DNA from: a virus
DNA length: 35,173 nt
Reading direction: 5' to 3' (one strand)
Virus record (IMG/VR): IMGVR_UViG_3300023174_000393
Span: 1-35,173 of that record
Made by a program: the position numbers and the translations under genes. Shown piece by piece: positions 1-35,173 of this stretch. How positions within the stretch are numbered: position 1 is the stretch's first letter; each line of letters starts with the position of its first letter. Under the pieces are notes generated by a model. That model was not told the origin of the DNA, searched no databases, and was given only the letters and a program-made list of their open reading frames with translations.

Positions 1-257
1 TCACTACTAAATCTACTATCAACTTGCATACCCAAATCACTTAAATCTTTAAAACTATCTACAGCCATCTGCGCTAATTCATCTAACTCATTATCACTAG
101 CATCTAATCCACGTACTTGTGGTAATGCATTGTCAATCTTTTCTAATGCACTTAATGCATCAGTGGTTATATCACGTGCATTTTCTGGTATAGGAATGTG
201 CAAGCTATCAATCTCATCTTGTGGTAACTCAAATAAGTCGGTTAATTTTTTTGTCAT
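1..257 (-). CDS. 16: Terminase small subunit, gp16-like (3' end cut by window)
   Basis: About 85 N-terminal codons are visible, starting MTKKLTDLFELPQDE; the gene runs off the left edge. The short Lys start followed by LxDLFxLP and an acidic, helix-rich stretch is the usual opening of gp16 in T4-like marine phages. In that family the protein regulates DNA packaging with the large terminase gp17. It follows gp4 directly: the gp4 stop codon lies inside a small hairpin (259-276) that ends one base before this ATG, and no good Shine-Dalgarno is seen. The call rests on the N-terminus and the structural-gene context only; the C-terminal part is not visible. Confidence 0.6.
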   Translation of the reverse strand, partial: MTKKLTDLFELPQDEIDSLHIPIPENARDITTDALSALEKIDNALPQVRGLDASDNELDELAQMAVDSFKDLSDLGMQVDSRFSS

Positions 258-258
258 A

Positions 259-276
259 CAAGTATTTAGTTACTTG
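259..276 (-). other. Hairpin at the gp4/gp16 junction
   Basis: A perfect inverted repeat CAAGTA-ACTAAA-TACTTG ends one base before the gp16 ATG. It contains the gp4 stop codon (270-272), and its loop carries ACTAAATA, which resembles the late-promoter box seen elsewhere. It may help translational coupling or be a weak late promoter; the sequence cannot separate these. Confidence 0.4.
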
Positions 277-707
277 CTTCGCCCATTATAGAAAAGGTCA
301 TTTTCATTAATTACTCTAAAAGTTAAACCATTCTGAGAACACCATGCACGTGCGGATGCCCATTTAGCGTGATTAACTGCCACAATAGCTTGATCTCTAG
401 CACTAGCTGTTCTACTTTCAATTAGTGATTGTTTTTTTGGTTTGATTTCAACAAGTTCAGCTATTTGCTTCTTATACTTATTTTCATATAAAACTAAAAA
501 ATCTGGAACATATGTACTAGCTTTTCCAGTTAAGGGATTTCTATATGGAATTCTAACCGATTCGCTTGCCCATTGAATTATGCTTGAATTAGAATCCAGG
601 AACATCATAAATGTTAGTTCCCATCCACTACGATATCGTGGGATATGTTTACCTACATATTTTTGACTATTTTTTGGAGTGAATAAACCTTGAGCAAACT
701 TTGCCAT
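270..707 (-). CDS. 4: Head completion nuclease gp4 (gp50)
   Basis: The 145-aa product is close in length to T4 gp4 (150 aa), which acts when DNA-filled heads are finished before tail joining. The sequence shows the family layout: KYVG (16-19), YRSGWE (25-30), an I-x-W-x-S-E stretch (44-49), then a PD-(D/E)xK nuclease core with PDF at 68-70 and EIKPKK at 87-92. The C-terminal region ends in a K/W-rich helix and a FRVINENDL strand, also as in T4 gp4. Its ATG lies 3 nt after the stop of the preceding gene, in the minus-strand structural block. The nuclease motif is visible; the role in head completion is taken from the family. Confidence 0.88.
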   Translation of the reverse strand: MAKFAQGLFTPKNSQKYVGKHIPRYRSGWELTFMMFLDSNSSIIQWASESVRIPYRNPLTGKASTYVPDFLVLYENKYKKQIAELVEIKPKKQSLIESRTASARDQAIVAVNHAKWASARAWCSQNGLTFRVINENDLFYNGRSK

Positions 708-709
708 GA

Positions 710-1069
710 TTATTGCACGATATTACGTGCTACAGGTTGATTTGATTGTGGTATTGTACTAACACCATACAAACTAGTTTTAGATTTAAAACTGTTTAGA
801 TAGTATGATATAATTTGATTCATTTGTAATTTATTAGTACCTTGAATTTGTCCTAACAAATCTAATACAGGTATCCCTGTTTCTTGTGATATTCTGAATA
901 GAAATGTAGTGAAATTACCAGCTATGGCTTTAGTAGCACATACTGTTTTAAAGTAACCATTAACAATATCAAATTCATTACCATTTACTATCATGTTAAA
1001 TGAGTAGAAATCGTCAAATATTTTAACTGTTAAATCAGTTGAAGTGCGGTCATCTATAATTCTTGCCAT
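710..1069 (-). CDS. Conserved T4-like virion-associated protein, unknown function
   Basis: 119 aa, predicted mostly helical, with a hydrophobic middle (KAIAGNFTTFLFRIS) and a C-terminal YLNSFKSKTSLYGVS motif. I recognise this pattern from uncharacterised T4-like cyanophage proteins that are also encoded among head and tail genes; no T4 gene number comes to mind. It sits between the second tube-fold gene and gp4, with a 9-nt gap on one side and 2 nt on the other, so it is very likely cotranscribed with the structural genes. A small neck, tail-end or assembly protein is the natural guess, but nothing in the sequence proves it. Confidence 0.6.
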   Translation of the reverse strand: MARIIDDRTSTDLTVKIFDDFYSFNMIVNGNEFDIVNGYFKTVCATKAIAGNFTTFLFRISQETGIPVLDLLGQIQGTNKLQMNQIISYYLNSFKSKTSLYGVSTIPQSNQPVARNIVQ

Positions 1070-1078
1070 GATATATTA

Positions 1079-2257
1079 TTAATTTATAGGAGGAGGAGTG
1101 ATTGCTCTACCATTTGCTTGTTGTTTTTGATTTGGCGTAGAACCAAATATAGGTAAATTAAACAATACATTTCTTCCAGTATTATTTAGTGGATTCATTA
1201 TGGCGTTAGTAATACCTGTTGTTACTTCACTCTTAATAGCTTGTTTCAAATTCATATTTTTAAGAGTATTATATGTAGCACCTGCTTTTTGTATAGCACC
1301 TAAAATATTTGGTTGTTCGCCGGACAAATCGTTAATAACTCCGCCAACTCCATCTACCAAACCACCTTGACCTAAAATACTTGCTTGACTACCTGGACGT
1401 GTAATAGGACTAGGTACTCTATCATAATTAGCTGGTGCACCAAATCCAGCAACTATGTCACTTGGCTTTGTACCATCTATTGCACCTTGAAAATACTTAA
1501 CAGTTTCATAATCCAATGTCATTACATTTTCCATTGTACCATTGCCTTCAGCATAGTTATAAGTATCATGTGAAAATCTATTAATAATAGGATTAATCAA
1601 TGTATATGCTACATAGTTATGTTGATTGAATCCAAATATAGTGACATTTTTAAAGAATGGTATTTTAGTTTGACCAGTACCAACTTCAGTATATCCATTA
1701 ACAGTTGTAGGTGTTTCTCCTACATAGCCCCAATTAGTATCACCTGTAATAGATTGTGAATAAATGTTTCTTGAATTATAGTTTGCATTATTAGGGCTAT
1801 TAGTACTACCATTCCCTGTTTGTTGTGCTTGTCTTCCTGATACCGATGCTACTGGAATACTTGCATCTTTATAATAATATGTATAGTAATTATACCACAT
1901 ATTACGTATTAAATTTCCATTGTCATCATGGAAATTAATATCTATAGGGTCATATTTTATTTTTGTTTGAACAATACGTTTACGATTGTATTGATTCATT
2001 ATATGTGTATCAAAATTATAGCTTGGCAGTTTTACAGATTTAACTGCTAAGCCAAAGTTTGCACCTTGTGGCAATCCTACTGCATATGCACTTTGATTAA
2101 TTTCAAAATACACATGGAATAGGAATTTAAACTTAGGTGCATATTGATATGCATTGGGTCTGAATGTCTTACTAGCATGTGTATAATCACGAAGGTAATC
2201 GTTGCCGAAGAATCCTCCGGCAACGTCTTCTGCAAAGTTTTGAAAGAACCCAGACAT
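1079..2257 (-). CDS. Second tail-tube-fold structural protein (possible gp54-type tube initiator)
   Basis: 392 aa. The N-terminal half looks like a tube-protein barrel: a PKFKFLFHVYFEIN strand, LAVKSVKLPSYNFDTHIMNQ, then KYDPIDINFHDDNG and an aromatic WYNYYTYYY stretch. The motif 'V.LP.Y.......NQYN.K..VQTKI.YDPI.I.F.DD' is the T4 gp19/gp54 logic. A Gly/Asn-rich insert (about 137-195) and a low-complexity C-terminus follow. It lies directly downstream of gp19, separated by a 9-bp perfect hairpin and without a clear Shine-Dalgarno. In T4 the gp54 protein starts tube polymerisation on the baseplate; whether this is gp54 or a tail-end tube variant cannot be decided here. Confidence 0.55.
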   Translation of the reverse strand: MSGFFQNFAEDVAGGFFGNDYLRDYTHASKTFRPNAYQYAPKFKFLFHVYFEINQSAYAVGLPQGANFGLAVKSVKLPSYNFDTHIMNQYNRKRIVQTKIKYDPIDINFHDDNGNLIRNMWYNYYTYYYKDASIPVASVSGRQAQQTGNGSTNSPNNANYNSRNIYSQSITGDTNWGYVGETPTTVNGYTEVGTGQTKIPFFKNVTIFGFNQHNYVAYTLINPIINRFSHDTYNYAEGNGTMENVMTLDYETVKYFQGAIDGTKPSDIVAGFGAPANYDRVPSPITRPGSQASILGQGGLVDGVGGVINDLSGEQPNILGAIQKAGATYNTLKNMNLKQAIKSEVTTGITNAIMNPLNNTGRNVLFNLPIFGSTPNQKQQANGRAITPPPIN

Positions 2258-2278
2258 TTAATATTTAAAAAATATTAA
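2258..2278 (-). other. Perfect hairpin between gp19 and the second tube-fold gene
   Basis: TTAATATTT-TTT-AAATATTAA gives a 9-bp perfect stem ending immediately before the ATG at 2257. The gp19 stop codon is part of the first arm. There is no recognisable Shine-Dalgarno, so ribosomes finishing gp19 probably open the structure and reinitiate. Confidence 0.55.
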
Positions 2279-2910
2279 GTTATAGAACCAATACCAGTAG
2301 TTGATGCACCACCAAACGCACGACCAACACTTGTTCCAACACCAGAAGTTAATGGTGATTGAACTGCATTGTCATAACGTATAGATAATTGAATTGTTAC
2401 TACTTCATTTGCGCTATATGCTAAATTATTATAATTAGCAGCCTGTAAGAAGCATCCATAACATTCCCATGTTTCTAATACGATTGGTGCATTAGTTCCA
2501 TTACCACCGTCTAGTATTTCAATATTTGTTTGGAACTTATAATCTTGACCTGTAGCGGCTGATGCTTGTTCAACAAAGTCCATTTGTTTCTGTAATTGTT
2601 GACCAACTAATTTTGAAACACTACCAGATGCATCATCTCTAACATTGATAGTTAGAGGTTGCCATTCGTGTCTACCTGCCAAATATAGAGTAGAGTTATA
2701 AATTGGTATATTGATTTCACCAAAACTAACTGATGGGCGAGTTACGTCAATAACTTGCTTAGTCAACTCGTTTGTAGAAGCACTAGTACCTAAATTTAAA
2801 AAGTTAACTCTAAATCTATACTGTAGTTTGGGCATTAGCAAGCCCTGATTTCCGCCAGCATTATCAGATGCTACGGTCATGTTAAACAATGATTGTGAGG
2901 CTATTGCCAT
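2275..2910 (-). CDS. 19: Tail tube protein gp19
   Basis: 211 aa, somewhat longer than T4 gp19 (163 aa). The protein has the tube-subunit pattern: MPKLQYRFRVNFLNLG (26-41), the VTRPSVSFGEINIPIYNS segment, AGRHEWQPLTINVRDD, a helix at QLQKQMDFVEQ, and the closing ETWECYGCFLQAANYNNLAYSANEV...I.LSIRYDNA strand pair typical of T4-like tubes. Hexamers of this protein stack to form the tail tube inside the sheath. It follows the sheath gene, has its own late promoter box (2930-2937) and a strong AGGAG ribosome site 7 nt before the ATG, fitting high late expression. Confidence 0.9.
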   Translation of the reverse strand: MAIASQSLFNMTVASDNAGGNQGLLMPKLQYRFRVNFLNLGTSASTNELTKQVIDVTRPSVSFGEINIPIYNSTLYLAGRHEWQPLTINVRDDASGSVSKLVGQQLQKQMDFVEQASAATGQDYKFQTNIEILDGGNGTNAPIVLETWECYGCFLQAANYNNLAYSANEVVTIQLSIRYDNAVQSPLTSGVGTSVGRAFGGASTTGIGSIT

Positions 2911-2929
2911 TTTTTTCTCCTGTTATTAA

Positions 2930-2937
2930 TATTTATC
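2930..2937 (-). promoter_or_regulatory. Late promoter box for gp19
   Basis: GATAAATA on the minus strand, 20 nt before the gp19 ATG, followed by TTAATAACAGGAG. It matches the T4 late -10 element TATAAATA except the first base and the same box precedes many genes here. Confidence 0.7.
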
Positions 2938-2947
2938 TTTATAAATA

Positions 2948-2967
2948 GATACCCCTTTTGGGGTATC
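2948..2967 (-). terminator. Hairpin between sheath and tube genes (possible attenuator or mRNA end)
   Basis: GATACCCC-AAAA-GGGGTATC, an 8-bp perfect stem just downstream of the gp18 stop codon and upstream of the gp19 late promoter. There is no long U-tract on the minus strand (CTATTTAT follows), so it may be a weak terminator, an RNase barrier protecting gp18 mRNA, or both. Confidence 0.55.
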
Positions 2968-2975
2968 ATATTTTA

Positions 2976-5900
2976 TTATTGTCCACCAAGCTCGCCTGTG
3001 TTCAATATACGAACCGGGATATAGATGAATTCAGCTGCCTTAACTGGCTCAACTGCAACATCAATCCATAGTTCATTTCTATCGATTCTTGCTGGTGTGT
3101 TGTTACTTTCGTCACAAACTACAAGATAATCATATAGACCGCGTTTTGCAACTAAATCAACCATCAATGTTTCTACAACACCTGAGATTTGATTGCGTGT
3201 CAATGCATCATTAGGTTCAAATACAAACGGTCTTGCAGCCAATGTTAATTGTCTACGTATGTACGCAATTAAACGTGCAACGTTTGTTCTATCTAACGCA
3301 CTTGAACTGTTAAAGCTTGTTTTGTTACCATAATTTAATAAACCAACACCAGTGAAGAACACTAATGGATTAATAAAGTTGATATACAATACATCACGTA
3401 TACCTAAACGTGTCTTAATTGGAATAAATTCAGTAGTAGTACTATCAACATAACCAATACTTAATGCATTGTCAATTGTACCACGACGTGTACCAGCTGC
3501 CGCTAACCAAGGATAAGCAATAGTATCATTACGTAAGAATGTACGTAACATCATATATGATGCAGGAACTGCTACTTGATTACCTGCTAAATCTGTAGCT
3601 AATCCACTTGGATAGAATAGACCCATGTAAGTATTACGTGATACTAATCCTTCTTCACCTGTACTAGCTGCACCAGCTTCGTTATTGGCCCAAGCTTGAA
3701 TTGCAGTAGCACTGTCAGGTAATCTCATCGGTGTATCACCTAAGATATAACCTGTCTCACCACGATCTGAATTCAATGCTATCATACCAGGTTGTAGTTC
3801 TGGATAATTAGGTGTAGCTAACAAATTAAAGAAGTTATCTTCATCTCGTATTGATGTATTTGTAGCAATTGCCGCATTCAATGATTGTACAACCATTGCA
3901 CGTTGTGCTTTGCGACCCATGTAAGGACTTCCATTTGTTTGATTACCACTTACTGTTACCCAAGTATCAGTATATGTAGGTAATGTTTCATCTGGGAAAT
4001 CTGTGTTATTAAAATAGTTGGATCTGTACTGTTTTACATTATAACCACTACGGCGTGTGTTGAATAACAACATACCAGATGGATATAATGTTGGATCAGG
4101 TGCATCTAAATCAACATTGTTACTTGCTAACAAACTTACGATTGTTGGTATAGGATCATCAACTGGACTAATAGTATTTTGATTACTAGACCAACGTGCA
4201 TCTGCAAATACTACACCTGTACTACCTGTTTGATCCGTATTATTTATCAATACCCACTGATCAATACCGCTAACACTTTGCCAACGACTAATTACTGGGT
4301 AATTTTCTAAATCACTAGTATCAATCCACAAATCACCATACACTAATGCTGTACCATCACTTTGTACAGTAGGTGTACTAGATGATATGATAGGTCCGTT
4401 TGGATCAGTCTCGTTTGTACCACTTGGTAGTGGGAAACCATTACTATCATAATCTCTGTTACCGTAACCATACCATGAACCGGCATAATTAATCATAATA
4501 TCAACTTGGTCTACTACACTGTAGAACCAGTTAGTATCATTAGCAGGAGCAACAGCTGGTTCTCCTTCATTAGAAGTGTAAGTGAATTCAACCCAATTGC
4601 TTAATTGTACGCTATATGATACTGTAGGTGTACCAGAGATATATGTTACTGCTGTTACAACACCACCAGAGACTGCTGTAACTTCTACAACTAAATTGTT
4701 AGTACCTGCCGCACCACCTAAGCTTTCGCCTGAAACAGTAATAGTATCACCCACAGTGTATCCACTTCCACCTGATGTTACACCTGATCCAGACATTGTA
4801 TAGTGACCGTAATATGAAATAACTGATAAAGTTGCACTAGTTCCTGAACCTGAAGTAGATAATTGTGGTGCATTTGTAAAGGAGCCAGTAGCATAAGTAC
4901 CGTATTTTACACCAGTATCACCTATTGCAAACCCTGCTTCTGCTAGTAAACCATTAGACTCACCAGTACCTACAAATGAAGAATTTACAGTATCATTTAA
5001 AATAATTTCTCCACCTGTAGTATGTGTTAGTTGAATAGCGCCATCTGCTGTTACTACAGCAGTTGTGTATGGTATAGTGGCTGCTTGCCAAGCTGTGACA
5101 AAATCAGTAGCATCACTACTATCATTTAATGTAAAAGCATGAGGGCCAGATAGTGAAGAACTGCCTGGAACACTTGCAAACACTCTCATATAATATGGAC
5201 CACTTGTAAAATTAGGATTAGTATTAGTACCTGTTACTACTGTTGGTCCGGTAGCGATTCTTTCCCAGAAATATACAGGACTTACTGGTGTTTGCGAATC
5301 ATAATTATATTGAGAATATATTGTACCAGCTGGGATTGCTTGACCACCGGTTGCATCTAAAGCCGCAGAAGCTGTCCAATCACTAGTGTACAAGCCTATA
5401 GTTTTATTTTGCCAAACTTGTGTAGTACCATTGAATACTGACATTACTGGATTTAATCCATTACCTGCTGAACCTACTTTAATCCAAACAGAACCTGTAG
5501 GACGAGGAGATGATTGATTAGCTGACCATAATGGCATTTGAGCACTAGTACCATATTGTACAGACGGTTGGTTATATGTACCAGCTACAATACCCATATC
5601 AGCTAGTGCAGTACCTGTACCATTTGTAATAACGATCCTAGGAGTACCGGTATTTAAATATTGATTAGAGAACATACATAGTTTACCACTACGTACTTCT
5701 GCAGATAATCCCGCCCATCCTAAACCATTAATTAACGCGGCTACACCTGCTACAGTATTACTAGATGCTGCCGGAACTGTAATAGTTGTTGAATACAATC
5801 CTGACATACTAATAGTAAACGTATTACCAGCCGTCAATGTAGGATTTGAGTTTGACCCCTGTACGGCCGGTATATCTAATCTCCAATTTTCATCATCTAA

Positions 5901-6545
5901 TACAGCCCATTCATTATTTGATGTTTTATAAAAATACGTCTGAGTTGACTGGTTAGAAGGATAACTTGTGCTTTGTAATGCATTTACTGCATAATCACCA
6001 ATATTACCAATACTGTTATTTGGAATACCTGAAGTTAAATCACTAGTATTTGTAATAACAATAGGAGTCTGTAATGTGAATTCACCTGTGGTCTGGTTAA
6101 ATTGATATATACCCCATGTGCTTGATGTACTATCTAACCAATATGTACCGTTATCTGGATTGCCAGTTGGACGACCTGTCTGACCAACTAAACTAGCTAA
6201 ATCAATATCAGCACGTAATACATAACAACGATTTGTTACACCCAATGTTGAGTAGGCTGCTAATAAACCATATTCATTTAACTCATAACCTTGAATTGGT
6301 GTACCATTTGTCGTTGTATAGAAGAACGGTGTTCCATATAAGTTTACTAAGTCTCGTTGACTTGTTACTTGGAATAGTTTGTTTGCGTTGGCTGCCGTTG
6401 TTGCGGCTGCTACACCTGTTCCAGATGCATCAGCTTTGTTTTGTGCTGTTGCTAATAGAATAAGTGGTACGGAATTCGTTGGGGCTGGAAGATATTGACT
6501 CTGGTCAATGATTGATACTTCTACGCCTGGAGATGTTAATGCCAT
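2976..6545 (-). CDS. 18: Tail sheath protein gp18, enlarged by a central insertion
   Basis: The 1189-aa product is nearly twice T4 gp18 (659 aa). The ends are sheath-like: N-terminus MALTSPGVEVSIIDQSQ and VPLILLATAQNK, and a C-terminal domain with GTRRGTIDNA, a NPLVFFTGVGLLNYGNKT stretch, LDRTNVARLIAYIRRQL, FEPNDALTRNQI and a final AAEFIYIPVRI strand. These form the contractile handshake core of the family. The extra length lies between about residues 115 and 830: Ser/Thr/Gly-rich beta modules including a GGSGYTVGDTITVSG segment known from marine phage virion proteins. It has a late promoter (6599-6606) and AAAGGA ribosome site. The insertion probably decorates the outer tail surface; that is inference. 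Confidence 0.92.
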   Translation of the reverse strand: MALTSPGVEVSIIDQSQYLPAPTNSVPLILLATAQNKADASGTGVAAATTAANANKLFQVTSQRDLVNLYGTPFFYTTTNGTPIQGYELNEYGLLAAYSTLGVTNRCYVLRADIDLASLVGQTGRPTGNPDNGTYWLDSTSSTWGIYQFNQTTGEFTLQTPIVITNTSDLTSGIPNNSIGNIGDYAVNALQSTSYPSNQSTQTYFYKTSNNEWAVLDDENWRLDIPAVQGSNSNPTLTAGNTFTISMSGLYSTTITVPAASSNTVAGVAALINGLGWAGLSAEVRSGKLCMFSNQYLNTGTPRIVITNGTGTALADMGIVAGTYNQPSVQYGTSAQMPLWSANQSSPRPTGSVWIKVGSAGNGLNPVMSVFNGTTQVWQNKTIGLYTSDWTASAALDATGGQAIPAGTIYSQYNYDSQTPVSPVYFWERIATGPTVVTGTNTNPNFTSGPYYMRVFASVPGSSSLSGPHAFTLNDSSDATDFVTAWQAATIPYTTAVVTADGAIQLTHTTGGEIILNDTVNSSFVGTGESNGLLAEAGFAIGDTGVKYGTYATGSFTNAPQLSTSGSGTSATLSVISYYGHYTMSGSGVTSGGSGYTVGDTITVSGESLGGAAGTNNLVVEVTAVSGGVVTAVTYISGTPTVSYSVQLSNWVEFTYTSNEGEPAVAPANDTNWFYSVVDQVDIMINYAGSWYGYGNRDYDSNGFPLPSGTNETDPNGPIISSSTPTVQSDGTALVYGDLWIDTSDLENYPVISRWQSVSGIDQWVLINNTDQTGSTGVVFADARWSSNQNTISPVDDPIPTIVSLLASNNVDLDAPDPTLYPSGMLLFNTRRSGYNVKQYRSNYFNNTDFPDETLPTYTDTWVTVSGNQTNGSPYMGRKAQRAMVVQSLNAAIATNTSIRDEDNFFNLLATPNYPELQPGMIALNSDRGETGYILGDTPMRLPDSATAIQAWANNEAGAASTGEEGLVSRNTYMGLFYPSGLATDLAGNQVAVPASYMMLRTFLRNDTIAYPWLAAAGTRRGTIDNALSIGYVDSTTTEFIPIKTRLGIRDVLYINFINPLVFFTGVGLLNYGNKTSFNSSSALDRTNVARLIAYIRRQLTLAARPFVFEPNDALTRNQISGVVETLMVDLVAKRGLYDYLVVCDESNNTPARIDRNELWIDVAVEPVKAAEFIYIPVRILNTGELGGQ

Positions 6546-6598
6546 TTTATATTTCCTTTATGTAAAATTTTAAGGTTTACTACCTGTTTGCATACTAA

Positions 6599-6606
6599 TA
6601 TTTATC
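6599..6606 (-). promoter_or_regulatory. Late promoter box for gp18
   Basis: GATAAATA on the minus strand about 53 nt before the sheath ATG, leaving an untranslated leader that ends in AAAGGAAATATAAA. Confidence 0.65.
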
Positions 6607-6665
6607 AAATACCTTTAAAAAGACTTAGTTACCGTGCCTTTGAAGGTTCCTAGAGTAAATACACT

Positions 6666-7010
6666 ATGAGACCTATATGCAATACTTGCGGAAAGAACCA
6701 CTGCGCTGTTAACTATAAACGGCTAGGCATAACACACTATAGAAGCATGTGTGATGAATGTGGGAGAAAGAAAAATAAACTTAAACCTAGAACTCCTAAA
6801 TGGAAAACTAAGGGTTATAAGAAAAAAGCCGCATGTGATTTATGCGGCTTCAAAAGTCTATTCACTAGTCAAATTACCGTCTTTCATATTGACGGTAATT
6901 TAGAAAATGCTGACTTAATTAACTTACGTAGTATCTGTCTTAACTGTGTGGAAGTAGTTAAAAAGAAAGAAGTTACTTGGAAACGAGGAGACTTACAAGT
7001 TGACCACTGA
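6666..7010 (+). CDS. Small zinc-ribbon / HNH-like protein
   Basis: 114 aa, Lys-rich. Three CxxC-type pairs are visible (C5/C8, C29/C32, C57/C60), followed by an HNH-like tail: H74-I-D76-G-N78, N86-L, then C91-x2-C94. The pattern 'xHxDGNxxNxxxxNLxxxCxNC' is that of HNH nucleases, although the first His of the usual DHIDGN is Phe here (FHIDGN). Similar small proteins recur in T4-like cyanophages near the sheath gene, where they are unnamed. It is the only plus-strand gene in the left structural block and overlaps the dNMP kinase gene tail-to-tail by 18 nt. DNA-binding or nuclease activity is plausible but not shown. Confidence 0.7.
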   Translation: MRPICNTCGKNHCAVNYKRLGITHYRSMCDECGRKKNKLKPRTPKWKTKGYKKKAACDLCGFKSLFTSQITVFHIDGNLENADLINLRSICLNCVEVVKKKEVTWKRGDLQVDH

Positions 7011-7634
7011 GTTTACTTGCTTATGTAACTCATCAATTGAGCCATTGTTATCAATATAATGGTCATACAATAACCCAATACTAGAGTATTCACTGGCATG
7101 AACAGCATAATTTGCTAACTCTACCATAGCTTTTTGTCTTTGTTCACTACCCTCAGGTTCATTGTTGTAATCAACTGCCGCACTATACCATAACGGACGT
7201 TCACCCCTGCTTACTCGCATAGTGATTCCACCTACACTTTTAATAGAATTAACTTCATTTGCAAAACGACAATCTGTAATCACAATATTCTCATCTGTTT
7301 GTCGTAACTTATTCTCTACACTTGCTACCCAGATATCTTTATGAAACCCGTTACGACATACTTCTGTTCCCCAGTATTGCAATACCCATCGTGGGGTGAT
7401 TTCCATACCTAAACGATTACTCCACCATTCATCTTTTTGTTCTCGCCAAGCTCTACTAGTTTTAGTAGAACCTTCTAAGTATTCTCTATTCCAACCAAAT
7501 ACACTGGCTACTGCATCTTTCAATGATGCCGCAAAACTAACACGTTTGAATCCGTGAAATGTGCAAAGATAGTCGGCAATCGTATCTTTGCCGCTACCTA
7601 TCAGGCCACACACACCTATAATTTTATTTTTCAT
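6993..7634 (-). CDS. 1: Deoxynucleoside monophosphate kinase (T4 gp1-like)
   Basis: 213 aa from the ATG at 7634. A P-loop GLIGSGKDT (residues 10-18) begins the protein, followed by KRVSFAASLKDAV, EYLEG, a TPRWVLQYWGTEVCR motif and IVITDCRFANEV, the signature series of T4 gp1 and its relatives. The enzyme phosphorylates dNMPs to dNDPs and supplies nucleotides for phage DNA synthesis. A longer frame extends 21 codons upstream, into the preceding homing endonuclease gene, but its extra residues look unrelated to the family and the P-loop would no longer be N-terminal. Finding a nucleotide-metabolism gene between sheath and neck genes is unlike T4. Confidence 0.88.
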   Translation of the reverse strand: MKNKIIGVCGLIGSGKDTIADYLCTFHGFKRVSFAASLKDAVASVFGWNREYLEGSTKTSRAWREQKDEWWSNRLGMEITPRWVLQYWGTEVCRNGFHKDIWVASVENKLRQTDENIVITDCRFANEVNSIKSVGGITMRVSRGERPLWYSAAVDYNNEPEGSEQRQKAMVELANYAVHASEYSSIGLLYDHYIDNNGSIDELHKQVNSVVNL

Positions 7635-7665
7635 AAGCTGATTATGACATATACTAATAGTAATG

Positions 7666-8496
7666 TCAATTAGAGTTTGCCCTATTATAATCCTCAAATA
7701 ATTCTTCTAACATTTTATGACATTTAGCACCCTTACTTGAATTTTCTATTTTTGGAATTAATCTTAGATTAGTCCAATGCCCAATCACTTCAGCCGGGAT
7801 ATTATTTTTGAATCCTTCACTAATACTGTAAATGTGATCTAAGTGAAGGTCTCTACTTCTTGACAACCGATTAGGATTAATATCATAAAAATGTTCATAC
7901 CAGTTTTTATTAGTGACCAATTTAACAGCGTTATAATATTCTACTTCCAGAGTTCTATCTACTCCTGAATATCTACTGATTGCAGATTTAGAAAGTTTTT
8001 GCCGTATAGCAGGACATTTAGAGGGATTATCAACTCCATATTTTTCCATCCAAGTTTTTCTGGCTGCTTCTAAGCTAGCTTCATAATCTCTATTGCGATC
8101 TTCCCATGGCTTATGTTCACCATTTTTAAAGCCTGTTGAGAATTTTTCATTAGCTCGCATAGATTTTTTAGGATCTTTTTGTCTCCAATGATTACCAGTA
8201 GTTGCACTACTGACTATCTTTCCGATACCTTTATTTTTTGCTTCAATGGACGCAAATCTTCTGTAATCTTTTTCATTCCATCGCAATGCTTCTCCGGTAA
8301 TTGGACATAACTCTATGGAATATTTTTCATGTAATACATGCCACACTCTTTGTTTAGGTTTAGCATCTTTTGGTAAAAAAGAGGTTATTTCTAATATTTT
8401 ATCCCATAATTCAGGATGTGTTTTACTCAAATATCTAGTTACAGATTTATTATAACTTGTATCTTCAGCAATTATGGTTGCAAGTATGTTTTTCAT
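7666..8496 (-). CDS. Free-standing HNH homing endonuclease
   Basis: 276 aa. Residues 218-258 hold an HNH-type core: LHLDHIYSISEGF with D220-H221, then HWTNLRLIPKIENSSKGAK with N243 and N252. Upstream is an AARKTWMEKYGVDNPSKCP segment (144-162), a KYGVxNPS DNA-recognition module common in phage homing nucleases. The N-terminal domain (about 1-110) is basic and unplaced. Such genes cut a cognate site in phages that lack them and spread by repair. It lies between the neck gene and dNMP kinase. Its late promoter box (8502-8509) ends only 5 nt before the ATG and there is no Shine-Dalgarno, so the transcript may be leaderless. Confidence 0.8.
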   Translation of the reverse strand: MKNILATIIAEDTSYNKSVTRYLSKTHPELWDKILEITSFLPKDAKPKQRVWHVLHEKYSIELCPITGEALRWNEKDYRRFASIEAKNKGIGKIVSSATTGNHWRQKDPKKSMRANEKFSTGFKNGEHKPWEDRNRDYEASLEAARKTWMEKYGVDNPSKCPAIRQKLSKSAISRYSGVDRTLEVEYYNAVKLVTNKNWYEHFYDINPNRLSRSRDLHLDHIYSISEGFKNNIPAEVIGHWTNLRLIPKIENSSKGAKCHKMLEELFEDYNRANSN

Positions 8497-8501
8497 ACTT
8501 G

Positions 8502-8509
8502 TATTTATG
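8502..8509 (-). promoter_or_regulatory. Late promoter box for the HNH endonuclease gene
   Basis: CATAAATA(C) on the minus strand; the box ends 5 nt before the ATG at 8496, so initiation at the usual distance would fall on or beside the start codon. Confidence 0.55.
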
Positions 8510-8533
8510 CCTTATCCTCAAACCCAAGTTAAT

Positions 8534-9319
8534 TTAACCTTGAATCCATGTCAAGGGCTGTGATCCATCTATGTAGTTTTTCAATTCTTGTATCAATTGT
8601 TCTTGAAGTTGTTTAGCTTCTGCCTTCATTGCCGCACCATTCAAACTTGTGCCACCACCTGGGCCTGCAATACTAGCAAACTTCTCACGTGCTTCACCAA
8701 TGATACCTTTTAATGTAGCAAATACCCAATCTCCAATCCAAACGCCAGCACCCGGATCTTGTAATAATACTTCTTGTGTTCTTTGTACATCAGCCCAAAT
8801 CAATATACGTTCACCGGATCCTTTTGGATCACGCACAATACGCAATACTTTAGTAACTGGATCAAATGTATAGATAACATATCCACCAAACATTCTGGCA
8901 GCTAGTTCAACATAACCTGCATAGAAGTCATATGTTGCCATACCACCTGCATAGTTATAGTTTAGCAAATATGTGTTTAGAATAGCTGAACTGAATGGAT
9001 CAAATGAACTACTTGATGGTCCTGTTTCTAGACCAACTGTTCTACGAAAGATAGAACGTACATTGATAAATTCACTAGGAAGTGTATAAGTATCTACGTT
9101 TTTTTCTACTGTAAAAAGAGTATATGATTCTGCTGTAGCATTTTGTGCCCTTTGACGATAAACTTTGATGGCATAGTTATATGCCGCTTCGTAGTGTTGT
9201 GGGTCTAGTTCTAAATCAATAATGCCGTCACCTAAACGATATCTAACGTTTTGGAATAGAGCTTGTTTTAATTCATCTAATGTTAGACCTGAGGGTGTTG
9301 AGAGTATATTTGCAGTCAT
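8534..9319 (-). CDS. 13: Neck protein, gp13-like
   Basis: 261 aa. The N-terminal LDELKQALFQNVRYRLGDGIIDLELDPQHYEAAYNYAIKVYRQ is the helical opening of the T4-like neck family (a 'lg.P...vel...q...ai..Al..y' pattern). Then come VDTYTLPSEFINVRSIFRR, a FDPFSS-x-LNTYLL segment, and a closing region WIGDWVFATLKGIIGEAREKFASI with a Gly-rich turn and a helix EAKQLQEQLIQELKNYI. In T4 gp13 with gp14 forms the neck that seals the head and joins the tail. The family match is by pattern memory, so the number gp13 is less certain than the neck role. It has a late promoter (9340-9347) and opens the neck/sheath part of the block. Confidence 0.65.
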   Translation of the reverse strand: MTANILSTPSGLTLDELKQALFQNVRYRLGDGIIDLELDPQHYEAAYNYAIKVYRQRAQNATAESYTLFTVEKNVDTYTLPSEFINVRSIFRRTVGLETGPSSSSFDPFSSAILNTYLLNYNYAGGMATYDFYAGYVELAARMFGGYVIYTFDPVTKVLRIVRDPKGSGERILIWADVQRTQEVLLQDPGAGVWIGDWVFATLKGIIGEAREKFASIAGPGGGTSLNGAAMKAEAKQLQEQLIQELKNYIDGSQPLTWIQG

Positions 9320-9339
9320 AGTTGTTTACCTGTATAATG

Positions 9340-9347
9340 TATTTATC
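9340..9347 (-). promoter_or_regulatory. Late promoter box for the neck gene
   Basis: GATAAATA(C) on the minus strand, 20 nt before the ATG at 9319, followed by an ACAGGT ribosome site. Confidence 0.65.
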
Positions 9348-9374
9348 AGGTTCAGCCATAGAGACCATTTAATG

Positions 9375-10352
9375 TTATTGGATACCTGAAGAAGAACTTA
9401 TGGTCCAACTAGCGGCAACTAAATTACCTCTATCTGTTGCGGTCGCTGTATCGTTTGCAAAAGTAATACGATTTATCCCTGATGTAGGGCCGGGTTGTCC
9501 GCCAGCAAACCAACCATATGTAGAATTGTCACTCGTAGCCGCGCCATAATATTTTGCACTAGTCAATGGACCACGGGCAACTGATATGGCTGTATCATTT
9601 GCATATGTAATACGTTGTATCATAGAAGAAGTTCCAACTGCTCCGTTGTATCCTATAGCATACCAACCGTATGTACTAATATCAGTCACCGTCCCTGCCA
9701 TTCTATTACTAGTTACAGCTAACGGACCTCGTGCAACTGCAGAGGCAGTGTCAGTTGCATATGTAATTCGGTCTACAGTAGATATATAACTAGGCAAAGT
9801 CCTTCCGCCTGCGTACCAACCATCATTTGTATTACCTGTTGCCCCTATCCCTGACTTGCTTGCGGTTAATGGTCCACGTGCGGTTGCAGTAGCAGTATCG
9901 GTTGCAAATATTATTCTACTTACAACAGAAGACCAAACTGAACCGGTAGTACTACCTCCCCACCATCCATAAGTAGCACCGTCACTTGTTGCACTTGTTC
10001 CATAACCACTGGCTGCGAGTGGACCCCTTGAACTTGCGGTTGCTGTATCGGTTGCATAAGTAATACGATTTACAGAGGATCTAGGTGATGCAGGCGCAAT
10101 GTATCCTCCGCCATACCATCCATCTGTATTTGTACCGGTACCGGATGCGGCAAAAAATGTAGTAGATGTTAATGAACCGCGAGTAACTGTCGTTGCAGTG
10201 TCAGTGGCAAATGTACTACGACTTACCGAAGATACTTGAGCAGTAGTAAATCCACCAGCATACCATCCTGCGTTTGGGGAAGTAACCACAGGAGGTGGAA
10301 TAATACTCACTCCTCCGGAAAAAACTACTCCACCTGTGATCATTATTGCCAT
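9375..10352 (-). CDS. Six-repeat propeller-like virion/adhesin protein (GWYAGG type)
   Basis: 325 aa built from six tandem repeats of about 48 residues starting near residue 29. Each has the plan YGW[YWF]xGG ... VxRIT[YF]A[TN]DTAT ... ARGPLTxxx ... ATSD. The regular WYGG turn, DTAT strand and RGPL turn suggest one beta-sheet blade per repeat, so a six-bladed propeller. Similar kelch-like repeats are frequent in marine T4-like phages as putative fibre-tip proteins. The N-terminal stem (GGVVFSGGVSIIPPP) resembles that of the next gene upstream, which carries a different blade. Late promoter at 10372-10379 and an AAGGA site in a small loop precede the gene. Receptor binding is inferred. Confidence 0.7.
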   Translation of the reverse strand: MAIMITGGVVFSGGVSIIPPPVVTSPNAGWYAGGFTTAQVSSVSRSTFATDTATTVTRGSLTSTTFFAASGTGTNTDGWYGGGYIAPASPRSSVNRITYATDTATASSRGPLAASGYGTSATSDGATYGWWGGSTTGSVWSSVVSRIIFATDTATATARGPLTASKSGIGATGNTNDGWYAGGRTLPSYISTVDRITYATDTASAVARGPLAVTSNRMAGTVTDISTYGWYAIGYNGAVGTSSMIQRITYANDTAISVARGPLTSAKYYGAATSDNSTYGWFAGGQPGPTSGINRITFANDTATATDRGNLVAASWTISSSSGIQ

Positions 10353-10371
10353 ACATTATTCCTTAATATTG

Positions 10372-10379
10372 TATTTATA
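10372..10379 (-). promoter_or_regulatory. Late promoter box (exact T4 consensus)
   Basis: TATAAATA(C) on the minus strand, 19 nt before the ATG at 10352. It is the exact T4 late consensus. The leader that follows, TATT-AAGG-AATA, places the ribosome site in the loop of a short stem. Confidence 0.7.
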
Positions 10380-10397
10380 CTATAGTCTTGTAACCTA

Positions 10398-11336
10398 TTA
10401 TGCGTAACCGTAACTTGCGGCTGCTAATGTATCCCTTCCAGTACCAACGCCTGTTGTATCAGTAGCTACTACACCAGTATTACTTACTAAGTTAGTTAGT
10501 GAGACTCTGGCAGCGTCTGTTATCCCGTATCCAAATATGGCGGTGCCTGAACCATAACCTGCTGCCGCTGGATTATTTCTAGCAGTACCGACTCCTGTAG
10601 TATCAGTGGCCACAACACCTGTGTTACTTACTAGATTGGTTATTGATTGTTTACCACCCGAACTACTGCCATAACCAAAAATAGCCTTATCAGTACCATA
10701 ACCGGCGGCCGCTAATCCTAGTCTAGTAGTACCAACACCCGTAGTATCAGTAGCAACAACACCTGTGTTTGATACTAAATTAGTCATTGACACATAGGTA
10801 GAACCATTGAATCCATATCCAAAAATAGCTTTATCTGTACCATACCCTGCCGCCGCCAAACTAAATCTTTGAGTACCTACACCTGTGGTATCAGTAGCAA
10901 CAACACCTGTATTTGAAACTAAATTGGTCATTGATACTCTAGTATCAGAAGAATTTTGACCATATCCAAAAATAGCGGTGTCTGTTCCATAACCTGCGGC
11001 TGCTAGATTCCTTCTAGCAGTGCCTACACCACTGGTATCAGTGGCTACTACCCCGGTGTTTGATACCTTGTTAGTCATTGAAAGTGGAGTTGCTCCAACA
11101 TCTGCCCCATATCCAAATATAGCTTTATCAGTACCATAACCTGCGGCTGCAAGTTGACTTCTAACTGTACCTACACCTGTCGTATCAGTAGCAACAACAC
11201 CTATAATTGATACTAGGTTTGTTATTGATACCGGAGTATTTGTGTAGCCATATCCAAAAATAGCTTTGCTTGAGGGAGGAGGCTGTGGTGTAATTCTTAC
11301 GCCCTGCCCAAATGTTATTCCTTGTCCGATATCCAT
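10398..11336 (-). CDS. Six-repeat propeller-like virion/adhesin protein (AIFGYG type)
   Basis: 312 aa with six tandem repeats of about 45 residues: DKAIFGYG ... VS[MI]TNLVSNTGVVATDT[TS]GVGT-x-R ... LAAAGYGT. The framework is almost invariant while the six to ten residues after FGYG and the two or three after R change in every copy, so variability is concentrated in predicted loops. The N-terminal stem (ITFGQGVRITPQPPP) is like that of the neighbouring propeller gene, which suggests a shared attachment module. A late promoter box lies 19 nt upstream and its leader forms a 9-bp hairpin with the ribosome site in the loop. Similar repeats occur in marine phage fibre proteins; a host-recognition role is inferred. 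Confidence 0.7.
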   Translation of the reverse strand: MDIGQGITFGQGVRITPQPPPSSKAIFGYGYTNTPVSITNLVSIIGVVATDTTGVGTVRSQLAAAGYGTDKAIFGYGADVGATPLSMTNKVSNTGVVATDTSGVGTARRNLAAAGYGTDTAIFGYGQNSSDTRVSMTNLVSNTGVVATDTTGVGTQRFSLAAAGYGTDKAIFGYGFNGSTYVSMTNLVSNTGVVATDTTGVGTTRLGLAAAGYGTDKAIFGYGSSSGGKQSITNLVSNTGVVATDTTGVGTARNNPAAAGYGSGTAIFGYGITDAARVSLTNLVSNTGVVATDTTGVGTGRDTLAAASYGYA

Positions 11337-11359
11337 AATATGTTATCCTTTAACATATT
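11337..11359 (-). promoter_or_regulatory. Leader hairpin with Shine-Dalgarno in the loop
   Basis: AATATGTTA-AAGGA-TAACATATT: a perfect 9-bp stem whose five-base loop is the ribosome site AAGGA. The stem ends directly at the ATG of the AIFGYG-repeat gene. It overlaps the downstream end of the late promoter box. Confidence 0.65.
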
Positions 11360-11363
11360 TATC
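11356..11363 (-). promoter_or_regulatory. Late promoter box for the AIFGYG-repeat gene
   Basis: GATAAATA(T) on the minus strand. It overlaps the stop codon of the mazG-like gene, so the late transcript starts right at the end of the mazG operon. Confidence 0.65.
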
Positions 11364-11799
11364 AGATATCACCCTTTTTGCGATTCTCACTATAAAACGC
11401 ATCAAAACTACCACCAGGATATCTACTCTCTAACTTACGAACATTCTCGGCAATAACTTCATTTGGATCTAAATTCAACGCACGACAAGCATTAATCCAA
11501 TACCACATAACGTCACCTAGCTCACGCTTCAAATGAAATACTTCAGCTTCAGTCAATGGTTTACCCTGAAAAAACATCTTCTTGGGCACTTCAATAAACT
11601 CACCACCTTCAGCCGCTAATCCTAAACAAGCAGTCAATAACAATGGTACATTGATATCAGGACCATGTACTCCATCACCAATATAATTACTATCAAGTTC
11701 ATCACAACGATCCATGAAGGTTGTTAAATCATTGCTTGCTTTACTTGTCACGGCTTCTACAAAATCTTTGTATTTGTTTAAATCAATGTTTTGTGACAT
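11362..11799 (-). CDS. mazG: MazG-family nucleotide pyrophosphohydrolase
   Basis: 145 aa, all-helical. The family metal-binding pattern is visible: LAAEGGEFIE (ExxE type), KKMFFQGK, and RELGDVMWYWINA (ExxD), followed by a helix and the ESRYPGGSFD tail seen in phage MazG-like enzymes. The family hydrolyses (d)NTPs to monophosphates and pyrophosphate; phage copies have been proposed to clean or reroute nucleotide pools. The ATG overlaps the stop region of the 73-aa gene upstream (shared base 11799), so the two are translated as a pair from the strong promoter at 12067-12095. The exact substrate cannot be read from the sequence. Confidence 0.85.
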   Translation of the reverse strand: MSQNIDLNKYKDFVEAVTSKASNDLTTFMDRCDELDSNYIGDGVHGPDINVPLLLTACLGLAAEGGEFIEVPKKMFFQGKPLTEAEVFHLKRELGDVMWYWINACRALNLDPNEVIAENVRKLESRYPGGSFDAFYSENRKKGDI

Positions 11800-12020
11800 T
11801 ATTTTCCAATCAATCCGTACAAACCTTTAGCAAGTGATTCTAACTCATTTTCACTCATATAAAAACTGTAGGTTGAACTCATGTCAACATCACCTTTTTT
11901 ATCTTTTGTTTCCTGAATAAACTCAACTGCATAGAGGTCACTGGGATTAATAGCTCTCCATTGCTTTACACGCAATCTAAAAGCTTCATTATCTTTAACT
12001 GTAAATTCTTTTATTTCCAT
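11799..12020 (-). CDS. Small conserved-looking protein upstream of mazG, unknown function
   Basis: 73 aa (MEIKEFTVKDNEAFRLRVK...), an alpha/beta pattern with a Tyr/Ser-rich YSFYMSENELES segment and a C-terminal helix. I do not recognise a family. It has a strong AAGGAG ribosome site 6 nt before the ATG, is the first gene behind a near-consensus sigma70-type promoter, and shares its last base with the mazG start, so the two products are probably made in linked amounts. Confidence 0.65.
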   Translation of the reverse strand: MEIKEFTVKDNEAFRLRVKQWRAINPSDLYAVEFIQETKDKKGDVDMSSTYSFYMSENELESLAKGLYGLIGK

Positions 12021-12058
12021 AATATCTCCTTAAAATGCTTTCAATATAATCATGTTAT

Positions 12059-12066
12059 GATAAATA
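12059..12066 (+). promoter_or_regulatory. Late promoter box reading towards the GIY-YIG gene
   Basis: GATAAATA on the plus strand, about 100 nt before the homing endonuclease ATG and directly next to the -10 of the opposing sigma70-type promoter, so the two divergent starts overlap and could exclude each other. Confidence 0.5.
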
Positions 12067-12095
12067 AGTATAACACAAAATAATTTGTGTGTCAA
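12067..12095 (-). promoter_or_regulatory. Sigma70-type promoter with palindromic spacer (probable operator)
   Basis: TTGACA (12090-12095), a 17-bp spacer and TATACT (12067-12072) on the minus strand. The -35 is perfect and the -10 differs at one position. The spacer region is an inverted repeat, ACACAAA-ATAA-TTTGTGT (12073-12090), so a dimeric repressor bound there would cover both elements. It drives the 73-aa/mazG pair. Confidence 0.75.
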
Positions 12096-12166
12096 CAAAA
12101 ATGTCTCTCGCGGTTCACCACAAACCCAGAGACTCTAACGCTGTCATTTTGAAAAGGGGCGCCAGC

Positions 12167-12799
12167 ATGACTATTTATTTGTATATAAAAATTCATACAA
12201 AAACCAGATTAAAATACTTCGGTAAAACAACTCGGAACGTTCGTAGATATCACGGATCCGGTAAACATTGGCAACGCCATATAAAAAAACACGGCACCGA
12301 GTATATCAAAACTTTAAAGGTTTGGGAATTTCAATCATTGGATGAATGTACATTGTTTGCGTTAAAATTCTCAAAGGATAATAATATTGTCAACTCGGTT
12401 CATTGGGCCAATTTAATTGAAGAAAACGGAGCTGATGGTGCTCCTGTTGGCCATCCTGGTTGTACAGGTTCTAAAAATGGACACTTTGGTAAACAACTAA
12501 ACAAGGGAAGAAAACATAATGAGGACACTAAAAAGTTACTTAGTGAAAAACTAACCGGACGAGTATTTGATGATGAGTGGTGTAAAAAGATTAGTGAATC
12601 TAAGCTAGGAAAAACCTTTTCAGAAGAACATAAATCTAATATGAAGGGGCCTCGTGGGACTCTCGCATTCAAAAGAATTAGTCCTAAACGAGGTACTTCA
12701 CCTATGAAGGGTAAATTCAAACACAGTGAAGAATCTATAGCAAAGATGAGAGGTCCTAGGGGCCCGCATAAATCAAAAACATCGCAGGATAATCATTGA
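12167..12799 (+). CDS. GIY-YIG homing endonuclease with NUMOD3 repeats
   Basis: 210 aa from the ATG at 12167, which has GGGG 7 nt upstream; the frame is open further upstream but those residues do not fit the family. The N-terminal catalytic domain has LYIK (5-8) and YFGKT (17-21) in place of GIY and YIG, followed by R and H positions in NVRRYHGSGKHW. The C-terminal half carries repeated NUMOD3-type DNA-binding motifs (GKTFSEEHKSNMKGPRG, KGKFKHSEESIAKMRGPRG), as in T4 SegF-like enzymes. It stands alone, flanked by mazG and the 397-aa gene, and its end overlaps the end of that gene by 27 nt. It is likely a mobile intruder. Confidence 0.85.
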   Translation: MTIYLYIKIHTKTRLKYFGKTTRNVRRYHGSGKHWQRHIKKHGTEYIKTLKVWEFQSLDECTLFALKFSKDNNIVNSVHWANLIEENGADGAPVGHPGCTGSKNGHFGKQLNKGRKHNEDTKKLLSEKLTGRVFDDEWCKKISESKLGKTFSEEHKSNMKGPRGTLAFKRISPKRGTSPMKGKFKHSEESIAKMRGPRGPHKSKTSQDNH

Positions 12800-13966
12800 T
12801 TCATTAAAGCGACCATTAGGTGTTGTGCTAACTGCTTTAATATCTTTAAAGTATTTACGTGCGGCTGGCTTGCTACCCATAACTTCTTTAATCTGTTCGC
12901 CCGGCTTACGCAATGTTTTAACTTCACTTTGTGCTGTATCAAAACCTAACAAAGTGCTACCTTTAACTGTAAATGTTTTGCTATACTCATCAGCAATATA
13001 ATGATGTAATTTACGCTTTGCAGTATCATATACCCAAGCTTCACTTGCACCATGAAGCTTGATAGGACTAATACTTACTAAATCAAGTTTACTTGCAGTA
13101 TCTTTGAATGTTTTAAGATACTTAAGTTTTGCTACTTGTTTCTCTACTGGTACTGCCTTACGTGCCCTAGGAGCTTTAGCGGCTTTCTTAACACTAATGT
13201 AACTGTTCAAATCATTGATGACCAATTCAATAAACTTTACAATGTTTTTCAATTGTGTTTTTGTTAGATGTTGATAACCCTGCACTAATTGACTATCATT
13301 ACCTTTAATAACTTCTTCAATTTCATTCAGTTTCTTTTTCCAAACTTCGGTCAACAAATTGATATGTTGTGGCATCACATTCTTTTTAGCCACTTCATCA
13401 ATTGGTCGTAATGTATGTTTAGATCCAGCACCTGATGTAATATATTCATCAAACAATCCTTCCAGTTCACCACCGGCTTCACGTGCTTTATCTTTTAAGA
13501 TATCCTGAATGTTAGGTCTTGTTGGTGCTTCGGGCGCACCAGTTGCTGATTGCTCAATTAATTGTGGCTTATGTACTGATTCTAATAAACGTTTAATTTC
13601 ATTTTGTAATGTATCTGATTCTGTTTCAGATAGTTCTAGACCACGTAACTCCATACGTGCCAACCAGCATAGTGTATTGATACATTCTTTCTCATCAATC
13701 TTACGCATGATTTTAGCCTCTTGTGATCGTTCACGTAGGTCTAAGTATTGTGCTAAGAATTCTTTAGCATCTTTTTTACCATAAAAACGACCATACCATG
13801 TAAAACTACGCATAAGTGCAACTCGGCGTCTATCTGGATCAGGCTGTACGGCAAACATAGGTTCAGGGCCTAAATATTCTGTATCCGGGTCTTTGGGGTT
13901 AAGTGTCTTAACCTGTGAATAATCACTAGCTTTAATGACTTTCTTTATGGGTTTACGTGTTGCCAT
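12773..13966 (-). CDS. Conserved T4-like phage protein, unknown function, behind a consensus promoter
   Basis: 397 aa, Lys-rich. It starts MATRKPIKKVIKASDYS and has an SFTWYGRFYGKKDAKEFL segment (54-71), a helical middle, a basic linker KKAAKAPRARKAVP, and a C-terminal alpha/beta domain with GASEAWVYDTAKRKLHHYIAD, GSTLLGFDTAQS, VKTLRKPGEQ and GRFNESMIILR. I recognise the C-terminal domain from uncharacterised T4-like cyanophage proteins. No catalytic motif is evident; the basic linker suggests nucleic-acid contact. It has its own TTGACA/TATAAT promoter and an AGGAG site, unlike the late genes next to it, so it is probably made early. The last 27 nt overlap the GIY-YIG gene on the other strand. 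Confidence 0.7.
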   Translation of the reverse strand: MATRKPIKKVIKASDYSQVKTLNPKDPDTEYLGPEPMFAVQPDPDRRRVALMRSFTWYGRFYGKKDAKEFLAQYLDLRERSQEAKIMRKIDEKECINTLCWLARMELRGLELSETESDTLQNEIKRLLESVHKPQLIEQSATGAPEAPTRPNIQDILKDKAREAGGELEGLFDEYITSGAGSKHTLRPIDEVAKKNVMPQHINLLTEVWKKKLNEIEEVIKGNDSQLVQGYQHLTKTQLKNIVKFIELVINDLNSYISVKKAAKAPRARKAVPVEKQVAKLKYLKTFKDTASKLDLVSISPIKLHGASEAWVYDTAKRKLHHYIADEYSKTFTVKGSTLLGFDTAQSEVKTLRKPGEQIKEVMGSKPAARKYFKDIKAVSTTPNGRFNESMIILRCF

Positions 13967-13998
13967 TAGTTTCTCCTAAATTTATAGCGCATTTGTGT

Positions 13999-14027
13999 AT
14001 TATAGCAGATATTCCATTTGTTGTCAA
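13999..14027 (-). promoter_or_regulatory. Perfect-consensus sigma70-type promoter
   Basis: TTGACA (14022-14027), 17-bp spacer ending in TGC, then TATAAT (13999-14004) on the minus strand, about 33 nt before the 397-aa gene. Both hexamers are perfect and an extended -10 (TGn) is present. It should be read by unmodified host polymerase at infection. Confidence 0.85.
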
Positions 14028-14075
14028 CCTTAAAATTAACCATTTCTACAGCTATTTAACGGATGACATATAAAC

Positions 14076-14083
14076 GATAAATA
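14076..14083 (+). promoter_or_regulatory. Late promoter box for the plus-strand tail operon
   Basis: GATAAATA on the plus strand, ending 6 nt before the ATG at 14090. Initiation at the usual T4-late distance would fall at the start codon, giving a leaderless message; no Shine-Dalgarno fits in the gap. Confidence 0.65.
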
Positions 14084-14089
14084 ATAGAT

Positions 14090-15811
14090 ATGCCTAGACT
14101 CTCATTATATCACCCGACAAAATCAAACGATTATCGTTTCTTTGATAGAACCATATCAGAGATGTTTACTGTTGGTGCCACTGATTTATATATTCATAAA
14201 TATTTAGGTCCAACTAATCAAGGACCTAGTATTGATTATACACAACCTGAATATGACTCATTAGATCCTACTAATATACAGGATTTACTATTTTTAGAGA
14301 ATAGAGATAGAACATATGACCCTAACATTTATAGATTGCGTGGTCATTATAATGTACAAAATCTAGATTTTGATTTAAGTCAATTTGGTTTATTTTTAAA
14401 TAACGACATTATCTTTATTACTGTTCATTATAATGATATGATTGATTTAGTTGGTCGTAAGTTAATGGTGGGTGATGTATTAGAATTACCTCACTTATTA
14501 GATTATAATCCATTAAAAGAAACTATTCCGGTAGCATTAAAGAGATTTTATCAAATAACAGATGGTAATTTTGCTAGTGAAGGATTTAGTCCTACTTGGT
14601 ATCCGCATTTATGGCGTATTAAATGTGAACCATTAGTTGATAGTGAAGAATTTAGTCAGATATTATCTGAACCAATTAATCAGGATAATTATCTTGGATT
14701 ATGGGAAGCCGATAAAACATATCCAGCCGGTTATGTTATTACATATGGTGATAAAAATTATATTACTAAACAAGAAGTGCCAATTGGAATATTACCGGGA
14801 ACTAATACTAGTTATTGGGAATTAGATCCTAATCAGAATCTTAAAGATATTCTTGCTACATATAATAAGAATTTACAAATCAATAATGCTATATTAGATG
14901 AAGCAAGTAGATTAGTTCCTAAAGCAGGTTATGACAGAAATAATTTATATATTGTACCTACATATGGTGAATATGAAACTAATACAGAATTATCAGGTAA
15001 ATATAATCAGCCAGCCCCTCCTATAAACATTCTTGCAAATAATAACGGTGCACCTGAAGTAGCTACCGGAGTAGTTTCAATAGTGCGTAGTCCAATGTAC
15101 AAAAATGCAAGTCCTGTATTACGTATTTCAAAAGCAACTGTAAAAAGTATTTGGGATATGACGGTAGATACGTTAGTGGATCCATTACAAGTTGCTAGAC
15201 AAATAAACTTAGAAATATCATCAATTGCGCCAACCCTAATAGGCAATGGTTCAGGACCTGTTGAAAATGAAATAGTGTTAACTGCTTTACCCACAGGACC
15301 TATAACTGGGCCTTATGGTACATCTGATAATACATATGCGTTTGCAGATCAAAATCCTGTAGCACCTAATTTTACAGGCACAGAACCATATGGCCCAAAC
15401 ACTATGGATTATCGTGCTGATGCTGATCCTAGATTCCAATATATTGCACGTAGTAGTCCAAGAAGTTTTGGATATACTACTGGTTACTTAGATGGCACAG
15501 GTGAAGCACCAAATGGATTCCCAACAGGAGCAGGCATTAGTTTCCCACAGAATCCTCAAGTTGGTGCATATTTCTTACGTACAGATTATCTACCGCAAAT
15601 TCTCTATCGTTGGGACGGAAGATTATGGGTTCGTATATCTAAGAACGTAAGAACAGAAACAGGATTTACTGAACAAGATTTGTCACAACAATCAAGCTTC
15701 ATAAATAACAGTAACGTTACAGTAACAACTAGTGGAACAGAGATTCCACAGAAACAAGCTCTGTCAACTATTTTGACAATAGCACCAGACTCAATTCCAC
15801 CGGTAATTTAA
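14090..15811 (+). CDS. T4-like neck/tail structural protein (MPRLSLYxP family)
   Basis: 573 aa. The opening MPRLSLYHPTKSNDYRFFDR, the TVGATDLYIHKYLGP motif, IQDLLFLENRDRTYDPNIYRLRG, DLSQFGLFLNNDIIF and GDVLELPHLLDY form a block I recognise from conserved structural proteins of T4-like cyanophages. The order FG..., R-K-...-GD, LPH, F-x-I echoes T4 neck protein gp14, but I would not equate them. The C-terminal half is variable and ends with a GYLDGTGEAPNGFPTG and RWDGRLWVRISKNVRTETG region. It is cotranscribed with the gp15-like gene 3 nt downstream. The start is fixed by the conserved MPRLSL although the promoter box leaves no room for a ribosome site. Confidence 0.65.
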   Translation: MPRLSLYHPTKSNDYRFFDRTISEMFTVGATDLYIHKYLGPTNQGPSIDYTQPEYDSLDPTNIQDLLFLENRDRTYDPNIYRLRGHYNVQNLDFDLSQFGLFLNNDIIFITVHYNDMIDLVGRKLMVGDVLELPHLLDYNPLKETIPVALKRFYQITDGNFASEGFSPTWYPHLWRIKCEPLVDSEEFSQILSEPINQDNYLGLWEADKTYPAGYVITYGDKNYITKQEVPIGILPGTNTSYWELDPNQNLKDILATYNKNLQINNAILDEASRLVPKAGYDRNNLYIVPTYGEYETNTELSGKYNQPAPPINILANNNGAPEVATGVVSIVRSPMYKNASPVLRISKATVKSIWDMTVDTLVDPLQVARQINLEISSIAPTLIGNGSGPVENEIVLTALPTGPITGPYGTSDNTYAFADQNPVAPNFTGTEPYGPNTMDYRADADPRFQYIARSSPRSFGYTTGYLDGTGEAPNGFPTGAGISFPQNPQVGAYFLRTDYLPQILYRWDGRLWVRISKNVRTETGFTEQDLSQQSSFINNSNVTVTTSGTEIPQKQALSTILTIAPDSIPPVI

Positions 15812-15814
15812 TAA

Positions 15815-17191
15815 ATGGCACAATTTTTCTACGATAATCAGGTACGCAGATTTCTAATTCAATTTGGAAAAATCTTTAGTAATTGGTATGTTACTAAAGG
15901 AAAAGATCCTAATGGTAATGAAATATTAGTTCGTGTACCAGTTATGTATGGTGATAGTAGTCGTCAAGCAAGTACTATCATTGCTAACAATAGTGCTAGT
16001 AATTTACCTAGTGCTCCATTAATTACATATTATATTACTGGTCTAGAATATGACCAAAGACGAACACAAGATCCTACCTTTATTGATAAGATTCAAGTTC
16101 GCCAACGTAGCTATAATGCAGAGACACAGCAATATGAAACTGTACAAGGGCAAGCATTTACTGTAGAAAGATTAATGCCAGTACCCTATACATTACGTAT
16201 GAGTGTAGATTTTTGGACAACTAACTATAATCAAAAATTACAATTGATTGAACAATTAGGCACACTATTCAATCCTTCATTAGAGATACAAAGTACTGAT
16301 AACTTTATTGATTGGACTAGTTTAAGTGTTGTTTACCAAGATGGTTTAACTTTTAGTAGTCGTACTATTCCACAAGGTACAGGTAATCCGATTGATGTAT
16401 TGAGTTGGAAATTCTATATGCCAATATGGATTAGCAATGCGGCTAAACTTAAAAAAATGGGCGTTATTGAAAAGATTATTGCTAGTATATTTTCTGGTAA
16501 AGCACTTGATGATATTCAGAATGACGATTTATTATTAGGTACTAGACAAAAGATTACACCATACGGTTATAAGTTATTATTGATTGGTAACAGTTTACAA
16601 TTATTACCGGCTAATCAGGACTTCTATCCAAGCAATGAAGATTTAGATTTACCTCCTAACCCTAACACAAGTTTATATTGGTCGGCTTTATTAAATGTAT
16701 ACGGAACATTGAGACCCGGCATTAGTCAGATATGGTTACAGAATCCGTTTATGGATACAGAGATTGTTGGTACTATTGTACCCGATCCAGTTGATGATAG
16801 ATTATTGATATATGATATTGACCCAGATACCCTGCCCCAAAATACATTGGATCCTGTAGACAGCGTGATTAACCCACTAGTCACTGGACCAAATGCAGGG
16901 TTACCTCCCGCAGAAAATGGAATGAGATATCTTATTGTAGATAACATTGGCCATGAAGGTGATACAACTATTGCATGGGGTAATGTTGTAGCATATGCTA
17001 ATGATATTATTGAATATGATGGTGGTACAGGAGAATGGTTTGTATCATTTAATAGTGCCCAAGCTACTACTGTAGAATATGTTACCAATTTGACAACCAG
17101 CATACAGTATCGTTATGTTAATACAGAAGATGTATGGATGAAAAGTTGGGAAGGGTTTTATGATCAGGGTGATTATAGTATTGTAATTTAA
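15815..17191 (+). CDS. 15: Tail sheath stabiliser/completion protein, gp15-like
   Basis: 458 aa, longer than T4 gp15 (272 aa). The N-terminal half shows the gp15 plan: FFYDNQVRRFLIQFGKIFSN, a VRVPVMYGDSSRQ strand-turn, LPLITYYITGLEYDQRR-like segment (about 70-88), PVPYTLRMSVDFWTTNYNQKLQLIEQLGTLFNP and a closing DVLSWKFYMPIWISNA strand. In T4 a gp15 ring caps the tail and connects it to the neck. After about residue 240 there is an extra proline-rich domain of unknown role. It directly follows the neck/tail protein gene (3 nt gap), which suits proteins that meet at the head-tail joint. Confidence 0.68.
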   Translation: MAQFFYDNQVRRFLIQFGKIFSNWYVTKGKDPNGNEILVRVPVMYGDSSRQASTIIANNSASNLPSAPLITYYITGLEYDQRRTQDPTFIDKIQVRQRSYNAETQQYETVQGQAFTVERLMPVPYTLRMSVDFWTTNYNQKLQLIEQLGTLFNPSLEIQSTDNFIDWTSLSVVYQDGLTFSSRTIPQGTGNPIDVLSWKFYMPIWISNAAKLKKMGVIEKIIASIFSGKALDDIQNDDLLLGTRQKITPYGYKLLLIGNSLQLLPANQDFYPSNEDLDLPPNPNTSLYWSALLNVYGTLRPGISQIWLQNPFMDTEIVGTIVPDPVDDRLLIYDIDPDTLPQNTLDPVDSVINPLVTGPNAGLPPAENGMRYLIVDNIGHEGDTTIAWGNVVAYANDIIEYDGGTGEWFVSFNSAQATTVEYVTNLTTSIQYRYVNTEDVWMKSWEGFYDQGDYSIVI

Positions 17192-17209
17192 ATTACTTTA
17201 TGCTATACT
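17181..17209 (+). promoter_or_regulatory. Sigma70-type promoter for the Nudix gene
   Basis: TTGTAA (17181-17186), 17-bp spacer with TGC before TATACT (17204-17209) on the plus strand: an extended -10 promoter overlapping the end of the gp15-like gene. The expected start is only about 4 nt before the Nudix ATG. Confidence 0.65.
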
Positions 17210-17219
17210 TTCATAGCAC

Positions 17220-17636
17220 ATGAACAATATCTCCGCAGGCGTTTTCTTTTACGCTAAAAACACACAACGATTCTTATACCTACTTAGAACGGACAATAAA
17301 AATCCGGGCAACTGGGGCATTCCAGGTGGTAAAATAGAAAATGGTGAAACATTACTTGTAGGTATTGAAAGAGAATGTATTGAAGAAATTAGATACTTTC
17401 CAGAAAATGCAAAACTAGTACCTATACAAAAGTTTGTAAATAATACATTTACATATCATACATTTTTTTGCAAAATAGATGAAGAATTTACTCCAATATT
17501 AAATGATGAACATTGTGGTTATGCTTGGGTAGGTGATAATCAATATCCTAAACCATTACATCCTGGATTATTTAGTACTGTAAACTTTGATGTTGTACAG
17601 AAAAAATTAAAAGCACTTACAAAAAAAGAGACCTAA
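17220..17636 (+). CDS. Nudix hydrolase
   Basis: 138 aa with a complete Nudix box: G37-x5-E43-x7-R51-E52-x2-E55-E56 (GKIENGET ... RECIEE). Upstream is the usual NWGIPGG approach; downstream are strands and a C-terminal helix. Nudix enzymes cleave X-linked nucleoside diphosphates such as oxidised dNTPs, ADP-ribose, NADH or RNA caps; the substrate is not readable here. It has its own sigma70-type promoter with almost no leader and no Shine-Dalgarno, and its stop codon lies in the loop of a bidirectional terminator. It thus looks like a single-gene unit at the end of the plus-strand operon, and may be expressed earlier than the tail genes. Confidence 0.88.
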   Translation: MNNISAGVFFYAKNTQRFLYLLRTDNKNPGNWGIPGGKIENGETLLVGIERECIEEIRYFPENAKLVPIQKFVNNTFTYHTFFCKIDEEFTPILNDEHCGYAWVGDNQYPKPLHPGLFSTVNFDVVQKKLKALTKKET

Positions 17637-17648
17637 GTCTCTTTTTTT
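17621..17648. terminator. Bidirectional rho-independent terminator
   Basis: AAAAAGAGAC-CTAA-GTCTCTTTTT: a stem of GAGAC/GTCTC extended by A:T pairs, flanked by A- and T-runs on both sides. It ends the plus-strand Nudix transcript and the minus-strand 103-aa gene, which converge here. Confidence 0.85.
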
Positions 17649-17958
17649 ATTTTAGTAGTTTTGTTATCATATCAAATCCTAGTGATCCTAATACGATACC
17701 TGCACCCATCAGCATCCATCTCCACTTTTCTAAAGCAGAAACTTTTGCTCCTAGTTCTTTATGAGCAAACATATCTTCGTTACGCATATTAGTTAGAAGT
17801 TCTCTAGTTTCAGTTGCGTTACGGTCAAGACATTCATGCATTTCTTTAAGGCTAGTTTTGATCTCGCTGACATCTTGTTCAATATTTTTAACTTGAATTT
17901 GAAGTACAGCGATATCAGTTTCGGTTTTTGGCATTTTAATAGTTCTACCAGTTGTCAT
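17647..17958 (-). CDS. Coiled-coil protein with C-terminal membrane anchor (XhlA/holin-like)
   Basis: 103 aa (an alternative ATG at residue 9 exists, and neither has a strong ribosome site). Residues about 10-78 are a heptad-rich coiled coil (ETDIAVLQIQVKNIEQDVSEIKTSL...), followed by EKWRWMLMGAGIVLGSLGFDMITKLLK, a single transmembrane segment with a basic end. This plan, coiled coil then one C-terminal membrane helix, is that of XhlA-type phage membrane proteins that assist holins, and of some small tail or superinfection proteins. It is the last gene of the minus-strand fibre block before the terminator, a usual place for lysis genes, but no endolysin is visible nearby. Confidence 0.6.
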   Translation of the reverse strand: MTTGRTIKMPKTETDIAVLQIQVKNIEQDVSEIKTSLKEMHECLDRNATETRELLTNMRNEDMFAHKELGAKVSALEKWRWMLMGAGIVLGSLGFDMITKLLK

Positions 17959-17960
17959 AA

Positions 17961-19217
17961 TTAAGCATTAGCAATAGTTACTAATGAGTAAGGTTGACCT
18001 GCATCTGCATTAGCATCTGCCGCAGTATTGAATGTTACATATACTGGTGTAGCATTAGCAAGAACAATGTTACCTGTAGCAATTGGACCAGATGTAGCAG
18101 TAAACAACTCGCCTGTGTGATCAGATAGACTCTGAACTGTTTGAGTAGCACTGTTAGCATATGTAGCAAGAATACGCATTGTGTTTGGTGTCAATGCTGT
18201 ATTAGCAACGTTAGCCAATAAACATTGTGATGTTAAACCAGTTGTTCCACCTGTTACTAGATACTTCTGTTTACCTTTTTGACGAACAATAAAACCTGCT
18301 TCATCATCTGCATAAACGAATGCGGCTCCTGTTGATGCAACGGATGCATTTGCAACTAGTTGAACTACGTCTTGCTGTGCATTTGGTGTACCAGTAGCAT
18401 TTGATAGAGCAACTTCTGCACCACCTAATGTGTTAGATACAGTGAATGCGGATGCATTAGCAATTGCTTTAACAAAATAAACTTGTCCAGAAACTAAACC
18501 GCCCAAATTAGCAGTAAATCTTACTGTACCATTAGCAAGCAATGTCTGAGCATTACCTGAAGTACCAATGATGTTACCTGTATTTTGTGTATTAGCAACA
18601 GCAACTGTTGTTAACCCAGGAACTGCGTTAGCAAAACCTATAGTGGTGTAATCTGTGCTACCGTTAATGTTTGCACTTGCTACTTGAATAGCAGAACCAA
18701 CACTTAATGTATTGGCTAAATCAGTACCAATACCAGTTACATATGCAGTATTTGTGGCAGAATACAATGTACCTGTACCATTAATACCAATAGCAACACG
18801 TGGTAGAACCTGTGGGCCAATGATTGCTGTGTTACCACCAACGACAGAGTATGTATTGCTGTTTGTTGTTGGGAAACCAACACCACCGTTTGGATTGTTG
18901 AAATATGCATCAACTACACCAACTGAAGTTGATACTGTTGTACCAGATGTACCACTCAAGTTAACTGGAGTATATGTTGGATTTGCACTTAGTTCTGTTG
19001 CAGATACTGTAAAAGTTGTGTTACTTGTTACATTTAAAATCCAGTAAGTTGTGTTAGCAGTTAAGCCACCTGTTGTACTTGCTGGAATAAATGGCATACC
19101 TTTGATAACACCCAAAGTTGAGAGGTTTTGAGAAACCGTTACTTCTTCAGTTGTTGCATTTGTAGCCGTGATTGTTAATATGGCTTGCGCCTTTGCGATT
19201 TTTAGAGGACGTCCCAT
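17961..19217 (-). CDS. Virion structural protein, Ala/Thr/Asn-rich beta modules
   Basis: 418 aa. It opens MGRPLKIAKAQAIL, an N-terminus like unnamed structural proteins of T4-like cyanophages. Two copies of an extracellular beta module follow, recognisable by GLTANTTYWILNVTSNTTFTV (about 50-70) and GLVSGQVYFVKAIANASAFTV (about 238-258). Between them is NTYSVVGGNTAIIGPQVLPRV; near residue 310 lies a conserved GFIVRQKGKQKYLV strand. It is preceded by a long, highly structured leader and an own late promoter (19303-19310), so strong late expression is likely. Head decoration, tail or fibre association are all possible. Confidence 0.6.
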   Translation of the reverse strand: MGRPLKIAKAQAILTITATNATTEEVTVSQNLSTLGVIKGMPFIPASTTGGLTANTTYWILNVTSNTTFTVSATELSANPTYTPVNLSGTSGTTVSTSVGVVDAYFNNPNGGVGFPTTNSNTYSVVGGNTAIIGPQVLPRVAIGINGTGTLYSATNTAYVTGIGTDLANTLSVGSAIQVASANINGSTDYTTIGFANAVPGLTTVAVANTQNTGNIIGTSGNAQTLLANGTVRFTANLGGLVSGQVYFVKAIANASAFTVSNTLGGAEVALSNATGTPNAQQDVVQLVANASVASTGAAFVYADDEAGFIVRQKGKQKYLVTGGTTGLTSQCLLANVANTALTPNTMRILATYANSATQTVQSLSDHTGELFTATSGPIATGNIVLANATPVYVTFNTAADANADAGQPYSLVTIANA

Positions 19218-19239
19218 TTGTTTTTCCTTAATGTTATGT

Positions 19240-19294
19240 GCGGGTTCTAGCCGCTACGCAGTGGGTTACTGCATAAACTCTCCGAATTGAGAGT
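19240..19294 (-). promoter_or_regulatory. Three-hairpin 5' leader of the 418-aa structural gene
   Basis: In transcript order: ACTCTC-AATTCG-GAGAGT (19277-19294), GCAGT-AACCC-ACTGC (19258-19272) and GCGG-CTAGAAC-CCGC (19240-19254). They lie between the late promoter box and the AAGGA ribosome site and are clearly richer in G+C than the surroundings. An ATG-CAG-TAA mini-frame overlaps the second hairpin. Confidence 0.6.
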
Positions 19295-19302
19295 GTATGA
19301 TG

Positions 19303-19310
19303 TATTTATC
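19303..19310 (-). promoter_or_regulatory. Late promoter box for the 418-aa structural gene
   Basis: GATAAATA(C) on the minus strand, about 85 nt before the ATG at 19217; the intervening leader folds into three hairpins. Confidence 0.65.
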
Positions 19311-19321
19311 TAAAAAGTATA

Positions 19322-19609
19322 TTATTCAGTACCTGTGTTTGCGTGATTTGCACCTAAATCAGTAATACTAAATGCACCGGCAGTACCTGCAACATTAATA
19401 TAAGCAATATAATTACCTTGTCCTACTATAAAACTATTATCTACTGTGTTTGCTGGTATAATTTCGCAAGCTGTTAAATTGGCTGTGACACTTGAATTGC
19501 CTACTGCTATTGCAATAGCTGATGTTGTTGTAGAAATACGAACCTTGTCCGTAGTAGCGGCTGACGTTCTTTGACTTGTTCCATTTGCTGTGTAAATTAC
19601 TGCTGCCAT
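19322..19609 (-). CDS. Small beta-rich virion-type protein, unknown role
   Basis: 95 aa, rich in Ala, Thr, Asn and Val with almost no Lys (MAAVIYTANGTSQRTSAATT..., then TSAIAIAVGNSSVTANLTACEIIPANT, FIVGQGNYIAYINVAGTAGAFSIT). The composition and strand pattern are those of small phage decoration or fibre-associated domains. It follows the large fibre gene by 18 nt and has an AGGAA ribosome site but no promoter box of its own, so it is translated from the fibre transcript. Accessory or decoration role by context; no family recognised. Confidence 0.55.
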   Translation of the reverse strand: MAAVIYTANGTSQRTSAATTDKVRISTTTSAIAIAVGNSSVTANLTACEIIPANTVDNSFIVGQGNYIAYINVAGTAGAFSITDLGANHANTGTE

Positions 19610-19627
19610 TTTATTTTTCCTATTATT

Positions 19628-21277
19628 TTAAAGTCTACCGACTGCTACTTCAATTATACCTTCTACACCATCAAAGTTTTCTAATGATTTACCAATTACT
19701 GTGCCTATTGACGGTACTAGTGTAGGACGAGCAAACCCGTTACCTGCACTTATTAACATATCACCCTTTTTAATATTGCCACGAACCTTACATGGTACAC
19801 GACCTTGTAATGCTAATATAACAGTATGCTCACCTTCACATGAGGTATTCAATACATATGCTGGGTTAGTTGAAACAATACCTGCAACACGGGTAGTAGC
19901 ATCTTCTGCTATTGTAACTTCTTTATCACCACCAAATGCTAATACAGTACCAGGTTTATAAGGTTTATCTGCTACATAATATTCTGCTAAGTCGGCGTAT
20001 GTTGCTTGTAAAGTTGAACCACTAGTTAATGTCCAATTACCTGTAATAGAACCTGCGGTTATGTTAGACCCTGTACTTAGGGTTGTTAACGCCCCGAGTG
20101 TAGTAATATTATTTTGTGTTGCTCCCATTACTGTTGTTGCTTGCGCTACGGTCCCACTAACATTAGCACCATCTACCCCATTAGAACTAGTTGCTAAAGC
20201 CACAGCACCTGATACATTAGCACCTGCTACACTATTAGCTGTAGTTGCAAAAGACACCGCACCTGATACGTTAGAACCGGCTACACTATTGGCTGTAGTT
20301 GCAAAAGACACCGCACCTGATACATTAGCACCGGCTACACTATTGGCTGTAGTTGCAAATGTAGCTAGATTAGCTGTACCATAAAAATTACCAATAAAGA
20401 AATTAGCTGTTACCGCATTGCCTAAACTTGCATTAGGTGCAGTAATATTACCCGGTACTGCTAATACACCGGTAAGATTGTTAAAAGTGAAACCAGCATT
20501 ACCGGCAAATGTACCGGATTCATTAAATTGAACACATGTATTTGAACCACCGGGAGTTCCTATACCACTACCTCCACCAATAATTGATGTAGCAATAGCA
20601 TTTGGAGAATTTGTATATGTTAAGCCTGTACCGTTAACTGGAACTGTTAATAAGGCATCAGAATATAATGTTACGTTTCCTGTTACAGGATAATTGCTAG
20701 CTAACTTAACGTAAAATTGGTTACCGTTAACAATAGTATTGCTTGCACCATTTACACCGCTTATTGTAATAGATTGTTGATTAGTGTAAGGAACGGTATT
20801 GGCTACTGTCATCACAATAGGAGTTGCATTAGACAATCCTATAATTTTTGTATATAACGTTCCTTTTGGAGTCCAGCTTAAGTTACCTAAACCATCTGTT
20901 TCTAAAATATAACCAATACCGCCTGCGCCACCAATTTTAAGATTAGCTACATCGCCTAAATTTATTAGGCCACCGGCATTTGCACCGGCGTTAATCCAAT
21001 TGTTACCGTCAAATGCTAATACTTGTCCTACACTATTAGCGGCAACATTAGAATTAGAAATATTAATATTAAGGTTACCATATGATCCTTCAATTTGACT
21101 AAAGGTAATATTTGAATATGCAGTTAATACTTCAATGTTTTCTGCATTTCCAGTAGTTTTACCAATGAACAATCGGCTAGCATCTTGTGCAAAGCCAAAT
21201 TGTGCTTCGTCTAATTGTGGCAGGTCTACAAGGTTACCTGAACGTTGTTGAATTTTAGATATCTGTATAATGGCCAT
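19628..21277 (-). CDS. Tail fibre-like protein with internal 18-residue repeats
   Basis: 549 aa. The N-terminus MAIIQISKIQQRSGNLVDLPQLDEAQFGFAQDASRLFIG is the attachment-type opening found in many marine T4-like fibre proteins. Gly/Asn-rich beta modules follow, then about four copies of an 18-residue repeat (FATTANSVAGANVSGAVS, about 305-380) encoded by 54-bp DNA repeats. The C-terminal domain starts DLAEYYVADKPYKPGTVLAFGG and contains VAGIVSTNPAYVLN, LALQGRVPCKVRGNIKKGDML and IGTVIGKSLEN, a pattern of fibre C-terminal domains related to Peptidase_G2-type ends. Late promoter at 21305-21312; the leader forms a hairpin. Likely the distal host-contact fibre; the receptor is unknown. Confidence 0.72.
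   Translation of the reverse strand: MAIIQISKIQQRSGNLVDLPQLDEAQFGFAQDASRLFIGKTTGNAENIEVLTAYSNITFSQIEGSYGNLNINISNSNVAANSVGQVLAFDGNNWINAGANAGGLINLGDVANLKIGGAGGIGYILETDGLGNLSWTPKGTLYTKIIGLSNATPIVMTVANTVPYTNQQSITISGVNGASNTIVNGNQFYVKLASNYPVTGNVTLYSDALLTVPVNGTGLTYTNSPNAIATSIIGGGSGIGTPGGSNTCVQFNESGTFAGNAGFTFNNLTGVLAVPGNITAPNASLGNAVTANFFIGNFYGTANLATFATTANSVAGANVSGAVSFATTANSVAGSNVSGAVSFATTANSVAGANVSGAVALATSSNGVDGANVSGTVAQATTVMGATQNNITTLGALTTLSTGSNITAGSITGNWTLTSGSTLQATYADLAEYYVADKPYKPGTVLAFGGDKEVTIAEDATTRVAGIVSTNPAYVLNTSCEGEHTVILALQGRVPCKVRGNIKKGDMLISAGNGFARPTLVPSIGTVIGKSLENFDGVEGIIEVAVGRL
20184..20355. repeat. 54-bp tandem repeats inside the fibre gene
   Basis: Near-identical 54-bp units begin at about 20238 and 20292, with a partial third copy from 20346 and a more diverged copy upstream near 20184. 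The two best copies differ at only a few positions, so the array is recent and could change copy number by slippage without breaking the reading frame (18 codons per unit). Confidence 0.8.
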
Positions 21278-21305
21278 AAGTGTAATTCTTTGAAGATTTA
21301 CACTT
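21278..21305 (-). promoter_or_regulatory. Leader hairpin of the fibre gene
   Basis: AAGTGTAA-ATCTTCAAAGAA-TTACACTT: a perfect 8-bp stem ending directly at the ATG, with the only purine-rich ribosome-site candidate (AAAGAA) in the 12-base loop. Confidence 0.55.
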
Positions 21306-21312
21306 ATTTATC
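21305..21312 (-). promoter_or_regulatory. Late promoter box for the fibre gene
   Basis: GATAAATA(A) on the minus strand; the leader hairpin begins immediately after it. Confidence 0.6.
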
Positions 21313-21320
21313 ATTATTTC

Positions 21321-22007
21321 TTACAGAAAGCTCATGTAATATTTCTCTACACGTTTAAACCAAATATCACTATACTTGTCAAAATCAGATCCTTCTAATA
21401 TGAATTCCTGATATAGATTATCAGCAGAACACATGAAAATGACACCTTTACGTATTTTTGTACCGTGTACTTCATTATGAGCATTAGCATAAGCGGCTAA
21501 TTGAACAAAGTAATCGTCAATCCATTCACGCTTTTTAGGCTTATTTGTTTGTTTGTGATCCATGATAGCTTCATCACCGTCATGTATTCCTACTAAGTCT
21601 GTCGTCCCTGCATAAATTTTCGGATAATAAAGAGGAACTTCTGTACCCCAATATTCATTGCATTTACTAAGACCTTGATTAATGATTGATTGGGCCATTT
21701 TATGGCTTTGCTGGCTATACGGATTGCTTCCGGGCTCATTGAGTATTCCTGTCTTAATATAATCTTCAAGCCACTTGTGCATTCGTGTTCCACGACCTGC
21801 GGCTTCTGTTGTAATTTCTTGTGCTTTCTGGACACCTACACGTTTACGCCATTCTTGTAATGCTTTCTTAGATTCTTCACTTTTAGTAGCATCTAAGATT
21901 GTTGTAACACTGGGTAATTTCTCACCATCAGGTGTAGCGTATCTTCGTTTGCCGTCAATCTCTACACGGCTCATGGGAACGTAATTATATTTGTTTGGTA
22001 TGTACAT
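21321..22007 (-). CDS. PD-(D/E)xK exonuclease, RecB/Cas4-like
   Basis: 228 aa. The start MYIPNKYNYV and the KLPSVTTILDATKSEESKKALQEWRKRVG segment are typical of the phage RecB-like nuclease family. The core is visible: GRGTRMHKWLEDYI (a helix with conserved His), Y-AGTTDLVG (catalytic Asp), AIMDHKQT (D-x-K) and DYFVQLAAYANA (QxxxY motif IV). Members degrade or trim DNA ends in host DNA breakdown or recombination. It has its own sigma70-type promoter (22014-22042) whose -10 lies 6 nt before the ATG, with no Shine-Dalgarno, pointing to early, possibly leaderless, expression. Confidence 0.83.
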   Translation of the reverse strand: MYIPNKYNYVPMSRVEIDGKRRYATPDGEKLPSVTTILDATKSEESKKALQEWRKRVGVQKAQEITTEAAGRGTRMHKWLEDYIKTGILNEPGSNPYSQQSHKMAQSIINQGLSKCNEYWGTEVPLYYPKIYAGTTDLVGIHDGDEAIMDHKQTNKPKKREWIDDYFVQLAAYANAHNEVHGTKIRKGVIFMCSADNLYQEFILEGSDFDKYSDIWFKRVEKYYMSFL

Positions 22008-22013
22008 TTAGCT

Positions 22014-22042
22014 ATTATAATATATTTTATAATGTAATTCAA
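22014..22042 (-). promoter_or_regulatory. Sigma70-type promoter for the RecB-like nuclease
   Basis: TTGAAT (22037-22042), 17-bp AT-rich spacer, TATAAT (22014-22019) on the minus strand. The -10 ends 6 nt before the ATG at 22007, so the message probably starts at or next to the start codon. Confidence 0.65.
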
Positions 22043-22051
22043 ACGTTTAGG

Positions 22052-22378
22052 TTAAACTCGGAAACTTTCCCCACAACCACATCTATCACGTTCATTCGGG
22101 TTACTAAATTCAAAACCTTCATTTAACCCATTACGCACATAATCTACTGTCATATTTTTTAAGTATACATCATGTTTCTTATCTACTAATACAATAAATT
22201 CTGGTTGTGCATAATTTATGATAGATTCATCAGATTTATATTCATCAACATATTCAAGTACATATGCTAATCCACTACAACCAGTGGTCTTGACGCCTAT
22301 TCGTATTCCTAGACCTTTACCACGTTTTGTTATTATTTGTTTTATTTTATTGGAAGCTTTTTCGGTGATCGTAATCAT
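22052..22378 (-). CDS. iscA: A-type iron-sulfur carrier protein (IscA/ErpA family)
   Basis: 108 aa, the same length as bacterial IscA (107 aa in E. coli). All three cluster-binding cysteines are present with normal spacing: C34 in TTGCSGLAY and C100/C102 in RCGCGESF. The usual LRIxV-like strand (GIRIGVKTTG) and the ...YxLEYVDE strand are also seen. A-type carriers pass Fe-S clusters to target enzymes. The start is 1 nt after the stop of the preceding gene, so it is cotranscribed with conserved phage unknowns, not recently dropped in alone. It is likely an auxiliary metabolic gene supporting Fe-S enzymes during infection; the target is unknown. Confidence 0.9.
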   Translation of the reverse strand: MITITEKASNKIKQIITKRGKGLGIRIGVKTTGCSGLAYVLEYVDEYKSDESIINYAQPEFIVLVDKKHDVYLKNMTVDYVRNGLNEGFEFSNPNERDRCGCGESFRV

Positions 22379-22379
22379 C

Positions 22380-22703
22380 TTACTTCATTGCTTTACGTGC
22401 CATTTGTTTGACAACTTTTTTACTATCTTCTTCTTCCGGTTCAATAGGTGTTTCTTGACCTTTAAATATAACCTTATCACCTTGAATATTTGAAATTTTA
22501 TTCTTTAATGGTGGCTTTTTAATCATATTATACAAATCTTCTTTGGCTAATATGATATCATTATCTTTATAATATTGTAATAACTCATCAACTGTCCAAT
22601 CCGAATGTTCGGCACCACTATCAATATCACTAGTTAACTGACTTGTTACAGCAACTAATCGTACTAATAGTGGATTCGGATTTTCAAGCTCAAATAAGAA
22701 CAT
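22380..22703 (-). CDS. Conserved phage protein, unknown function
   Basis: 107 aa. N-terminal MFLFELENPNPLLVRLVAVTSQLTSDI, a helix pair WTVDELLQYYKDNDIILAKEDLYNMIKKPPL, then a strand NIQGDKVIFKG and a Glu/Lys-rich tail. The DLYNMI-x-PPLKN-x-I-x-NIQGD-x-V-x-FKG pattern is familiar from unnamed proteins of T4-like marine phages. Its ATG shares one base with the stop of the 242-aa gene upstream, and IscA follows 1 nt later, so the three are one translational unit. A virion or assembly role is possible but not supported by motifs. Confidence 0.6.
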   Translation of the reverse strand: MFLFELENPNPLLVRLVAVTSQLTSDIDSGAEHSDWTVDELLQYYKDNDIILAKEDLYNMIKKPPLKNKISNIQGDKVIFKGQETPIEPEEEDSKKVVKQMARKAMK

Positions 22704-23431
22704 TATCTCTTTGCGCGGCCAGCGCCTGCTACAGGCATTTCTTCATCTGGTTCTTCAACTGATATGTCATCATCAACGCTGAATTCATCACCGTCTACAT
22801 CAGCAGACATATCCATATCTAAATCAGCAGACATATCATCCGAATCATCACCAAATGCATTATCAGCAGGGTTACCACCCATCATATCACCACCTTGACC
22901 AGTAATACCATTTAATGCAGATTGCATTGTACCTTTACTTTGTGTCAATGCGGCTTGTACTGAAGTCAATGCTTCTGTAACTTGTTGGTTGAATGTTTCA
23001 CTCTCATTCACACCAATCTCGCTTTGAACACCTGATGTTAATGCTGGTAATTCTTTAACTAGCATATCAGATACTTCTTCAACCATTTTCTGTATTTGGT
23101 CTACCATATCTTGGGCTGCAAGAACAACCTGTGACTTTTCAACTTCTTCGTTTTCTACAACGATACGAGTTTTGGGTAGTGATTGCAGATAGTTAAAATG
23201 GTCAGCTAATGCTTGTTCCATAAATACTAGTTTCATATACGAAGGACTAGTTTGGCTTTGATAAAATTCAGCAGATGATTTAGTTTCATTAATCAATCCA
23301 CGAACTTTACTAAGCATAGACTTAGTTTCCGTAATGGTCATTCTCTTTGTATTGAACGGAAGAGAATAGTGTTCATTCAACGCTTGTTTAGCAGTTGATA
23401 TTTTTTTGTTGTCAAATTCAGTTAGTTTCAT
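22703..23431 (-). CDS. Helical protein with strongly acidic C-terminus; possible scaffold/core protein
   Basis: 242 aa. It starts MKLTEFDNKKISTAKQALNE, then long amphipathic helices (TETKSMLSKVRGLINETK, MVDQIQKMVEEVSDMLVKEL), a Gln/Ser-rich stretch and an Asp/Met-rich repeat tail (DDSDDMSADLDMDMSADVDGDEF). The MKLTEFDxxKIxxAKxALxE opening is familiar from uncharacterised T4-like marine phage proteins. Helices plus an acidic tail fit a prohead core or scaffolding protein, or a DNA-mimic, but neither is proven. It has a late promoter (23458-23465) and a leader hairpin with the ribosome site in its loop, fitting a structural or assembly role. Confidence 0.55.
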   Translation of the reverse strand: MKLTEFDNKKISTAKQALNEHYSLPFNTKRMTITETKSMLSKVRGLINETKSSAEFYQSQTSPSYMKLVFMEQALADHFNYLQSLPKTRIVVENEEVEKSQVVLAAQDMVDQIQKMVEEVSDMLVKELPALTSGVQSEIGVNESETFNQQVTEALTSVQAALTQSKGTMQSALNGITGQGGDMMGGNPADNAFGDDSDDMSADLDMDMSADVDGDEFSVDDDISVEEPDEEMPVAGAGRAKR

Positions 23432-23433
23432 AG

Positions 23434-23455
23434 TTATATTCCAAGACTAATATAA
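23434..23455 (-). promoter_or_regulatory. Leader hairpin with ribosome site in the loop
   Basis: TTATATT-AGTCTTGG-AATATAA: a perfect 7-bp stem just before the ATG at 23431; the weak ribosome site (TTGGA) lies at the loop/stem edge. Confidence 0.5.
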
Positions 23456-23457
23456 AG

Positions 23458-23465
23458 TATTTATC
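23458..23465 (-). promoter_or_regulatory. Late promoter box for the acidic helical protein gene
   Basis: GATAAATA(C) on the minus strand, 26 nt before the ATG at 23431. Confidence 0.65.
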
Positions 23466-23474
23466 TTTTTTGTT

Positions 23475-23960
23475 TTATTGTACGGGTTTTCTGTTAAATC
23501 TGTTGTTCTGCCAACGCTTAGAATCGTTAATATAAGTATACAATTCATCAGTAATCAGCTTCTTTTTCAATTTATCTTCACTTAATTTGGCTAAAAAAAT
23601 CAATTTATCATTGGAATTTTTAGTATTTTTAAATATTTTAGTATGCAATGATATATCAACATCTAACCCTGCTAGCAGGTTATCTAATAATAGTATCCTT
23701 TCAGCTTGATATAATAGATTTCGTTTATCATAAGTACACCAGGCTACAGCGTGTTTTAGTTCATTAAATGTATGTGTAGTAAATGTAGTTGTCATTGTAA
23801 CGATATATTCATTTTTTACTGTTTTATTGATATAATATGTATTGAATAATTCATAGCTACCATCAGTGTTTTGAAAAATAATAACATCTTCTAACTTATC
23901 AATAAAGTCAGATTTCATTAACTTTTCTAATTGTTTTTCTGGATTATTACGTTTAACCAT
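23475..23960 (-). CDS. Uncharacterised phage protein
   Basis: 161 aa, basic at both ends (MVKRNNPEKQLEKLMKSD ... NDSKRWQNNRFNRKPVQ). The middle alternates strands and helices: VIIFQNTDGSYELFNTYYI, YIVTMTTTFTTHTFNELKHAVAWCTYDKRN. I recognise no family motif. Its ATG overlaps the end of the 152-aa gene upstream by 8 nt, so the pair is translationally coupled. The order is likely conserved in related phages, but I cannot assign a role. Confidence 0.55.
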   Translation of the reverse strand: MVKRNNPEKQLEKLMKSDFIDKLEDVIIFQNTDGSYELFNTYYINKTVKNEYIVTMTTTFTTHTFNELKHAVAWCTYDKRNLLYQAERILLLDNLLAGLDVDISLHTKIFKNTKNSNDKLIFLAKLSEDKLKKKLITDELYTYINDSKRWQNNRFNRKPVQ

Positions 23961-24411
23961 AATTTACTACTTTAAAATATATATTTCTAAGTTCATCACT
24001 TGTATCTAAAAATGCCGGAAGTTTATCCCAAGCAGTATCAGTTTTAATCATAGGAACTGTATCACAATCACTGTACAATGATCCTAATTCATTTATTCCG
24101 TCATTAAAAACACTAGGGTGTTGAATATCAAAATCAAATGACCAACAATCATAATTTTCATTTTCAATTTGTTGATATAAAAATCCAAAGTTAGTAAATT
24201 CATCAAATCGTATTTGTATTTTTTCTGGATTTCTAGTAACATCAGGCTGACTTCTTAATGAGATTGATTGTATCACTGTATCAAAATTACATTGTGTGTT
24301 TCTTTTTTGTAGCCAATTTGGTACTTCTTCATCAACTACCGGACGATGCCTATTCGTTATACCGGTAGGGGTAATATCAAATAGTGTGTAGCAAGTAATA
24401 GTAAAACTCAT
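23953..24411 (-). CDS. Conserved T4-like marine phage protein, unknown function
   Basis: 152 aa. It opens MSFTITCYTLFDITPTGITNRHRP and continues with WLQKRNTQCNFDTVIQSISLRSQP, a pattern I associate with unnamed proteins of marine T4-like phages. The rest (FTNFGFLYQQIENENYDCWSFDF...) looks like a globular alpha/beta domain, rich in aromatic residues and Asp. No catalytic motif was found. It is the first gene after the terminator of the 121-aa unit and overlaps the 161-aa gene by 8 nt. A TTAAATA sequence just upstream of the ATG is a weak late-promoter candidate. Confidence 0.55.
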   Translation of the reverse strand: MSFTITCYTLFDITPTGITNRHRPVVDEEVPNWLQKRNTQCNFDTVIQSISLRSQPDVTRNPEKIQIRFDEFTNFGFLYQQIENENYDCWSFDFDIQHPSVFNDGINELGSLYSDCDTVPMIKTDTAWDKLPAFLDTSDELRNIYFKVVNYG

Positions 24412-24430
24412 ATTACTATTTAATAGAGGT

Positions 24431-24454
24431 AAAAAAACCCGAGAATTTCTCGGG
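24431..24454 (-). terminator. Rho-independent terminator of the 121-aa gene
   Basis: On the minus strand CCCGAGAA-A-TTCTCGGG is followed by seven T. The 8-bp stem with a U-tract lies about 20 nt after the stop codon of the 121-aa gene. Confidence 0.88.
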
Positions 24455-24475
24455 CCTTTTTATTCAAGTTAAAGA

Positions 24476-24841
24476 TTAACCTGTAAATGTTGCAGAAGCG
24501 GCAACTGTACAACCTTCAACAGCAGTTGTCAAAGCTGCATCTAAAGATGTAGTTGTCCATGCGCCAACTGGGTAAACAGCAACAGCCAATGTGTCATCAG
24601 TTGTATCTGTGTACTCATACATATAGATTGTAGCTAATTGTTGAATAGTTTGAACTGCTACGTTCAATTGAGTTGTTGTCAATGCACCAGTGAAGGTAAC
24701 AGTGAAGAAGTCCAATTTTGGACCTTGTGGTTGAACTGTAGCTCCAGAAGTAACTGCGTTAACACCGCTGTTTGTATAGTCTGGTGCGTCATAGTTAATG
24801 ACTGGTAAGAAGTCGCCGTTTACACGTGTAAATTGTGCCAT
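24476..24841 (-). CDS. Small single-transcript phage protein, probably virion-associated
   Basis: 121 aa: MAQFTRVNGDFLPVINYDAPDYTNSGVNAV, then a strand FFTVTFTGALTTTQLNVAVQTIQQLATIYMYEYTD and a Thr/Ala-rich end. Low Lys content, many Thr/Ala/Val residues and codon use like the structural genes suggest an abundant late product. It has its own late promoter (24883-24890), a clear AAAGGAA ribosome site in a small loop, and its own strong terminator, so it is transcribed alone. In marine T4-like phages similar short proteins are left unnamed. A capsid or tail decoration protein is my guess. Confidence 0.55.
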   Translation of the reverse strand: MAQFTRVNGDFLPVINYDAPDYTNSGVNAVTSGATVQPQGPKLDFFTVTFTGALTTTQLNVAVQTIQQLATIYMYEYTDTTDDTLAVAVYPVGAWTTTSLDAALTTAVEGCTVAASATFTG

Positions 24842-24843
24842 GA

Positions 24844-24876
24844 TAAATTTCCTTTAAGTTTGTGAGCATATAGCTC
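24844..24876 (-). promoter_or_regulatory. Two small leader hairpins of the 121-aa gene
   Basis: GAGC-TATAT-GCTC (24864-24876) followed by TAAA-GGAAA-TTTA (24844-24856), the second holding the ribosome site in its loop. The stems are only 4 bp, so they matter mainly as repeats of the pattern seen at other late genes. Confidence 0.35.
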
Positions 24877-24882
24877 TACTAT

Positions 24883-24890
24883 TATTTATG
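24883..24890 (-). promoter_or_regulatory. Late promoter box for the 121-aa gene
   Basis: CATAAATA on the minus strand about 41 nt before the ATG at 24841. Confidence 0.55.
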
Positions 24891-24919
24891 CCTGGTAACA
24901 AAAAATGTTGGTTTTGGGC

Positions 24920-26068
24920 TTATCTATTGGATAGATTTTGACGACTAAAACCCATTCTATCTACAAATTTTAAGCCATTTGCAACAAAACCTTCATGAGT
25001 TTCAGTTCCATCTTGTAAATATCCTTTAACAGGGCTAACTTCTGCGGCTTTATTCAATTGATTGACCACAGACATTTTAAGGGTGTATAGTGCAGACCAT
25101 ATAGTAAAAGCACCTATAATAGCATCTTTGTTTTGATTTAAATGTTCAGCTATCTTAGCTTTCATTCTTTCTGTCATAGGTCTAGATTCTACAAAATCCA
25201 TGAACCCGTTAGCTAAATTGTTTAAATCACCAGCAACAATCTTTTTATTAATATACACTGTAAACAATTGATTAAATGTATTCCGTGCTTGAGGTGCACT
25301 ATTCATTAATTGATCTACTGCAGGACCATATTTCTTAATTGCATTTTGTGCATTCTTTACTAATGTTGTATCTATCTTAAGCTTAGGTGCTGTTGGCATA
25401 GCACTAGGAACAATAGCAACATCACTATTATTCTTTAATTGTCCTATATTACCATTCAATGTTACTGCTTCATCTGTTGTCATAGCATTAGAATCAATAT
25501 ATTGATGTACTGCAATTCCAGCACGTTTTCCACCCATCAATTTTCCAACTGGACTATTAACTTCTACTTTATAAGTAATACCATTAGGATTAGCTTTAAA
25601 AACATAACTTCCATTTTGGTCTTTTAACGGTTGATGAAATAACAAATCACCCCAATAATATCCTTTAGCACCTTTGCTAGCTTTTTCTAATCCTGGCCAT
25701 ATCTCATTAATAATAGGCCATAAACTATCACGCTCTACCCCACGTGATTGGTCATATTGTACAAATTGTTCGGGACTGAATACTTGTCGTCCTGTGCCGT
25801 CTTTCTTGTTGAACATATGCTTGTCCATAATACTAAACTTACCTGAACTATTACGCCCAAATATCAATGCAGGATACCCATCCCATTTAATTGTAACTGT
25901 AGCTGGATTATTAACTGTAGCAACAGTAGATTGTACCGCACGATTAGCACCCTCACTTCCACCTAAAAAGATTAAATCCTCAGGATGGTCTAAATGACCT
26001 TTATCTTCATTAATAGATAATGTGTCAATCTTAGATTTAAGTAATGCTAATTCCTCTGATAAATTCAT
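24920..26068 (-). CDS. DUF6267-type phage protein with a ligase-like KxDG motif
   Basis: 382 aa. HLDHPEDLIFLGGSEGANRAV (about 25-45) is followed by TIKWDGYPALIFGRN, then MDKHMFNKKDG, a YYWGDLLFH segment and GITYKVEVNSPVGKLM. I recognise this order from the DUF6267 family of T4-like cyanophages. The K-W-D-G motif followed by strands, a GDLLF segment and a later K-V-E strand parallels motifs I, IIIa and IV of DNA/RNA ligases and capping enzymes, where the Lys carries AMP or GMP. That function is my inference. The C-terminal half is helical without known motifs. Its ATG overlaps the stop of the 84-aa gene by 4 nt. Confidence 0.6.
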   Translation of the reverse strand: MNLSEELALLKSKIDTLSINEDKGHLDHPEDLIFLGGSEGANRAVQSTVATVNNPATVTIKWDGYPALIFGRNSSGKFSIMDKHMFNKKDGTGRQVFSPEQFVQYDQSRGVERDSLWPIINEIWPGLEKASKGAKGYYWGDLLFHQPLKDQNGSYVFKANPNGITYKVEVNSPVGKLMGGKRAGIAVHQYIDSNAMTTDEAVTLNGNIGQLKNNSDVAIVPSAMPTAPKLKIDTTLVKNAQNAIKKYGPAVDQLMNSAPQARNTFNQLFTVYINKKIVAGDLNNLANGFMDFVESRPMTERMKAKIAEHLNQNKDAIIGAFTIWSALYTLKMSVVNQLNKAAEVSPVKGYLQDGTETHEGFVANGLKFVDRMGFSRQNLSNR

Positions 26069-26319
26069 AACTGCTCTTTGTCGCTGTTCTTTTTTATTGA
26101 TTTGGAAAACTTGCCTTGGTCACGGGATTTAATCGCCCCAAGCAGTTTTCTTTCTAATATTTCTGCCTGTTCTTTAGGATAGTTCCTATTAATCATTTCT
26201 AATAAATTAATAGCACTGGTAATGATATTGTGGGCTCTACTCTCAATAACATGACTTGTATCACGATTATTGCCGATAGCTTCCAATTCCTGTAGAAGGC
26301 TGCGAGTTTGTTTTTGCAT
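26065..26319 (-). CDS. Small conserved phage protein, unknown function
   Basis: 84 aa, almost entirely helical and basic at the end: RSLLQELEAIGNNRDTSHVIESRAHNIITSAINLLEMI and ERKLLGAIKSRDQGKFSKSIKK. The 'RSLLQELE ... VIESR..NII.SAINL ... LERKLL.AI...D..KF' pattern is known from unnamed proteins beside the DUF6267-type gene in T4-like marine phages, which suggests the two products work together. It overlaps that gene by 4 nt (ATGA) and has a late promoter (26336-26343). No enzymatic motif. Confidence 0.6.
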   Translation of the reverse strand: MQKQTRSLLQELEAIGNNRDTSHVIESRAHNIITSAINLLEMINRNYPKEQAEILERKLLGAIKSRDQGKFSKSIKKNSDKEQL

Positions 26320-26334
26320 ATTAATTTCCTAATA
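26319..26334 (-). promoter_or_regulatory. Leader hairpin with ribosome site in the loop
   Basis: TATTA-GGAAAT-TAATA: a 5-bp stem whose loop is the GGAAA ribosome site and whose second arm runs into the ATG at 26319. Confidence 0.4.
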
Positions 26335-26335
26335 G

Positions 26336-26343
26336 TATTTATC
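26336..26343 (-). promoter_or_regulatory. Late promoter box for the 84-aa/DUF6267-type pair
   Basis: GATAAATA(C) on the minus strand, 16 nt before the ATG at 26319. Confidence 0.6.
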
Positions 26344-26354
26344 TATTTTACGGT

Positions 26355-27794
26355 TTATTTCTTTAAACTATTAAGCAAACTTTTAAGTTTTGAACCCTGT
26401 ACATCTACTACAATTTTCTTGTTTTCAGGTACTAAAATTTCTCCTGTAGTCTGGTCTATGATAGGCTCTGTTGATTGTAGTGTAGATTGTGGCTTTAACT
26501 TACTCATAATATCAGTAGCACTAGGTTGCGGTCTATAACTATCTTCACCATCACCCCCGTTGTCACTAATACGCATAGTTTCAATATTATATTCTAAATC
26601 AATTTTCATTCCTACCCCAGTTGAACTACGACTTTTCATACATTGAATCTGATACTTACCGCGTTCTCGCATACTACGACTTGTAAAGATACCAAACACA
26701 TTATCTGCTGTATTAATTTTACTAATACCACCTGCAATATGACTGTGATCAAACTCAATTTCATCAACTGCACTACGATTTAACTGACTAGCTGTAACCA
26801 TCAATATACCCATCTCTTTGGATAAATTACGTAATTCTTCAGCAACATATTTGTCTTTTATAAACTGGTCATTGGGATTAACTTTAACTGATACCGGCAT
26901 CACTAGATCCAAATAATCAATCATTACAAAATCAATTTTTATACCTGTTTGTATTTGTACCTCTTTCAAGTAAGCACGAATGTCATTTACATTACTTTGT
27001 GCGGGCAATCCCTTAACACGATACTGTCCTGCTTTCTTACCAACCATCTTAACTTTAAGTTCAGTTGATCCAATATCTTTACGAATATCTCTTGTACCCA
27101 TATTAGTTAACATTGCATCAGTACGCAAACTAGTAAGTTCTTCACTCAATTCTAATGTAACATATACCCCGCTCATTCCTGCTTGCAACCAGTTCAATGC
27201 AATGTTCATCATAACAAGACTTTTACCTGAACCAGAACCGCCTGCAAAAATATTCAATTCTCCGCGACTCATGCCACCATACAATATCTTATCCATCTGA
27301 GGCCAGCCTGTACTAACTTGTCCACCACTATTAAAGTATTTGTTAATACGACCGGCTGGATCAGCAAAGTAATCTGTACCCATGTCTTTCTGTAAACTAA
27401 TTTGTACAGCATCTTTAATCAGTTTTTCAACAGGGCCAAAATCACCTTTTTCAAGTAAGTCGGCACTTTTTAGAATAGCTCGTTCTAACTCTTGTCGTTT
27501 AGTAAAACTTTCAAATTCTTCAAAGAACCAATCATAATGCCCCTGCAACAATTCAGGGATAACTTCAATGTCTTGCCCAGTCAATGCTTTAATCTGTGTA
27601 CTGTCAGGTAATACACTATACTTAGTTGTATGCTCTTTAAATAGTTCTGCTACAGGACGCAAACTTTTGTCAAAGTTTTCAGCGTTCATAATGTTCATAA
27701 CTCTAGTGTATAACTCGGAATTAGTAATCATCATTTGTAAAAACAACTTCTGCAATTCTACAGTATATTCTTTATTATCCGATTGTTTTCTCAA
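26355..27794 (-). CDS. 41: Replicative DNA helicase gp41 (DnaB family)
   Basis: 479 aa, matching T4 gp41 (475 aa). The N-terminal helical domain (1-140) has the DnaB-like LFLQMMITNSELYTRVMNIM. The RecA-like domain begins STGWPQMDKILYGGMSRGELNIFAGGSGSGKS with Walker A at 185-192, an LELSEE motif (about 214-219), Walker B FVMIDYLDL (289-297), TASQLNR and a HIAGGISKINTADNVFGIF sensor region. It unwinds the fork as a hexamer together with primase gp61. Its start overlaps the primase gene by 20 nt, so both subunits of the primosome are coexpressed from the promoter upstream of the primase gene. Confidence 0.93.
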   Translation of the reverse strand: MRKQSDNKEYTVELQKLFLQMMITNSELYTRVMNIMNAENFDKSLRPVAELFKEHTTKYSVLPDSTQIKALTGQDIEVIPELLQGHYDWFFEEFESFTKRQELERAILKSADLLEKGDFGPVEKLIKDAVQISLQKDMGTDYFADPAGRINKYFNSGGQVSTGWPQMDKILYGGMSRGELNIFAGGSGSGKSLVMMNIALNWLQAGMSGVYVTLELSEELTSLRTDAMLTNMGTRDIRKDIGSTELKVKMVGKKAGQYRVKGLPAQSNVNDIRAYLKEVQIQTGIKIDFVMIDYLDLVMPVSVKVNPNDQFIKDKYVAEELRNLSKEMGILMVTASQLNRSAVDEIEFDHSHIAGGISKINTADNVFGIFTSRSMRERGKYQIQCMKSRSSTGVGMKIDLEYNIETMRISDNGGDGEDSYRPQPSATDIMSKLKPQSTLQSTEPIIDQTTGEILVPENKKIVVDVQGSKLKSLLNSLKK

Positions 27795-28752
27795 TTTTCT
27801 TCCTCTGTATTTCTATTTTTATTTTGCTCATTGTAGCACTTTGTAAAATGCTTAATAACGTTGCTAATTTACCATATCTTACAACAGCATCATTGACATC
27901 TTTTATATCCGGTTCCCAATTAGGTAAACTAACACTATATCCTAATTCTAATGCTCTATCACATAACTTTAACCCTGTCTTATCTCTATCAGGAACTACA
28001 ATAATTTGTTTATTTAATGATGCAATTAATTGTGCTTGTTCATTACTTATATCATCATGCATGATTGCTATACCATCAATACTTAATGCGTCAAATATAC
28101 CTTCAGTTAATATACATACTTGCCATTCAGGTTTCTGTATATCAATATTAAATACATATCCAGCTTGTTGTTCATTAATGTATTTTGGTATTTTATTATC
28201 TAAGAATCTGCTAGTGTGACCAACAATTTTATTCTTGTAAGTGTAGGGGATAATTATTCTATTTGCATAACGACCTTTTAGATTAGGTGTTATTAAGAAC
28301 GGATACTCATTATAATTTATCCCCCTAGCTTGTACATAATCAATATACACTTTGTGTAATGGATTATTGCCATCCAGCATTTCACCTTCAGGTAATTCGT
28401 GATCCTTAAATTTGATTTTTATTTTAGTTTTCTTTTGTATGATAATATCAAGTAAGTCTTTTTGTTGTAGGCTTTCTAAGCTCCACTTACCTATTTGTGT
28501 ATCATCAATACCACACCACATTAACAACTGTTTTGTTTTATAACTTATGCTACGACCTAATACAAAGTTACATTTGTATCCACAGTTAAAACAATGCATA
28601 GACCAGTTAGTTTGCCCATCAAATTTAATACCACCTCGCATTCTGCGATCAGGTTTGTGACCAAGATGGCCACAGCAGATAGCATTAAAGCTATGCCATC
28701 CGCTACTTGTTGTTTTTTTCTTGCCGGGAATTATGGATAAAATATCAAACAT
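27775..28752 (-). CDS. 61: DNA primase gp61
   Basis: 325 aa, close to T4 gp61 (342 aa). A zinc-binding region at the N-terminus has C26/C27, H29 and H32 followed by C54-x2-C57. The catalytic TOPRIM domain shows LTEGIFDALS (E217) and VVPDRDKTG (D255, D257), and a YANRIIIPYTYKNKIVGHTSRFL segment precedes it as in DnaG-like primases. It makes RNA primers for lagging-strand synthesis with gp41. The ATG lies 7 nt after a TTGATA/TATACT promoter with a 17-bp spacer, so the transcript probably starts at or next to the start codon; there is no Shine-Dalgarno. Confidence 0.92.
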   Translation of the reverse strand: MFDILSIIPGKKKTTSSGWHSFNAICCGHLGHKPDRRMRGGIKFDGQTNWSMHCFNCGYKCNFVLGRSISYKTKQLLMWCGIDDTQIGKWSLESLQQKDLLDIIIQKKTKIKIKFKDHELPEGEMLDGNNPLHKVYIDYVQARGINYNEYPFLITPNLKGRYANRIIIPYTYKNKIVGHTSRFLDNKIPKYINEQQAGYVFNIDIQKPEWQVCILTEGIFDALSIDGIAIMHDDISNEQAQLIASLNKQIIVVPDRDKTGLKLCDRALELGYSVSLPNWEPDIKDVNDAVVRYGKLATLLSILQSATMSKIKIEIQRKKIEKTIG

Positions 28753-28759
28753 TAGTAGT

Positions 28760-28788
28760 AGTATAACATATACTAACTAAGATATCAA
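28760..28788 (-). promoter_or_regulatory. Sigma70-type promoter for primase/helicase
   Basis: TTGATA (28783-28788), 17-bp spacer, TATACT (28760-28765) on the minus strand. The -10 ends 7 nt before the primase ATG, predicting a leaderless or nearly leaderless message. Confidence 0.75.
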
Positions 28789-28802
28789 CAGCTATGGTTA
28801 TA

Positions 28803-29492
28803 TTATCTTGCCAATATATTAGTTACTGCACCAGAATTGCTTTCAAATTGCATTCTAATATAAGGGTGATATCCTTGAACTACATAACCTTTTGTATCGG
28901 TTACTTCTTCATATGTATCTTCAAAGATAGGATACCAATCGCCATCAACTATAGTAGAACCCTCAATAGCAATATTTCCATAATAATCACTATATCGGGC
29001 TTGCAATGTAATGATAGGGTTATCGTTTGTAGTAATTACACTAGTGTAATATATTAAGTTACTATCACTATTTCCATTACTATTGTTATTAGGGAACGCT
29101 TGTCCTGTAGGAATTGATACAGGTTCAGAAGGAATAAAGCTAGGTAATATGCTATTAACAATGTTCATATCACCACGAGCACCTGCATTTTGGTCTACAA
29201 ACACAGGGAAATCAAATTCTCCTACGGGTATTTCTAAAGAATAATAACATTTTTGTGTATCAATATTTTCTATATCAGCGGGACCTAATATTAAGGCTGC
29301 AATACCTGTTGCAGGCAATTGAAGTGTTAATGCTTTTTGTAATAATATTTCTCCGCCTGTATAGTTAATTAAACGACAGGTAATAGATTTACCGGTTATA
29401 TCTACTGGTTTTTGTTCCTGATTTAAAAATTGGAACTGTATTTGATTATCCACACCTTTGTGTAAGGTCAATGGTTTAGCATATTGAGGCAT
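28803..29492 (-). CDS. Virion structural protein with BppU-like N-terminal domain
   Basis: 229 aa from the ATG at 29492, chosen because AAGGAG lies 6 nt upstream. A GTG 26 codons further up also has an AGGAG nearby, so an N-terminal extension is possible. The N-terminal domain (KPLTLHKGVDNQIQFQFLNQ...KPVDITGKSITCRLIN, then LILGPADIEN and CYYSLEI) follows the Ig-like plan of BppU-type baseplate proteins. The C-terminal part (VITTNDNPIITLQARYSDYYGNIAIEGSTIVDGDWYPIFED, YHPYIRMQFESNSG) is a second beta domain seen in phage fibre/baseplate proteins. It lies downstream of a weak late-type box. A baseplate or fibre-connector role is likely. Confidence 0.62.
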   Translation of the reverse strand: MPQYAKPLTLHKGVDNQIQFQFLNQEQKPVDITGKSITCRLINYTGGEILLQKALTLQLPATGIAALILGPADIENIDTQKCYYSLEIPVGEFDFPVFVDQNAGARGDMNIVNSILPSFIPSEPVSIPTGQAFPNNNSNGNSDSNLIYYTSVITTNDNPIITLQARYSDYYGNIAIEGSTIVDGDWYPIFEDTYEEVTDTKGYVVQGYHPYIRMQFESNSGAVTNILAR

Positions 29493-29665
29493 ATAACTCC
29501 TTGGCGAATATCCTGATAATAATACAACGATCTGGCGTTGCGTATAAATGAAAACTTGGGTTGAGTACACAAATGTAATCTCCTATTGTGTATTTAGTCA
29601 TCCATATATATTAATTTATTAATGGTTTAAAAAGGGCGATAAATATATCCGAGACTATAATTTTA
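29493..29665. other. Divergent intergenic region with long leader
   Basis: This 173-nt stretch holds an ACTAAATA box (29591-29598, minus strand), an AGGAG followed by an in-frame GTG leading into the BppU-like gene, and the plus-strand late box at 29638-29645. No RNA gene or other frame of interest is seen. Confidence 0.5.
29638..29645 (+). promoter_or_regulatory. Late promoter box for the 126-aa gene
   Basis: GATAAATA(T) on the plus strand, 20 nt before the ATG at 29666. Confidence 0.6.
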
Positions 29666-30046
29666 ATGATACAAAACGAGTTTTTTAAACGATTAAGCGA
29701 AAATCACCCATTCATAACCATTTGTTCCTACGCAAATCAGGATTATGTAGGAATTGTCCAAAACAGGGACGATATAGTCACCACTATATATGATTATGGA
29801 TCTATCATAGATAACGAAATCAAAGAAAGATTCTTAGAGTTAGGAGATGTTTGGTGGTGGGAATCTAATAGACTTATCCCTATTAATCTATTCTTAAAAG
29901 ACGAATGGAGTATCTTTAAACCCTATATTAGGACATTCAACAACAAAAGTCTTACTATACTACATGGTCCTGTATGTAGTATCATTGAATTAAACAAACG
30001 TAGAAGCAAACGCCGTAGTATTACACTAGTAAAACGCTTACCCTAA
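29666..30046 (+). CDS. Conserved T4-like phage protein, unknown function
   Basis: 126 aa: MIQNEFFKRLSENHPFITICSYANQDYVGIVQNRDD, then DIVTTIYDYGSIIDNEIKERFLELGDVWWWESNRLIPINLFL and a basic C-terminus (ELNKRRSKRRSITLVKRL). The barrel-like strand order 'G-I-V-Q-N ... GD-x-WWWESNR-x-IPI' and the basic tail are familiar from an unnamed protein family of T4-like cyanophages and suggest RNA or DNA binding. It is an isolated plus-strand gene with a late promoter, and its end overlaps the Pol III-like gene tail-to-tail by 9 nt. Confidence 0.6.
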   Translation: MIQNEFFKRLSENHPFITICSYANQDYVGIVQNRDDIVTTIYDYGSIIDNEIKERFLELGDVWWWESNRLIPINLFLKDEWSIFKPYIRTFNNKSLTILHGPVCSIIELNKRRSKRRSITLVKRLP

Positions 30047-30601
30047 TAGGTTCATATGCACAGCAACAAGCCATGAATAACTTATGGCATGCGACTGCTT
30101 GAATGTGTATCCGTCAGTACCCTTATCCCATACAGTTTTAGCAATCTCACTCCATCGTTTACCTATTAAATGTTTTTTACCGGGACGGATAACAGCTAAA
30201 AACATAGCTAATCTAGGGATACTATCTACTGGTTCTGGCATCTTTTGTAGATTGTAGTATTGATTGTTTAAGTGAATCAATTTCTCTACAAATACAGGAT
30301 CTTTAAGCTTACTCCAATCAGGTTCATGCATCAACTCTAATAGATGTTGTTCATCACGAACCTGATTATAAACATGAACATTCAACAAATCTAGCTTGAA
30401 ATAGCCACGTTTATCCGCAATAGTATAATCAATACTAGACATATTATTGACCGGATCATATGGTACATCTGTAATATAAACACCTGTTGCATGTTTACGC
30501 ATTGGTTTTACATTACGCATTGCCGCCGGAGTATGCTTAATAAGCTGTAATAACTTATCTCTATCACCAAAGTCAATATCAATATCGCTATCAATTTTCA
30601 T
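30038..30601 (-). CDS. Miniature DNA polymerase III alpha-like protein
   Basis: 187 aa that reads like a condensed C-family polymerase palm. SDIDIDF (5-11) matches the PDFDVDF motif of DnaE (catalytic D401/D403); KHATGVYI (36-43) matches KHAGGVVI; GYFKLDLLNV (66-75) matches GLVKFDFLGL with D71 at the third catalytic Asp; LAVIRPG (135-141) matches ALFRPG; FKQSHAISYSWL (167-178) matches FNKSHSAAYALV. All appear in the DnaE order, but the intervening finger, PHP and C-terminal domains are absent (DnaE is about 1160 aa). It ends a string of overlapping genes and overlaps the cytidylyltransferase by 4 nt. Activity is unknown; relatives exist in T4-like cyanophages, by memory. Confidence 0.7.
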   Translation of the reverse strand: MKIDSDIDIDFGDRDKLLQLIKHTPAAMRNVKPMRKHATGVYITDVPYDPVNNMSSIDYTIADKRGYFKLDLLNVHVYNQVRDEQHLLELMHEPDWSKLKDPVFVEKLIHLNNQYYNLQKMPEPVDSIPRLAMFLAVIRPGKKHLIGKRWSEIAKTVWDKGTDGYTFKQSHAISYSWLVAVHMNLLG

Positions 30602-31068
30602 TTCTTAATCAATTCTGTAGAGTGTTGTGGAATATCAACTGCATTATCTTTTGTATTTTCTAACATAGCAACTCTAGCACGTAGGTCACTGGAACTATAG
30701 TTATGCTGTCTCTTATGATAATACAATTCAATACCATTGTCAATACAATATTGTTTTCCGGTAAAATCTCTATTCAGGTATTCTTCACTTAAAAAACGTA
30801 TATGTATGGTCTGGGTCATTAGTAATTGAAGCAAGTCATATTCTGTTGAGTACACCAATATTTCATCCACATACTTACACGCCTGCAATTGAACATAACG
30901 TTCATATACACTTTGACATGGTTTGTTTTTAATGCCCGGTCTGTCAATAGTAGGATCAACTTGTAATGCTACTATGAGATAGTCACATAACTCTTTTTCC
31001 ATTTTTAACATTGTTACATGTCCGGCATGTAATAAATCAAAACTACTACAATTAAATCCTACTTTCAT
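30598..31068 (-). CDS. Cytidylyltransferase-like nucleotidyltransferase (TagD/RfaE type)
   Basis: 156 aa. The N-terminus MKVGFNCSSFDLLHAGHVTMLKMEKE holds the HxGH nucleotide-binding motif (H14-A-G-H17) in the usual [GT]xFDLLHxGH setting, followed by CDYLIVALQVDP and a VYERYVQLQACKYVDEILVYS segment typical of glycerol-3-phosphate cytidylyltransferases and ADP-heptose synthases. The family C-terminal TxGIS-type motif is replaced by NYSSSDLRARV. It transfers CMP or AMP to a sugar or polyol phosphate. It lies between the RmlC-like gene and the mini-polymerase with 4-nt overlaps on both sides. A link to surface-sugar chemistry is inferred from the RmlC-like neighbour. Confidence 0.82.
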   Translation of the reverse strand: MKVGFNCSSFDLLHAGHVTMLKMEKELCDYLIVALQVDPTIDRPGIKNKPCQSVYERYVQLQACKYVDEILVYSTEYDLLQLLMTQTIHIRFLSEEYLNRDFTGKQYCIDNGIELYYHKRQHNYSSSDLRARVAMLENTKDNAVDIPQHSTELIKK

Positions 31069-31526
31069 TTATCTTTCTCCGAAAGTATAGGATTTATGTT
31101 TGTGGGCCATTCAATTGAATATTGATTCCATTTAAATTTTTCTTCAATGCTTTTATCATATGGCATATCTACTATATATTGTACTATTGTTTTTTCAGTT
31201 AGAGCCATATAACCATGTGCATAATGTGGGGGGACAAGTAAACCATTAGTTTCATCTAATTCAATAGCAAACCATTTTCCAGACTCTGGCTCTAATGCTA
31301 CATCAAATATTTTACCTACTACAGGCATAACCAGTTTATATTGATTTTGTCTGTGCATACCACGAACAACATATTGTGTTGATGTTGCTGTGTTTAATTG
31401 ACGAAATGTCCCACGCATTTGATCGTCTGGTATTTTCCATGTTTCACAGAAATCACCACGATTGTCTTTAAATTTAGTGTGTTCAATGAACTTTAAACCA
31501 GGTAACATTTCGCCGTATATTTTCAT
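31065..31526 (-). CDS. rfbC: dTDP-4-dehydrorhamnose 3,5-epimerase-like protein (RmlC/RfbC family)
   Basis: 153 aa, slightly shorter than typical RmlC (about 180 aa). The cupin hallmarks are present in order: DNRGDF (21-26), QLNTATSTQYVVRGMHRQ (43-60) with the catalytic-type His58, GKIFDVALE (71-79), and VPPHYAHGYMAL (98-109), then a KFKWNQYSIEWP end. The family WNDP-type acidic residue at the C-terminus appears as Q135, so the exact reaction may differ from rhamnose synthesis. In bacteria RmlC acts in dTDP-L-rhamnose formation for surface polysaccharides. It overlaps the exonuclease and cytidylyltransferase genes by 4 nt (ATGA) each. Confidence 0.85.
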   Translation of the reverse strand: MKIYGEMLPGLKFIEHTKFKDNRGDFCETWKIPDDQMRGTFRQLNTATSTQYVVRGMHRQNQYKLVMPVVGKIFDVALEPESGKWFAIELDETNGLLVPPHYAHGYMALTEKTIVQYIVDMPYDKSIEEKFKWNQYSIEWPTNINPILSEKDK

Positions 31527-32083
31527 TTAGGTGCTACCAATTCTGCTTTAATTAATTTCATATATGCTTTCTGTACAACAATAGCTTGTCGTTCTGCATC
31601 TTCTACTGCTTTGTGGCTTGTGGTGTGACCACCATCTTTAAGTTTCACACCCGTAATATCGTAAATAGTTCTAGTATCTCTAATAGTCCAGAAAGGCCAG
31701 GGAATAGGATTAGGTTTGTTGCTTGTTTGTCTAAATGCATTTTCCATTACAACTACGTCAAAGCTCGCACCATTGCTCCAAACAGCATCACGATTCCAAC
31801 AAAACTTATAAAGTATCTCCATACATTCTTTGAATGGAATACGTCCATTGTCACCCATTGCTTCTTCAAGTGCTTCAGGACTTTGCTCACTCCACCAACG
31901 TAAGGTATCTTCATTAATACTTCTATTGTAAATTTCTGTTTGATCCTCAACTGTAGGACGTAGTTCTAATCGTTCTACGACCCCTTGTCCTTTAGGATCA
32001 AATCTTACTGCACCAATGGTTAGTATAACACAATCAGGTGTTGTATCTAAACTCTCAATATCTATCATAATGTGATTTGCCAT
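31523..32083 (-). CDS. dexA: 3'-5' exonuclease, DexA/DnaQ-like (DEDD family)
   Basis: 186 aa. Exo I motif IDIES at 7-11 (D8, E10); Exo II region VWSNGASFDVVVMENAF with its Asp; PFWTIRDTRTIYDIT; Exo III HTTSHKAVEDAERQA with His and Asp. The NEDTLRWWSEQSPEA stretch and the WTIRDTRTI motif match T4 DexA-type and Rv2179c-like exonucleases. T4 DexA is 227 aa. The activity removes 3' nucleotides from single-stranded DNA or RNA. It starts 1 nt after the preceding small gene and overlaps the RmlC-like gene by 4 nt. Its presence near a polymerase-III-like protein is interesting, but proofreading is only a guess. Confidence 0.87.
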   Translation of the reverse strand: MANHIMIDIESLDTTPDCVILTIGAVRFDPKGQGVVERLELRPTVEDQTEIYNRSINEDTLRWWSEQSPEALEEAMGDNGRIPFKECMEILYKFCWNRDAVWSNGASFDVVVMENAFRQTSNKPNPIPWPFWTIRDTRTIYDITGVKLKDGGHTTSHKAVEDAERQAIVVQKAYMKLIKAELVAPK

Positions 32084-32084
32084 A

Positions 32085-32435
32085 TTATGCCTGTAATGTT
32101 TTCCAAATATATTTTTTCTCTAAGTAATCCTGAAACTTTAGTGCTTCATCTTCATTATTAAATACTACACCTTTAATCTCATACATATCTTCTAGGTATC
32201 TAGCGTAGTCTCCATTAATATCCCGTGCCCATGTGTTTAAGTTAATCCACATAATATCAACTTCATCACTCATACGTAATATACCTATACCAACTTCATC
32301 ACTACCAATATCACCAAATAACACATCTAATAGTCTTTTCTTTGTATCAAAACGTCTAATATTCTCCCACTTAGGCCATGATACTATAAATTTACCATCT
32401 TGTAAAGATTTTATGGGAAAGGGTGTATTGTTCAT
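32085..32435 (-). CDS. Small unknown, possible diverged member of the array family
   Basis: 116 aa: a strand-rich N-terminus (GKFIVSWPKWENIRRF), VDIMWINLNTWARDINGD in the middle and a VVFNNEDEALKFQDYLEKK end. The NTW-x-R-D-x-N-G segment and the V-x-F-x-N-x-E-D-A-x-x-F helix entry resemble the small array proteins encoded upstream, but the LRW ending is replaced by a longer helix. It overlaps the preceding small gene by 4 nt (CAATGA). No function recognised. Confidence 0.55.
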   Translation of the reverse strand: MNNTPFPIKSLQDGKFIVSWPKWENIRRFDTKKRLLDVLFGDIGSDEVGIGILRMSDEVDIMWINLNTWARDINGDYARYLEDMYEIKGVVFNNEDEALKFQDYLEKKYIWKTLQA

Positions 32436-32698
32436 TGGAATTTTAATAAAAATAATAGGTACTTCTTCTCGTCAATAATCTCATAACCATCAGTTATGTT
32501 ACCATTAACTATGTTCATCTTTATACCATATTGTCCTACAAGGTAATCTTCAAAATCATATGCGTCAAACTCTTTATTTTGTGCCATATATTCTTTACGC
32601 ACTAGTTTTAATGCTGCCCAATAATCCCATCGTTTTTTACGTTGTTCCATTAATGGATCATCGTCATCATAATCTTGTATTTTGGGAATTGATGCCAT
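32432..32698 (-). CDS. Small array protein (ends LLFLLKFQ)
   Basis: 88 aa from the ATG at 32698, which lies in TTGATG with the stop of the upstream gene; AGGTGG, the upstream gene's R-W codons, is 5 nt away as ribosome site. MASIPKIQDYDDDDPLMEQRKKRWDYWAALKLVRKEYMAQ is more helical and charged than in its neighbours, but the closing DEKKYLLFLLKFQ has the family spacing of K-x-x-x-x-F-x-L-K-aromatic. It is the most diverged clear member. Function unknown. Confidence 0.6.
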   Translation of the reverse strand: MASIPKIQDYDDDDPLMEQRKKRWDYWAALKLVRKEYMAQNKEFDAYDFEDYLVGQYGIKMNIVNGNITDGYEIIDEKKYLLFLLKFQ

Positions 32699-32925
32699 CA
32701 ACTCCACCTCAATATGAATAATAGTCTATCATGATCGTTCTTAAAAAGATACGTACTACGAGTTTCCATACCTTCAACTATGCCTGCCATAGGGTCCATA
32801 CCCAATTTATACCAAGACTCATTCCATAGACCAATATTATCATTACACCATTGATCTACTTCAGGCCATTCATGTGTAGTATATGCAGGTAATTTTAATT
32901 CTTCATTGAATACAGGATAAGTCAT
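32698..32925 (-). CDS. Small array protein (ends LLFILRWS)
   Basis: 75 aa from the ATG at 32925, whose ATGA includes the stop of the upstream gene; TTGAGGTGG just before provides the ribosome site. MTYPVFNEELKLPAYTTHEWPEVDQWCNDNIGLWNESWYK has the family central W-[CL]-x-[DE]-N-[IV]-G motif, followed by TRSTYLFKNDHDRLLFILRWS at the end. An aromatic, acidic, soluble protein with no signal or membrane segment. Confidence 0.7.
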   Translation of the reverse strand: MTYPVFNEELKLPAYTTHEWPEVDQWCNDNIGLWNESWYKLGMDPMAGIVEGMETRSTYLFKNDHDRLLFILRWS

Positions 32926-33164
32926 GACCACCTCAACGTAAACATGATGTAATCTTTTTCATATCTAAATTTAAAATTAACAGTATTTGTATCGCTTACA
33001 TACCATCTGCAATGTCGTTCACATTTACCTACGTTAGTATATAACCAATCAATTATTTCAAGATATTGGTCAATATGTTTTGCTTGTACAGCACGTTCAT
33101 GCCAGCCGGGTTTAGTGTGTTGCCAACCATTTGCTTCATCATAATGGTCGAACCTTATTGCCAT
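32922..33164 (-). CDS. Small array protein (ends IMFTLRWS)
   Basis: 80 aa from the ATG at 33164 (MAIRFDHYDEANGWQH). The central motif is YLEIIDWLYTNVGKCERHCRWYV and the end is FKFRYEKDYIMFTLRWS. The ATG lies inside the A-TGG of the upstream gene's penultimate Trp codon, giving a 10-nt overlap. Its own L-R-W codons, TTG-AGG-TGG, form the ribosome site for the next gene. Confidence 0.7.
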   Translation of the reverse strand: MAIRFDHYDEANGWQHTKPGWHERAVQAKHIDQYLEIIDWLYTNVGKCERHCRWYVSDTNTVNFKFRYEKDYIMFTLRWS

Positions 33165-33412
33165 CTTAATATGAACCACTCAGCATCTTGTTTCTTTTTA
33201 AAGATATATCTTGTGCTTAAGTTTTTCCATTTACCTGTGCAGTTTTGTTCAAGCCAAGTATTGATATCTATTGCTTCTTCATTATTATAAAATCGTTTTA
33301 ACTTAACATTTGTCCAGCCTGTTTCAACCAAACAATCAGCCACAATATGCCAGTCCATTTCATCAGATATCTTTTTGCTAAAATCATCTAATATATCTTC
33401 TCTTAATCCCAT
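33155..33412 (-). CDS. Small array protein (ends AEWFILRWQ)
   Basis: 85 aa: MGLREDILDDFSKKISDEMDWHIVADCLVETGW, a longer helical N-terminus than in other members, then DINTWLEQNCTGKWKNLSTRY and IFKKKQDAEWFILRWQ at the end. The start ATG is made from the VW codons (GTA-TGG) of the upstream gene, a 10-nt overlap. The closing K-[KQ]-D-A-x-W-F-x-L-R-W is the clearest form of the family signature. Confidence 0.7.
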   Translation of the reverse strand: MGLREDILDDFSKKISDEMDWHIVADCLVETGWTNVKLKRFYNNEEAIDINTWLEQNCTGKWKNLSTRYIFKKKQDAEWFILRWQ

Positions 33413-33633
33413 ACTAAACTAAACCATGTTGCTTTCTCTGGATCATCAAACTCTACCACACAATAAGGTCTACCCATTTGACCTCTTGGTGCTACTTCGT
33501 GACCTATAGTTAAATGCCAGCCTTCCCCGTGCCAAAAAATAATAGGCTTATAATGTAGCATAATTCCCACATTGTCTTGTAGCCATTGTAACACAGGTGC
33601 GTATGGCTGATATACTTTTATGGTCAAGCCCAT
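33403..33633 (-). CDS. Small array protein (ends ATWFSLVWD)
   Basis: 76 aa from the ATG at 33633 (MGLTIKVYQPYAPVLQWLQDNVGIM). It carries the central LQWLQDNVG motif, a GEGWHLTIGHE strand and the end VVEFDDPEKATWFSLVWD. The ATG arises from the K-W codons (AAA-TGG) of the upstream gene, a 10-nt overlap. The Arg/Lys before Trp is Val in this copy, and its own G-TA-TGG again supplies the next start. Confidence 0.7.
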   Translation of the reverse strand: MGLTIKVYQPYAPVLQWLQDNVGIMLHYKPIIFWHGEGWHLTIGHEVAPRGQMGRPYCVVEFDDPEKATWFSLVWD

Positions 33634-33842
33634 TTTAACTGAAACCACACTGCATCTTTACTATTAGCGAAATAAATACGCCTCTTATTATAATCACCAT
33701 CTACTGCATGAAAATCCTCAGCATCATAACAGGCAGGGTCAATGTTATCTACTAACCATTGACGCATCTTGTAATGATGTTCAGTAGTTATTTTTGTATA
33801 AACTACTGGTATATTACAATAATCTATTTTACTCATTGCCAT
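33624..33842 (-). CDS. Small array protein (ends AVWFQLKWA)
   Basis: 72 aa from the ATG at 33842; an ATG five codons upstream (33857) is also possible. MAMSKIDYCNIPVVYTKITTEHHYKMRQWLVDNIDP shows the central QWLVDNI motif and the end is RRIYFANSKDAVWFQLKWA. The chosen ATG overlaps the K-W codons of the upstream gene (10 nt), the same geometry as at two neighbouring junctions. Confidence 0.68.
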   Translation of the reverse strand: MAMSKIDYCNIPVVYTKITTEHHYKMRQWLVDNIDPACYDAEDFHAVDGDYNKRRIYFANSKDAVWFQLKWA

Positions 33843-34078
33843 TTTAGTAAAAACCATTCTAAATCTTTTTTATCACGGAACCAAAACTTACTATTGTTCA
33901 TATACCATCTGCCATGTGGTTCCCATACACCATTTGCAGGTGTGCAACCAAATGTGTTGATACACCATTTTTCTATATCGTGCCAATCTTGATGATACCA
34001 AAAAGGCTCATATGCTTTTATGTCAGGATCAACAGTATAGTATGTTTCTCCAAATATTTTCCCGTCACTTAACTTCAT
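33833..34078 (-). CDS. Small array protein (ends LEWFLLKWQ)
   Basis: 81 aa from the ATG at 34078 (MKLSDGKIFGETYYTVD). Central DWHDIEKWCINTFGC, then NGVWEPHGRWYM and the end FWFRDKKDLEWFLLKWQ. The ATG is the ATGA that contains the stop of the upstream gene, preceded by TTGAGGTGG. The DIEKWC motif is closest to AEWC and DQWC of two other copies. Confidence 0.7.
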   Translation of the reverse strand: MKLSDGKIFGETYYTVDPDIKAYEPFWYHQDWHDIEKWCINTFGCTPANGVWEPHGRWYMNNSKFWFRDKKDLEWFLLKWQ

Positions 34079-34506
34079 GACCACCTCAACATAAAATGAA
34101 TATAATCTTTCTCATTGGTAAATGCTAAAAACCAGTAATCACTTCCACCTATTTCATTTACTTCCCACTCATCGTCCCTAGTTTTAATAACACGCTCAAA
34201 ATCATAACGATGTTTATGTTTTAGATTTTCACTACACCATTCTGCTATTTCATGGTACCCGTATTTGTGTCCACCGGGGCCATAGTCGTACAATGGCTGA
34301 TAAGCATAATGTTTGTGTTCTGTTATAGGATAGATATACTTGTATCCAGGATAACAATCAACTATTCTTGTAGCACGACCATTGTAACCTGTGTCATACT
34401 TACGACGGTACATATGCCAGGTTACGCACCCACTCTTTTTGAGTTTTCGTTCTGCCCGATATTTTCTAATACGGGCTTTTAGCCTATGTATAAATCTGTA
34501 TAACAT
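34075..34506 (-). CDS. Array protein with basic N-terminal extension (ends IHFMLRWS)
   Basis: 143 aa, the longest member. A basic N-terminal helix (MLYRFIHRLKARIRKYRAERKLKKSG) precedes a Tyr-rich region, then the family unit: YDYGPGGHKYGYHEIAEWCSENLKHK, DYWFLAFTNEKDYIHFMLRWS. The extension could bind nucleic acid or membrane phosphates. A TTTACA/TATAAT element (34512-34540) sits immediately upstream, so this gene may have its own promoter with no leader. Its L-R-W codons TTG-AGG-TGG serve as ribosome site for the next gene. Confidence 0.65.
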   Translation of the reverse strand: MLYRFIHRLKARIRKYRAERKLKKSGCVTWHMYRRKYDTGYNGRATRIVDCYPGYKYIYPITEHKHYAYQPLYDYGPGGHKYGYHEIAEWCSENLKHKHRYDFERVIKTRDDEWEVNEIGGSDYWFLAFTNEKDYIHFMLRWS

Positions 34507-34511
34507 AGTAT

Positions 34512-34540
34512 ATTATACATCAACTGTATTTTATTGTAAA
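34512..34540 (-). promoter_or_regulatory. Possible internal sigma70-type promoter in the array
   Basis: TTTACA (34535-34540), 17-bp spacer, TATAAT (34512-34517) on the minus strand, overlapping the end of the 71-aa gene. The -10 ends 5 nt before the ATG at 34506. The AT-rich context makes a chance match possible. Confidence 0.45.
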
Positions 34541-34735
34541 GAAACTGGCGTTACTATCGTTGTAAAAGATAAACATGGTATATCTTTGACTAGGAGGTTC
34601 ATGACCAAAACTATCCCATTCCGATTTATAATGGGCAAAGTCAAAGTCTTTACCTATAACCCAGCCCATTTGTTTTAGTTCATATACTATTTCTAATGTT
34701 CTGGTTACATTAATGTATATTTTTACCTGTAACAC
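34520..34735 (-). CDS. Small array protein, GTG start (ends SFFTIKYS)
   Basis: 71 aa. No in-frame ATG exists near the start, and GTG at 34735 has GGGG 6 nt upstream (formed by the last codons of the upstream gene), so a GTG start is likely. VKIYINVTRTLEIVYELKQMGWVIGKDFDF looks like a short alpha/beta unit; the end RYTMFIFYNDSNASFFTIKYS keeps the family F-x-x-x-x-x-A-x-F-F-x-[IL]-K-aromatic spacing, with Tyr in place of the final Trp. Diverged member. Confidence 0.6.
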   Translation of the reverse strand: MLQVKIYINVTRTLEIVYELKQMGWVIGKDFDFAHYKSEWDSFGHEPPSQRYTMFIFYNDSNASFFTIKYS

Positions 34736-34736
34736 T

Positions 34737-34934
34737 TCAGCCCCGTGTTAGTTCAAAAAGTATAGCATCACGTTCATCCTTGAAATAGAAATCCAGATAT
34801 TCTTCAGTAGCGTGTGTCTCGTATCTATCACCGGGTAATCCAAAATGTTCTACTGCCCAAACACAAGTTCTATTCCACTGATGAATATCATGGTTTACTT
34901 GCCATGGTATACGAACTCTAGTACCCGCCCGCAT
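34737..34934 (-). CDS. Small array protein (ends AILFELTRG)
   Basis: 65 aa: MRAGTRVRIPWQVNHDIHQWNRTCVWAVEHFGLPGD, with a central CVWAVEHFG corresponding to W-L-x-x-N-x-G, and a YLDFYFKDERDAILFELTRG end that keeps F-K-D-E-R-D-A-x-x-F-x-L but has lost the final R-W. The ATG overlaps the end of the partial gene upstream by 17 nt. It is the first member visible in transcription order; more may lie outside the window. Confidence 0.62.
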   Translation of the reverse strand: MRAGTRVRIPWQVNHDIHQWNRTCVWAVEHFGLPGDRYETHATEEYLDFYFKDERDAILFELTRG

Positions 34935-35173
34935 TTAATAATTCCGTAACTTGTTTAACATTATTAGGATCACGTTTAAACTTAATAGCCCATTGTTCTG
35001 GATTAATATAATCCATAATCATCTTCTGCTGGTCATCACGTAATGTGCTTAAAAACTGTACACCACTATCACTTTGATATAACATCCATGGACTAATTCG
35101 TCCTCTGGCTATCTCATAACAGATATTGTTTGGATTACCATAACGTAAATAATCCCTGCTCTGTATCTTCTCA
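34918..35173 (-). CDS. C-terminal part of an unknown phage protein (5' end outside window)
   Basis: About 84 codons are visible, ending KFKRDPNNVKQVTELLNAGGY. The segment RDYLRYGNPNNICYEIARGRISPWMLYQS and DDQQKMIMDYINPEQWAIKF look like a helical domain. The R-I-S-P-W-[MV]-L-Y-Q-S motif reminds me of unnamed T4-like phage proteins, but I cannot name it. It lacks the F..D..WF.LRW ending, so it is not an array member. It is read in the same direction and overlaps the first array gene by 17 nt, which extends the string of overlapping genes beyond the window. Confidence 0.65.
   Translation of the reverse strand, partial: EKIQSRDYLRYGNPNNICYEIARGRISPWMLYQSDSGVQFLSTLRDDQQKMIMDYINPEQWAIKFKRDPNNVKQVTELLNAGGY

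Follow-up and report, generated by a model that had tools for sequence, protein, structure and literature searches.

Ten tandem, head-to-tail frames on the minus strand, at positions 32432-34934 of the window (the whole 35,173-nucleotide stretch of viral DNA analyzed), constitute one protein family, and the array is very likely a modular set of coupled cassettes. For its function, the tentatively preferred reading, at not quite an even chance, is that of a modular accessory kit in a replication-gene operon, made up of small ferredoxin-like binders produced early, with host or defence proteins as the presumed targets. An earlier note had described about nine tandem genes here; the tandem family was confirmed, and the count was corrected to ten. 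The array genes and their downstream neighbours are as follows:

34737..34934, minus strand: P0010, first array gene, 65 aa, conserved "core" subfamily 4
34520..34735, minus strand: P0009, 71 aa, conserved core subfamily 1; AlphaFold2 model beta-alpha-beta-beta-alpha, pLDDT 88, pTM 0.72, built from a separate alignment
34075..34506, minus strand: P0008, 143 aa, subfamily 17, basic N-terminal extension of ~80 residues
33833..34078, minus strand: P0007, 81 aa counted from ATG, overlapping P0008 by 4 nt (ATGA); AlphaFold2 model beta-beta-alpha-beta-beta-alpha, pLDDT 85.8, pTM 0.74
33624..33842, minus strand: P0006, variable member, subfamily 22, overlapping P0007 by 10 nt with a start in that gene's terminal Trp codon
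33403..33633, minus strand: P0005, variable member, subfamily 6, overlapping P0006 by 10 nt
33155..33412, minus strand: P0004, 85 aa, subfamily 3, overlapping P0005 by 10 nt
32922..33164, minus strand: P0003, core subfamily 2, overlapping P0004 by 10 nt
32698..32925, minus strand: P0002, variable member, subfamily 13, overlapping P0003 as ATGA after TTGAGGTGGTC
32432..32698, minus strand: P0001, last array gene, core subfamily 0, overlapping P0002 as TGATG; the weakest member
32085..32435, minus strand: P0011, conserved neighbour, translationally linked to P0001 (ATGA), membership unsupported
31523..32083, minus strand: DnaQ-type exonuclease (phrog_255), downstream of the array, synteny anchor

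In the window, array genes overlap neighbouring genes on both the upstream and the downstream side, and the start of P0010 lies 17 nt inside the upstream phrog_11058 gene. Counting from P0010 through P0011, eight of ten joints are overlaps. The exonuclease and a DNA polymerase fragment follow downstream, and the array sits among replication genes, not head genes. Most annotated GTG starts of the array genes are probably too long, as judged from a likely ATG that overlaps the preceding stop by 1, 4 or 10 nt.

Family membership was assessed with profiles. In the leave-one-out profile of the ten members, seven were recovered at E 3e-10 to ~1e-4 (<= 1.3e-4), separated from all other ORFs of the window, and the scores were weak for P0001 (E 1.8), P0005 (0.05) and P0009 (0.23). 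In the profile-profile alignment, membership was supported at about 98% for the P0005, P0004 and P0010 types, at 94% for the P0009 type (restricted to 20 C-terminal columns) and at 68% for the P0001 type. The one-family claim made earlier, for which leave-one-out recovery had been proposed as the check, was therefore upheld directly for most members and by profile comparison for the other three, weakly so for P0001. With the homologue-enriched profile, all ten window genes scored E 1e-5 to 1e-23. P0011, despite a somewhat similar ending, reached only 2% in the profile-profile alignment and was rejected as an eleventh member. In 1.76 Mb of related loci, all family matches outside the window (685/685) were on the strand of the adjoining exonuclease/polymerase gene, which excludes chance.

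The earlier remark that no named family with this ending was known agreed with the database searches: the ten genes had no significant match in Pfam and PHROG, and neither had the common domain in 108 representatives, where the only strong matches were to capsid-derived N-terminal parts. The family was without a match in PDB, where no solved structure stood out, and the literature search returned no paper on this small-protein family.

The joints between members carry the evidence for coupling. Where a nearby in-frame ATG was present (n = 468 member-to-member joints), the overlap was -4 in 240, -1 in 101 and -10 in 72 (-4 or -1 in 341/468). At most joints, the final codons of a gene (L-R-W-S-stop) also supply the Shine-Dalgarno or start codon for its successor. 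The terminal Arg is AGG in 44/82 clusters, compared with 35/431 codons elsewhere (Fisher p 6e-20), and at 120/163 of the -4/-1 joints as opposed to 0/22 of the -10 joints; GAGGTG is present at 187 of the 341 -4/-1 joints. The synonymous bias at coupled joints, strongly toward TTG-AGG-TGG, is also what would be expected if the common ending were mainly a nucleotide signal, namely the next gene's ribosome-binding site, and no proof that the proteins are related by descent. As a full explanation this is refuted, and as a partial one it is true: in Sinorhizobium phage Phosso, uncoupled members retain F-K-L-x-W/F with CGC or CGT codons, and homology among members spans about 60-80 residues with a common predicted fold, so the motif is protein-constrained and its codons are additionally co-opted.

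Exact repeats were found at the same places. GTTGAGGTGGTCATGA is the sole exact direct repeat of at least 13 bp within the window array, and its two copies are:

34075..34090, minus strand: junction repeat copy 1, GTTGAGGTGGTCATGA, the end of P0008 and the Shine-Dalgarno plus ATG of P0007
32922..32937, minus strand: junction repeat copy 2, GTTGAGGTGGTCATGA, the end of P0003 and the Shine-Dalgarno plus ATG of P0002

For exact repeats of at least 13 bp inside arrays in general, both copies were at joints in 109/140. Since the junctions hold the main exact repeats and the last codons the translation signal, each gene is a cassette that brings its own translational joint. The joint repeats follow partly from the common amino-acid motif, and recombination there is inferred from the repeats, the turnover and one kind of chimera, in which a P0004-type N-part (28/32 identical) is joined to a P0007-type C-part (40/69). 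Scans for promoters and terminators gave no signal above chance.

The genome, probably that of a large freshwater bacterial virus, carries a freshwater-2 RNA, and the jumbo phages of the Atu_ph07/PA5oct/Phosso group are its relatives, so the earlier mention of marine related phages is probably wrong. Relatives were sought via single members and neighbouring genes, as the aligned family has no conserved stretch usable as a query. Searches of single members against cultured phages by tblastn gave nothing useful, and the Phosso relatives were found by profiles alone. Profile matches numbered about 46-55 members in the cultured phage Phosso, 5-7 in Agrobacterium phage Atu_ph07 and 3 in Pseudomonas phages Paride/PA5oct, all annotated only as hypothetical proteins; the Phosso members end D-A-x-x-F-K-L-x-W/F. 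At E 0.05, no profile match was obtained in 12 unrelated phages, T4, S-PM2, S-B43, HTVC008M, phiM9, RaK2, XacN1, SCTP-2, Vibrio 2.275.O, CcrColossus, phiKZ or Bacillus phage G, and phiM12 gave one marginal match. An expectation that T4-like cyanophages carry the signature ending was not borne out by the profile search. In bacterial genomes, the P0009 subfamily had one 36-residue match and no credible relative.

The loci fetched contained 1123 family ORFs, some repeated in overlapping loci. When array content was compared between related phages, as had been suggested earlier, turnover was seen: the number of members per syntenic array in related jumbo phages ranged from 4 to at least 22, in strings from 4-1-2-0 to 17 ordered members (up to 22 matches in locus L224). 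Most arrays keep the skeleton 4-1-...-3-2-0 and core subfamilies are retained in nearly all, while the order changes between lineages. Paralogues in one array have a median identity of about 22% (95th percentile 31%, 99th percentile 35%), with none recently duplicated, whereas orthologues in other phages are 60-93% identical. Expansion by tandem duplication, as proposed earlier, is not supported as a recent event by these values, which make the array a non-redundant assembly of old paralogues. The idea of a kept set of variants was supported. Omega was about 0.2 (34 subfamilies, median 0.21, maximum 0.37), which rules out pseudogene decay of the members, and each subfamily is under purifying selection between phages while gene content turns over among close relatives.

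According to the models, the members share a core that may be ferredoxin-like. The two models (P0007 and P0009, 2/10 members) have a beta-alpha-beta-beta-alpha core in common, in line with the shared fold predicted earlier, and the common C-terminal signature is their last helix, not a strand as described earlier. Among solved structures, the neighbours of the P0009 model are the ferredoxin-like ACT, RRM, PII and Pcc1 (best Z 6.8; the final strand of beta-alpha-beta-beta-alpha-beta is absent), and the best Z for the P0007 model is 5.5. The RRM, Pcc1 and E2-type neighbours of P0009, at Z 4.7-6, would fit nucleic-acid-binding regulators (RRM/ferredoxin-like), e.g., translational repressors or mRNA modulators of phage or host transcripts, and the F/W/Y content of about 16% (median) could serve stacking. 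Such a role is considered improbable: Z < 8 may reflect shared arrangement alone, conserved aromatics are equally able to form a hydrophobic core, the median pI is 5.7 with most window members neutral or acidic, and no conserved basic surface motif was seen. A DNA-mimic reading was rejected, the overall charge not being strongly negative. Several members bear unrelated N-terminal extensions, some with P-loop-like and NLCKEI (ribonucleotide-reductase-like) patches, unconfirmed by family searches.

That the proteins are host- or defence-directed binders is put at slightly under an even chance. Cassettes would be gained, lost and fused through recombination at the short gene-joint repeats, the proteins would be made early, together and in coupled amounts via termination-reinitiation, and each might bind a different host or defence protein, which would make the locus a hypervariable anti-host or anti-defence island. 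The "early" timing is read from the gene neighbours only. Against a binder kit, low omega signifies constraint, not an arms race, and near-universal core subfamilies look like a fixed function rather than an optional weapon.

Those core subfamilies, as the 4-1-...-3-2-0 skeleton of most arrays, together with the replication-gene setting and coupling-type overlaps at nearly all joints, suit subunits of one hetero-oligomer kept in fixed ratio by translational coupling, with the variable members as optional parts of a replication-linked assembly; short overlaps are enriched among heteromeric-complex subunits (PMC10666635). The varying copy number and order between lineages, the unrelated N-terminal extensions and the spread of Phosso members in several clusters over 470 kb, not one large array, speak against it, and it is judged fairly unlikely. 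A role as minor constituents of the virion or as ejected internal proteins like those of T4, in which the common domain would tag them for packaging, is very improbable. A common terminal module with a variable remainder fits such a tag, and T4 internal-protein loci are also variable; however, the array does not adjoin head genes, and PA5oct EST35_0247, 0274 and 0275 lack the ESI-MS/MS note borne by virion proteins in that record, although small proteins can be missed.

In relatives, one subfamily is fused to a selected piece of the phage's major capsid protein, aligning with T4 gp23 residues 91-132; the window's own ten genes have no capsid-like segment. Alongside the hypervariable gene content, these fusions are indirect evidence for an anti-defence role. 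They suggest decoy action by at least some members, imitating phage proteins sensed by the host, and for the capsid-fused subfamily such putative action is a minority possibility. More doubtful still is a combined scheme in which one small set of codons serves as conserved protein end, as ribosome-binding site for the gene that follows and as recombination joint; its cargo would include selected pieces of phage hallmark proteins (the major capsid protein), borne on a common domain as decoys against defences that sense such proteins. If true, any cassette could slot in without loss of register and be translated immediately. The fusions make phage fielding of host-sensed decoys directly testable. 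Overall, the results describe a large, previously undescribed protein family with about 50 genes in one cultured phage, offer an explanation from sequence of how a phage gene array can stay hypervariable and still be translatable at all times, and single out a few candidate proteins for host takeover or anti-defence.

Several known systems can be compared. In T4, the Gol segment of gp23 is involved in Lit exclusion (PMC3014915); the relatives' capsid segment falls in the first quarter of gp23, where Gol lies, and by analogy a putative decoy/EF-Tu action could be considered for the relatives, the window being without the segment. Tandem paralogue arrays are known from jumbo phages of the phage G/121Q type, where the genes are "very similar" and were read as gene duplication (PMC5646251); such very similar neighbouring copies, typical of recent tandem duplication, are absent from the present non-redundant array, and phage G had no match to the family. 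A zinc ribbon has undergone lineage-specific expansion to about 35 copies in Bacillus phage G (Iyer et al. 2021, PMC7824862), likewise giving one jumbo phage a large paralogue family, but with another fold, in a different jumbo-phage group, and with a zinc-binding Cys pattern that is not conserved here. The joints themselves have the same -4 and -1 nt overlaps as the ATGA/TGATG gene pairs of termination-reinitiation coupling (PMC6728339, PMC10666635). In contrast to those pairs, the element is repeated here at nearly every joint of the array and written into conserved C-terminal codons, and a third class (-10) starts inside the Trp codon.

The array, described in the earlier note as about nine genes with a shared ending, was present in the window's ORF list as ten minus-strand frames in succession (32432-34934; P0010 first, P0001 last). 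When aligned, their products have a W in the centre and end with F-x-F-x-x-x-x-D-A-x-x-F-x-L-R-W-x. Profile searches confirmed the array: in a leave-one-out test, 7/10 members were recovered (E 3e-10 to 1.3e-4) with no rival ORF, P0001, P0005, and P0009 being weak, and after iteration through related loci all ten reached E 1e-5 to 1e-23. All hits outside the window were on the same strand as the adjoining anchor gene of their locus, so false positives are rare. Subfamilies were aligned separately and their profiles compared, giving 98% for the P0004, P0005, and P0010 types, 94% for the P0009 type (over the C-terminal 20 columns), and 68% for the P0001 type. The neighbour gene P0011 (32085-32435, minus strand) was rejected as a family member, with 2% in the same comparison. 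The N-terminal 80 residues of P0008 (34075-34506, minus strand) form a basic extension common to array members in three other phages, and no match was found beyond these.

AlphaFold2 models of P0007 (bb-a-bb-a, pLDDT 85.8) and P0009 (b-a-bb-a, pLDDT 88), obtained from separate alignments, were both confident and had the signature as the last helix, in agreement with the conserved fold proposed earlier. Foldseek matched only uncharacterised proteins of uncultured phages, some of them found with both models. Comparison with solved structures gave best Z scores of 5.5 for P0007 and 6.8 for P0009, and the P0009 neighbours were rich in ferredoxin-like domains; this arrangement is a common one and carries no information on function.

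Members per locus ranged from one or few at contig ends up to 19 in exonuclease/polymerase-anchored loci, and up to 22 in a further locus set. Single linkage at 45% gave 53 subfamilies. The commonest array string was 4-1-3-2-0, the window had 4-1-17-3-22-6-3-2-13-0, and its largest close relative 4-1-17-42-49-11-12-24-3-29-23-32-22-6-3-2-0, with variable members inside and core members at the flanks. Group 3 is a mixture of two types joined through chimeras; in the chimera of locus L036, the N-part is of the P0004 type at 28/32 positions and the C-part follows P0007 at 40/69. Same-array paralogues had a median identity of 22% (99th percentile 35%), whereas orthologues of the window members in other phages reached 60-93%. 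The set is therefore not the product of recent local duplication, and the tandem expansion put forward in the earlier note is not supported as a recent event. Omega in 34 subfamilies was low (median 0.21, maximum 0.37): array members are working genes, each with a separate, conserved role.

Overlaps were counted at the 468 member-to-member joints with an in-frame ATG close by: 4 nt in 240, 1 nt in 101, and 10 nt in 72. At -4 and -1 joints, the L-R-W codons were mostly TTG-AGG-TGG, which gives GAGGTG, a Shine-Dalgarno core, directly ahead of the next ATG. At -10 joints, an A-ending codon precedes TGG, and the resulting A-TGG places the start of the next gene within the Trp codon. AGG encoded the joint-site Arg in 44/82 clusters versus 35/431 codons elsewhere (p 6e-20); it was used in 120/163 cases at -4/-1 joints and in 0/22 at -10 joints, where it is unusable. 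Members of phage Phosso without a coupled neighbour retained the amino acids while using CGC or CGT codons; thus, the protein holds the motif and the next gene holds the synonymous choice. Maximal exact repeats of at least 13 bp within arrays had both copies at joints in 109/140 cases (~1 expected), with joint repeats up to 25 bp in locus L111; part of this excess is due to the shared amino-acid motif. Every cassette is flanked by short homology preserving the frame and the ribosome-binding site, and we infer recombination at gene joints. The window joints P0007/P0006, P0006/P0005, P0005/P0004, and P0004/P0003 are all of the -10 type, with TGG-TT (W-F) ~11-16 nt ahead of the start codon, which could stand in for the missing Shine-Dalgarno at such joints.

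Members of one subfamily in several relatives have a T4-type major capsid protein segment ahead of the common domain (PF07068, 6e-13). Such members were found within arrays on about a dozen contigs (L212-L224; e.g., L218:5953-6336 and L222:5953-6360), and the segment was absent from the window's own ten genes. The capsid-like part had an omega of about 0.18, and a 364-kb genome with such a member has a full capsid gene elsewhere. The segment aligns with T4 gp23 residues 91-132, in the first quarter of gp23; that quarter includes the Gol segment, an EF-Tu binder and activator of the Lit protease (PMC3014915). One Phosso member (L188:21927-22304) has a piece of the other, C-terminal end of the capsid protein (PF07068 positions 306-354, E 9e-6). 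These fragments suggest that part of the family may act as a decoy or mimic. The same segment was also seen in stand-alone small proteins (69-165 aa) without the array domain:

L226:5923-6129, stand-alone capsid-segment protein
L227:5890-6135, stand-alone capsid-segment protein
L228:5677-6171, stand-alone capsid-segment protein

In the N-terminal extensions of some members there is a P-loop-like sequence (GRQTGKS), an NLCKEI patch, or both. NLCKEI resembles the ribonucleotide reductase active-site motif; family searches confirmed neither patch:

L215:9618-10088, member with GRQTGKS/NLCKEI extension
L178:2122-2526, member with GRQTGKS/NLCKEI extension
L130:2582-2983, member with GRQTGKS/NLCKEI extension
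L218:5379-5717, member with GRQTGKS/NLCKEI extension

The window is a 35-kb virus record from a myovirus whose tail sheath protein (phrog_10581) is very large; other genes encode a DnaB-like helicase, a primase, a DnaQ-type exonuclease, and a fragment of DNA polymerase III-alpha. At its upstream end the array overlaps the phrog_11058 gene by 17 nt, and at its other end it is joined to P0011 through an ATGA overlap. In a 352-kb relative, reading of the translations suggested that the genes ahead of the array include a UvsW-like helicase gene and further genes of replication type. A promoter/terminator scan gave nothing above chance. The array is probably co-transcribed with replication genes, and its timing would therefore be early or middle. 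Amid the replication genes, a TagD-type cytidylyltransferase gene (30598-31526, minus strand) adjoins an rfbC-like epimerase gene; the cytidylyltransferase DNA is 73-74% identical in cyanophage S-B43 and relatives. A freshwater-2 RNA (Rfam RF02980, 67 bits; 19215-19294, minus strand) ends at the start codon of a 418-aa gene (17961-19217) with no PHROG match.

By protein, the nearest cultured relatives were all jumbo phages: Phosso, Atu_ph07, and the PA5oct/Paride group. A profile without Phosso sequences gave 46 matches in Phosso, with 5 in Atu_ph07 and 3 in Paride; with Phosso members included, the counts were 55, 7, and 3, with one marginal match in phiM12 and none in twelve other phages. 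The three PA5oct members lack the mass-spectrometry detection mark, unlike virion proteins in the same record. As the most likely reading, we tentatively favour a host- or defence-directed role. Tandem gene arrays are already known in jumbo phages (PMC5646251, PMC7824862), and the array here is of that known kind; what is new is the protein family, together with its deep non-redundancy, its dual-coding joints, and the members that carry capsid fragments.
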